Of a DNA stretch of 44,243 bases, positions 1-44,243 are shown piece by piece. Position 1 is the stretch's first letter. Every line of letters begins with the position of its first letter. Under the pieces are notes generated by a model. That model was not told the DNA's origin, made no database searches, and was given only the letters and a program-made list of their open reading frames with translations. The translations under genes and the position numbers were made by a program. Source of the stretch: an uncultured Pelagibacteraceae bacterium (lineage in GTDB: Bacteria > Pseudomonadota > Alphaproteobacteria > Pelagibacterales > Pelagibacteraceae); the NCBI GenBank assembly GCA_902582735.1, contig CACHTB010000007.1, positions 1-44,243 of the forward strand, read 5' to 3'.

Positions 1-1500
1 GAACCATCAGGAAGACAATTTGATGATTTAACTTTGCTTGCAAGAACAGTAACAGGTAACTATACAGGAGATTTTGCAAAAGATAATTTAGAGGGCAGAT
101 TTGCAAGAGTACCTTTTAATCCGATGGTCAATGCTGGTGCTATAATGACTGCTGGTCTAATAAATCCAAACGACTCCCATAGTCAAAGATTAAGACATAT
201 TCGTCAACAATTTGGTAGACTGATAGGTTGGACATCAAAAAACAATAATGTTTCTAAATTGCCAAGATTTAATAAAAATATGGCACGCCAAGAAAATTTT
301 AAAGGTTACAATAATATAGCAATGGGCTATTTGTTAATGGCAACTGGTAGCTTGCCTCATACTAAATCAGATCTTCATAAAGATATTCATCCAGATGAAG
401 ACGAATTTGACTTTTATATAGAGCCTGCAGTAACTGAGGCACTAAAATTATACTTTAGTATCTGTTCTCTAGAGATGACAGCAACAGATGTTGCAATGGC
501 TGCGGCTACACTTGCAAATAGTGGTGTTTGTCCGATTTCTCAAGATCGTGTATTAAGTCAAAAAACTGTTAGGAACTGTCTGCCAGTTTTACAAACTAGC
601 GGGATGTATAATGCTAGTGGAGTTTTTTTTCAGGAAGTTGGCTTACCAGCAAAAAGCGGAGTAGGTGGTGGTGTATTATTAGTTGTTCCACAATTAATGG
701 GTATTTGCATATTTTCTCCAAGATTAGACGAACAAGGTAATAGCGTTAGAGGCTTGGAAATGGCAAAAAAACTTACTTCAAAGTATCTTGTTCATACATT
801 TGATGGCACCATGACAGACACAAGTAGAGAAGATCCAAAATTGCCAATAGCAAGATGGTTAGCAAATAGTTGTGGAGAGGCTATTTGGGCAGCAAGTAAT
901 GGAAATATAAGAACTTTAGAAAGTTTAGTTAGCCAACAAAGAGATCTACAACAGGGAGATTATGATATTAGAACTCCACTTCATCTTGCATCTGCTGAAG
1001 GTCAATTAGAAGTAGTAAAATTTTTACTGAACCAAGGTGTAAAACCAATACCTGATAGGTGGGGAGGTTATCCTATATCAGATGCAAGAAATAATAAGCA
1101 TCAAAAAATTGTAGATTTATTTAATGAGTTAAAAATTAATTACACAGAGCCTTTTCATTTAGTTGAAAACCCAAAAGGAAAAACAGATAAAATGGCAAAC
1201 TTTGAAGACGAGTTAATGGTGATTGAACTTCTTTTTGCAGCTGCTGAAAACAATGTAGATAATATTCGCCATTTAGTTGCACAAGGAGTCCCTGTCCATG
1301 CTGGTGATTATGATTTAAGAACAGCATTACATCTTGCTGCAGCAGAGGGAAGTTTAGATGCTGTCGAATATCTCGTGTCACATGGACATCCTCTAAATGT
1401 GAGAGACCGTTGGGGAGCTACACCACTTGACGAAGCCAAAAGAGAAAAAAGAAAAAAAGCGGTTAATTTTTTACAAAATTATAAAGCCAATATTAATTAA
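1..1500 (+). CDS. glsA: Glutaminase with C-terminal ankyrin repeats; 5' end truncated by window start
   Basis: Reading frame is open from base 1 (EPSGRQFDDLTLLARTV..., then the listed ORF at 34). Glutaminase motifs FNPMVNAGAI, AAATLANSGVCPI, GLPAKSGVGGGVLLVVP. Ankyrin motifs YDIRTPLHLASAEG and YDLRTALHLAAAEG. Confidence 0.93.
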   Translation, partial: EPSGRQFDDLTLLARTVTGNYTGDFAKDNLEGRFARVPFNPMVNAGAIMTAGLINPNDSHSQRLRHIRQQFGRLIGWTSKNNNVSKLPRFNKNMARQENFKGYNNIAMGYLLMATGSLPHTKSDLHKDIHPDEDEFDFYIEPAVTEALKLYFSICSLEMTATDVAMAAATLANSGVCPISQDRVLSQKTVRNCLPVLQTSGMYNASGVFFQEVGLPAKSGVGGGVLLVVPQLMGICIFSPRLDEQGNSVRGLEMAKKLTSKYLVHTFDGTMTDTSREDPKLPIARWLANSCGEAIWAASNGNIRTLESLVSQQRDLQQGDYDIRTPLHLASAEGQLEVVKFLLNQGVKPIPDRWGGYPISDARNNKHQKIVDLFNELKINYTEPFHLVENPKGKTDKMANFEDELMVIELLFAAAENNVDNIRHLVAQGVPVHAGDYDLRTALHLAAAEGSLDAVEYLVSHGHPLNVRDRWGATPLDEAKREKRKKAVNFLQNYKANIN

Positions 1501-1520
1501 TTAATAATACAAACAAAAAA

Positions 1521-2927
1521 CTAACAACTGTAATACATCTGAAACTCAATTGGATGAGGTGTATCTCTAAATGTTTGAACTTCTTCCATTTTTAATTCTA
1601 TGTAAGCATCTATTTGATCATCTGTGAAAACACCACCCTGTTTTAAAAATGCTCTATCACCATCTAAAGCAGTGCAAGCACCTTTTAAAGATGTACAAAC
1701 TGTAGGAATACCTTTTAATTCATCGCCGGACAAAGCATACAAATCTTCATCCATAGGACGACCTGGTTTAATTTTATTTTTAATGCCATCCAAGCCAGCC
1801 ATTAACATTGCCGCAAATGTCAAGTAAGGGTTACCTGATGAATCTGGAAATCTCACCTCAACTCTTTTTCCATTTTTACTATTAGAAAATGGAATTCTGC
1901 AACTTGCTGATCTATTTCTTGAGGAATAAGCTAGTAGCACTGGAGCTTCAAAACCAGGGATTAATCTTTTGTAACTGTTAGTTGAAGCATTTGTAAATGC
2001 ATTAAGTGCTCTAGCATGCTTTATAATTCCACCAATATAATATAAACACATGTCAGAAAGACCTGCATATTTATCACCAGCAAATAAAGGTTTTTTATTT
2101 TTCCATATAGATTGATGAACATGCATTCCAGATCCGTTGTCACCTTTAACTGGTTTTGGCATAAATGTAGCCGTCTTACCAAATGAGTGTGCAACTTGAT
2201 GAACAGCGTACTTATAAATTTGCATACTATCACCTTGATTGACTATTGTATTAAACATGGTTCCAAGTTCATGTTGACTTGGTGCAACTTCATGGTGGTG
2301 CTTTTCAACTTCAACACCCATTTCTTTCATTGCTTTTAAACACTCAGACCTTAAATCTTGTCCGCCATCTACTGGAGGTACTGGAAAGTAACCACCTTTT
2401 ACCCCAGGTCTGTGTCCCATATTTCCATTATCGTATTTCTTCCCCGTGTTATATGGACCTTCTGTACTATCAATAACAAAACCAGTGTCATTCATATCAT
2501 TTTTAAATCTAACATCATCGAAAACAAAAAATTCGGCTTCTGGACCAAAATAAGCAGTGTCCCCAATACCCGAATCCTTCAAATACTTTTCAGCTTTTTT
2601 TGCAGTTGATCTAGGATCTCTTTCGTAATATTTTTTAGTTATTGGATCCATTACATCACAAAAAATTACAAGAGTATTGTGAGAAAAGAATGGATCAACA
2701 AAAGACTTTGACAGATCTGGCTTTAATATCATGTCAGACTCATTAATTGCCTTCCAACCAGCAATTGAAGATCCATCAAAAAAAATTCCATCATTCAACA
2801 TATCCTCATCGACCGTTTTTAAATCTTGAGTGACGTGTTGAAGTTTTCCTCTTGGATCTGTAAATCTTAAATCAACATAATCTATTTCTTTATCTTTAAT
2901 CAGCTTTAATATTTTGCTAGCGCTCAT
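1521..2927 (-). CDS. glnA: Glutamine synthetase type I
   Basis: 468 aa; [52 protein letters not shown] and C-terminal [13 protein letters not shown] are GSI signatures. Confidence 0.97.
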
Positions 2928-3086
2928 TTAGTTATCCTTTAGTGTAATTTTTTATTCTTTTGCTATATTGCGACTGTGATAGCAGAAATATTTACAAAAC
3001 GACGCATTTTAAATAAATATCACTTATGCAAGAACTGCATATCCATTTAAATAATCAATAAATGAAATTCAATCTATAATTGAAAT

Positions 3087-3566
3087 ATGGACCTAAAAAA
3101 AAATGAGTTAGTCCAAAGAGTTTTTAGTATTTTAAGTAAATTCGACGAAAATCAGTCATTAATTTTTTTAGATACCTCAGCTGGTACCGCTTTAGAGGCG
3201 GCAACATCTTTAGGTTGTAAGGTTGGCACTATCATTAAAAGTTTAATCTTTAAATCGTCTGACAAATATTATTTGTGTTTAATATCTGGAGATAAGAGAG
3301 CATCCGCAAGTAAAATAAAGATTATATTAGATGTAGATGAGCTTTCAATGGCCTCAGCAAATGATGTAAAACGAGTAACAGGGTTTAGCATTGGAGGTGT
3401 CTCACCAATCGGTCTTAAAAATAAATTAAATGTTTTAATCGATTTATCACTGGAAAGATTTGATGAACTTTTTGCTGCTGCAGGAAATCCTTACTGTGTA
3501 TTTAAAATTAATTATAAAGATCTGATAAAAATTACAAATGGTTTACCAAATAATATAACTGAATGA
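3087..3566 (+). CDS. YbaK/EbsC (ProX-like) aminoacyl-tRNA deacylase family protein
   Basis: 159 aa; GCKVGTIIKSLIFK, RVTGFSIGGVSPIG, AAGNPYCVF are typical of the YbaK/prolyl-tRNA editing domain. Confidence 0.85.
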   Translation: MDLKKNELVQRVFSILSKFDENQSLIFLDTSAGTALEAATSLGCKVGTIIKSLIFKSSDKYYLCLISGDKRASASKIKIILDVDELSMASANDVKRVTGFSIGGVSPIGLKNKLNVLIDLSLERFDELFAAAGNPYCVFKINYKDLIKITNGLPNNITE

Positions 3567-4451
3567 GACAAGCAACTTTAACTGATTATACACTTTTAGT
3601 CTTACTTGCTTTAATTTGGGCATCTGCTTTTTTTAATATTAAGATAGCCACATATTCTTTTGGACCTGTTACCATTGCTTTATTAAGAGTATTTTTTGGA
3701 GCTATTCCTGTTTTAATTTTATGTTTTTACAAAAAAATTAAAGTAGAGGCATTTTCAAAAGATTGGTATTGGTTTGCGATAATTGGTTTTATAAACTTGG
3801 TTATTCCTTTTTATTTAATATCCTATGGTGTGAAATCTGTTCAAAGTAATTTAGCCGCCATTTTAATGTCAACAACTCCTTTGTCTTCAACCATTTTAGG
3901 ACATTATTATACAAAGGATGAAAAATTTAATTTCACAAAAACTATTGGAATTTTAATAGGCTTTGCAGGAATAGTATACTTATTTTCTGATAATTTATTA
4001 ATAAATGAAAGCAATTTTATTTCTGCAATATTAATTTTGGTTGGTTCTACTTGTTATGTAATAGGTGGTGTTCTTACTTTAAAAATAAAAGAAAAAAAAA
4101 ATGAAAATGTAACTGGATCTATACTTATTTGGGCAGTAATTATTTTAATCCCCTTATCTTTTTTTGATTGAACAACCTTGGACTTATAGTCCATCTGCTC
4201 AATCTACTATCTCGGTAGTATATCTTGGCTTAGTATCCACAGGTATAGCTTGGTTATTAAGATTTAAAATTTTGGTAAATAACGGTTTAATTTTTCAGTC
4301 TCAAGTATCATATTTAATACCTATATTTGGAACCATACTTAGTTATATATTTTTAAGAGAATTAATTACCTTTAAGGTACTTATTTCTCTTGTAGCCGTT
4401 ACTATTGGAATTTATTTTGTAAGACGGGCAGGTGACAAAAAAGTTATTTGA
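3563..4451 (+). pseudogene. EamA/DMT-family transporter interrupted by a frameshift (ORFs 3563-4171 and 4164-4451)
   Basis: Two consecutive ORFs in frames 2 and 3 make one ~10-TM EamA protein. The break lies in a 7-T run (4159-4165); removing one T restores ...IPLSFLIEQPWTYSPSAQST.... Confidence 0.8.
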
Positions 4452-5358
4452 GAGTTGAGATTTCTTTTATATGTTTTGGATAAGTTTCACAACAACCTCC
4501 AATAATTTTTGCCCCCTTTTCAACCATTTTTTTTGTAAAAGTATAAAACTCTCTTGTGCTTAGATTTCTTGAACCAAGAGCAATATTAGGATTAGTTCCT
4601 ATTTCATTGTGTTTTGCTGAATTAAAAGTTTGAACTGGAGTTGGCTCTTCAATACCCCACAAATTTACTTTAAATCCGTAAGGTAGTTTAAGATCCGAAA
4701 AAAAATCAGACGCTCTCTCAATTATTTCTGGCGATACACAAGCAAAAACTAAACCTATCCAACTGTTACATTTAAACTTTTCAATGACATTTTGAACACT
4801 TTCTCCTGAGGGTAATTTGCAATCTTTTTTTAAATGTACTCCAACTACTACTTTTTTTCCAAGTTTTTCAATAATATTTGAGGCAATTTCTATTTCTCTT
4901 CCACTACTGACAACATCTAAATAAAAAAAATCAACATAGGGACTTATGATTTTAGCCTGCTCCTCAAAATCAGACTTAATTTCAGATGTGCTTCTTTCAT
5001 CTTCAACATAGGTATCGCTTTGGGATGGCAAGGAACCAGCTATCAATATCTTTTTTTTAGATATCTCTCTTGCTTTATTCGCTAAAATACCAGCTTGCTC
5101 GTTAGCATATTGGAATTTATCTAAAACTTTATTTTGAATAAATCTTATTTTCCTAGCAGAAAAATTATTTGTTACAATTATATCTGCACCTGCATTTATG
5201 AAAGAGATATGCACATCAATTACTAATTTATGAAATTTTCTTTCAATTAATGCACTTGCTGACCATAGAGTTCCTTTTGATATCAAGCCTTTTCTTAAAA
5301 GTTCTTGACCCATTCCGCCGTCAAAAATTCTAACTTTTTCAAAATATTTTAAATCCAT
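4444..5358 (-). CDS. Homocysteine S-methyltransferase family protein
   Basis: IFDGGMGQELLRKG, AGADIIVTNNF, IIGGCCET (zinc-ligand Cys pair). Start moved to the internal ATG at 5358 to avoid overlap with the upstream gene. Confidence 0.88.
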   Translation of the reverse strand: MDLKYFEKVRIFDGGMGQELLRKGLISKGTLWSASALIERKFHKLVIDVHISFINAGADIIVTNNFSARKIRFIQNKVLDKFQYANEQAGILANKAREISKKKILIAGSLPSQSDTYVEDERSTSEIKSDFEEQAKIISPYVDFFYLDVVSSGREIEIASNIIEKLGKKVVVGVHLKKDCKLPSGESVQNVIEKFKCNSWIGLVFACVSPEIIERASDFFSDLKLPYGFKVNLWGIEEPTPVQTFNSAKHNEIGTNPNIALGSRNLSTREFYTFTKKMVEKGAKIIGGCCETYPKHIKEISTLK

Positions 5359-5362
5359 AAAA

Positions 5363-6217
5363 TTATTTTCCTGGTCTTGTAGCAATATACACACCAATTG
5401 AAGCAATTAAAAAACCAATTATATCAATAAAGTATAAATTTTCGTTTAAAAATAACCAAGCCATCAAAGCAGATACAGATGGTATTAAAAAGAAAAATGA
5501 GGTGGTTTTACTTGCTGAATTTTCTCTTATCAATAACATTAGAATAGTAAAAGCTCCAAATGAGACTAACAAAACTTGATGACTCATCGCAGCTATGAAA
5601 GTAAAAGAAAAATTTATTTGAAATTTTGTAAAAAATATTATGATTAAGATATGGAATAAACAACCCCCAAGAGCTTGGTAGGTATTACTTGTTTCTAACG
5701 GTAAATTATTTGATATTTTTTTTTGCCAAATTGTTGCAGAGGTAATTGATATAAGAGAAATTATAGTTGCTATCACACCATCAAAAGGAATATTTTTTCC
5801 AACGTCAAAACCTAAAACTAGTACAGCACCTAAAAATCCAAGTAATATCCCAATCCACTGATGATAGGATACATTCTCTTTGAGTATTGGACCTGCTAAT
5901 ATATTTGTTAGAATAGGTTGTAATGTTACAATTAATGCAGCTATACCAGTAGGCATTCCCACCGAAACTGAATAAAAAACTCCCCCAAGATAAATTCCAT
6001 GAAACAAAACTCCACTTACTAGAGATTGAATTAAATTTAATTTAGAAATTACTAGACTAAAGTTTTTATATATTGAAAAAATTAAAAAACCTAAAGATAC
6101 AAAAAAAAATCTAAAAGCCAATGCTGAAAAAGGTTCGCTATGATCAACTATTGGTTTGGTAGTGATAAAAGCAGATGACCATAAAACAATAAATATCAAA
6201 GGAAAAATCTTTGTCAT
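5363..6217 (-). CDS. EamA/DMT-family transporter
   Basis: 284 aa, multi-TM; LWSSAFITTKPIVDHSEPFSALAFRF and MPTGIAALIVTLQPILTNILA. Confidence 0.88.
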   Translation of the reverse strand: MTKIFPLIFIVLWSSAFITTKPIVDHSEPFSALAFRFFFVSLGFLIFSIYKNFSLVISKLNLIQSLVSGVLFHGIYLGGVFYSVSVGMPTGIAALIVTLQPILTNILAGPILKENVSYHQWIGILLGFLGAVLVLGFDVGKNIPFDGVIATIISLISITSATIWQKKISNNLPLETSNTYQALGGCLFHILIIIFFTKFQINFSFTFIAAMSHQVLLVSFGAFTILMLLIRENSASKTTSFFFLIPSVSALMAWLFLNENLYFIDIIGFLIASIGVYIATRPGK

Positions 6218-6276
6218 TTATAAAAAACTTATCTTAAAAAAAGATTTAGAACAATTGAAGAGGATGTTTTACTTTT

Positions 6277-7719
6277 TTAGGTTTTAAGACCTAAGTGAGT
6301 GTATTTTATATTTAAGTAATCTTTAATAGCCATAGAACCACCCTCACGTCCATATCCAGTTTGTTTAATACCTCCAAATGGCGCCTCTGCTATTGCAACC
6401 GTTGGCGTGTTCACAGCTACACATCCAGTCTCCATTAATTCAGAGGCTTTATGTGCTTTTTCCATTGAGTTCGTATAAATATAACTACACAACCCTAAAT
6501 CATTATCATTTGCTCTTTCAACAACTTCATCAAAAGACTTGAAAGATAGCATAGGAACTAAAGGTCCAAATGGTTCTGTTTTCATTATAGTAAAATTATC
6601 ATCAACATCGTCAAATACAGTTGGCTCGTAAAAATACCCTTTGTTGAAGCCTGATGGTCGTTTTCCACCTATCAAAACTTTAGCACCTTCTTTTTTTGTT
6701 GTTTCTACAAGCTCTTCGATTTCACCTAATCTTTTTAAAGTTGTAATAGGACCCAATTGAACATCTTGGTCCATACCATTTCCTATTTTTAATTTTTTTG
6801 TTTTTTCAATAAATTTGTTAACAAATTCATCTTTCTTACTTTCTTGAATATAAAATCTATTTGGGGAAATACATACTTGTCCATTATTTCTAAATTTTGC
6901 TGCAATTGCCATGTCAGCAACTTTTTCAATATTACAATCTTCAAATACAATAAAAGGAGAATGACCACTTAATTCCATAGTTACCCTTTGAACTTTATCA
7001 GCTGCTTTCTTAAGTATTAATTTTCCAACTCTAGTTGATCCTGTAATTGAAACTTTTTTTACAATATCGGACTCAAGCAATTGCTCAGAAATTGATGGTG
7101 GATCACCAGACAATAAATTAACAACACCATCAGGAACACCGCATTCTTTGCAGATATCAACTAATTCCATTACAGTGCCTGGTGTTATTACATCAGGCTT
7201 ACATATTACAGAGCATCCCGCAGCTAAAGCAGTAGAAATTTTTCTGGAGGCTAAAATTAAAGGAAAGTTCCAAGGAACTAGTGCCGCAACAACCCCAACA
7301 GGTTGATAGTAGACATGAACTCTTGTATCAGAAAATCTACTTTCAACTGTTTGTCCATAAATTCTTTTAGTTTCTTCAGAGTTCCATTCAAAAATATCAG
7401 CTGCTCCTCCTGCTTCACCAACTCCTTCTGCTAAAGGTTTTCCAACCTCTAAAGTCATCCATTTAGCTAATACATCTTTCTTTTCTCTAATTTTATCAGC
7501 AATATTTCTTAAAACTTTAGATCTTTCCCAAGGAGTAGTATTTTTCCATTTTTTGAAACCAGTCTCAGATGAAAGTAGCGCCCTTTCCACATCTTCACGA
7601 CAAGCTTTAGATGCATGTCCCAAAATTTCCTCTGTTGCAGGATTTATTACTTCGTATGTCTCGTTATTTTGAGACTTTTGCCACTTACCATCAATAAATT
7701 GTCCAAATCTTTCATACAT
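6277..7719 (-). CDS. NAD(P)-dependent aldehyde dehydrogenase (succinate-semialdehyde dehydrogenase-like)
   Basis: 480 aa; VPWNFPLILASRKISTALAAG, ITGSTRVGK, MELSGHSPFIVFED, NNGQVCISPNRFY, FGGIKQTGYGREGG. Confidence 0.92.
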   Translation of the reverse strand: MYERFGQFIDGKWQKSQNNETYEVINPATEEILGHASKACREDVERALLSSETGFKKWKNTTPWERSKVLRNIADKIREKKDVLAKWMTLEVGKPLAEGVGEAGGAADIFEWNSEETKRIYGQTVESRFSDTRVHVYYQPVGVVAALVPWNFPLILASRKISTALAAGCSVICKPDVITPGTVMELVDICKECGVPDGVVNLLSGDPPSISEQLLESDIVKKVSITGSTRVGKLILKKAADKVQRVTMELSGHSPFIVFEDCNIEKVADMAIAAKFRNNGQVCISPNRFYIQESKKDEFVNKFIEKTKKLKIGNGMDQDVQLGPITTLKRLGEIEELVETTKKEGAKVLIGGKRPSGFNKGYFYEPTVFDDVDDNFTIMKTEPFGPLVPMLSFKSFDEVVERANDNDLGLCSYIYTNSMEKAHKASELMETGCVAVNTPTVAIAEAPFGGIKQTGYGREGGSMAIKDYLNIKYTHLGLKT

Positions 7720-7724
7720 AATTT

Positions 7725-8900
7725 TTATTCGATTATATTAAAGTCTTTTTTATATTCTTCAGTAAGTGATAAACCCAAACCTGGTGTATTATCGTCTAAA
7801 TTAATATATCCATCTTTTGGAGAAGGATCACCTTTAAATATATAATAAAAAAGTTCATTACCGACTTCAACATCATTTACAGGAAAATATTCTGCTATCG
7901 GACAATTGAAGTTTGACATAGTTAGATGGTAATTATGCATTTGACCAGCATGTGGTATAACTGGAACTTGGTATGCCTCAGCAAGAGCATTTATTTTCTG
8001 AGCAATTGTAAAACCACCCACTCTGTTATTATCATATTGAATATAACTTAATGCATTTAAATCTAACAGTTGCTTGAAACCAAATAAATTAAACTCATGT
8101 TCACCACCAGATATCGGTATGGCATTCATATTGTTTAATTCTTTATATCCATTAATATCATCAGCAATTACTGGCTCCTCTAACCACCTTGGATTATATT
8201 TCACCAACTTTGGTATCATTCTTTTTGAATAATCTAAATTCCAGCCCATGTAACATTCCAACATTAAATCCGTGTTATAACCAATAACTTCTCTTACAGC
8301 CTCAACTAACTCTATGTTTTTTTTCATTCCCTCTGAGCCATCTTTTGGCCCCCAGCCAAATCTCATTTTAAACATTGTAAAACCTTGTTTTTTATAATGC
8401 TCAGCCTCTTGCTGTAAATCTTTGATTGGTTGGGAATAAAGCTTAGATGCATAAACTGGTATTTTTTCTTTGGTTCTTCCACCCAGCAACTTAAAGACCG
8501 GTTTATTTGTTATTTTGCCTAAAATATCCCATAAAGCTATATCAACAGCAGATATAGCAACCATGCCAAGACCTCTTCTTCCCCATGCATGGGTTCTTCT
8601 ATACATTTTTTCCCAAATATACGAAACATCAAATGGATCCTCTCCAACAATTAAAGGTGCAAGATATGTGTCTATTGTTTTTTTTACTAATTGAGGAGCA
8701 AGAGCGGCATTTCCAATTCCTATGGTACCTTCGTCGGTTACTACTTTACAAACTAACCATTCATGAAATCTAAACGATCCCATCGCATCAGATTTTTCAA
8801 ATAATATATCAGAAGCATTAGTACAAAAATTATTTTGCGGGGGGACTGTTTTACCATTCCATTGATAAACCTTTGTTCTTATTTCTTTAATTTTTGTCAT
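7725..8900 (-). CDS. Mandelate racemase/muconate lactonizing (enolase superfamily) protein, probable sugar-acid dehydratase
   Basis: 391 aa; [74 protein letters not shown]. Confidence 0.9.
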
Positions 8901-8994
8901 TTTTTTTTACTATTTTTGTAATTTTATTCACTTTTTTCGCAATCGTTAATACAGCTCCCAAAACACCGAGAAAAACCAATTTTCTAAACTCATT

Positions 8995-9987
8995 TTAATT
9001 TTTATTTTCAGCCATTCTTAATGCAATTTTAAATGAATTCAAAGTTGGTTCTAATTTTGCCTGATTTTTTCCGGCAATATCAAACGCGGTTCCATGTGCA
9101 GGTGTTGTTATTGGAATTGGAAGACCACCTTGAACTGTTACTCCTCTATCAAACCCAAAAGCCTTTAGTCCAGATTGAAGAGCGTCATGATACATTCCAA
9201 CAATACAATCATGATTTTTATTTTTAAATGCTGTAATAAAAGAAGTATCACATGGTAGAGGACCATCAGCATTAATACCAATTTTTTTTGCTTCCTCAAT
9301 TGCTGGTATTATCTCATCTTTTTCTTCATTACCAAACTCTGCATGAGGGTTAAGAGCTTGAACAGCAACTCTTGGATTTTCTATACCATTTAGTTTCATA
9401 GCTTCATTAATTAGTTTTATAGGCTTCATTATTTTATCTTTCTTAATATGTTCTGAAACTTCTTTTATAGGTATATGAGATGTCACTCGAGCAGTCCAAA
9501 AATTATCTACTACATTAAATTCACAAAAAAAACTTTTTACGTTTAACTTATCAGCCATATGATGTAATTCGTCATCAAATTTACATCCACCTAGTTTTAA
9601 ACTTGTCTTGTTAAAAGGACCAAAATTAATAGCATCAATTTTTTTCTCCTTTGCAAGTTCTAATGCTAAATTTAATGCATTTAAAACTGTTTCCCCAGAT
9701 TCTGCGGAGCACTCTGATAAATTATAATTTTTATTGTTACCTTTAGAGATATCTAAAAAATATTTATTTTTTTTATCAAAATTTATTTCATCAAAATCAG
9801 TCACAATTTCTAGGTCTGAATTATTTCCTGAAATTATATCTCCAGAATTAAGAATATTTTTTTCACCAATTACAGTAATATTTGCATTTGATAGTTCGGT
9901 TTGGGTCAAAAGTTTTGATATAAGTTCTGGTCCAATACCTGATGGATCTCCTAGCAATAAAGCAATATTTTTTTTCTTATTTGTCAT
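8995..9987 (-). CDS. PdxA-family 4-phosphohydroxy-acid dehydrogenase (PdxA/PdxA2-like)
   Basis: 330 aa; LLLGDPSGIGPELISKLL, INFGPFNKTSLKLGG, VALNPHA-type QALNPHAEFGNEE, GMYHDALQSGLKAFGFDRGVTVQGGLPIPITTPAHGTAFDIAGK. Confidence 0.92.
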   Translation of the reverse strand: MTNKKKNIALLLGDPSGIGPELISKLLTQTELSNANITVIGEKNILNSGDIISGNNSDLEIVTDFDEINFDKKNKYFLDISKGNNKNYNLSECSAESGETVLNALNLALELAKEKKIDAINFGPFNKTSLKLGGCKFDDELHHMADKLNVKSFFCEFNVVDNFWTARVTSHIPIKEVSEHIKKDKIMKPIKLINEAMKLNGIENPRVAVQALNPHAEFGNEEKDEIIPAIEEAKKIGINADGPLPCDTSFITAFKNKNHDCIVGMYHDALQSGLKAFGFDRGVTVQGGLPIPITTPAHGTAFDIAGKNQAKLEPTLNSFKIALRMAENKN

Positions 9988-10056
9988 CTTTTCTCTTACT
10001 GTTTCTAACAGATTATGATTAAATATTTAAATATAAATTAACTTAAGAGGGAAATA

Positions 10057-11031
10057 ATGAAAAAAAGTTTTAAATTATTCTTAGCTGCAGCTTTTGTAGT
10101 AACAGAATTTTTTATTGTTGCTCTTCCATTAATGATAACATCTGCAAAGGCTGATGGTCATCCAATTCAAGCAATTACACATGCTGGTTTTGGCGGTGGA
10201 ACGGATGTAACTACTAGAATGATGTTATTAAGAGCAAGAAGAGTTCTCAAACAAGATATGCAGTTGGTAAACAAAAAAGGTGGTGGTGGAGCAGCATCTA
10301 TGGATTACATGATGTCATTACCCGCAGATGGAAATCACACTTTAACTTGGACTACAGGGCATGCAGTATCAATGGCTTTAGGAAAAACGAAAGTTAAATT
10401 AAGTGACATGCAGCCTCTGGCGAGAGGAACTGACGATCCTCAATTATTTGTTGTTAGCTGCAATAACGATATTAAAGATGCTAAAAAATTTATCAGCACA
10501 CAAAAATCAAAATCTTTGAAATATGGTACTACGCACACAGGTGGTATTGATGATGTAAGTGCAATAGCGTTTACAAAAAAAGGTGGATTAAAGGATCCTA
10601 CTATTGTTGCTTATAAAGGTGTGGCTCCAATTAAAACAAACCTCATTAAAGGAGATATAGATGTAGGTGTTTTAAACCTAGGAGAAGCTTTGACTGAAAT
10701 TAATGAGGGTAAACTTTGTGTATCAGTAGTTCTTGCAAATAATAGAATGGCTAAAATTGGTGACTCTCCAACAGCAAAAGAACTTGGTATTCCCGTTTCT
10801 TTATCGACTGTTAGAGGTTTTGTGACTAAAAAAGGTGCTCCAGCAGATAGAGTAAAACAATTAGAAGCTGGAATGCTAAAAGCTATGAGCCACAACTACT
10901 ATAAAAATTTCTTAACTGAAATTGGATTAGATGACACTAGTGTTGTAGGCGCAGATGAGTGGGGCAAGCAAATGGAAGAGATGCTTGCTGAAATGACTGC
11001 TCAATTAAAAGCTTTGGGTTATATGAACTAA
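10057..11031 (+). CDS. tctC: Tripartite tricarboxylate transporter substrate-binding protein (TctC family)
   Basis: 324 aa with N-terminal signal peptide; followed by TctB- and TctA-like genes; ...KGGGGAASMDYMMS..., VAYKGVAPIKTNLIKGDIDVGV. Confidence 0.9.
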   Translation: MKKSFKLFLAAAFVVTEFFIVALPLMITSAKADGHPIQAITHAGFGGGTDVTTRMMLLRARRVLKQDMQLVNKKGGGGAASMDYMMSLPADGNHTLTWTTGHAVSMALGKTKVKLSDMQPLARGTDDPQLFVVSCNNDIKDAKKFISTQKSKSLKYGTTHTGGIDDVSAIAFTKKGGLKDPTIVAYKGVAPIKTNLIKGDIDVGVLNLGEALTEINEGKLCVSVVLANNRMAKIGDSPTAKELGIPVSLSTVRGFVTKKGAPADRVKQLEAGMLKAMSHNYYKNFLTEIGLDDTSVVGADEWGKQMEEMLAEMTAQLKALGYMN

Positions 11032-11051
11032 AGTAATTAGTACATTTACAA

Positions 11052-11558
11052 ATGAGTAATGTACGTAACAAAAAAAGGGTAAGCATTAGCTTGCCCTTTT
11101 TTTTTAGAGACTCAACTATTGTTCCATTTATCATTATTCTAATATCCATAATACTTTTATATATTACTTTTACATTTGATATTGTTCCGCCCATTTTAAA
11201 TCGTGGTATACAACCTGCAACCTTTCCAAAAGCATTACTAATATTAATAATATCTTTAACTTTAATAATTTTTTTTCTATCAATTAAAAATCCTTGGAAA
11301 AAAGAAAAGAAACTTCCTATAGAATTCTATATTACACTAGGATGTTTTCTTTTATTTTTATTTGTTTCTAAATTTGTTGACTTTTTTTTAGGAATTTCAT
11401 TACTTTCATCAATTGTCTCTTATTCTTGGGGAGAGAAGAGGTTAATATTTATTTTATTTGTAAGTATTTTATTTCCTATGTTGGTATTTATTTTTTTTGA
11501 AACCATTTTAGGATTACGATTTCCTTCAGGAATAATTACAGATTTATATTATAGCTAG
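11052..11558 (+). CDS. tctB: Tripartite tricarboxylate transporter small membrane subunit (TctB family)
   Basis: 168 aa, 4 predicted TM segments, lies between TctC and TctA. The start is uncertain because the first ~18 codons lie in a terminator-like hairpin. Confidence 0.8.
   Translation: MSNVRNKKRVSISLPFFFRDSTIVPFIIILISIILLYITFTFDIVPPILNRGIQPATFPKALLILIISLTLIIFFLSIKNPWKKEKKLPIEFYITLGCFLLFLFVSKFVDFFLGISLLSSIVSYSWGEKRLIFILFVSILFPMLVFIFFETILGLRFPSGIITDLYYS
11070..11105 (+). terminator. Rho-independent terminator-like hairpin between tctC and tctB
   Basis: AAAAAAA GGGTAAGC ATTA GCTTGCCC TTTTTTTTT: 8-bp stem (one G-U) with a 9-T tract; the A and T runs can extend the stem. Confidence 0.75.
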
Positions 11559-13025
11559 ATGGAAAATTTATCTTTTATTCTTGCACCTTTATTTAGTTCT
11601 AAACTTTTAATAGTTTTATTTCTTGGTACTTTATTTGGATTAGTTCTAGGTGTTTTACCTGGCTTAGGACCAACAACTGGTGGAGCATTAATTTTACCTT
11701 TTACAATGACACTAGACCCAATATCAGCAATAGTTTTATTGACAGCTATTTATTGTGCTGGAACTTATGGTGGCGCAATTACTGCAATTTTAATTAACAC
11801 ACCAGGAACTCCTGCAGCAGCAGCTACATGCTTAGATGGTTATCCATTAGCACAAAAAGGAGAAGCTGGAAGAGCATTAGGGATGGCAACTGTTTCAAGC
11901 GTTGTTGGTGGTTTAATTAGTGTTTTGGTTCTTATATTTTTTGCGCCACTTTTGGCACAATTAGCTTATGAATTTGGCCAACCAGAATATTTTGCGTTAG
12001 CAATATTTGGTTTAACAATGCTTGCTTCTATCGGTGAAGGCAGTCCAATTAAAAATTTAATTGCTGGAGCTTTTGGAATTTTAATTTCAACAGTAGGCAA
12101 AGATTTTATGACATCGATTGACCGATTTACATTTGGAATAAATGAATTAACCGAGGGAATTGGTTTTATTCCTGTTGTTGTTGGTTTATTTGCAATCAGT
12201 GAGATGTTAACTCAATCTACGCTTTTAAATCAGGTATTTAACAGAGTTGCATTAAAAGCTGTAAAACTTCCCACAAAAGATGATTATAAAAAAACATGGA
12301 AGACCATTCTAAGGTCGAGTGGAATAGGTTCGTTTATAGGTGTTTTACCTGCTGAGGGTGGAACAGTTGCATCTTTAATAGGATATTCAGAGGCAAAAAG
12401 ATGGTCGAAAAAACCAGAGGATTTTGGAAAAGGAGCTATAGAAGGAATAGCAGGAGCGGAAGCTGCTAATAATGCTGCAACTGGAGGTGCTATGGTGCCT
12501 ACACTTGCATTAGGAATTCCAGGTAGCGCTACAACAGCAGTAATATTAACTGGATTAATTATTCATGGTGTTAGACCAGGTCCAGATCTTTTTAGAGAAC
12601 AGCCAGAATTCCTCTATGGAATATTTGGATCAATGCTAATTGCTAACATACTTTTTTTTATATTTGGTTTCTTTGGAGCTAAATTATTTGCTAGAATTAC
12701 TTTGGTTCCAAATAAACTGTTATGGCCAATGATTTTTGCAATTTCTGTTTGTGGCACCTATTCTTTAAGTCAGTCTTTAACAGATGTTTGGATAATGTTA
12801 CTTTTTGGAGTTATTGGATTTTTTATGAGAAGATATGGTTTTTCAGTAGTCCCTGTAATAATTGGATTAATTCTTGGAGAACTTGTCGAAGGAACTTTAA
12901 GACAATCATTAGTCATCTTCGAGGGAAAATGGTTTATGTTTTTTCAAAGACCAATTGCATTAACATTTTTTATTTTATCTTTAATTGCTTTAAGTTTTCC
13001 GTTAATTAAAAAGAAAAAAAGATGA
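11559..13025 (+). CDS. tctA: Tripartite tricarboxylate transporter large membrane subunit (TctA family)
   Basis: 488 aa; GLVLGVLPGLGPTTGGALILPFT, AILINTPGTPAAAATCLDGYPLA, GVLPAEGGTVASLIGYSEAKRWSK, AANNAATGGAMVPTLALGIPGSATTAV. Confidence 0.97.
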   Translation: MENLSFILAPLFSSKLLIVLFLGTLFGLVLGVLPGLGPTTGGALILPFTMTLDPISAIVLLTAIYCAGTYGGAITAILINTPGTPAAAATCLDGYPLAQKGEAGRALGMATVSSVVGGLISVLVLIFFAPLLAQLAYEFGQPEYFALAIFGLTMLASIGEGSPIKNLIAGAFGILISTVGKDFMTSIDRFTFGINELTEGIGFIPVVVGLFAISEMLTQSTLLNQVFNRVALKAVKLPTKDDYKKTWKTILRSSGIGSFIGVLPAEGGTVASLIGYSEAKRWSKKPEDFGKGAIEGIAGAEAANNAATGGAMVPTLALGIPGSATTAVILTGLIIHGVRPGPDLFREQPEFLYGIFGSMLIANILFFIFGFFGAKLFARITLVPNKLLWPMIFAISVCGTYSLSQSLTDVWIMLLFGVIGFFMRRYGFSVVPVIIGLILGELVEGTLRQSLVIFEGKWFMFFQRPIALTFFILSLIALSFPLIKKKKR

Positions 13026-13771
13026 ATCATTTTGATTTAAAAAATAAAGTTGCAATAGTAACTGGTGGTGCCCAAGGTTTTGGTTTTGCTATTACTGAAA
13101 AATTTTTAGCCTCAGGTGCTAAGGTTATAATTTGGGACATTGATGAAAAAGAAGCTAAAGATGCCTTAAAAAAATTGAATAATAATAATTGTTCTTATCA
13201 AAAGGTAGATGTGAATAATTTTAATGAGATTCAAAAAACATTAAAACAAATTGAGAGTTCTCATGGTAAAATAGATATTTTTATAAACAATGCTGGCATT
13301 ACAGGTATGAATGCAACTATAGCTGATTATCCAACAGATGAGTGGGAAAAGGTTATAAATTTAAATCTGAATGCAGTTTTTTTCTGCTGCAAAGCGGTTG
13401 TGCCTTACATGATTAAACAAAACTATGGGAGAATTGTTAATATTTCATCAATTGCTGGAAAAGAAGGAAATCCTAATGCTGGAGCTTATAGTACATCAAA
13501 AGCTGGTGTGATTGGACTTACAAAATCTTTAGGAAAAGAATTAGCCCAAAAAAATATAGCTGTTAATTGTGTTACACCTGCAGCTGCAAAGACTAGAATT
13601 TTTGATCAAATGACCAAAGAACACATTGATTATATGTTATCAAAAATTCCAAGAAATAAATTTGCAAAAGTTGAAGAATTAGCATCATTAGTAGCGTGGC
13701 TCTCTAGCGAGGAAAATTCTTTTTCAACAGCAGCTGTATTTGACTTAAGCGGGGGGAGAGCAACTTATTAA
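13022..13771 (+). CDS. Short-chain dehydrogenase/reductase (sugar-acid dehydrogenase candidate)
   Basis: 249 aa; VTGGAQGFGFAI, NNAGITG, S...YSTSKAGVIGLTKSLGKE, C-terminal AVFDLSGGRATY. Confidence 0.92.
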   Translation: MNHFDLKNKVAIVTGGAQGFGFAITEKFLASGAKVIIWDIDEKEAKDALKKLNNNNCSYQKVDVNNFNEIQKTLKQIESSHGKIDIFINNAGITGMNATIADYPTDEWEKVINLNLNAVFFCCKAVVPYMIKQNYGRIVNISSIAGKEGNPNAGAYSTSKAGVIGLTKSLGKELAQKNIAVNCVTPAAAKTRIFDQMTKEHIDYMLSKIPRNKFAKVEELASLVAWLSSEENSFSTAAVFDLSGGRATY

Positions 13772-14632
13772 ATGAAAATTGGCTTCATTGGAACAGGATT
13801 AATGGGCGTTCCAATGATCAAAAACTTACTAAAATCTAAAAATAAGATAAGTATTTTCAATAGAACAATCAAAAAAGCTGAAAAACTGAGGAAATATGGA
13901 GCAATTGTATCTTTAAGTATTGATCAATTAGTTAAGGACAAAGATATTATAATAACAATGTTAACCGATGACAAAGCAGTAAATCAAATAATCAGTAGTA
14001 AAAAATTTCTACAAAATATTAATAAAAAAACAACAGTAATAGACATGAGCTCAACAAAACCAAATACAGCTTTAAACAACTTTAAAAAATTAAAAAAATT
14101 AGAGGTTAATTTTTTAGATGCTCCTGTTTCTGGAGGTACTAAAGGAGCTGAAGATGCTAACCTAGCTATTATGGTTGGGGGAGATAAAAATATATACCAG
14201 AAAAATTTAAAAATTTTGAAGCTTTTGGGGACTCCAAATTATGTAGGAAAAGCATCGTCCGGTCAGGCTACAAAATTAGCAAACCAAATTATTGTTGGAA
14301 TTACTATTGGCGCAGTATCAGAGGCAATTATATTATGTAAGAAATTAGGTTTAAATTTACAAAATGTATTAAAGGCCTTAGAGGGAGGATGGGCTGATAG
14401 TAAAATATTACAAACACATGGATTAAGAATGATAAAAAATGATTTTAAACCTAGAGGCAAAGTATCTTCACAATTGAAAGATATGGAAAATATATTAATT
14501 ACAGCAAAAATGAATAGCTTAAATCTACCACTTTCAAAGATTGTAAGAAATATGTATAAAGAATTATCGAAAAAAGGTTATAATAATTTAGACCATAGTT
14601 ACCTGTATAAAGAAATTAAAAACTATTTTTAA
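13772..14632 (+). CDS. 3-hydroxyisobutyrate dehydrogenase-family (beta-hydroxyacid) dehydrogenase
   Basis: 286 aa; IGFIGTGLMGVPMIKNLLK, DAPVSGGTKGAEDANLAIMVGG, GQATKLANQIIVG. Confidence 0.92.
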   Translation: MKIGFIGTGLMGVPMIKNLLKSKNKISIFNRTIKKAEKLRKYGAIVSLSIDQLVKDKDIIITMLTDDKAVNQIISSKKFLQNINKKTTVIDMSSTKPNTALNNFKKLKKLEVNFLDAPVSGGTKGAEDANLAIMVGGDKNIYQKNLKILKLLGTPNYVGKASSGQATKLANQIIVGITIGAVSEAIILCKKLGLNLQNVLKALEGGWADSKILQTHGLRMIKNDFKPRGKVSSQLKDMENILITAKMNSLNLPLSKIVRNMYKELSKKGYNNLDHSYLYKEIKNYF

Positions 14633-14651
14633 TTTTATTAATGGAGATAGA

Positions 14652-15494
14652 ATGAAACTATTAAGGATTGGAAAAAAAGGAAATGAAAAACCAGCTGCAA
14701 TAGACAACGATGGCAAGATTAGAGATATAAGTTCTTATATTCAAGATTTAAAACCTGATCATTTAAATTTTGATACTATTTCAAAATTACAAAGTGCAGA
14801 CTTTTCTTCGCTACCAGAGCTATCTCCAAAAGAGCGAATTGGCTCATGTATTACAAACCCAGGTAAATTTGTTGCAATAGGATTAAATTTTTCTGATCAT
14901 GCTGCTGAAACTGGAGCGAAACCTCCTACTGAGCCAATAGTATTTATGAAAGCGACTAGTTGTATAAATGGTCCAAATGATGACATAGAAATTACCAAAG
15001 ATTCAAAAAAACTTGACTGGGAAGTTGAATTAGGAATTGTAATTGGAAAACATACTAAACACATTTCTGAAAATCAATCTCAAGACCATGTTTTAGGATA
15101 TTGTTTGGTAAATGATGTCAGTGAAAGAGAATGGCAAATTGAAAAAATGGGTCAATGGGTAAAAGGAAAATCACATGATACTTATGGCCCAATCGGTCCA
15201 TATTTGGTTACAAAAGATGAAATTAAGGATGTGAATAATTTAAATATGTCATTGGATTTGAATGGGCAAAGGATGCAAACTGGAAATACAAACACCATGA
15301 TTTTTAATGTGAATACAATCGTATCTTATTTAAGTAAATATATGTCCTTACAGCCCGGGGATATTATAACTACTGGAACTCCTCCTGGAGTGGGCATGGG
15401 AATGAAGCCACAAAAATTTCTTAAAGCTGGCGATAAAATGAGATTATCAGTTGATAATTTGGGAGAACAAAACTCCAAAGTTGTACTAATATAG
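14652..15494 (+). CDS. Fumarylacetoacetate hydrolase-family protein (diketo-deoxy sugar acid hydrolase candidate)
   Basis: 280 aa; FVAIGLNFSDHAAETGAKPPTEPIVFMKATSCINGPNDDIEI, DWEVELGIVIGK, LVNDVSERE, DIITTGTPPGVGMGMKP. Confidence 0.92.
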   Translation: MKLLRIGKKGNEKPAAIDNDGKIRDISSYIQDLKPDHLNFDTISKLQSADFSSLPELSPKERIGSCITNPGKFVAIGLNFSDHAAETGAKPPTEPIVFMKATSCINGPNDDIEITKDSKKLDWEVELGIVIGKHTKHISENQSQDHVLGYCLVNDVSEREWQIEKMGQWVKGKSHDTYGPIGPYLVTKDEIKDVNNLNMSLDLNGQRMQTGNTNTMIFNVNTIVSYLSKYMSLQPGDIITTGTPPGVGMGMKPQKFLKAGDKMRLSVDNLGEQNSKVVLI

Positions 15495-15513
15495 TACGAA
15501 AGTAGTAATTTTT

Positions 15514-18198
15514 ATGATCAAAAGAGATTTATATTATGAGAGGATTCCAACTAAATCCCTTAGAGATGATGTAAGGCTTCTTGGAAACATACTAGGAAAT
15601 GTTATTAAAAAACAAGAAGGTCTGCCTTTTTTTAATCTTGTTGAAAAAATAAGAAAACTTTCAAAAGCAAATAGAGCTAACATTATACAAAAAGACTCGT
15701 ACAAAAAAATTTCAAAATCATTGAGTCAAATCAGTCCAAGTAATACATATAAACTTACAAGGGCATTCTCTCATTTTATGAATTTCATAAATCTTGCAGA
15801 ATCTATTGATGCATCAAGAACTTTAGATGAATTCGAAAATAATAAAGCAAAAGCAAACAAAAATATTTTTATAGAGGAAATTTTTGAAGAACTTTTTAAG
15901 GATAGAAAAATTTCATCAAATAAAATCTACAATACTGCAAAAAATTTAAATATTGGTATTGTATTAACAGCACATCCTACAGAAGTAAAAAGACGAACAC
16001 TCATACAAAAATATCATAATATTACTGAGCTTCTAGAACAGAGGGAATTAATGAAAAGTTTTCCATCAAAACAAAAAATTATAGATAGGAAATTATATGA
16101 TGAAATTACAATTATATGGAATACGGATGACTTGAAAAGAACAAAGCCTTCTCCCTTTGATGAAGCAAGATGGGGATTAGCTATTATTGAAGATAGTTTA
16201 TGGGAAACTATACCTAAGGTTTATAGAAGGTTAAATGATATTTTTGTAAAAAATATGGGAAAAGGTCTTCCAAAAAATTTTAATCCAATTGAATTTGGAT
16301 CTTGGATGGGCGGAGATAGAGATGGTAATCCCAATGTAACAGCAGATGTCACCAAAGAAGTAATTTTACTATCAAGATGGGAAGCAGCAAAATTGTATGA
16401 AAAATCTTTAACAAAATTAATTAGATCTTATTCAATGGGAAAATGTTCAAAAAAAATAAAACAAACTACAGGTGAAACATTTGAACCCTACAGAGTTTAT
16501 TTACGCCCGCTCAGAGACAAAATAAGAATTACTCACAGATCTATAGAACAATATTTAGTGAATAATAAACCATTGGATGAAAATATGTTGCTAAAATCAC
16601 GAGAAGAAATTTTAAAGCCTTTAAGAGTAGTGAGACAATCTTTGGAAGAAAACCAAAATGAAAATTTGGCAAGTGGTGAATTATTGGATTTAATGAGAAG
16701 AGCCAAATGTTTTGGTATAAATCTTGCAAGATTAGATATAAGACAAGAATCATCCAGACATTCTAAATTGATTGCTGAATATATTAAAAGAAAACTTAAA
16801 CAGAATTACTATAAATGGAGTGAAAAGAAAAAAATAAATTTTTTAGCAAATCAAATTAAAAAAAAGAGAAATTTATTTAGTAATTTTAAATTTAAGAATA
16901 AAGAAAATAATGAAGTATGGTCAACTTTTAAAACCATTTCTAAACAACCAGACGAATGTTTAGGTGCTTATGTAATTTCAATGACCTCGTCTATTTCTGA
17001 TATTATAACAGTATCATTTTTACAAAAAGAAGCTAAAATCAAAAATAAGTTAAGAGTTGTCCCACTATTTGAAACATTAGAAGATCTGATTAACTCTAAA
17101 ACTATCATGCAATCACTGTTTAAAGAAAAATGGTATAGAAAACTAATAAACAGCAAACAAGAAGTGATGATAGGCTACTCAGATTCTAGTAAAGATGCAG
17201 GTAAGATATGTGCTAATTGGCATCAATATAAAGCGCAAGAGGATATAGTCAAACTTGCAAATAAATACAAAATAGATGTAACATTTTTTCATGGCAGAGG
17301 AGGTTCAGCTGGTCGAGGAGGAGGTCCAATTCAAGCTACACTTAGGTCTCAACCTCCATTTTCAGTAAATGGTAAAATTAGAATTACTGATCAAGGAGAA
17401 GTTATACAGCAAAAATATGGCTATGAACCTTTAGCAAAATATAATTTATGTAGTTACATAGGTGCGGTTACGGAGGCAACACTCAATCCTCCACCTAACC
17501 CAAAAAAGAATTGGAGAGAGTTGATTGAAAAAATGTCAGATATATCAAAAAGTTCATATAGAAAAAATATTAACCAAAGTTCAGATTTTATAAGGTATTT
17601 TAAAACAGTTACCCCTCATGTCTCATTAGGTAAGCTCTTAATAGGATCAAGACCTTCTAAGAGAAAAAATGTTGATAATATAAAAAGTTTAAGAGCAATA
17701 CCTTGGGTGTTTGCGTGGACTCAAATAAGACTAATGTTACCAGCGTGGTTAGGTAGCGCAGAGGCATTAAGATATTCTTCAATTAAAAAATTTAAAAGTA
17801 CTCTTCTGGACATGGAGAGAAATTGGCCATTTTTTAATTCAATGTTAGATATCCTAGATATGGTCATTTCAAAAGTTGATCCAGAAATATCAAAAGTTTA
17901 TGAAAAATATTTAGCAGATCATAAACTTATAAGGATTGGAAAAAAATTGAGATATCAATTTGAAATAATCAAAAAATTAAATAAAAAAATTACCCCTAAA
18001 GAAATAGCTAACGCCAGAAAGCAATTTAGAAATGTTATCGTTGCAAGAAATATTTATACAGAAGTACTAAATGTTATTCAGCCAATTGTTATATCAAAGC
18101 TGAAAACAACCAAAGGTAAAGAGAATAAAAGGAATTTGAATGATGCATTATTAACTTCGATAGCTGGTATTTCTGCAGCAATGAAAAATACTGGATAA
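15514..18198 (+). CDS. ppc: Phosphoenolpyruvate carboxylase
   Basis: 894 aa; GIVLTAHPTEVKRRTL, FGSWMGGDRDGNPNVTADVT, VMIGYSDSSKDAG, FFHGRGGSAGRGGGP. Confidence 0.97.
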   Translation: MIKRDLYYERIPTKSLRDDVRLLGNILGNVIKKQEGLPFFNLVEKIRKLSKANRANIIQKDSYKKISKSLSQISPSNTYKLTRAFSHFMNFINLAESIDASRTLDEFENNKAKANKNIFIEEIFEELFKDRKISSNKIYNTAKNLNIGIVLTAHPTEVKRRTLIQKYHNITELLEQRELMKSFPSKQKIIDRKLYDEITIIWNTDDLKRTKPSPFDEARWGLAIIEDSLWETIPKVYRRLNDIFVKNMGKGLPKNFNPIEFGSWMGGDRDGNPNVTADVTKEVILLSRWEAAKLYEKSLTKLIRSYSMGKCSKKIKQTTGETFEPYRVYLRPLRDKIRITHRSIEQYLVNNKPLDENMLLKSREEILKPLRVVRQSLEENQNENLASGELLDLMRRAKCFGINLARLDIRQESSRHSKLIAEYIKRKLKQNYYKWSEKKKINFLANQIKKKRNLFSNFKFKNKENNEVWSTFKTISKQPDECLGAYVISMTSSISDIITVSFLQKEAKIKNKLRVVPLFETLEDLINSKTIMQSLFKEKWYRKLINSKQEVMIGYSDSSKDAGKICANWHQYKAQEDIVKLANKYKIDVTFFHGRGGSAGRGGGPIQATLRSQPPFSVNGKIRITDQGEVIQQKYGYEPLAKYNLCSYIGAVTEATLNPPPNPKKNWRELIEKMSDISKSSYRKNINQSSDFIRYFKTVTPHVSLGKLLIGSRPSKRKNVDNIKSLRAIPWVFAWTQIRLMLPAWLGSAEALRYSSIKKFKSTLLDMERNWPFFNSMLDILDMVISKVDPEISKVYEKYLADHKLIRIGKKLRYQFEIIKKLNKKITPKEIANARKQFRNVIVARNIYTEVLNVIQPIVISKLKTTKGKENKRNLNDALLTSIAGISAAMKNTG

Positions 18199-18905
18199 TG
18201 CTAGAACTTTTTATTGCATTAAGCGCAGGTTTAATCAGTTTTTTATCGCCATGTGTATTACCTTTGATACCAGGTTATGTATCCTATATTTCTGGTAGCT
18301 CCTTAAATGAACTTTTGGAAAGTAAGAAAACAAATATTTTTCCAATAATTCTATTTTCATTAGGTTTTTCAATTGTATTTATCAGTTTTGGAGCAACTGC
18401 TACATTTCTGGGATCATTAGTTTTAGACTACTCTTATGAATTAAGAATTATTGCAGGAATATTTATTATAATTTTCTCTCTTCAGATAATTGGATTAATA
18501 AATATTAAATTTTTAAATTATGAAAAAAGAGTGCATTCAAATATTACGCCAAGTAATTTTGGATCTATTTTAATTGGTATGGCTTTTGGTTTTGGATGGA
18601 CACCATGTATAGGTCCAATACTTGGCTCTATCTTAGCTTTAGCTGCAGTTGAAGATAGTATCAACAAAGGAGTGTTATTATTATTTTTTTATTCACTTGG
18701 CTTAGCAATACCTTTCGTTTTATCTGGATATCTTATTCAAAGATTTATGATTTTTTCAAAAAACTTAAAAAATAAGATGCAACTTATTTCCAAAATTGGT
18801 GGTGGACTTTTGCTTATTACAGGAATATTGATGATAACCAACCAATTACAGGCATTAGGTTTTTATCTTTTAGAGTATATCCCTGTACTTGGAAATTTTG
18901 GATAA
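18198..18905 (+). CDS. ccdA: Cytochrome c biogenesis protein CcdA (DsbD-like transmembrane domain)
   Basis: 235 aa; SAGLISFLSPCVLPLIPGYVSYISG, GMAFGFGWTPCIGPILGSILALAA. Confidence 0.93.
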   Translation: MLELFIALSAGLISFLSPCVLPLIPGYVSYISGSSLNELLESKKTNIFPIILFSLGFSIVFISFGATATFLGSLVLDYSYELRIIAGIFIIIFSLQIIGLINIKFLNYEKRVHSNITPSNFGSILIGMAFGFGWTPCIGPILGSILALAAVEDSINKGVLLLFFYSLGLAIPFVLSGYLIQRFMIFSKNLKNKMQLISKIGGGLLLITGILMITNQLQALGFYLLEYIPVLGNFG

Positions 18906-18908
18906 TTA

Positions 18909-19499
18909 ATGAGAAAAATTTATCAGATTGATTGTAGCGCTAGAAAAGAGGGGTCAACATCAAGAAAATTGGCTCAAAAATTACTTAAAAAAATTAAAAA
19001 AAACGATGATCAATTAATTTATAGAGATTTAGATGATGAGATGCTTTTTATTTCAGGCTTAACAGAGTCGGGCATGAAAATTCCAGTTGAACAACAAACA
19101 GAAGAACATAAAAAAATGTTCGAACTTTCTGATAAATTAGTTATTGAATTAAAAGAAAGCGATATAATAATTATATCTGTACCAATATATAATTTTGGTC
19201 CACCCGCAACGTTAAAAGCTTGGGCTGATCTTGCGGCAAGAGTAAAACTTACTTTTAAATATTCCGAAGACGGTGATAGAATTGGTTTACTTGAGGATAA
19301 ACAAGTATATCTAGTAATCACCTCCGGTGGAACCAAAATACAAGGCGATGAAGATTATTTAACACCTTGGTTAATTCATATGTTGAATTTTTTTGGTATT
19401 AAAAATATTAAAATCATTGCTGCTGATCAAATGGCATTGGATTATGAAAAATCAATTAAGCAGGCTGAGAATAAAATAGAGGAATTATTTAAAGATTAA
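18909..19499 (+). CDS. Flavodoxin-fold NAD(P)H oxidoreductase, AzoR-like
   Basis: 196 aa; IIISVPIYNFGPPATLKAWADLAARVKLTFKY; VITSGGTKIQGDEDYLTPWL. Confidence 0.87.
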   Translation: MRKIYQIDCSARKEGSTSRKLAQKLLKKIKKNDDQLIYRDLDDEMLFISGLTESGMKIPVEQQTEEHKKMFELSDKLVIELKESDIIIISVPIYNFGPPATLKAWADLAARVKLTFKYSEDGDRIGLLEDKQVYLVITSGGTKIQGDEDYLTPWLIHMLNFFGIKNIKIIAADQMALDYEKSIKQAENKIEELFKD

Positions 19500-20595
19500 A
19501 TTTCCTTTTTAAATGTAACAATTTACCTTCTGTACTATCAAAGTCCAAATAACACCCTTGTAAAAACCTATTACCCTCATTTGGATCAAAAGATGTTCTT
19601 CCATGAAGTAATCTGTGATTATCCATCATCATTAAATCTCCAGGCATTAATTTAAATTCTATTCTATAATCTTCAGAATTATATAAATCAGATAAACATT
19701 TTCTTGCATTATAATAAATTTCAAGTTTCTCTCTTTTCATTTGAGGCACATAATCTAATCTTGGACTAAATCTAACATTTTGAAAATTCCCTTTTTCATC
19801 TAAATGTATTAATTCAGCCCAACTTTCTAAAATTGTGTCTTTGTCCGAAAATTTAAATCTGACTTTAGTGCTTGTTAAAATATTATAATAATCTTGATTT
19901 AACTTTTTAAAATCTTCTGTAACTGTAAATCCATCAACTAAAGTTGAATAACCTCCTTTAACGTCATTTTCAATACAATGAAGAATTTGTATGCATGGAG
20001 GAAAAGGATTTCTGTAGGGATTATCTGTGTGAGGAGATAAATTTAACGCTGTATACGCTAAGTCATTTGGATTAGGTTTTGATTTTACGTTAAAATGTTC
20101 GCCAAAATTAGTTCTTTTAACGCTACCTATCATATTTCCAAATTTCACAAGAAAATTGTCGTTAGTTGGTACATCTTGAATAACAACAAAGCCATATTTA
20201 TAAAAATTTATCAGTAAATTTAACATTTCATTACTATCAGCAAATTTATCTGAAAATTTGAAACTTTTTATATTTTTGAAATCAGATTTCCATTTTACTT
20301 TTTCAATATCTATTATTTGGTTTGAATTTAAACTAAGTTCATCTGACAATTTTTTGATTTCAAATTTTGAGTCTACGCCATCATTAAATTTTACTTTTAA
20401 AAACTCTCCATTTATTTCTGCATTTACAATTTCAACAGATTGCTTCATTGAAGACGGATCAAACAATCGTTGCTGAGTACTCTCATCTAGATGCTCTTTC
20501 TCACTGACACGTTCTCTTAACCAGAAAGGGTGAATTTCCTCTTTATTTGATCCTATGAATGAAAATATTTTGTTTGAACTTACTTCGAATTTCAT
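19489..20595 (-). CDS. Gamma-butyrobetaine hydroxylase-like 2-oxoglutarate/Fe(II) dioxygenase (TauD-like domain)
   Basis: 368 aa; N-terminal HPFWLRERV, catalytic HTDNPYRNPFPPCIQILHC, GGYSTLVDGF, DNHRLLHGRTSF. Confidence 0.9.
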   Translation of the reverse strand: MKFEVSSNKIFSFIGSNKEEIHPFWLRERVSEKEHLDESTQQRLFDPSSMKQSVEIVNAEINGEFLKVKFNDGVDSKFEIKKLSDELSLNSNQIIDIEKVKWKSDFKNIKSFKFSDKFADSNEMLNLLINFYKYGFVVIQDVPTNDNFLVKFGNMIGSVKRTNFGEHFNVKSKPNPNDLAYTALNLSPHTDNPYRNPFPPCIQILHCIENDVKGGYSTLVDGFTVTEDFKKLNQDYYNILTSTKVRFKFSDKDTILESWAELIHLDEKGNFQNVRFSPRLDYVPQMKREKLEIYYNARKCLSDLYNSEDYRIEFKLMPGDLMMMDNHRLLHGRTSFDPNEGNRFLQGCYLDFDSTEGKLLHLKRKFNL

Positions 20596-20682
20596 AACTT
20601 TTTAAACTTTCCTTCAAAAACCTTTTTTTTTCAAGATAAATTCGTTTGTATTTATATAAATATTTTATTAATACGTGATGCG

Positions 20683-21480
20683 ATGAATAAAAACTTTAAT
20701 TATAAAATTTACTTTAATTTTCTTAATCTTTTAGCAAAACAACTTACAAAATACTATTATTCGAAATTAGACAAACCTTTTAAGATAAGTAATAAATTAA
20801 AAGGAAAAGGCTATGATCCGGTAACAACTTCAGACAAAGCTTTTGAGAGATTCATTAGAAAGAAAATTTTAGATCGATTTCCAGATCACCAAATCATAGG
20901 TGAGGAGTATGGGTTCAAGAAAACAAAAAGTGATTTTTCATGGGTAATTGATCCAATTGATGGAACAAGATCTTTTGTAACCGGTAATCCAACTTGGAGT
21001 AATTTAATATCATTAAATTATAAAGGAACTCCTATGGTAGGACTTGCAAACTTTCCTAAACTAAAAAAGTATTATCTAAATAAAGATGAAAAAAATTCAT
21101 ATTTATTTGAAAATGGAAAAAAATTTAAATTAAATGTTAATTCAAAAGTGTCATTAAAAAATGCAAAGATTGCAGCAGCATTCCATGGTTACTTATCTTT
21201 TAATAAACAAAAAAAAATTCTAAAGTTTATTAAGATAGTTAATTTTCCATGTTTTGATGCACTAACTTACGCACAATTAGCAGAAGGAAGATTAGATGTT
21301 GTAGTTCAATGTGCAAATAAAATCTGGGACGTTCACGCAATAATACCTATTATAAATGCTGCAGGAGGAATACTTACTACATGGAAAAATGAAAATGGCA
21401 AACTTGCTGGAAATATTTTGGCATCAAGTAATAAATTAAATCATAAAAAAATTTTAAAATTGCTTAATCCAGCAACATGA
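20683..21480 (+). CDS. Inositol monophosphatase-family phosphatase (histidinol-phosphatase HisN-like)
   Basis: 265 aa; PVTTSDKAFERFIRKKI, IIGEEYG, WVIDPIDGTRSFVTGNPTW, IWDVHAIIPIINAAGGILTTW. Confidence 0.88.
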   Translation: MNKNFNYKIYFNFLNLLAKQLTKYYYSKLDKPFKISNKLKGKGYDPVTTSDKAFERFIRKKILDRFPDHQIIGEEYGFKKTKSDFSWVIDPIDGTRSFVTGNPTWSNLISLNYKGTPMVGLANFPKLKKYYLNKDEKNSYLFENGKKFKLNVNSKVSLKNAKIAAAFHGYLSFNKQKKILKFIKIVNFPCFDALTYAQLAEGRLDVVVQCANKIWDVHAIIPIINAAGGILTTWKNENGKLAGNILASSNKLNHKKILKLLNPAT

Positions 21481-22199
21481 AAAATATAATTGTTCTTCAA
21501 CATATCAAAATAGAAGACCCAGGATATATTAAAGATCTTATGATTAGCGATGGAATAAATTTAACTACAATAGAATTAGATGAAGGTGATAAAATTCCAG
21601 AAGATCTTGATAAGTTTGATGCAATGTTTTGTATGGGTGGTCCCATGGATACGTGGATGGAAAATGAGTACCCTTGGCTTATTGAAGAAAAAAAAAAAAT
21701 TAAAGAATTTGTTATTGATTTAAAAAAACCATACTTAGGCTTTTGTTTAGGTTGTCAACTTCTTGGTGAAGTCATTGGAGGGAAAGTTGTAAAATCTTCA
21801 AAACCTGAAATTGGTGTGTTAGATATTGATTTTTTAGAAAATAAAAAAAAAGATCAGTTATTTAGTAATTTTCCCAATAAAATTAAATCACTACAGTGGC
21901 ATTCCTATGAAGTTCAAGATTTAGAAAATATACAATCTGTTACTCTAATAGCTTCATCACCTGAAACAAAATATCAAATTTTTAAATTTCATGAACACGC
22001 ATACGGAATTCAATTTCATATTGAAATCAAAGATACTACAGTAAGTGATTGGGGGTGTGTGCCCGAATATAAATCTGCTCTTGAAAGCCAGTTAGGAAAA
22101 GGTGCACTTGAGAAATTTGATATTGATGCCAAAATGAAAATGTCCTCAATGAATAAATATTCAACAATTCTTTATAACAATTTTAAGAAATTAATCTGA
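21477..22199 (+). CDS. Class I glutamine amidotransferase (GMP synthase-like)
   Basis: 240 aa; CMGGPMDTW, LGFCLGCQLLGEVIGG nucleophile motif, YGIQFHIEI. Confidence 0.88.
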   Translation: MKNIIVLQHIKIEDPGYIKDLMISDGINLTTIELDEGDKIPEDLDKFDAMFCMGGPMDTWMENEYPWLIEEKKKIKEFVIDLKKPYLGFCLGCQLLGEVIGGKVVKSSKPEIGVLDIDFLENKKKDQLFSNFPNKIKSLQWHSYEVQDLENIQSVTLIASSPETKYQIFKFHEHAYGIQFHIEIKDTTVSDWGCVPEYKSALESQLGKGALEKFDIDAKMKMSSMNKYSTILYNNFKKLI

Positions 22200-22260
22200 G
22201 AATTTCCTTTTTTTTAACATTTTATTAAGTTAGTTTTTTAAGCATAATCAAGGAGGTAAT

Positions 22261-22653
22261 ATGGCAATATTTAACATGATAGAGGAAAGTGAAGCTAAAG
22301 GAAGAGTAAAAGAAATATTTGAGGATATTAAACAAAAAAGAAACATAAAATCTGTAAACAATTTTTGGAAAATGTTAGCTAATGAGCCAGAAACTTTAGA
22401 GAGAACTTGGAATTCATTGCAGCAAGTAATGAAAAAAGGTGCTCTAGATGAGATGACAAAAGAATTAATTTATATTGCTGTTTCAATTACAAATAGCTGT
22501 GAGTATTGCATAAAATCCCACAGTTCTGCTGCAGTTAAGAAAGGAGCATCAAAAGATATGCTTGCTGAACTTATCGCAGTAGTTGGAATGGCAAATGAAA
22601 CAAATAAATTGGTTGAGTCATATCAAGTTAAAGTAGACGAAATTTATGAATGA
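22261..22653 (+). CDS. AhpD-like / carboxymuconolactone decarboxylase-family protein
   Basis: 130 aa; SCEYCIKSHSSAAVKKGAS (CxxC); strong AGGAGG ribosome-binding site. Confidence 0.85.
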   Translation: MAIFNMIEESEAKGRVKEIFEDIKQKRNIKSVNNFWKMLANEPETLERTWNSLQQVMKKGALDEMTKELIYIAVSITNSCEYCIKSHSSAAVKKGASKDMLAELIAVVGMANETNKLVESYQVKVDEIYE

Positions 22654-23203
22654 TAGAGCTCAAGCAATCTTAGATTTCTGGTTCGATGATCTAATAGTTG
22701 AAAAAAGATTTAAAAAAGATGAAAAATTTGATCAGTTAATTAGAGATAAATTTGAAGAAGATTACAAGAAGGCAATTTCGAATGAATATGATGACTGGCA
22801 AGATGAGCCTTTAACTTGTTTAGCGTTAATTATTTTATTGGATCAGTTTTCGAGAAACCTTTATAGAAATGATAAAAAGTCTTTTGAATACGATTTTAAA
22901 GCAAGATTGATTGTAAATGATGCTGTTTATAATGGATATCTTGATCAAATGGACGAATATCAAAGATTTTTTATGTTACTTCCATATATTCATAGTGAAG
23001 AAATTATTGATCACGATAGAGCGTATAAGTTATTAACAAATTATCTATCAAATCATCCAAATTTTTTAGAAATAAAAAAATTTTGGAAAGATCATACAGC
23101 GGTAATTAAAAGATTTCATAGATATCCTCACAGAAATAAAATGTTAGGAAGAAGATCTACAGCAGAGGAAATTGAATTTCTAAATCAACCCAATTCTTCA
23201 TGA
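22646..23203 (+). CDS. DUF924-family protein
   Basis: 185 aa; AILDFWFDD, ALIILLDQFSRNLYRND, FMLLPYIHSE, FHRYPHRNKMLGR. Confidence 0.9.
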   Translation: MNDRAQAILDFWFDDLIVEKRFKKDEKFDQLIRDKFEEDYKKAISNEYDDWQDEPLTCLALIILLDQFSRNLYRNDKKSFEYDFKARLIVNDAVYNGYLDQMDEYQRFFMLLPYIHSEEIIDHDRAYKLLTNYLSNHPNFLEIKKFWKDHTAVIKRFHRYPHRNKMLGRRSTAEEIEFLNQPNSS

Positions 23204-23206
23204 TAA

Positions 23207-23542
23207 CTATTTAGTATTACCTAAGAGATTTACAATTAAAACACCTGTAATTATTAAAAGTAAACCAAGGATGGTTGTAAAATTAGGAATTTGATTAAAT
23301 TTTAAAACTCCTACTACACTTGTTGCTATAATACACAATCCTGCAAATGATGCGTAAGTAACTCCAACAGAAATTGATTTCATTACAAGTGAAAGTGTAA
23401 ACATACAGCCAACAATTGTAATTGCAGTTAAAATACTTGGAATTAATAGAGTAAAACCTTGAGCGCTTTTTGCAAAAGCATTGGACGCTGTTCCTAAAAT
23501 TACAGCAACAATTAAATATACATATGCATTTAAATTACTCAT
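23207..23542 (-). CDS. Small multidrug resistance (EmrE/QacE)-family protein, divergent
   Basis: 111 aa, 4 TM; aligns without gaps to the EmrE N-terminus (NAYVYLIVAVILGTASNAFAKSAQGFT); TGVLIVNLLGNTK. Confidence 0.82.
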   Translation of the reverse strand: MSNLNAYVYLIVAVILGTASNAFAKSAQGFTLLIPSILTAITIVGCMFTLSLVMKSISVGVTYASFAGLCIIATSVVGVLKFNQIPNFTTILGLLLIITGVLIVNLLGNTK

Positions 23543-24131
23543 TATTTTTTGACCAATTTATTGCATCTTCCATTCTATCATCTCCCCAAAATATTTCATT
23601 ACCCACAACAAAAGAAGGACTTCCAAATATTTTATGTGATCTTGCACTTTCAGTGTTTCCTAAATATTGATTTTCAATCTCTTGGGAATTTGCATTATTT
23701 ACAATTTTTTCTTTATCCAGACTAAGCTCATTACATATCTCAGAAATATTTGGCTCTGTAGCTGGTTCTTTTCCGTCCTGGAACCACCTCTTGTAAGTCA
23801 ATCTTACATAATCTATTCCCCAGCCTTCATTTAATCCTAATATTGCAAGTTTATTTGCTAAATCAAATTCACTTAATGGATAAGGCACAGGAGTTTTTGC
23901 AAAAAAACCATAACTTTTTGCTCTTCTCTCTATATCTCTCCACATATAATCAACTTTATTTTGTTTGTCTTTTGGAAAAGGTATGTTGTTCATTTCCTTC
24001 ATTATTGCTCTCACACTAAATGGTACCCAATTAAATTTTACATTTAATTTCTTTTCAACATCTAATACTCTAGCAACTGTTAGATAGGTATAAGTACTTC
24101 CAATTGAAAAATAAAAATCAACTTTTTTCAT
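23535..24131 (-). CDS. 2-hydroxychromene-2-carboxylate isomerase / DsbA-like kappa-GST family protein
   Basis: 198 aa; DFYFSIGSTYTYLTVARV, FPKDK, IFGSPSFVVGNEIFWGDDRME. Confidence 0.88.
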   Translation of the reverse strand: MKKVDFYFSIGSTYTYLTVARVLDVEKKLNVKFNWVPFSVRAIMKEMNNIPFPKDKQNKVDYMWRDIERRAKSYGFFAKTPVPYPLSEFDLANKLAILGLNEGWGIDYVRLTYKRWFQDGKEPATEPNISEICNELSLDKEKIVNNANSQEIENQYLGNTESARSHKIFGSPSFVVGNEIFWGDDRMEDAINWSKNNE

Positions 24132-24147
24132 TACTTATATTAACCTA

Positions 24148-24369
24148 TTATTTTGTGATTTTATCTACAATTTTTTTTACTATAGGAGCAACAATTGAGG
24201 TTGCTATCATTGCAACAGGAAAACTCACAGACCATGCAGTTATAAATCTTTTAAAATAATCTTTGTCAAATCCAGTGTTAATATAGGTTATTAGGAGAGT
24301 CATCATGAAACTCATCCCACATCCCATTAAAACAATGAATAATAGGTTTGAGTATTTTTTTGAAAACAA
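24148..24369 (-). CDS. Small membrane protein, DUF2798-like
   Basis: 73 aa, two TM; GCGMSFMMTLLITYINTGF...WSVSFPVAMIATSIVAPIVKKIVD. Confidence 0.7.
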   Translation of the reverse strand: MFSKKYSNLLFIVLMGCGMSFMMTLLITYINTGFDKDYFKRFITAWSVSFPVAMIATSIVAPIVKKIVDKITK

Positions 24370-24395
24370 AGTTTAAATTCTAATTTTTAAATATT

Positions 24396-24716
24396 TTATT
24401 TGTTCATCGGGGTTGCACCAGTTTCAAGTGCAAACACTTTGCCATCCTTAAATTTAAAAACAGCCATTACTGCTTCTTTGTTTCCATCATTAAATGTTAC
24501 AAATGCGTGTTCAACACCAATTTCATCATTTTCATAAATAACTCTAACTTTATCTCTATTGATATCTCCACTCATTGCCCATTTTACTACATCGTCTTTT
24601 TTTAAAACAGTACCTGATTTATGCATCGTAAAAGTATAATCGTCGTGAATTATATCTCTTAATGCTGCCTCATCTTTATCCTCCATGGCTTTATTATATT
24701 TAGCTAAAATTGACAT
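24396..24716 (-). CDS. NTF2/SnoaL-like small protein (copy A)
   Basis: 106 aa; resembles 26358-26687 (shared IIHDDY, YENDEIG, DGNKEA, KFKDGK, LETGAT); RBS-like AGGAG upstream. Confidence 0.75.
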   Translation of the reverse strand: MSILAKYNKAMEDKDEAALRDIIHDDYTFTMHKSGTVLKKDDVVKWAMSGDINRDKVRVIYENDEIGVEHAFVTFNDGNKEAVMAVFKFKDGKVFALETGATPMNK

Positions 24717-24735
24717 TTTTATTCTCCTTTATTTT

Positions 24736-25059
24736 TTATTTTCCTGGTTTAACAACACTATTAGCTGCATTAGCTGCATTCGTAAATGCTTTGTTATAAT
24801 CAATTACCTCATGAACCATTAAATCTTCCATTAGGCCAGAATTTTTAAAAGCTATTTTTAAGGCAACAGCTTGTTCATATTCTCCTTCCACGCAAGAAAT
24901 TACATCAAATCTACCTCTTACCCACTCGTAAGAAATAAGTTTTAAACCAGCGGCCTCTGTTGCCTTTTTTGTAGAAGCGAATCTGTCTGCAGTTGGTTCA
25001 TTCTGCATTCTCTTCATTAACTCTCCACTTATTTTACCTATTAAATAAAATTTTGCCAT
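24736..25059 (-). CDS. GYD-domain small protein
   Basis: 107 aa; KATEAAGLKLISYEWVRGRFDVISCVEGEYEQAVALKIAFKNSG fits the GYD family pattern. Confidence 0.75.
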   Translation of the reverse strand: MAKFYLIGKISGELMKRMQNEPTADRFASTKKATEAAGLKLISYEWVRGRFDVISCVEGEYEQAVALKIAFKNSGLMEDLMVHEVIDYNKAFTNAANAANSVVKPGK

Positions 25060-25347
25060 TTATTCTCCTTTAATTATTATTCCATTTGATAAAGCGTTGT
25101 CTAAACGGATTTTTTTTATTGGTTTGTATTCTTCAGATTTATACCACTCTTGAGCTTTTTCATAACTAGGAAATTTGATTACGATAGTTCTTGGGTGTTC
25201 CCAATTTCCCTCTATTAATTCAAAATCTCCACCTCTTACAATATATTCTGCTCCGAATTTCTCTGCAATTGGTTTTACTTTTTCAATATATTCTTTGTAA
25301 TTTTCAGGGTTTGTAATTTTAATATTAAAAATTACGTACCCAGTCAT
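25060..25347 (-). CDS. DUF1330-family small protein
   Basis: GYVIFNIKITNPENYKEYIEKVKPIAEKFGAEYIVRGG...IVIKFPSYEKAQEWYKSEEYKPI; ATG at 25347 preferred over the upstream TTG. Confidence 0.85.
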   Translation of the reverse strand: MTGYVIFNIKITNPENYKEYIEKVKPIAEKFGAEYIVRGGDFELIEGNWEHPRTIVIKFPSYEKAQEWYKSEEYKPIKKIRLDNALSNGIIIKGE

Positions 25348-25395
25348 TATCTGAAATTTCAATATAATGAATTAACAATTTCAATATTTTTTTTT

Positions 25396-25686
25396 TTAAA
25401 GATCCACTTTAGATAAATCATACAACTGAGCATTCTCTACACATTCCGCATAGATAGCTTTTGCTGTAGGATTTTTTCCAGTTACAAAATCTTTCATTCC
25501 TTCTTCATTATGAACAGAAACTTTAAATAAAATACCACTTTTGTCTGGTATCATAGCTCCAACAGTTTTTTCTGGATATGCAACACTTTTTCTAACACCC
25601 ATACCTTCATCTGATTGCATCCATCCCATGAAAGTTTCTAATTTACCTTCTTTTATTTTAAGATGTACTAACATTTCCTTTTCCAT
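25396..25686 (-). CDS. Small dimeric alpha/beta-barrel-like (monooxygenase-like) protein, uncharacterised
   Basis: 96 aa; MEKEMLVHLKIKEGKLETFMGWMQ...; RBS AGGAGG upstream. Confidence 0.65.
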   Translation of the reverse strand: MEKEMLVHLKIKEGKLETFMGWMQSDEGMGVRKSVAYPEKTVGAMIPDKSGILFKVSVHNEEGMKDFVTGKNPTAKAIYAECVENAQLYDLSKVDL

Positions 25687-25710
25687 TTATAGCCTCCTTT
25701 TTTTGTTAAT

Positions 25711-25980
25711 TTAATCTGAGCAAATGTTCATTACTGTAGTCTCTTGTTTATGGCCAGATTTTTCAATTACTCTCGCATTCTCTGTATTCTGCATAAATTT
25801 TTGCATAGTGTCTGCTGCTGGTGTTTCCATTACAATATGTACCTTATTTGGATTTTCTAATTCATGACCAACGTAAATGATTTTGATGCCTGCCGCTTCT
25901 CTTGGACCAGAGTGTTCATCAAACATTTTTTTCCAGTGAGTCCAGTCTTTTACCTCAAAATTTCCAACCATTTTTACCAT
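25711..25980 (-). CDS. Small dimeric alpha/beta-barrel-like protein, uncharacterised
   Basis: MVKMVGNFEVKDWTHWKKMFDEHSGPREAAGIKIIYVGHELENPNKVHIVMETPAADTMQKFM. Internal ATG at 25980 chosen because the longer ORF overlaps the upstream cupin. Confidence 0.65.
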   Translation of the reverse strand: MVKMVGNFEVKDWTHWKKMFDEHSGPREAAGIKIIYVGHELENPNKVHIVMETPAADTMQKFMQNTENARVIEKSGHKQETTVMNICSD

Positions 25981-25981
25981 T

Positions 25982-26332
25982 TTACTCTCCCCACACACCA
26001 GCAAATTCATATGCCTCAACTGGTACATCGCCAACTACCCAAGCATCATGCCCTGGGGTTACAGAATAAGAGTCCCCTGCTTTGTATACTACCTCTGTTC
26101 CATCATCGTGTTTTGCGCAAACAGAGCCCTTTGTGATTACTCCAATATGGTTCGCTTGACAACTCTCAGTTCCAATGTGTGGTTTTACATCTGTAGACCA
26201 TTTCCATCCTGGTTTTAAATGTAATCTTACTACTCTTTGGCCACCTACATTTACTGCTTCAATTTTAGCATTATTAAATTTATCAACTACTTCATCTGCT
26301 TTATCAAAAGTTTTAACTTCAATACTATTCAT
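25982..26332 (-). CDS. Cupin-domain protein
   Basis: 116 aa; HLKPGWKWSTDVKPHIG...HIGVITKGSVCAKHDDGTEVVYKAGDSYSVTPGHDAWVVGD. Confidence 0.82.
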   Translation of the reverse strand: MNSIEVKTFDKADEVVDKFNNAKIEAVNVGGQRVVRLHLKPGWKWSTDVKPHIGTESCQANHIGVITKGSVCAKHDDGTEVVYKAGDSYSVTPGHDAWVVGDVPVEAYEFAGVWGE

Positions 26333-26357
26333 ATCAACCCCTTAGGTTAGTTTATAA

Positions 26358-26687
26358 TTATTTTGGAATTTTGGTTGCGCCTGTTTCGAGTTCAATGATT
26401 TTACCATCTTTAAATTTCCAACAACACATTAAAGCCTCTTTATTTCCATCTTCGGCATAAGTAACAATAGAATGATCAAAACCTATTTCATCGTTTTCAT
26501 ATAAAATTCTATATTTATCAACTTTCATGAAACCTTTGTTAATTGCTTCAATCATGCTTGTTTTTCCACTTTCAGTATATGCCCCCTGTAGATGAGAATA
26601 CCTCTTATAATCATCATGGATAATCTCAGCTGCTGTTGCACCATCTTTTTCCACAATTGCTTTATTAAGTTTTTCTAAAATTGACAT
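26358..26687 (-). CDS. NTF2/SnoaL-like small protein (copy B)
   Basis: 109 aa; paralogous to 24396-24716 by shared motif blocks. Confidence 0.75.
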   Translation of the reverse strand: MSILEKLNKAIVEKDGATAAEIIHDDYKRYSHLQGAYTESGKTSMIEAINKGFMKVDKYRILYENDEIGFDHSIVTYAEDGNKEALMCCWKFKDGKIIELETGATKIPK

Positions 26688-26695
26688 ATTATTGT

Positions 26696-27079
26696 TTATT
26701 TCTTCATTGCATTGAACATGCTAAGCGTATCATCAAAGGTCATCATAACTTTAGTTTTTCCTTCATCGCTGACTTCAAAATAATGACCAAACAAAGTGTC
26801 CAAGTTGTCAGCTGTTGCATGTACTCTAACAAATACTTTATTACCTTCGCTGATCATGTCTAAAATTTTTAAATGAAAGTTTGGCCATGTAGCTGGAATT
26901 TTTGACATCGCACCCATCATAGCTTGTTTACCCTTATGAACCCCTGACAATGGATGAACACCTTCCTTACCTGGAAATGTCCATACAATATTATCATCGA
27001 TCATATCATTAAAAAAAGTTTCCATATCACCTTTACCGAAAAGCTCGTATGCTTTCCTCGTTTGCTCTTTTACGTCCAT
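26696..27079 (-). CDS. SnoaL-like / NTF2-fold protein
   Basis: 127 aa; KAYELFGKGDMETFFNDMIDDNIVWTFPG...PLSGVHKGKQAMMGAM. Confidence 0.8.
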   Translation of the reverse strand: MDVKEQTRKAYELFGKGDMETFFNDMIDDNIVWTFPGKEGVHPLSGVHKGKQAMMGAMSKIPATWPNFHLKILDMISEGNKVFVRVHATADNLDTLFGHYFEVSDEGKTKVMMTFDDTLSMFNAMKK

Positions 27080-27108
27080 AATATATTCCTTTCTAAAATA
27101 ATTATTTA

Positions 27109-27585
27109 TTAATAAGTATATTCTCCACTCATTTGGTTCATTGAATGAGCCATTCCACTTTTGCCTTTAAGATTTTGTCTGCTTGAAAATCCTGTTCCTG
27201 AAATGTTTTCATATTTTCCAGTTCCACCAATAATGATGAAATCTCCAGAACCACCAACGCCTCCAGTTCCTTTACCTTTATAATTTATAAATACTTTTTC
27301 TCCATCATTTAGATAAAATGTACACATTCCCGTTTCATCTTCAAACTTACCTGCAGTTAAAGTAAGACCTCCAATGCAATGCATAGTAGATTTATCAAAT
27401 ATACTTCCATCTTCTTTGTCTGAAAGCCCAGCATTACCATCATAAGTTATACTCATATTGCCATTACCAGCATTCATAACATTCATTTCCCATGAACCCA
27501 TTCCACTTGCATTAAACTTTCCTGTCTCAGCTAACAAGTTAGAAGTAAATAGTGTAAAAAAAGTTATTATTATTGTTTTTTTCAT
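27109..27585 (-). CDS. Secreted beta-rich protein with allene-oxide-cyclase/dirigent-like GGTGKYENISGTG motif
   Basis: Signal peptide MKKTIIITFFTLFTSNLLA-ET at the internal ATG at 27585, preceded by an AGGAG-like RBS. Confidence 0.65.
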   Translation of the reverse strand: MKKTIIITFFTLFTSNLLAETGKFNASGMGSWEMNVMNAGNGNMSITYDGNAGLSDKEDGSIFDKSTMHCIGGLTLTAGKFEDETGMCTFYLNDGEKVFINYKGKGTGGVGGSGDFIIIGGTGKYENISGTGFSSRQNLKGKSGMAHSMNQMSGEYTY

Positions 27586-27595
27586 AGTTTTCTCC

Positions 27596-27880
27596 TTACA
27601 TTTTTGCAAAATCCATTGTTTGTGAACATTCCTCAGAGACTGTGTCAAAAAAATTATTCATATCTCCAAGTTGATCAATAATTGCTTGTGGACTTTCGGC
27701 TTGCCACTTACAAAATACCTTCATCGAGTCGCCTGCACCCATCATTGTCATATGACATACAGCTTTTTCTCCAGTTACTCCTTTTTTTAAATCCTCAGGG
27801 GATGTTGAACTTACAACTTCATGAAATTTTTTTTTCATCTCCTCAGACTTAAATATATGTGTTGCTAAATAATCTTTCAT
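27596..27880 (-). CDS. Small uncharacterised protein
   Basis: 94 aa; RBS GGAGGA upstream; MKDYLATHIFKSEEMKKKFHEVVSSTSPEDLKKG.... Confidence 0.65.
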   Translation of the reverse strand: MKDYLATHIFKSEEMKKKFHEVVSSTSPEDLKKGVTGEKAVCHMTMMGAGDSMKVFCKWQAESPQAIIDQLGDMNNFFDTVSEECSQTMDFAKM

Positions 27881-27977
27881 TATAGTCCTCCATTTAAGCT
27901 TAATAATCTTACATTTAAACTTAGTTAATTATAATCAATAATTGTAAACTTAATATGACAATACTGGTATGTGATTT

Positions 27978-28979
27978 TTAGATCCAGCTAGGAGTAGGGA
28001 GACCTTTTTCTTGCAAAAATTTTTTATTAAACATCTTAGAGTTGTATTTATCTGATTTGTCGCAGAGAATTGTTACAATAGTTTTCCCTGGACCGATTAA
28101 TTTCCCAAGTCTAATTGCTCCAGCAATATTTACACCACAGCTAGTGCCTAAACTTAATCCCTCTTCTTTTATTAAGTTATAAAGTAAAGGCAAAGACTCA
28201 TGGTCATCAATTGAAAATGCACCATCTATTTTTGCTTCGGCAAAATTTGCTGTTACTCTGCTAGAGCCAATACCTTCAGTTATTGAACCACCCTCAGATT
28301 TTAACTCACCATTTTCAATGAAATTGTATAAGGCAGAACCTGCCGGATCAGATAAATATATTTTAATATCTTTGTTTTTTTCTTTCAAATAACCACTTAT
28401 CCCTCCAATTGTTCCACCTGTGCCTGATGCACAAACAAATCCATCTACCTTACCTTCTGTTTGATCCCATATTTCAGGTCCAGTTGTTTCATAATGACCT
28501 CTAGCATTTGCAGTATTGTCAAATTGGTTTGCCCAAACTACTCCATAATTATTTGAATTTTTTAATTCTTCTGCAAGTCTACCTGCAACTTTTACATAAT
28601 TGCCATCATCACTGTAAGGTTTTGGTGATACTAACCTTAAATCTGCACCGATATTTATTAAAGTATCTTTTTTTTCTTGTGTTTGATTATCATTCATTAC
28701 AATTGTTGTTTTATAACCTAAAGAATTTCCCAGAAGACATAAACCTATACCAGTATTACCTGCTGTTCCTTCAACAATCATTCCACCTTTTGAAATTAAT
28801 TTTTTTTCTTCAGCATCTTTTATGAGTGCCAAAGCCGCTCTGTCTTTTACAGATCCTCCTGGGTTTAAATATTCTGCTTTTCCATAAATATTACATCCAG
28901 TAATCTCTGAAGCTGCTTTTAATTTTATTAAAGGGGTATTACCAATTGACTGTAAAAAATTATCTTTGCTATTAATCAT
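27978..28979 (-). CDS. Cysteine synthase / Cds1-like PLP enzyme
   Basis: [63 protein letters not shown] at 28979 overlaps the 3' end of the upstream cysE-like gene. Confidence 0.9.
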
Positions 28980-29553
28980 TATTTTTTTCTGAATTATCAT
29001 TTTCGACAGCATAAGGTTTAAATTCTTCTGTAGCAGTTCCAACATTCTTTGCTGGTATTCCTATCATTACAGCATTCTCCTCAACATTTTTTGTTACAAC
29101 AGCATTTGCTCCAATTTTTGAATTTTTTCCTACTACTACAGGACCTAATATTTGTGCACCAGATCCAACGACTACATTATCCATTAAGGTAGGATGTCTT
29201 TTTATATTTCTTTGATTATTAGAATTTATGCTTGGAGATATACCTCCTAAAGTTACCATATGATACATAGTTACATTATCACCAATTTCAGATGTTTCAC
29301 CTATCACAACTCCCATCCCATGATCTATAAATAGATTTTTACCAATCTTTGCACCAGGATGAATTTCAATACCAGTTAGGAATCTTGAAAACTGCGAAAT
29401 AATTCTCGCAATTAAATTAAATTTAGCTACTGAAAAAAAATGAGCCAATCTATGAAAAAATACAGCTTTAACACCTGGATAAGTCAATATTAAACTTAAT
29501 TTGGATTTCGCTGCTGGATCTCTATCAATAATTGATTGTAAAAAGTCACTCAT
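28972..29553 (-). CDS. cysE: Serine O-acetyltransferase
   Basis: 193 aa; [44 protein letters not shown], hexapeptide repeats. Confidence 0.93.
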
Positions 29554-29664
29554 TAGTCTTCCTATATAGTTATTAAAAATTGAATTTAAAGTTGATCAAT
29601 CTCTTAAAAGTTTGCTTCATAAAACAATTTTTCATATAATAATTTTATAATAAGGAGAGAAACA

Positions 29665-30324
29665 ATGTTAAAAATAAATAGTATGTGTCCTGATTTTCAG
29701 GCTAAAACTACAGAGGGAGATATCTCTTTTCACGAGTGGTTAGGTGACAGCTGGGGTGTATTATTTTCACATCCAAAAGATTTTACACCAGTTTGTACTA
29801 CTGAACTTGGAGCTTTAGGTTTAATGAAAGATGAGTTCGACAAAAGAAACGTGAAAGTGATAGGTCTTAGTGTAGACGGAGTTGATGACCATAATAAATG
29901 GTTAGAAGATATAAAAGATGTGTCAGGTTCAAAACCAAACTATCCAATAATTGCGGACGAAGACCTAAAAGTTGCTAAATTATTTAATATGTTGGAAGGT
30001 GATGCAGGAACAACATCTATGGGTAGAACTGCTGTTGATAATGAAACAGTTAGAACTATTTTTGTAATAAGACCTGATAAAAGAATTGGTTTATATCTTA
30101 CTTACCCAATGGCAACAGGACGAAACTTTTTGGAAATTTTGAGAGCAATAGATTCAATGCAATTAACAGCAAAACATAAAGTAGCTACTCCTGCTAATTG
30201 GAAAAAAGGTGAAGATGTAGTTATTTTACCAGCTGTTAAAGATGATGAAGCGAAAAAAATATATCCAAATGGATGGGAGACGGTTAAACCATATTTAAGG
30301 AAGGTTCCAGATCCTTCTAAATAA
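29665..30324 (+). CDS. 1-Cys peroxiredoxin (Prx6-like)
   Basis: 219 aa; SHPKDFTPVCTTELGALGLM, PIIADEDLKVAKLFNML, VRTIFVIRPDKRIGLYLTYPMATGRNFLEILR. Confidence 0.95.
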   Translation: MLKINSMCPDFQAKTTEGDISFHEWLGDSWGVLFSHPKDFTPVCTTELGALGLMKDEFDKRNVKVIGLSVDGVDDHNKWLEDIKDVSGSKPNYPIIADEDLKVAKLFNMLEGDAGTTSMGRTAVDNETVRTIFVIRPDKRIGLYLTYPMATGRNFLEILRAIDSMQLTAKHKVATPANWKKGEDVVILPAVKDDEAKKIYPNGWETVKPYLRKVPDPSK

Positions 30325-30325
30325 T

Positions 30326-30979
30326 TTGGATAAGAATATTTTAAACCAACAATCTCAGCATTGGGAGACTAATTTCTCAAATAAGCCTGAGATGTTTGGT
30401 TTAGATCAAAGTTATTCAGCTGAAAAAACCCTACCCATATTAAAAGAGAACAATTTTTCAAACATTATCGAACTTGGAGCTGGATTAGGTAGAGACACAA
30501 TATTTTTTGCAAAAAATTCAATCAAGGTTACTGCGCTTGATTATAGTCAAAATGGTATATCAATAATTGACAAAAAAATTAAACAATTAAATTTATATTC
30601 ATTTATCCGTACTATGAAGTTTGATGTGAGGAGTAGCTTACCTTTTAAAGATAACACGGTAGAAGTTTGTTATTCTCATATGCTTTATTGTATGGCTCTA
30701 ACAAATCTTGAATTAATAAATTTAAATAATGAGATTAAAAGAATTCTTAAACCTGGAGGTTTGAATATTTATACTGTTAGAAATACAGAAGATGGAGATT
30801 TCAAAAAAGGGATTCATAGGGGTGAAGATTTATTTGAAATCGATGGATTTATTATTCATTTTTTTTCTGAGAATAAAATAAATAGTCTTCTAGATGGTTT
30901 TAAAAATTTATTTATTGAAAAATTTGATGAAGGAAAGTTTCCTAGAAAGTTATATTTAGTTTGTAATAAAAAAATTTAG
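30326..30979 (+). CDS. SAM-dependent methyltransferase
   Basis: 217 aa, TTG start; IIELGAGLGRDTIFFAKNSIKVTALDYS, LKPGGLNIYTVR. Confidence 0.85.
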   Translation: MDKNILNQQSQHWETNFSNKPEMFGLDQSYSAEKTLPILKENNFSNIIELGAGLGRDTIFFAKNSIKVTALDYSQNGISIIDKKIKQLNLYSFIRTMKFDVRSSLPFKDNTVEVCYSHMLYCMALTNLELINLNNEIKRILKPGGLNIYTVRNTEDGDFKKGIHRGEDLFEIDGFIIHFFSENKINSLLDGFKNLFIEKFDEGKFPRKLYLVCNKKI

Positions 30980-31674
30980 TTATTTTTGTATTTTTTCATA
31001 CATACTTGGGCCAATAAAAGATTTGGATCAATAAACAACTTAGAGTCTTTTGCTTTCTTAAAAGATTTATATGCAAATAAAGCTATAGGAAGTTCTGTAC
31101 AACCTAATATAATTTTTTTACATTTTTTTTTAATTAATTGATTAACGGCTGGTCTTAAAACTTTCTCTGCCTCTTTTACTTTACCCATTTTTACATATTT
31201 AATAGATTTGTTTACAGAGCTTGTTTGTAAATTTTTAGTTGGACTTATAAAATCATATTTTTTATCAAAATATTGATGGTAAACTTTTGTTTTCAATGTT
31301 GCTTCAGTACAAAGGATTCCTATTTTCGTATTTTTTTTACAAGTTTTTTTTGTATAATTAAAAACTTCCCTGGGCATGCTTAATAAGGGAATTTTAATTT
31401 TTTTTTGAATATCTTGATGCCAATAATGTGCAGTGTTACAAGGCATAACAATAAATTTACATTTATTTTTGGATAGCAGTTTACAACCCTTAATCAACTC
31501 ATTTAGCACATTGTAATATTTTTTTAAGTTCTCAGGTCTTTTTGGTGTATTAGACTTGTTGTAAAGAATAAACATAGGGTACTGTTGATCCAGTTTTCCT
31601 CTATATAATTTTGCAAGCTTGCTGCAAAAATCTAAACCTGCCTGCGTTCCCATTCCTCCAAGAATACCAATCAT
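30976..31674 (-). CDS. Aspartate/glutamate racemase-family protein
   Basis: 232 aa; MIGILGGMGTQAGLDF, IVMPCNTAHYW, ILGCTELPIAL. Confidence 0.9.
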   Translation of the reverse strand: MIGILGGMGTQAGLDFCSKLAKLYRGKLDQQYPMFILYNKSNTPKRPENLKKYYNVLNELIKGCKLLSKNKCKFIVMPCNTAHYWHQDIQKKIKIPLLSMPREVFNYTKKTCKKNTKIGILCTEATLKTKVYHQYFDKKYDFISPTKNLQTSSVNKSIKYVKMGKVKEAEKVLRPAVNQLIKKKCKKIILGCTELPIALFAYKSFKKAKDSKLFIDPNLLLAQVCMKKYKNN

Positions 31675-31750
31675 AAAAGCTAATTTATCTATATATATTA
31701 ATTAGTAGAACTATATTTTAATTTAATTTATGCAAGTAATAACACTATAG

Positions 31751-32911
31751 ATGAATAGAAATCTTTTCTTACTTATTTTAAGCCAAGTATTTGGTTTTAC
31801 AGCCGCAACCGTAACAGTTTTTATAAGTGGTATTATTGGATCAGACTTAAGTTCTATAAAAACACTTTCTACACTTCCTCCATCAATTTATGTTGTTGGA
31901 ACAGCAGCAGCTACAATTTTTGCTGCTAAGATAATGAGCATTATTGGACGAAGGCTTGGATTTATTTTTGCTTCTGTAGCTGGTTCAATTTCTTGTTTGA
32001 TCGGTGCTTATGCAATAATGATAGAAAGTTTTTTTATTTTTTGTTTTGCTAAATTTATTTTAGGTGCCACAATGGCATTTACTCATCAATATCGTTTTGC
32101 TGCAGCAGAAAGTGTAGAAAAGGAAAAAGCGCCTAAAGCTATTTCATCATTATTATTAGCTGGAATAGTTGCTGCTTTTCTTGGAATTGGTTTTGCAAAT
32201 TATACTAAAAATTTTGTAAGTGATTATTTATATGTAGGTTCATATTTAACTTTAGCAGTTTTAACATTAATACCTTCATTTTTATTATTCTTTTTTAAGG
32301 ATATTAGAGAAATTTCTTTTGTTTCAAATAAGGAAAATAACTCAAGAAATTACTCAGAATTTTTTTCAGATCCAAAATTTTTACAAGCAATTACCTCTGC
32401 TGCATTTGCATATGCAGTAATGTCTTTTTTAATGACAGCAACTCCAATAAGTATGCATATTGTGCATCAGTTAAGTTTAGAAAAAACAGGAATAGTTCTT
32501 CAATTTCATGTTTTGGCAATGTTTTTACCTTCGTTAGTTACCGGAAATTTAATCAAAAAGTTTGGTTATAGTAATATGATGTATTTAGGTGTCTTATTCT
32601 ATTTTTTCACAATTTTATTATCTTTCTTTCAACCATCTTTTTTAAACTATTTTATAAGTCTGATTTTTTTAGGTATAGGATGGAACTTTTTATTTATATC
32701 TGGCACAAGCTTATTAGTCACAACTTATAAACCTGAAGAAAAATTTAAAGCTCAAGGATTTAATGATTTATTAGTTTTCTCTTCCATGGCTTTAGCAAGT
32801 TTGTTAGCCGGTATACTTATTTCTATTGCAAGCTGGAAAACAGTTAACTTATTTTGTATTCCTTTTTTAATTCTCATTATTTTATCAATAATTAATGCAG
32901 ATAAGAAATAA
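31751..32911 (+). CDS. MFS transporter
   Basis: 386 aa, ~12 TM; AAKIMSIIGRRLGFIFASVAGS motif A-like loop. Confidence 0.87.
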   Translation: MNRNLFLLILSQVFGFTAATVTVFISGIIGSDLSSIKTLSTLPPSIYVVGTAAATIFAAKIMSIIGRRLGFIFASVAGSISCLIGAYAIMIESFFIFCFAKFILGATMAFTHQYRFAAAESVEKEKAPKAISSLLLAGIVAAFLGIGFANYTKNFVSDYLYVGSYLTLAVLTLIPSFLLFFFKDIREISFVSNKENNSRNYSEFFSDPKFLQAITSAAFAYAVMSFLMTATPISMHIVHQLSLEKTGIVLQFHVLAMFLPSLVTGNLIKKFGYSNMMYLGVLFYFFTILLSFFQPSFLNYFISLIFLGIGWNFLFISGTSLLVTTYKPEEKFKAQGFNDLLVFSSMALASLLAGILISIASWKTVNLFCIPFLILIILSIINADKK

Positions 32912-33528
32912 TGAGTTTTTTAATTTTAGGTTTTATAACCAGTTTAAGTTTAATATTAGCAATAGGACCACAAAATATCTTTGTAATAGAGCAAGGTATT
33001 AAGAAACAACATATTTTTCTAATATGTTTGATTTGTTCAGTATCAGATACAATTTTGATTTTTTTAGGAATTTTTCTATTTCAATATCTTGGAACATTTT
33101 TTAATGAAATAACTGAATTAGTTTTCAATATTTTATTATTAATATTTTTAATTTATTTTATTTACACAAAAATTTCTGAAAAATTTAAAAACATAGAAAT
33201 AGATAAAGATCGGAAACATGATGAGAGAAAAAAAATTATATTAAAAACACTCGCTTTTACTTATTTAAATCCACATGTTTATTCTGACACAGTTTTTTTT
33301 CTTGGTAATTTTTCAAAAAATTTCCCAATTAATTATAAAATTTATTTTGGTATTGGAGGTTCTATTGCTTCTTTTTTATTTTTCTACTTATTGGGATATT
33401 TAGCAAATTATTTTTCAAAATATCTTAATAACGTAAGGGCTTGGGTTATAATAAAATGGATTATTTCTTTAATAATGACCTTAATTTCAATTTATGTGAT
33501 TTTTGAAATTTTAAAATTTTTTAATTAG
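32911..33528 (+). CDS. LysE-family amino-acid exporter
   Basis: 205 aa; SLILAIGPQNIFVIEQGIKKQHIF, TYLNPHVYSDTVFFLG. Confidence 0.92.
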   Translation: MSFLILGFITSLSLILAIGPQNIFVIEQGIKKQHIFLICLICSVSDTILIFLGIFLFQYLGTFFNEITELVFNILLLIFLIYFIYTKISEKFKNIEIDKDRKHDERKKIILKTLAFTYLNPHVYSDTVFFLGNFSKNFPINYKIYFGIGGSIASFLFFYLLGYLANYFSKYLNNVRAWVIIKWIISLIMTLISIYVIFEILKFFN

Positions 33529-34807
33529 AAAATCCGTATTTTCTTAATCTCACATCGCTGGTTCGTGCATGAGCTTCCATACCTTCGTATCTAGAAATTC
33601 TTGCTGCAGCAGCACCCACAAGTTTTGTTGAGTCTTTTGTCATTCTTTGGAAGCTTAGTGTTTTTATAAATTTTCCAACAAATAATCCCCCTGTATATTT
33701 ACCTGCTCCTTTAGTTGGTAAAATATGATTTGTTCCGGAACATTTGTCTCCGTAAGCTACTGTTGTTTCTTCACCAACAAATAGGGATCCATAATTCGTT
33801 AGTCTGTCATGGAACCATTTTAAATTTTTTGTTTGAACCTCAAGATGCTCTGGAGCATATTCATCACTTATCCTAACCATTTCATCGTCAGTATCGCAAA
33901 GAATTACCTCACCATAATCTTTCCATGCAGCCTCCGCACTAGTTCTTGGTAATTCAGGTAACTCTGAAATTAATTCAGGAACTCTTTTCATCACTTTTTC
34001 AGCAAGCTCTTTACTTGTAGTGTATAACCAACAAGGAGAATTGTAACCATGTTCAGCTTGCCCAACTAAGTCTACCGCAACTATCTCAGGATCAGCAGTT
34101 TCATCTGCAATAATTCCAATTTCTGTGGGACCAGCAAATAAATCTATTCCAACCCTTCCAAATAAAATTCTTTTTGCTTCAGCTACAAACTGATTACCTG
34201 GACCAACTAAAATATCTGCTGGAGCATTACCAAATAAACCGTATGTCATTGCAGCGATAGCAGGAACTCCGCCTAAATTTAAAATAACATCTGCACCACA
34301 CAAATCAGCAGTATATATAATAGTGGGGTGGGCTCCCACCTCAGTTTTTGGTGGACTACATGCAATTACATTTTTTACTCCAGCAACTTTTGCAGTCGTT
34401 ACACTCATAACTGCCGAAGCTATATGAGCATATCTTCCACCTGGAATATAACAACCCGCAGTATTAACAGGAACTAATTTTTGACCAGCATACAAACCAT
34501 CAGATAATTCAACTTCGAAATCATTTCCATAGTTTTTAAGTTGAGCCTCAGCAAATTTTCTTACTCTTTCATAAGAAAATTTAATATCATCCTTTGTTTT
34601 TTGATCTAAATTTTTTTTTATTTCCTCAATTTTATCTTTGGATACAATTATTTCACCTTCATATCTGTCAAATTTTTTTGTTAATTCTTTACAACCTTCC
34701 TCTTTAGATTTCTCTAGGTCATTAAGTAAATTTTGAACAATATCCCTTGTTTTATTATCGTCAGTTGAGGATGTTTTAGGAGATTTTTTAAGGTATTTAA
34801 TTGTCAT
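33521..34807 (-). CDS. Histidinol dehydrogenase superfamily protein, HpsN-like subgroup
   Basis: 428 aa; CYIPGGRYAHIASAVMSVTTAKVAGV, VGPGNQFVAEAKRILFGRVGIDLFAGPTE, GTNHILPTKGAGKYTGGLFVGKFIKTLSFQR. Confidence 0.88.
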   Translation of the reverse strand: MTIKYLKKSPKTSSTDDNKTRDIVQNLLNDLEKSKEEGCKELTKKFDRYEGEIIVSKDKIEEIKKNLDQKTKDDIKFSYERVRKFAEAQLKNYGNDFEVELSDGLYAGQKLVPVNTAGCYIPGGRYAHIASAVMSVTTAKVAGVKNVIACSPPKTEVGAHPTIIYTADLCGADVILNLGGVPAIAAMTYGLFGNAPADILVGPGNQFVAEAKRILFGRVGIDLFAGPTEIGIIADETADPEIVAVDLVGQAEHGYNSPCWLYTTSKELAEKVMKRVPELISELPELPRTSAEAAWKDYGEVILCDTDDEMVRISDEYAPEHLEVQTKNLKWFHDRLTNYGSLFVGEETTVAYGDKCSGTNHILPTKGAGKYTGGLFVGKFIKTLSFQRMTKDSTKLVGAAAARISRYEGMEAHARTSDVRLRKYGFSN

Positions 34808-34889
34808 TGATGAGTATTTTGATCAAGTTATTTAATGTATTAAAATACTCATTTCAACAAAGATATTTTTTATTAATTTTCTTGATAAT

Positions 34890-35801
34890 TTAATCTAACG
34901 CAACTACTGCAGCAGCTATTGAGGCTAATCTAGCAGTTGCATCATCTGATCTACTTGTAATTACAACTGGAACTTTGCCCCCAACCACAACACCTGCCGC
35001 ACAGGCTCCCATGAAATATATCATCATTTTTACTAGCGCATTTCCAGTCTCAACATTTGGAACTAATAAAACATCTGCATCTCCAGCAACAATATTTTTT
35101 ATACCTTTAATACCTGCTGACTTTTTAGATACACTATTATCAAAAGCCAAAGGACCAAAAATGTCAGCATTAAAACCCTCTTTTGCAGCTAAATTTGTAA
35201 TCTCTTTTGCATCAAGAGAACTTTGCATACTATCCAATACTTCTTCAGTTGCTGACAAAATTGATATCTTTGGTTTTGGAATATTTATACGATGACAAAA
35301 ATCAATTACATTTCTTAAAATGTGCATTTTAGTTTTAACATTTGGATTAACATTTAATGCTCCATCTGTAATTATAAGTGGTTTATCATCTTTTTCTAAT
35401 GTCATGTGCCATATATGACTAAGCCTTTTTTTGCTTAACAAACCATACTCTCGCTTTAAAACTTCTTTCATCAAAACATCTGTATGAATATGTCCTTTAA
35501 CAATTATTTTAATTTTATCTTCTGAAGCAAGTTTTGCTGCAATCTTGGCAGTATTATTTTCTACTGGTTCGTCTATTATCTCATATTCAGATATATCAAA
35601 CTTTATATCCTCTGCAGATTTTTTAATTTCAGTTTCGTCACCAATTAAAACTGGTACAATCAATTTTTCTTTTACCGCGTCCATCGCTGAAATCATTGGC
35701 AAAGTTTTTCCAGCATTTACTATAGCAACCCTTACTCCTTTTTTTTGGTGAGCAATATCTAGGAGATTATTTGGACATACTGTTGATTTATCTGAAAGCA
35801 T
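34890..35801 (-). CDS. Phosphate acetyl/butyryltransferase family protein
   Basis: KGHIHTDVLMKEVL, ITDGALNVNPNVKTKMHILRNVIDFC, ADVLLVPNVETGNALVKMMIYFMGACAAGVVVGGKVPVVITSRSD; internal ATG at 35801 preferred. Confidence 0.9.
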   Translation of the reverse strand: MLSDKSTVCPNNLLDIAHQKKGVRVAIVNAGKTLPMISAMDAVKEKLIVPVLIGDETEIKKSAEDIKFDISEYEIIDEPVENNTAKIAAKLASEDKIKIIVKGHIHTDVLMKEVLKREYGLLSKKRLSHIWHMTLEKDDKPLIITDGALNVNPNVKTKMHILRNVIDFCHRINIPKPKISILSATEEVLDSMQSSLDAKEITNLAAKEGFNADIFGPLAFDNSVSKKSAGIKGIKNIVAGDADVLLVPNVETGNALVKMMIYFMGACAAGVVVGGKVPVVITSRSDDATARLASIAAAVVALD

Positions 35802-35866
35802 TTGAAATCTTATATCAAAATTAAAAAAAACTAACATATCATTTATTTTTTGATAATGTCAGAAAT

Positions 35867-36715
35867 ATGGAAGTTGTAACAAAAATTGCTCCAATTGCTC
35901 TGGCATTAATTATGTTAACATTGGGATTAGGTCTTACAACGAGTGATTTTACAAGAGTAATTAAACAACCAAAAGATTTTTTAGTTGGATTGATTTGCCA
36001 AGTAATATTACTTCCTATAATTGCTTTTGTTTTAATAAAAATTTTAAATGTTCAACCAGCATTAGCTTTAGGAGTAATGATAATTGCTGCAGCACCAGGA
36101 GGAGTTACATCGAATATTCTTACAAAATTTGCAAATGGTGATGTAGCTCTCTCGGTTTCATTGACAGCAATTATAAGTTTATTGAGTATTTTAACAGTTC
36201 CATTTATTGTTATTCAGTCTGCTGATCTATTAAATATAAATTATATTACTCAACAAATTTCTATGAGTGGTATTTCAATAAAAATGTTTTTGGTAGTAAC
36301 ATTACCTGTGTTAATTGGAATGTTAATAAGGAAGTTAGCTAATGAATTTATAATTACACGAACAGCCTTAATTGAGAAAATTTCTTTAATACTTTTTATC
36401 GTTGTTTTTATATCTATCTGGATAGAAGAGTGGGAAAATATAATTACATACTTATCAAGAGCAGGCATCATAACATTGATCTTAAACATGACAATGATGA
36501 CTTTAGGATTTTATATTGCAAAAATTTTTGCAAGTGGCATTGCACAAAGAAAATGTATTTCTTTAGAATGTGGTCTTCAAAATGGAACTTTAGCAGTATT
36601 TGTATCTACCCAGCTATTTGATGATGTAATTTATTTAATACCAACGGCATCTTATGCGTTGATCATGTTTGTCACATCAATAATATTTGTATTACTGTTA
36701 GGAAAAGTAAATTAG
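35867..36715 (+). CDS. Bile acid:sodium symporter (BASS)-family transporter
   Basis: 282 aa; LTLGLGLTTSDFTRVIKQPKDFLVGL, AAAPGGVTSNILTKFANGDVALSVSLTA, LECGLQNGTLAVF. Confidence 0.92.
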   Translation: MEVVTKIAPIALALIMLTLGLGLTTSDFTRVIKQPKDFLVGLICQVILLPIIAFVLIKILNVQPALALGVMIIAAAPGGVTSNILTKFANGDVALSVSLTAIISLLSILTVPFIVIQSADLLNINYITQQISMSGISIKMFLVVTLPVLIGMLIRKLANEFIITRTALIEKISLILFIVVFISIWIEEWENIITYLSRAGIITLILNMTMMTLGFYIAKIFASGIAQRKCISLECGLQNGTLAVFVSTQLFDDVIYLIPTASYALIMFVTSIIFVLLLGKVN

Positions 36716-36802
36716 GGTCAATCGCTTCTAAGACCCAAAATGAGCTTATTTGTTCAAAAAAGCCTTGAGCAATTAGAATTTTTCTGACTAAATCTCATTT
36801 TG
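36715..36802 (+). ncRNA. Candidate structured RNA / leader upstream of a small ORF
   Basis: Three complementary segments: GGGTC 36715-36719 / GACCC 36732-36736; AAAATGAG 36737-36744 / CTCATTTT 36794-36801; TTGTTCAA 36750-36757 / TTGAGCAA 36765-36772 (one G-U). Confidence 0.4.
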
Positions 36803-36813
36803 AGAAATACTAG

Positions 36814-37086
36814 ATGAGTACCGAAACTTTAACAAAATTAAATCCTAAAATTTTAATCAATTCTAAATTAGACCCCAATGGACCAAGTGCAAATGTATCT
36901 AATCTAAAAACGCCAAACACTGAACTAAAAGAGGTTCATCACACAAAAAAAATTAAATCAAAGATTTGCATAAATAAGTTGAAAAATAGACTTAAAATTA
37001 AAGAAAAAAGTAAAAAAATTGAAAATAGAGTTTTGACTGGTTTATTTTTAAGTATTGTCGCGTTTTTATTTTTTGTTGCAACTTAG
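36814..37086 (+). CDS. Small lysine-rich protein with C-terminal transmembrane segment, uncharacterised
   Basis: 90 aa; basic K-rich body, then VLTGLFLSIVAFLFFVAT at the extreme C-terminus. Confidence 0.6.
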   Translation: MSTETLTKLNPKILINSKLDPNGPSANVSNLKTPNTELKEVHHTKKIKSKICINKLKNRLKIKEKSKKIENRVLTGLFLSIVAFLFFVAT

Positions 37087-38087
37087 TTTAAAAGATATTC
37101 AATATCTTTCAAAACATCATCAGTAACTTTAATATCTTTATTAATATTATTTTTATATCTAGTAAACTTATTTTGTCCTGGATACATAATTTCTCTAACA
37201 TTTTTAAGTTTTGGGAGTTTTTTAATTCTTCTTATATTTTCTTTAATTCTTGAATTAAAATTTTTTACAAATAAATTAGACTTCATAACAATAAATAAAT
37301 GACCTATATTTTGAGGACCTGAAAAATCATCAAATGGATCTTTTACTTTTCCTCCATGATTTCCTCCAGTAAAAACACCACTTAAAATGTCAACCATCCA
37401 AGCTAAACCTGATCCTCTAAATCCAGCTATAGGTAACTGCACACCTTTAAGAGCTTTAGCTGCATCTGTTGTTGGTCTTCCATACTTATCTAATGCAACC
37501 CCTTCAGGTATTTTAGACCCTGTTCTTGCTGCAACTCTAATTTTTCCTCTATTTATCATTGATACAGATGTATCTAATATAAAGGGAATTTTTGAAGAGG
37601 TGGGAGTTCCAAAACAAATTGGATTTGTTCCGAATAAAGATTTTAATGCACCATGTGGGGCTATAGCAGGGGGAGCATTAGTAAAAATTAATGTTAAAAA
37701 TTTTTTTTTGACAGCTTGTTCAGCGTAATATCCTGATAACCCGTAATGACCACTTCTTTTAATTCCAACTAAACCAAATCCTGTTTTTTTTGCGTTCTCA
37801 ATTGCTTTTTTAATCCCAATATCAGCAGCTACAAAACCAATGCTGTCATCAGCATCAATTTGCATTATAGATTGGGATATTTTTTTAATTTTAAAGTTCG
37901 GCTTTGGATTAATTAATTTTTTATTTATTCTGTCACAATACATTTTTAATCTAGAAACTCCATGGCTTGTTGCACCAACTAATTCTGCATTAACTAATGC
38001 ATCTGAACATATCTTTGCGTGTGGTTTGCTTAATTTATATTTTATAAATACTTTAATTAGTAATTTTTCTAAATTTTCTTTTTTCAT
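37083..38087 (-). CDS. Ldh2/malate-L-lactate dehydrogenase family oxidoreductase
   Basis: NAELVGATSHGVSRLKMYCDRI, GFGLVGIKRSGHYGLSGYYAEQA, FGTNPICFGTP, LDTSVSMINRGKI; ATG at 38087. Confidence 0.9.
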   Translation of the reverse strand: MKKENLEKLLIKVFIKYKLSKPHAKICSDALVNAELVGATSHGVSRLKMYCDRINKKLINPKPNFKIKKISQSIMQIDADDSIGFVAADIGIKKAIENAKKTGFGLVGIKRSGHYGLSGYYAEQAVKKKFLTLIFTNAPPAIAPHGALKSLFGTNPICFGTPTSSKIPFILDTSVSMINRGKIRVAARTGSKIPEGVALDKYGRPTTDAAKALKGVQLPIAGFRGSGLAWMVDILSGVFTGGNHGGKVKDPFDDFSGPQNIGHLFIVMKSNLFVKNFNSRIKENIRRIKKLPKLKNVREIMYPGQNKFTRYKNNINKDIKVTDDVLKDIEYLLN

Positions 38088-38311
38088 TAAAACCACCTAA
38101 ACATTCCAATGATACCTGCAGTAGCATAAAAAATTTGAAGTAGTAAAATTCCCCTATGTTTTCCTAAATATGCCCACAAACCGATTAAAATTGCAGAAAT
38201 TAATAATAGGGCAAAACCTAGAAATTCAGCACCAATGTTTAGAGCAACAAGAAGTGAATAAATAATAGCAGTTATAACGCCTAGCCACTCTAATATTTTA
38301 TTTTTATCCAT
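38087..38311 (-). CDS. Small membrane protein, uncharacterised
   Basis: 74 aa, ~3 hydrophobic segments; stop overlaps the start of the downstream Ldh2 gene. Confidence 0.6.
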   Translation of the reverse strand: MDKNKILEWLGVITAIIYSLLVALNIGAEFLGFALLLISAILIGLWAYLGKHRGILLLQIFYATAGIIGMFRWF

Positions 38312-38328
38312 GAAGTAAATTTTTTAGA

Positions 38329-40254
38329 TTAGCCTTTACCTCTCCAAGGTATAGTTTTATCGATAATTTTTCTAAGAGTAATATCAAACAAAAGACCTAA
38401 CATTCCCATTATAAATATTGTGATCCAAATTACCTCATACTGAAAGTACTTTTTAGCAACGTTTTCAACAAAACCAATACCAGTTGTACCAGCTAAAAAC
38501 TCTGCAGCTACTAAAGTACCCCAACACATACCAACAGCAACTCTTATACCGGTTAATATTTCAGGAAGAGAATTAGGGAAAATAACATGTCTTAAAATTT
38601 GTTTTTTAGAAGCACCCAAAGAGTGTGCTGCATGAATTTTTGATAACTGGGTACCTGATGCCCCAGCTCTAGCTGATATTATCATTATCGATAATGAAAC
38701 CATAAATAATAGAAAAACTTTACCAGTATTATCAATTCCCAAAACTGAAATTATTAAAGGTGCCCAGGCTAAAGGAGGTACAGGTCTATATAATTCAATT
38801 AAGGGATCAAAAAATCCTTTAGCAAACCTGTTTAGACCCATAAACAAACCTAAAGGCACTCCTATTATAATTCCAAAAACTAATCCTAAAAATACTCTTA
38901 AAAAAGAGTCCCAAATATGTCCGTACGGAACAGGAACTTTAAATAATTTAAAATCACCTGTTACTAGTTTTAATACTTTGCTTTTAAAATTTTCCTTTAC
39001 AATTCCATCTTTAGTATGAACTGGATACTCACCAGGTAAAACATCTGCAATCCAATCTGGAAGAATAAAACCAATCATAGAACTAACATCAACCATTTCG
39101 ATCCAAAGCAATGGAATATTTTTATATCCAACACTTGGTTTAGACATGAGAATAAATTTGTTGAAGGTATCAGATGGCTTAGGTAGCCATCTACCTGAAC
39201 CTTGTTCAGAGCAACTTGGACCACTCGCAACTATTGTTCCTGCAGGAAACAAAAGTACGTCAATTAATCTCAATCCACCTTGTTCAGATTTTTGAAGATT
39301 ATCAAATTCAATTATTGCATCTTTCATCTCATTAAGAGCTGTTGGAGGATATATGCTAGCAAATTCTATTCTTCTTGCTATTTTTACAATATTTTTTGCA
39401 TATGTTGATGCTATTTCCTCACTATCATCTAAACTTTTTCTGTACGCCTTGATTTCATTTTTTAATTCTTTAATTGAAGTTTTAAAATATGAGTTATGAT
39501 TTCTTAACTTAAAAAATTTGTCACTTATCACTTTAAGTTCTGCTGCTGCCGCATGAAATTTTAAACCTCTATTTGTTCCAGGGACTAATGGAACTTCAAG
39601 TGTATTTTCTATAGATCCAGTTCCAGTTCTTACAGTAGTAATACCCCATCCACCTTGTTCCAAGACAGCTTTGAGTCTCTCATTTTTTTCTTCCTCAGAT
39701 TCAAATGGATAATCTTTTTTTTTAAAATTTGAGCTCAAAATTTTAATTTCCTCAGTCATTTCTTTAATCTTAATTTTTGTATCCATTTCCATTAAATTAT
39801 TATTTGTAAGCAAAGGAATGAGCTGGGTTGTTTTATCAATAAATCTAATCAATATCTTTTTTTGCTGATCATTTAGATCATTTGAATTTTGAATTTCATT
39901 AGCTATATTTTTAAGATTTTTATTTTCGATTTTAATAATTGAGGTACTTTTGAACTCTCTTTCTTCAATAGGAAATTGATATTTTAAACCCATCAATGAC
40001 TCGTTGATTTTTGCCACCTGGCATAACTCATTTGCAGACTTTGGGTAAAACCCTTTTGCTATATCCCAAGAATAATACAACCAGACTAATAAGATTGCGC
40101 TACTGCCTACAACAATCCAATGTTTGCCACCTTTTGCTCTTTCAGGGTTTCCAAAAACTGCATCAACTTTTTCAGTTTTTATTAATCTTCTTCCGTAAAG
40201 AATACATCCAATTATCGCTACAAATATTAGTATTGTTGTAAACTGGGTTAACAT
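38329..40254 (-). CDS. tauC: ABC transporter permease (NitT/TauT/SsuC family) with large N-terminal extension
   Basis: 641 aa; permease core DSFLRVFLGLVFGIIIGVPLGLFMG, EAA-like loop HAAHSLGASKKQILRHVIFPNSLPEILTGIRVAVGMCWGTLVAAE; about 430 aa precede it. Confidence 0.88.
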   Translation of the reverse strand: MLTQFTTILIFVAIIGCILYGRRLIKTEKVDAVFGNPERAKGGKHWIVVGSSAILLVWLYYSWDIAKGFYPKSANELCQVAKINESLMGLKYQFPIEEREFKSTSIIKIENKNLKNIANEIQNSNDLNDQQKKILIRFIDKTTQLIPLLTNNNLMEMDTKIKIKEMTEEIKILSSNFKKKDYPFESEEEKNERLKAVLEQGGWGITTVRTGTGSIENTLEVPLVPGTNRGLKFHAAAAELKVISDKFFKLRNHNSYFKTSIKELKNEIKAYRKSLDDSEEIASTYAKNIVKIARRIEFASIYPPTALNEMKDAIIEFDNLQKSEQGGLRLIDVLLFPAGTIVASGPSCSEQGSGRWLPKPSDTFNKFILMSKPSVGYKNIPLLWIEMVDVSSMIGFILPDWIADVLPGEYPVHTKDGIVKENFKSKVLKLVTGDFKLFKVPVPYGHIWDSFLRVFLGLVFGIIIGVPLGLFMGLNRFAKGFFDPLIELYRPVPPLAWAPLIISVLGIDNTGKVFLLFMVSLSIMIISARAGASGTQLSKIHAAHSLGASKKQILRHVIFPNSLPEILTGIRVAVGMCWGTLVAAEFLAGTTGIGFVENVAKKYFQYEVIWITIFIMGMLGLLFDITLRKIIDKTIPWRGKG

Positions 40255-41052
40255 TTAATTATCTTTCCCCATAATTTCTTCTTCCATATCCCAAATCATA
40301 GATAGGATTTCTTCTCTTTTAGATGAAAAATCTTTATTTTTTTTAATTTCCCTTAAATCTTCTTTTAAACCCATCTCTGCAAAAGGAAGATTGTACTCTT
40401 TGTGTATTCTTCCTGGTCTTGGTGCCATTACATAAAGTCTTTCACCTAGTAATAAGGCCTCTTCAACTGAGTGAGTAATCAATATAATTGTTTTTCCCGT
40501 TTCCTTCCAAATCTTTAAAACTAAAGACTGCATCTTTTCTCGAGTTAATGCATCTAAAGCGCCTAATGGTTCATCCATTAAAATTAAATCTGGATCATTA
40601 ATTAAACATCTTGCTAGAGCAACTCTTTGCTGCATTCCACCTGATAGCTGGTAGGTAGGAGTATTTCCAAATCCTTTAAGACCAACTATATCAAGCCATT
40701 CATCAACTTTTTCTAAAGTAATATTTGGATCCTCTTTTTTCATCCTCAATCCAAAGTTCACATTCTCTGCAACTGTTAACCATTCGAACAATGCACCTTG
40801 TTGAAATACCATACCCCTTTCAACTCCTGGTCCATCTATTTCATTATTATTTAAGGTTATTTTTCCTGAGGTTGGTCTTAAAAATCCTGCAGTAATATTT
40901 AATAAAGTTGTTTTTCCACAACCAGATGGGCCTAATACAGTTAGTAGTTCTCCTTTTTTAAGAGTAAAACTTACATCCTTTAATGCATGAACAGTTTCCC
41001 CTTTGGGGCTTTTAAAAATCATGTTTAGATTTTCAGAAACTAGATCGCTCAT
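40255..41052 (-). CDS. tauB: ABC transporter ATP-binding protein (TauB/SsuB family)
   Basis: 265 aa; GPSGCGKTTLL Walker A, LSGGMQQRVALARCLINDPDLILMDEPLGALD. Confidence 0.95.
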   Translation of the reverse strand: MSDLVSENLNMIFKSPKGETVHALKDVSFTLKKGELLTVLGPSGCGKTTLLNITAGFLRPTSGKITLNNNEIDGPGVERGMVFQQGALFEWLTVAENVNFGLRMKKEDPNITLEKVDEWLDIVGLKGFGNTPTYQLSGGMQQRVALARCLINDPDLILMDEPLGALDALTREKMQSLVLKIWKETGKTIILITHSVEEALLLGERLYVMAPRPGRIHKEYNLPFAEMGLKEDLREIKKNKDFSSKREEILSMIWDMEEEIMGKDN

Positions 41053-41079
41053 TCAATGACTTTATATTAGAATTTTTTC

Positions 41080-41116
41080 AAAAAAAATAGGCACCAATTA
41101 AAAATTGGCGCCTATT
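41080..41116 (-). terminator. Rho-independent terminator between the substrate-binding gene and tauB-like gene
   Basis: Minus strand AATAGGCGCCAATT TTT AATTGGTGCCTATT followed by T-run: 14-bp stem with one G-U, 3-nt loop (plus coordinates 41086-41099 / 41103-41116; A-run 41080-41087). Confidence 0.88.
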
Positions 41117-41136
41117 AGATATTTTACCTTACAAAA

Positions 41137-42078
41137 TTATAGTGGTAAGAAACTTGTATCTACTGCTCCGTCTGGTGTTCCCATACCTTTTAAGAAGGCA
41201 TCAAGATTACCACTTTCCATAGATTGTTTAGTTTCTTCTGGAGTTAAAAATTTGAAACCACCTAAAGTTTCTTTCATGTCTGCAACTTTCATCTCAGATG
41301 CCTTTGACATAGAATTCATATCGCTTTTACCAGCTCTATATCTGTCATTAGCTTCATGAGTTACTTCGATGAATGTTCTTAACATTCCAGGGTTTTCTTT
41401 CATAAATTTATCTGTTACTGACGTGATATCTATTCCTAAAATACCAGCATCTCTTGCTTCTTGAACAGTTAAAAGTCTTGATCCAACTGCAGTTGCAGCC
41501 TTGATTGAGTTACCACCAAATAAACATGCCATTACAACATCGCCACTTACTAATGCAGCAGCACCTTCTTCTGGGTCCATTTGAATGATGTCCATTTTTC
41601 CTCTGTCAGCTCCAACAACTTTCATACTTTCATCAAAAACATATTCAGCCATTGTTCCAAGTGGAACAGCAACTTTTTTGCCTTCCAACTCTGTTGCATT
41701 TGCTTTTGTAATACCTGAAGCGTTCGATGTTACACACGTAGTTCCACCCATTCCATACTCCATTGCAATATCAACAAGCTTAATTGGAGCTTTTGATTTT
41801 ACAGCATTGATGAAAGGAACTAGTCCTTGTGAATAAGAAATATCAATATCTCCAGCTAACATTGCATCAGTCATTGCACCACCGTTAGTGAAATTTGTCC
41901 ATTTAACTGGCACTCCAAGAGCTTTTGCAAAATTCTTTTTTTGCATGTCTTCTAAATTAGGACTTGGCCATTCTAAAAAGTATGCAACTCTAACAACGTT
42001 CGCTGCTGAATTAGCGGCAGTAATTGCAAGGTTTAGAGCAAATATACTTCCTAAAATAAAACTAATTATTTTTTTCAT
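41137..42078 (-). CDS. tauA: ABC transporter substrate-binding protein (TauA-like)
   Basis: Signal peptide MKKIISFILGSIFALNLAITAANSA; VRVAYFLEWPSPNLEDMQ, DAMLAGDIDISYSQGLVPF; ATG at 42078 with AGGAGAAATA upstream. Confidence 0.88.
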   Translation of the reverse strand: MKKIISFILGSIFALNLAITAANSAANVVRVAYFLEWPSPNLEDMQKKNFAKALGVPVKWTNFTNGGAMTDAMLAGDIDISYSQGLVPFINAVKSKAPIKLVDIAMEYGMGGTTCVTSNASGITKANATELEGKKVAVPLGTMAEYVFDESMKVVGADRGKMDIIQMDPEEGAAALVSGDVVMACLFGGNSIKAATAVGSRLLTVQEARDAGILGIDITSVTDKFMKENPGMLRTFIEVTHEANDRYRAGKSDMNSMSKASEMKVADMKETLGGFKFLTPEETKQSMESGNLDAFLKGMGTPDGAVDTSFLPL

Positions 42079-42270
42079 TATTTCTCCTGTAATTAAATTT
42101 AATTTACTTCGCGTATTTAAGTTCATTATAAGATTGATGTAAATGATGAATTATGCGTTAGGGGTGACATTAAAAACTTAGACAACTTTGAGTTGTATGG
42201 TATATTTATTTTCTGTCCAATTAAAATGAATTAGTCTATGAGGATAAAAACTTACTTTTTTTAAAAATTT

Positions 42271-43614
42271 ATGAGTTCAGAAAAACCAAACATTCCAAAT
42301 TCATTAAATGAACATTGGATGCCATTTACATCCAATAAGGACTTTAAAGAAAATCCAAGATTAATAGTTGAAGCAAAAGGAGTCTATTTAAAAAACCACC
42401 ATGGAAAAACTCAAATTGATGCAAGCTCTGGATTATTTTGCAATCCCTTAGGACATGGAAGGCAAGAAATTATAGATGCAATAACTAAACAACTAAAAAC
42501 TGTTGATTACGCTCAACCATTTCAACAAGGTTTTGGAGGTTCGTTTGAACTTGCAACAAGAATTGCAAAACATACTCCAGGAAATTTAAATAGAATTTTT
42601 TATACGATTTGTGGATCAACTGCAGTTGAAACAGCAATTAAAATTGCAATTGCGTACCATAAATCTAGAGGAGAAGGTAATCGTTTTAGATTTGTCGGTA
42701 GAGAAAGAGGATACCATGGAATGAATATTGGAGCGACATCTGTTGGTGGTATGATCAATAATGTTAAAACATTTGCAAGTGTATTAATGCCAGGTGTAGT
42801 TCATATGAGACATACACATTTACCAGAACATAAATTTATTTCAGGTCAGCCAGAGACAGGCGCAGAGTTAGCTGATGATTTAGAGAGAATTTGTACAAAC
42901 TTTGGAGGAGAAAATATTGCTGCATGTATTGTAGAACCAATTGCTGGATCAACTGGAACTTTAGTTCCACCAAAAGGATACTTACAAAGACTAAGAGAGA
43001 TTTGCGATAAGCACGGTATAATTTTAATTTTTGACGAGGTTATTACAGGGTGGGGAAGAACAGGTTCACCATTTGCATCTCAAGAGTACGGTGTAACACC
43101 AGATATAATCACAATGGCAAAAGCAACTACGAACGGTATATCACCATTAGGTGCAGTTGCATGTAAGGAGGAAATTTACGACTCAATAATGGATGGCGCA
43201 CCCAAAGGAACAATAGAATTATTTCATGGATATACGTATTCTGGAATTCCAATTTCAGTAGCCGCAGGTTTAGCAGTGCAAGATATATTTGAGAAAGACG
43301 ATATATTTAATAGAGCAAAAGAAATGAGTCCGTATTTTCAAGAAGGTTTGATGTCTCTTAAAGATTTAGATGAAGTGGATAATATAAGAGGATATGGAAT
43401 GATGGGTGGAATTGATATGAGAGCAGGCAAAAAGCCTGGGGCAGCTGGATTTACATGTTTTAAACATTGTTATGAAGCAGGTGTAAATTTTAAAGCAACT
43501 GGTGACTGTTTAATTATCGCTCCAATGTTTATTTGTGAAAAAAAACATATAGACGAAATTATTGAAAAACTAAGAACTGGAATATCAAACTATTCAAAAA
43601 GCAAAAAAAATTAA
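42271..43614 (+). CDS. Class III omega-amino-acid:pyruvate aminotransferase (taurine--pyruvate aminotransferase candidate)
   Basis: 447 aa; EHWMPFTSNKDFKENPR, FYTICGSTAVETAIKIA, ERGYHGMNIGATSVGG, IFDEVITGWGRTGS, ITMAKATTNGISPLGAV. Confidence 0.88.
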   Translation: MSSEKPNIPNSLNEHWMPFTSNKDFKENPRLIVEAKGVYLKNHHGKTQIDASSGLFCNPLGHGRQEIIDAITKQLKTVDYAQPFQQGFGGSFELATRIAKHTPGNLNRIFYTICGSTAVETAIKIAIAYHKSRGEGNRFRFVGRERGYHGMNIGATSVGGMINNVKTFASVLMPGVVHMRHTHLPEHKFISGQPETGAELADDLERICTNFGGENIAACIVEPIAGSTGTLVPPKGYLQRLREICDKHGIILIFDEVITGWGRTGSPFASQEYGVTPDIITMAKATTNGISPLGAVACKEEIYDSIMDGAPKGTIELFHGYTYSGIPISVAAGLAVQDIFEKDDIFNRAKEMSPYFQEGLMSLKDLDEVDNIRGYGMMGGIDMRAGKKPGAAGFTCFKHCYEAGVNFKATGDCLIIAPMFICEKKHIDEIIEKLRTGISNYSKSKKN

Positions 43615-43623
43615 TTCACCTTC

Positions 43624-44243
43624 ATGAAAATTGGTGTTCCTAAGGAAATAAAACCTCAAGAAAATCGTATAGGACTGACCCCAGAAAGTGTAAAAACTTT
43701 AACTTCTAATGGTCATGAAGTGTTAATAGAAAAAAATGGTGGTTTTGAAGCTGGTTTTGAAAATGATCAATATAAATCTGCTGGAGCAAAAATTATAGAA
43801 AAAGTAGATGATATTTTTAACGATGCAGAAATAATTGTTAAAGTTAAAGAGCCTCTATTGAATGAAGTAAAAATGATTAGAGAAAATCAAATAGTTTTTA
43901 CATACTTACATTTAGCTGCAGCAAAAGAGTTAACACAAGGACTCATAGACTCTAATTCAGTTTGTATAGCTTATGAAACAGTCACAGATAATAATGGAAG
44001 ACTTCCATTACTTGCACCAATGAGTGCAGTTGCAGGTAGAATGTCCGTTCAAGCTGGAGCACATTGCCTAGAGAAAAATCAAAAAGGAAGAGGGATATTA
44101 CTTGGAGGTGCGCCTGGTGGAGAACCTGGCAATGTAGTTATTCTAGGTGGAGGTGTTGTTGGAGAGAATGCAGCGATTATTGCAACAGGAATGAGAGCAA
44201 AAGTTCATATAGTTGATAAATCAGCCGAGAGACTAAAACAATT
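43624..44243 (+). CDS. ald: Alanine dehydrogenase, 3' truncated by window end
   Basis: Open frame from ATG 43624 to window end: MKIGVPKEIKPQENRIGLTPESVKTLTSNGHEVLIEKNGG...YLHLAAAKELT...GVVGENAAIIATGMRAKVHIVD. Absent from the ORF track because it has no stop in the window. Confidence 0.9.
   Translation, partial: MKIGVPKEIKPQENRIGLTPESVKTLTSNGHEVLIEKNGGFEAGFENDQYKSAGAKIIEKVDDIFNDAEIIVKVKEPLLNEVKMIRENQIVFTYLHLAAAKELTQGLIDSNSVCIAYETVTDNNGRLPLLAPMSAVAGRMSVQAGAHCLEKNQKGRGILLGGAPGGEPGNVVILGGGVVGENAAIIATGMRAKVHIVDKSAERLKQ

Follow-up and report, generated by a model that had tools for sequence, protein, structure and literature searches.

The locus described here raises the question of what a dense run of small genes, all on one strand, might do in the genome of a SAR11 bacterium (Pelagibacteraceae), SAR11 being the ocean's most abundant bacteria. 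The window, by which we mean the whole 44,243-nt stretch of DNA that was analyzed, contains eleven consecutive minus-strand genes at 24148-27880, and all eleven of the ORFs that the sequence-only reading had placed there were present. These genes were labeled A (at the 24148 end) to K (at the 27880 end; Table 1). Three start positions were corrected, those of the secreted protein J (27585, not 27648), the DUF3764 gene F (25980, not 26034) and the DUF1330 gene D. The near-absence of gaps was borne out, with a spacing of 0-48 nt in the run and a single larger interval of 97 nt between cysK and the first gene. Most genes also had a ribosome-binding site of their own, as had been proposed, in the form of a normally spaced GGAG- or AAGG-type motif; that of F was located within the 3' end of G. 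The spacing suggests that the genes of the run are co-transcribed. A promoter and terminator scan found promoter-like sites in the run to be no commoner than in shuffled sequence and saw no minus-strand terminator inside it, and there was no Rfam match to a riboswitch or structured RNA in the 20-32 kb region. The window has around 40 other genes of at least 100 aa, just two of which encode products of 130 aa or less (ORFs below 100 aa being left out of this count), and the concentration of small genes in the run is greater than expected by chance. Median dN/dS values in relatives, 0.08-0.49 across the eleven, show purifying selection on the run genes.

Two additional minus-strand genes were found behind A, outside the interval first described: a DSBA-family gene that starts 16 nt after A, and an SMR transporter gene that overlaps the DSBA-family gene by 8 nt. 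Since the DSBA-family gene continues the run past 24148 and the SMR gene overlaps it, the earlier statement that the run has no transporter was incorrect, as an SMR-family exporter closes it. The accompanying statement that there is no large synthase or dehydrogenase held, and domain searches of the run found neither of these enzyme types nor a ligase. From its sequence, the DSBA-family gene product was read as a putative 2-hydroxychromene-2-carboxylate (HCCA) isomerase.

Table 1. Genes of the run and its borders, in order from the cysE-cysK side (positions are those of the window).
Gene	Position	Strand	Description
cysE-cysK	27978-29553	-	Conserved left boundary of the site
K	27596-27880	-	94 aa; weak SCO4226-like match (DUF4242-type ferredoxin-like fold), E 0.011, below cut-off
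J	27109-27585	-	158 aa, secreted; modeled 8-strand allene-oxide-cyclase/dirigent-type barrel; no Pfam match
I	26696-27079	-	SnoaL_2-family NTF2-like; Pfam E 2.5e-11
H	26358-26687	-	DUF4440-type NTF2-like, below Pfam cut-off; paralogue of B
G	25982-26332	-	Single-domain cupin; Cupin_2 E 0.002, below cut-off
F	25711-25980	-	DUF3764, ferredoxin-like; E 7e-10
E	25396-25686	-	Dimeric-alpha/beta-barrel fold (model); without Pfam family
D	25060-25347	-	DUF1330; E 5e-32
C	24736-25059	-	GYD-domain-like; E 1e-5, below Pfam cut-off
B	24396-24716	-	DUF4440/SnoaL_2 NTF2-like
A	24148-24369	-	DUF2798 small membrane protein; E 4e-21
DSBA-family protein	23535-24131	-	PF01323 E 4e-27; variable member of the run
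SMR-family exporter	23207-23542	-	E 4e-14; end of the run

Domain calls and the models of E and J supported the folds that had been assigned to the run (NTF2/SnoaL, ferredoxin-like and cupin). The AlphaFold2 model of E (pLDDT 94) matched ABM, olivetolic acid cyclase and LsrG structures in Foldseek (TM 0.5-0.6, E 1.6e-4 to 1e-3) and the top matches of the J model (pLDDT 83.7) were the dirigent protein GePTS1, PloI4 and AOC2 (TM about 0.5, E 7e-5 to 1e-3). Overall, the Foldseek TM scores reach only about 0.5-0.6, at identities of about 10-19%. By fold, E would be an ABM-type dimeric alpha/beta barrel, with no Pfam sequence match, and J is predicted to be an allene-oxide-cyclase (AOC)/dirigent barrel, an assignment that was new relative to the sequence-only reading. 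The folds of the run proteins also include non-catalytic binding proteins. Profile searches matched I to 3fgy, 3ebt, TerC and IdmH, and no convincing solved-structure relatives were identified by sequence for E, J, G or H/B; the NTF2-like proteins B and H are paralogues (51% identical). The hint of oxylipin- or aromatic-type chemistry in the earlier reading gained slightly from these analyses, through the model of J.

Ligand binding without any catalytic activity is common among NTF2-like, ferredoxin-like and AOC/lipocalin-type barrels. It is conceivable on this basis that the run proteins chiefly have a non-catalytic role as carriers or sensors, binding, buffering or shuttling ligands that are hydrophobic or reactive (lipids, haem, retinoids or metals), and their small sizes, the export of several members, the cupredoxin encoded at the site in relatives and the lack of a large enzyme would all be in keeping with such a role. 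However, the nearest solved folds of the E and J models include several enzymes of proven activity (olivetolic acid cyclase, LsrG, PloI4 and AOC), and the SnoaL relatives of I, TerC and IdmH, are enzymes, which by analogy speaks against a mainly non-catalytic role. We consider the carrier or sensor role somewhat unlikely.

Related loci, 80 in total, were fetched with F as the bait, and the sample is therefore biased toward well-filled loci. In most of these the run occupied the same chromosomal position, between cysE-cysK and SMR/CMD or DUF924 genes, and a few genera of the family carry run genes elsewhere (L187 and L190). Approximately 20 small families occur at the site: dimeric alpha/beta barrels, NTF2/SnoaL proteins, cupins, the AOC/dirigent-type barrel, small membrane proteins and SMR exporters, as well as exported proteins that include a secreted cupredoxin. 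Gene order is largely conserved, and the 76 full loci had 38 different content sets. The content is more variable than that of the flanks, whose genes are nearly constant; in a subset of 39 loci there were 14 content sets in the run versus 2 in one flank and 3 in the other, although the run holds more families. Almost every locus has B and E (B in 74 of the 76 full loci), and the DSBA-family gene was found in 16 of the 76. E, one of the two most constant members, has its gene in 143 of 297 Pelagibacterales and in 57% (85/150) of the sampled near-complete genomes. Across the 76 loci, K, J and the family c13 were positively associated (phi 0.26-0.60) and c19 was anti-associated with all three; K is a recurrent family with homologues in other contexts (e.g., L127 and L252). 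One complete genome, of 1,308,759 bp, lacks the run entirely; we take it to be that of HTCC1062, and its cysK is at 764 kb. As the cysK site there holds SMR genes only, a study based on HTCC1062 could not have seen the run.

Comparison of these loci also revealed how members are lost and exchanged. The cupin gene G has been deleted repeatedly in relatives, and the cupin-less loci retain a scar of its 3' end ahead of F, in at least three forms. In one group of 47 genomes there was near-free reassortment of alleles, giving 27 haplotypes. I has three allele classes, with most pairs below 85% nucleotide identity, beside F at about 95%, and its alleles were uncorrelated with the flanks (a pairwise-identity correlation of -0.01 for I and CMD, versus 0.77 for SMR and CMD). 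This reassortment suggests exchange by recombination at the site. The members are not fully independent, because K, J and c13 are associated, C and D are co-inherited (allele correlation 0.79), and B and E are near-constant.

Scattering of the genes in relatives had been named as an outcome that would speak against a common system; instead, members of the families were found together in several lineages and in several contexts. In the SAR11 family f2 the same families lie at another chromosomal site, as c13-K-I-ABM-GYD or c13-c19-G-I, and H-c30-G-E and B-G-E clusters were found at other sites in genomes that we take to be HIMB59-like. Clusters of these families are also present in two or more additional families of Alphaproteobacteria (e.g., DUF6854-cupin-NTF2-cupin-GYD-K in L252). 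In a genome of 1.41 Mb, the chance that three more single-copy genes fall this near to the first one is roughly 7e-9. Because they cluster at other sites, in other SAR11 and in other Alphaproteobacteria, the families appear to belong together functionally, pointing to a shared chemical job.

The co-location of the same families across genomes and lineages, the single strand and short gaps, and the co-inheritance of C and D could also be explained if all members worked in a single linear pathway, whether catabolic or biosynthetic, or assembled into a single multi-protein complex. We regard this as improbable: losses and swaps occur one at a time among otherwise near-identical strains, the content sets are many (38 in 76 loci), c19 shows a negative association with K, J and c13, and no dehydrogenase, ligase or synthase lies within the run. 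The picture of one fixed pathway is thus not supported, given genes that are gained and lost singly, alleles that reassort, and the genome that lacks the entire run.

Our preferred reading, held tentatively and at a little less than even likelihood, is that the run is a polymorphic flexible genomic island, operon-like and situated beside cysE-cysK, whose genes are loosely independent small-molecule-modifying modules. Each gene would encode a small protein that needs no organic cofactor (the cupin would depend on a metal) and that has a small organic molecule of its own to bind or convert; candidate substrates would be reactive aldehydes, lactones, epoxides, quinones and other oxidized lipid or aromatic products of surface seawater. 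Some of the proteins would be located in the periplasm and most in the cytosol, and the SMR pumps could export products or parent compounds. We speculate that the members are loosely independent modules, because they come and go singly, and that they would share one theme, the remodeling or detoxification of a chemically diverse pool, rather than being obligatory steps of a pathway; the polymorphism of the run would then track local chemistry. A broader proposal, which is possible but doubtful, is that the run belongs to an undescribed modular "a la carte" system common to SAR11 and other marine Alphaproteobacteria, in which part-periplasmic, part-cytosolic cofactor-free proteins of the cyclase or isomerase type would remodel or detoxify reactive dissolved organics, and balancing selection would keep each member polymorphic.

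The side-by-side occurrence of these scaffolds resembles the cofactor-free aromatic polyketide cyclase toolkits (ABM-type, SnoaL and cupin), in that I matches TerC and IdmH and the model of E resembles WhiE-ORFI and olivetolic acid cyclase. The scaffold set, with its AOC/dirigent barrel, would accordingly suit the tailoring steps at the end of a pathway for a polyketide-like or other secondary metabolite, but sequence identity to the toolkits is low, no ketosynthase or other scaffold-forming synthase was found within 21477-31674, and the run is optional and piecemeal in a streamlined genome, making this very improbable. Least probable of all, and already disfavored, is that the hypervariable content at a fixed site and the many small, consecutive, optional genes, mostly of unknown function, represent phage defense, a toxin-antitoxin system or the cargo of a mobile element, for instance an array of integron cassettes, as ten genes tested had no PADLOC or PHROG match, the E and B/H profiles had no relatives in 2.9 million viral contigs, and losses leave internal deletion scars rather than being clean excisions. 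Beyond these nulls, just two viral contigs had a relative of the cupin (39%), and a phage origin was rejected, as was a known anti-phage defense system. Integron or repeat-mediated cassettes were likewise rejected, there being no attC-like repeat family at the gene borders, no integrase within 21477-31674 and a largely conserved gene order.

As a flexible island, the run can be compared with variable regions reported previously. Its description as a candidate undescribed system stands with respect to the open-access papers searched, in which we found no account of these families in SAR11. The SAR11 hypervariable regions HVR1-4 and "polymorphic gene indels" vary in content among close strains (Wilhelm et al. 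2007, PMC2217521), and the run shares with HVR1-4 a fixed site, variability among close strains, many genes of unknown function, and optional genes under purifying selection. However, the published HVR gene lists hold other gene numbers and functions, and, with the mapping of gene numbers being approximate, do not appear to include the run locus. Flexible genomic islands of the replacement type (Lopez-Perez et al. 2014, PMC4033161), with the HIMB59 phosphate islands (PMC10734472) among them, are similar in occupying the same genome position, in being exchanged by homologous recombination and in encoding related functions with different genes. The HIMB59 islands have recognizable functions (phosphate, phosphonate), whereas here there is an operon-like run of singly varying 70-160-aa proteins. 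The run is a source of unexplored families based on scaffolds with a known capacity for cofactor-free cyclization. Culturable lineages with and without it apparently both exist, the carrier presumably being HTCC7211 and the lineage lacking it HTCC1062, so that comparison and metabolomics are possible with existing cultures.

Eleven consecutive minus-strand ORFs were present in the window, as the sequence-only reading had claimed: in gene order K (SCO4226-like), J (secreted barrel), I (SnoaL_2), H (DUF4440-type NTF2 protein), G (cupin), F (DUF3764), E (dimeric alpha/beta barrel), D (DUF1330), C (GYD-like), B (DUF4440-type NTF2 protein) and A (DUF2798 membrane protein). Intergenic gaps were 0-48 nt and GGAG-type motifs preceded most of the ORFs; the starts of J, F and D in the mechanical ORF list had been placed too far upstream. 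Judged by the median dN/dS in relatives (0.08-0.49, a rough measure with high dS in many pairs), the run genes are real. The same reading had seen no transporter in the run, which was wrong, since an SMR exporter continues it beyond a DSBA-family gene read as 2-hydroxychromene-2-carboxylate isomerase (HCCA-like).

Features of the window at and around the run
Feature	Coordinates	Strand	Remark
Run K to A	24148-27880	-	eleven genes
DSBA-family (HCCA-like) gene	23535-24131	-	downstream continuation of run, 16-nt gap
SMR exporter	23207-23542	-	downstream continuation of run, 8-nt overlap with preceding gene
Window counterpart of G mini-ORF	25982-26332		
1-Cys peroxiredoxin gene	29665-30324		one side of site
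AhpD/CMD-family gene	22261-22653		other side of site
Gene with similar genes beyond SMR in other loci	20683-21480		

The window (31% G+C) derives from a 988-kb genome in 56 contigs that is 68% complete, and its named relatives among GTDB genomes were all Pelagibacteraceae/SAR11. In nearly all of 80 loci fetched with F as bait, the run lay downstream of cysE-cysK and was followed by SMR, then by CMD, DUF924 or a gene like that at the end of the table. The peroxiredoxin and AhpD/CMD-family genes were both kept in many loci. In one locus (L046) the run is bracketed by inverted copies of cysK (cysK...cysK-cysE), a layout that probably reflects chimera formation during single-cell amplification.

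Clustering of all ORFs gave about 20 recurrent small families at the site, those additional to the window's eleven being a second DUF3764-like protein (c13), exported proteins (c14, c19), a cupin (c23), a cupredoxin, a membrane protein (c16), c21, c30 and neighbours such as DUF952. The 76 full loci, again counted with F as bait, had 38 content sets: 16 loci carried the HCCA-like gene, 32 K and 38 G, and B and E were each present in 74. A subset of 39 loci from a single group showed 14 content sets in the run versus 2 and 3 in the two flanks; the run was also richer in families (mean 12.2 versus 5.0 and 3.3). Among 46 SAR11 loci of one group, c19 (exported, ABM-like) occupied the same run position as K, J and c13 and was negatively associated with them (phi from about -0.4 to -0.55), a pattern resembling alternative solutions.

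Alleles were also reassorted. A 47-genome group had 27 haplotypes and three allele classes of I, with most I pairs below 85% nucleotide identity and the nearby F at about 95%; pairwise identity correlated with that of the flanking gene CMD at Spearman -0.01 for I and 0.77 for SMR, and C and D alleles co-travelled (0.79). Heavy recombination is known in SAR11 (PMC7542561), and reassortment at the run is therefore expected per se; the special feature of the run is the presence or absence of single genes. Such gain and loss, one gene at a time, speaks against the members being obligatory parts of one pathway or machine.

Of 297 Pelagibacterales genomes, 143 matched the E profile; among the 150 at least 90% complete, the number was 85. 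A sample of 289 genomes spread over the class added only two more, and the B/H profile had no match among 199 further genomes drawn from the phylum. A 1,456,888-bp genome, which we take to be HTCC7211, carries c30-F-J-c14-E-K-G-B-HCCA-SMR-A. At the cysK site of six complete or near-complete genomes of the same genus without E, five retained other run families and the sixth (1,308,759 bp, presumably HTCC1062) had SMR genes only.

Clusters of these families also occurred elsewhere. Another Pelagibacterales (SAR11) family had c13-K-I-ABM-GYD and c13-c19-G-I; in 4/4 loci of this family (L127, L128, L129, L130) a conserved short-chain dehydrogenase (SDR) gene lay near the cluster and is a possible functional partner. 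In another alphaproteobacterial family, two genomes, of which one (1,410,127 bp) is assumed to be HIMB59, had H-c30-G-E and B-G-E clusters, the second (B-G-E) with an additional cluster of two SnoaL genes, ABM, a DUF3764-like protein and an exported protein. That additional cluster (L186, 6000-12000), made up of small ABM, DUF3764, SnoaL and exported barrel-like proteins, is the longer of the two and lies far from E-G-B. More distant Alphaproteobacteria had DUF6854-cupin-NTF2-cupin-GYD-K (L252), cupin G alongside a GYD-like and other small proteins (L247), and c13-(D-like)-B (L241). That the families share one theme is best supported by their repeated co-location, whatever the site; the recurring clusters speak for common regulation as well as a common theme. 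We regard the run as very probably a flexible island with a functional theme. Islands of this type are already known as SAR11 hypervariable regions (HVRs) and replacement islands; the genes listed for HVR1-4 appear not to include this cysK-side site, and no description of it was found in the open-access literature searched.

The AlphaFold2 model of E (pLDDT 94) was nearest to dimeric alpha/beta barrels of the ABM, olivetolic-acid-cyclase and LsrG types, and that of the exported J (pLDDT 84) to dirigent proteins, the cyclase PloI4 and allene oxide cyclase; I matched SnoaL-like structures, TerC and IdmH among them. With TM of about 0.5-0.6 and identity near 10-19%, no activity is transferable from these solved folds. 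Small-molecule conversion or detoxification by the run proteins is a tentative reading with slightly less than an even chance; any particular substrate class is improbable. With no organic cofactor, each member would bind or convert a small organic molecule of its own, probably a reactive one; the SMR protein would perform export, and the exported members would act outside the cytoplasm.

Loss of single genes was traceable for G. Many loci without G kept its last codons (EFAGVWGE-stop or shorter) ahead of F, and the ribosome-binding site of F sits in this terminal stretch. The remnants had three forms. The window's nearest relatives show I-scar-F; more than 20 loci have an in-frame mini-ORF of 21 codons (e.g., MASIEFKAFDKAYEFAGVWGE) in which the beginning of G is fused to its end; and in another group the remnant is shorter. 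Since these remnants of the end of G were left before F, G was lost by internal deletion in these genomes. The mini-ORF stops right at the F start, within an almost constant 91-nt gap (L038-L085), and this abutment suggests that its translation may be coupled to that of F. In one further group F followed c14 with no scar, and gain or replacement therefore happens too.
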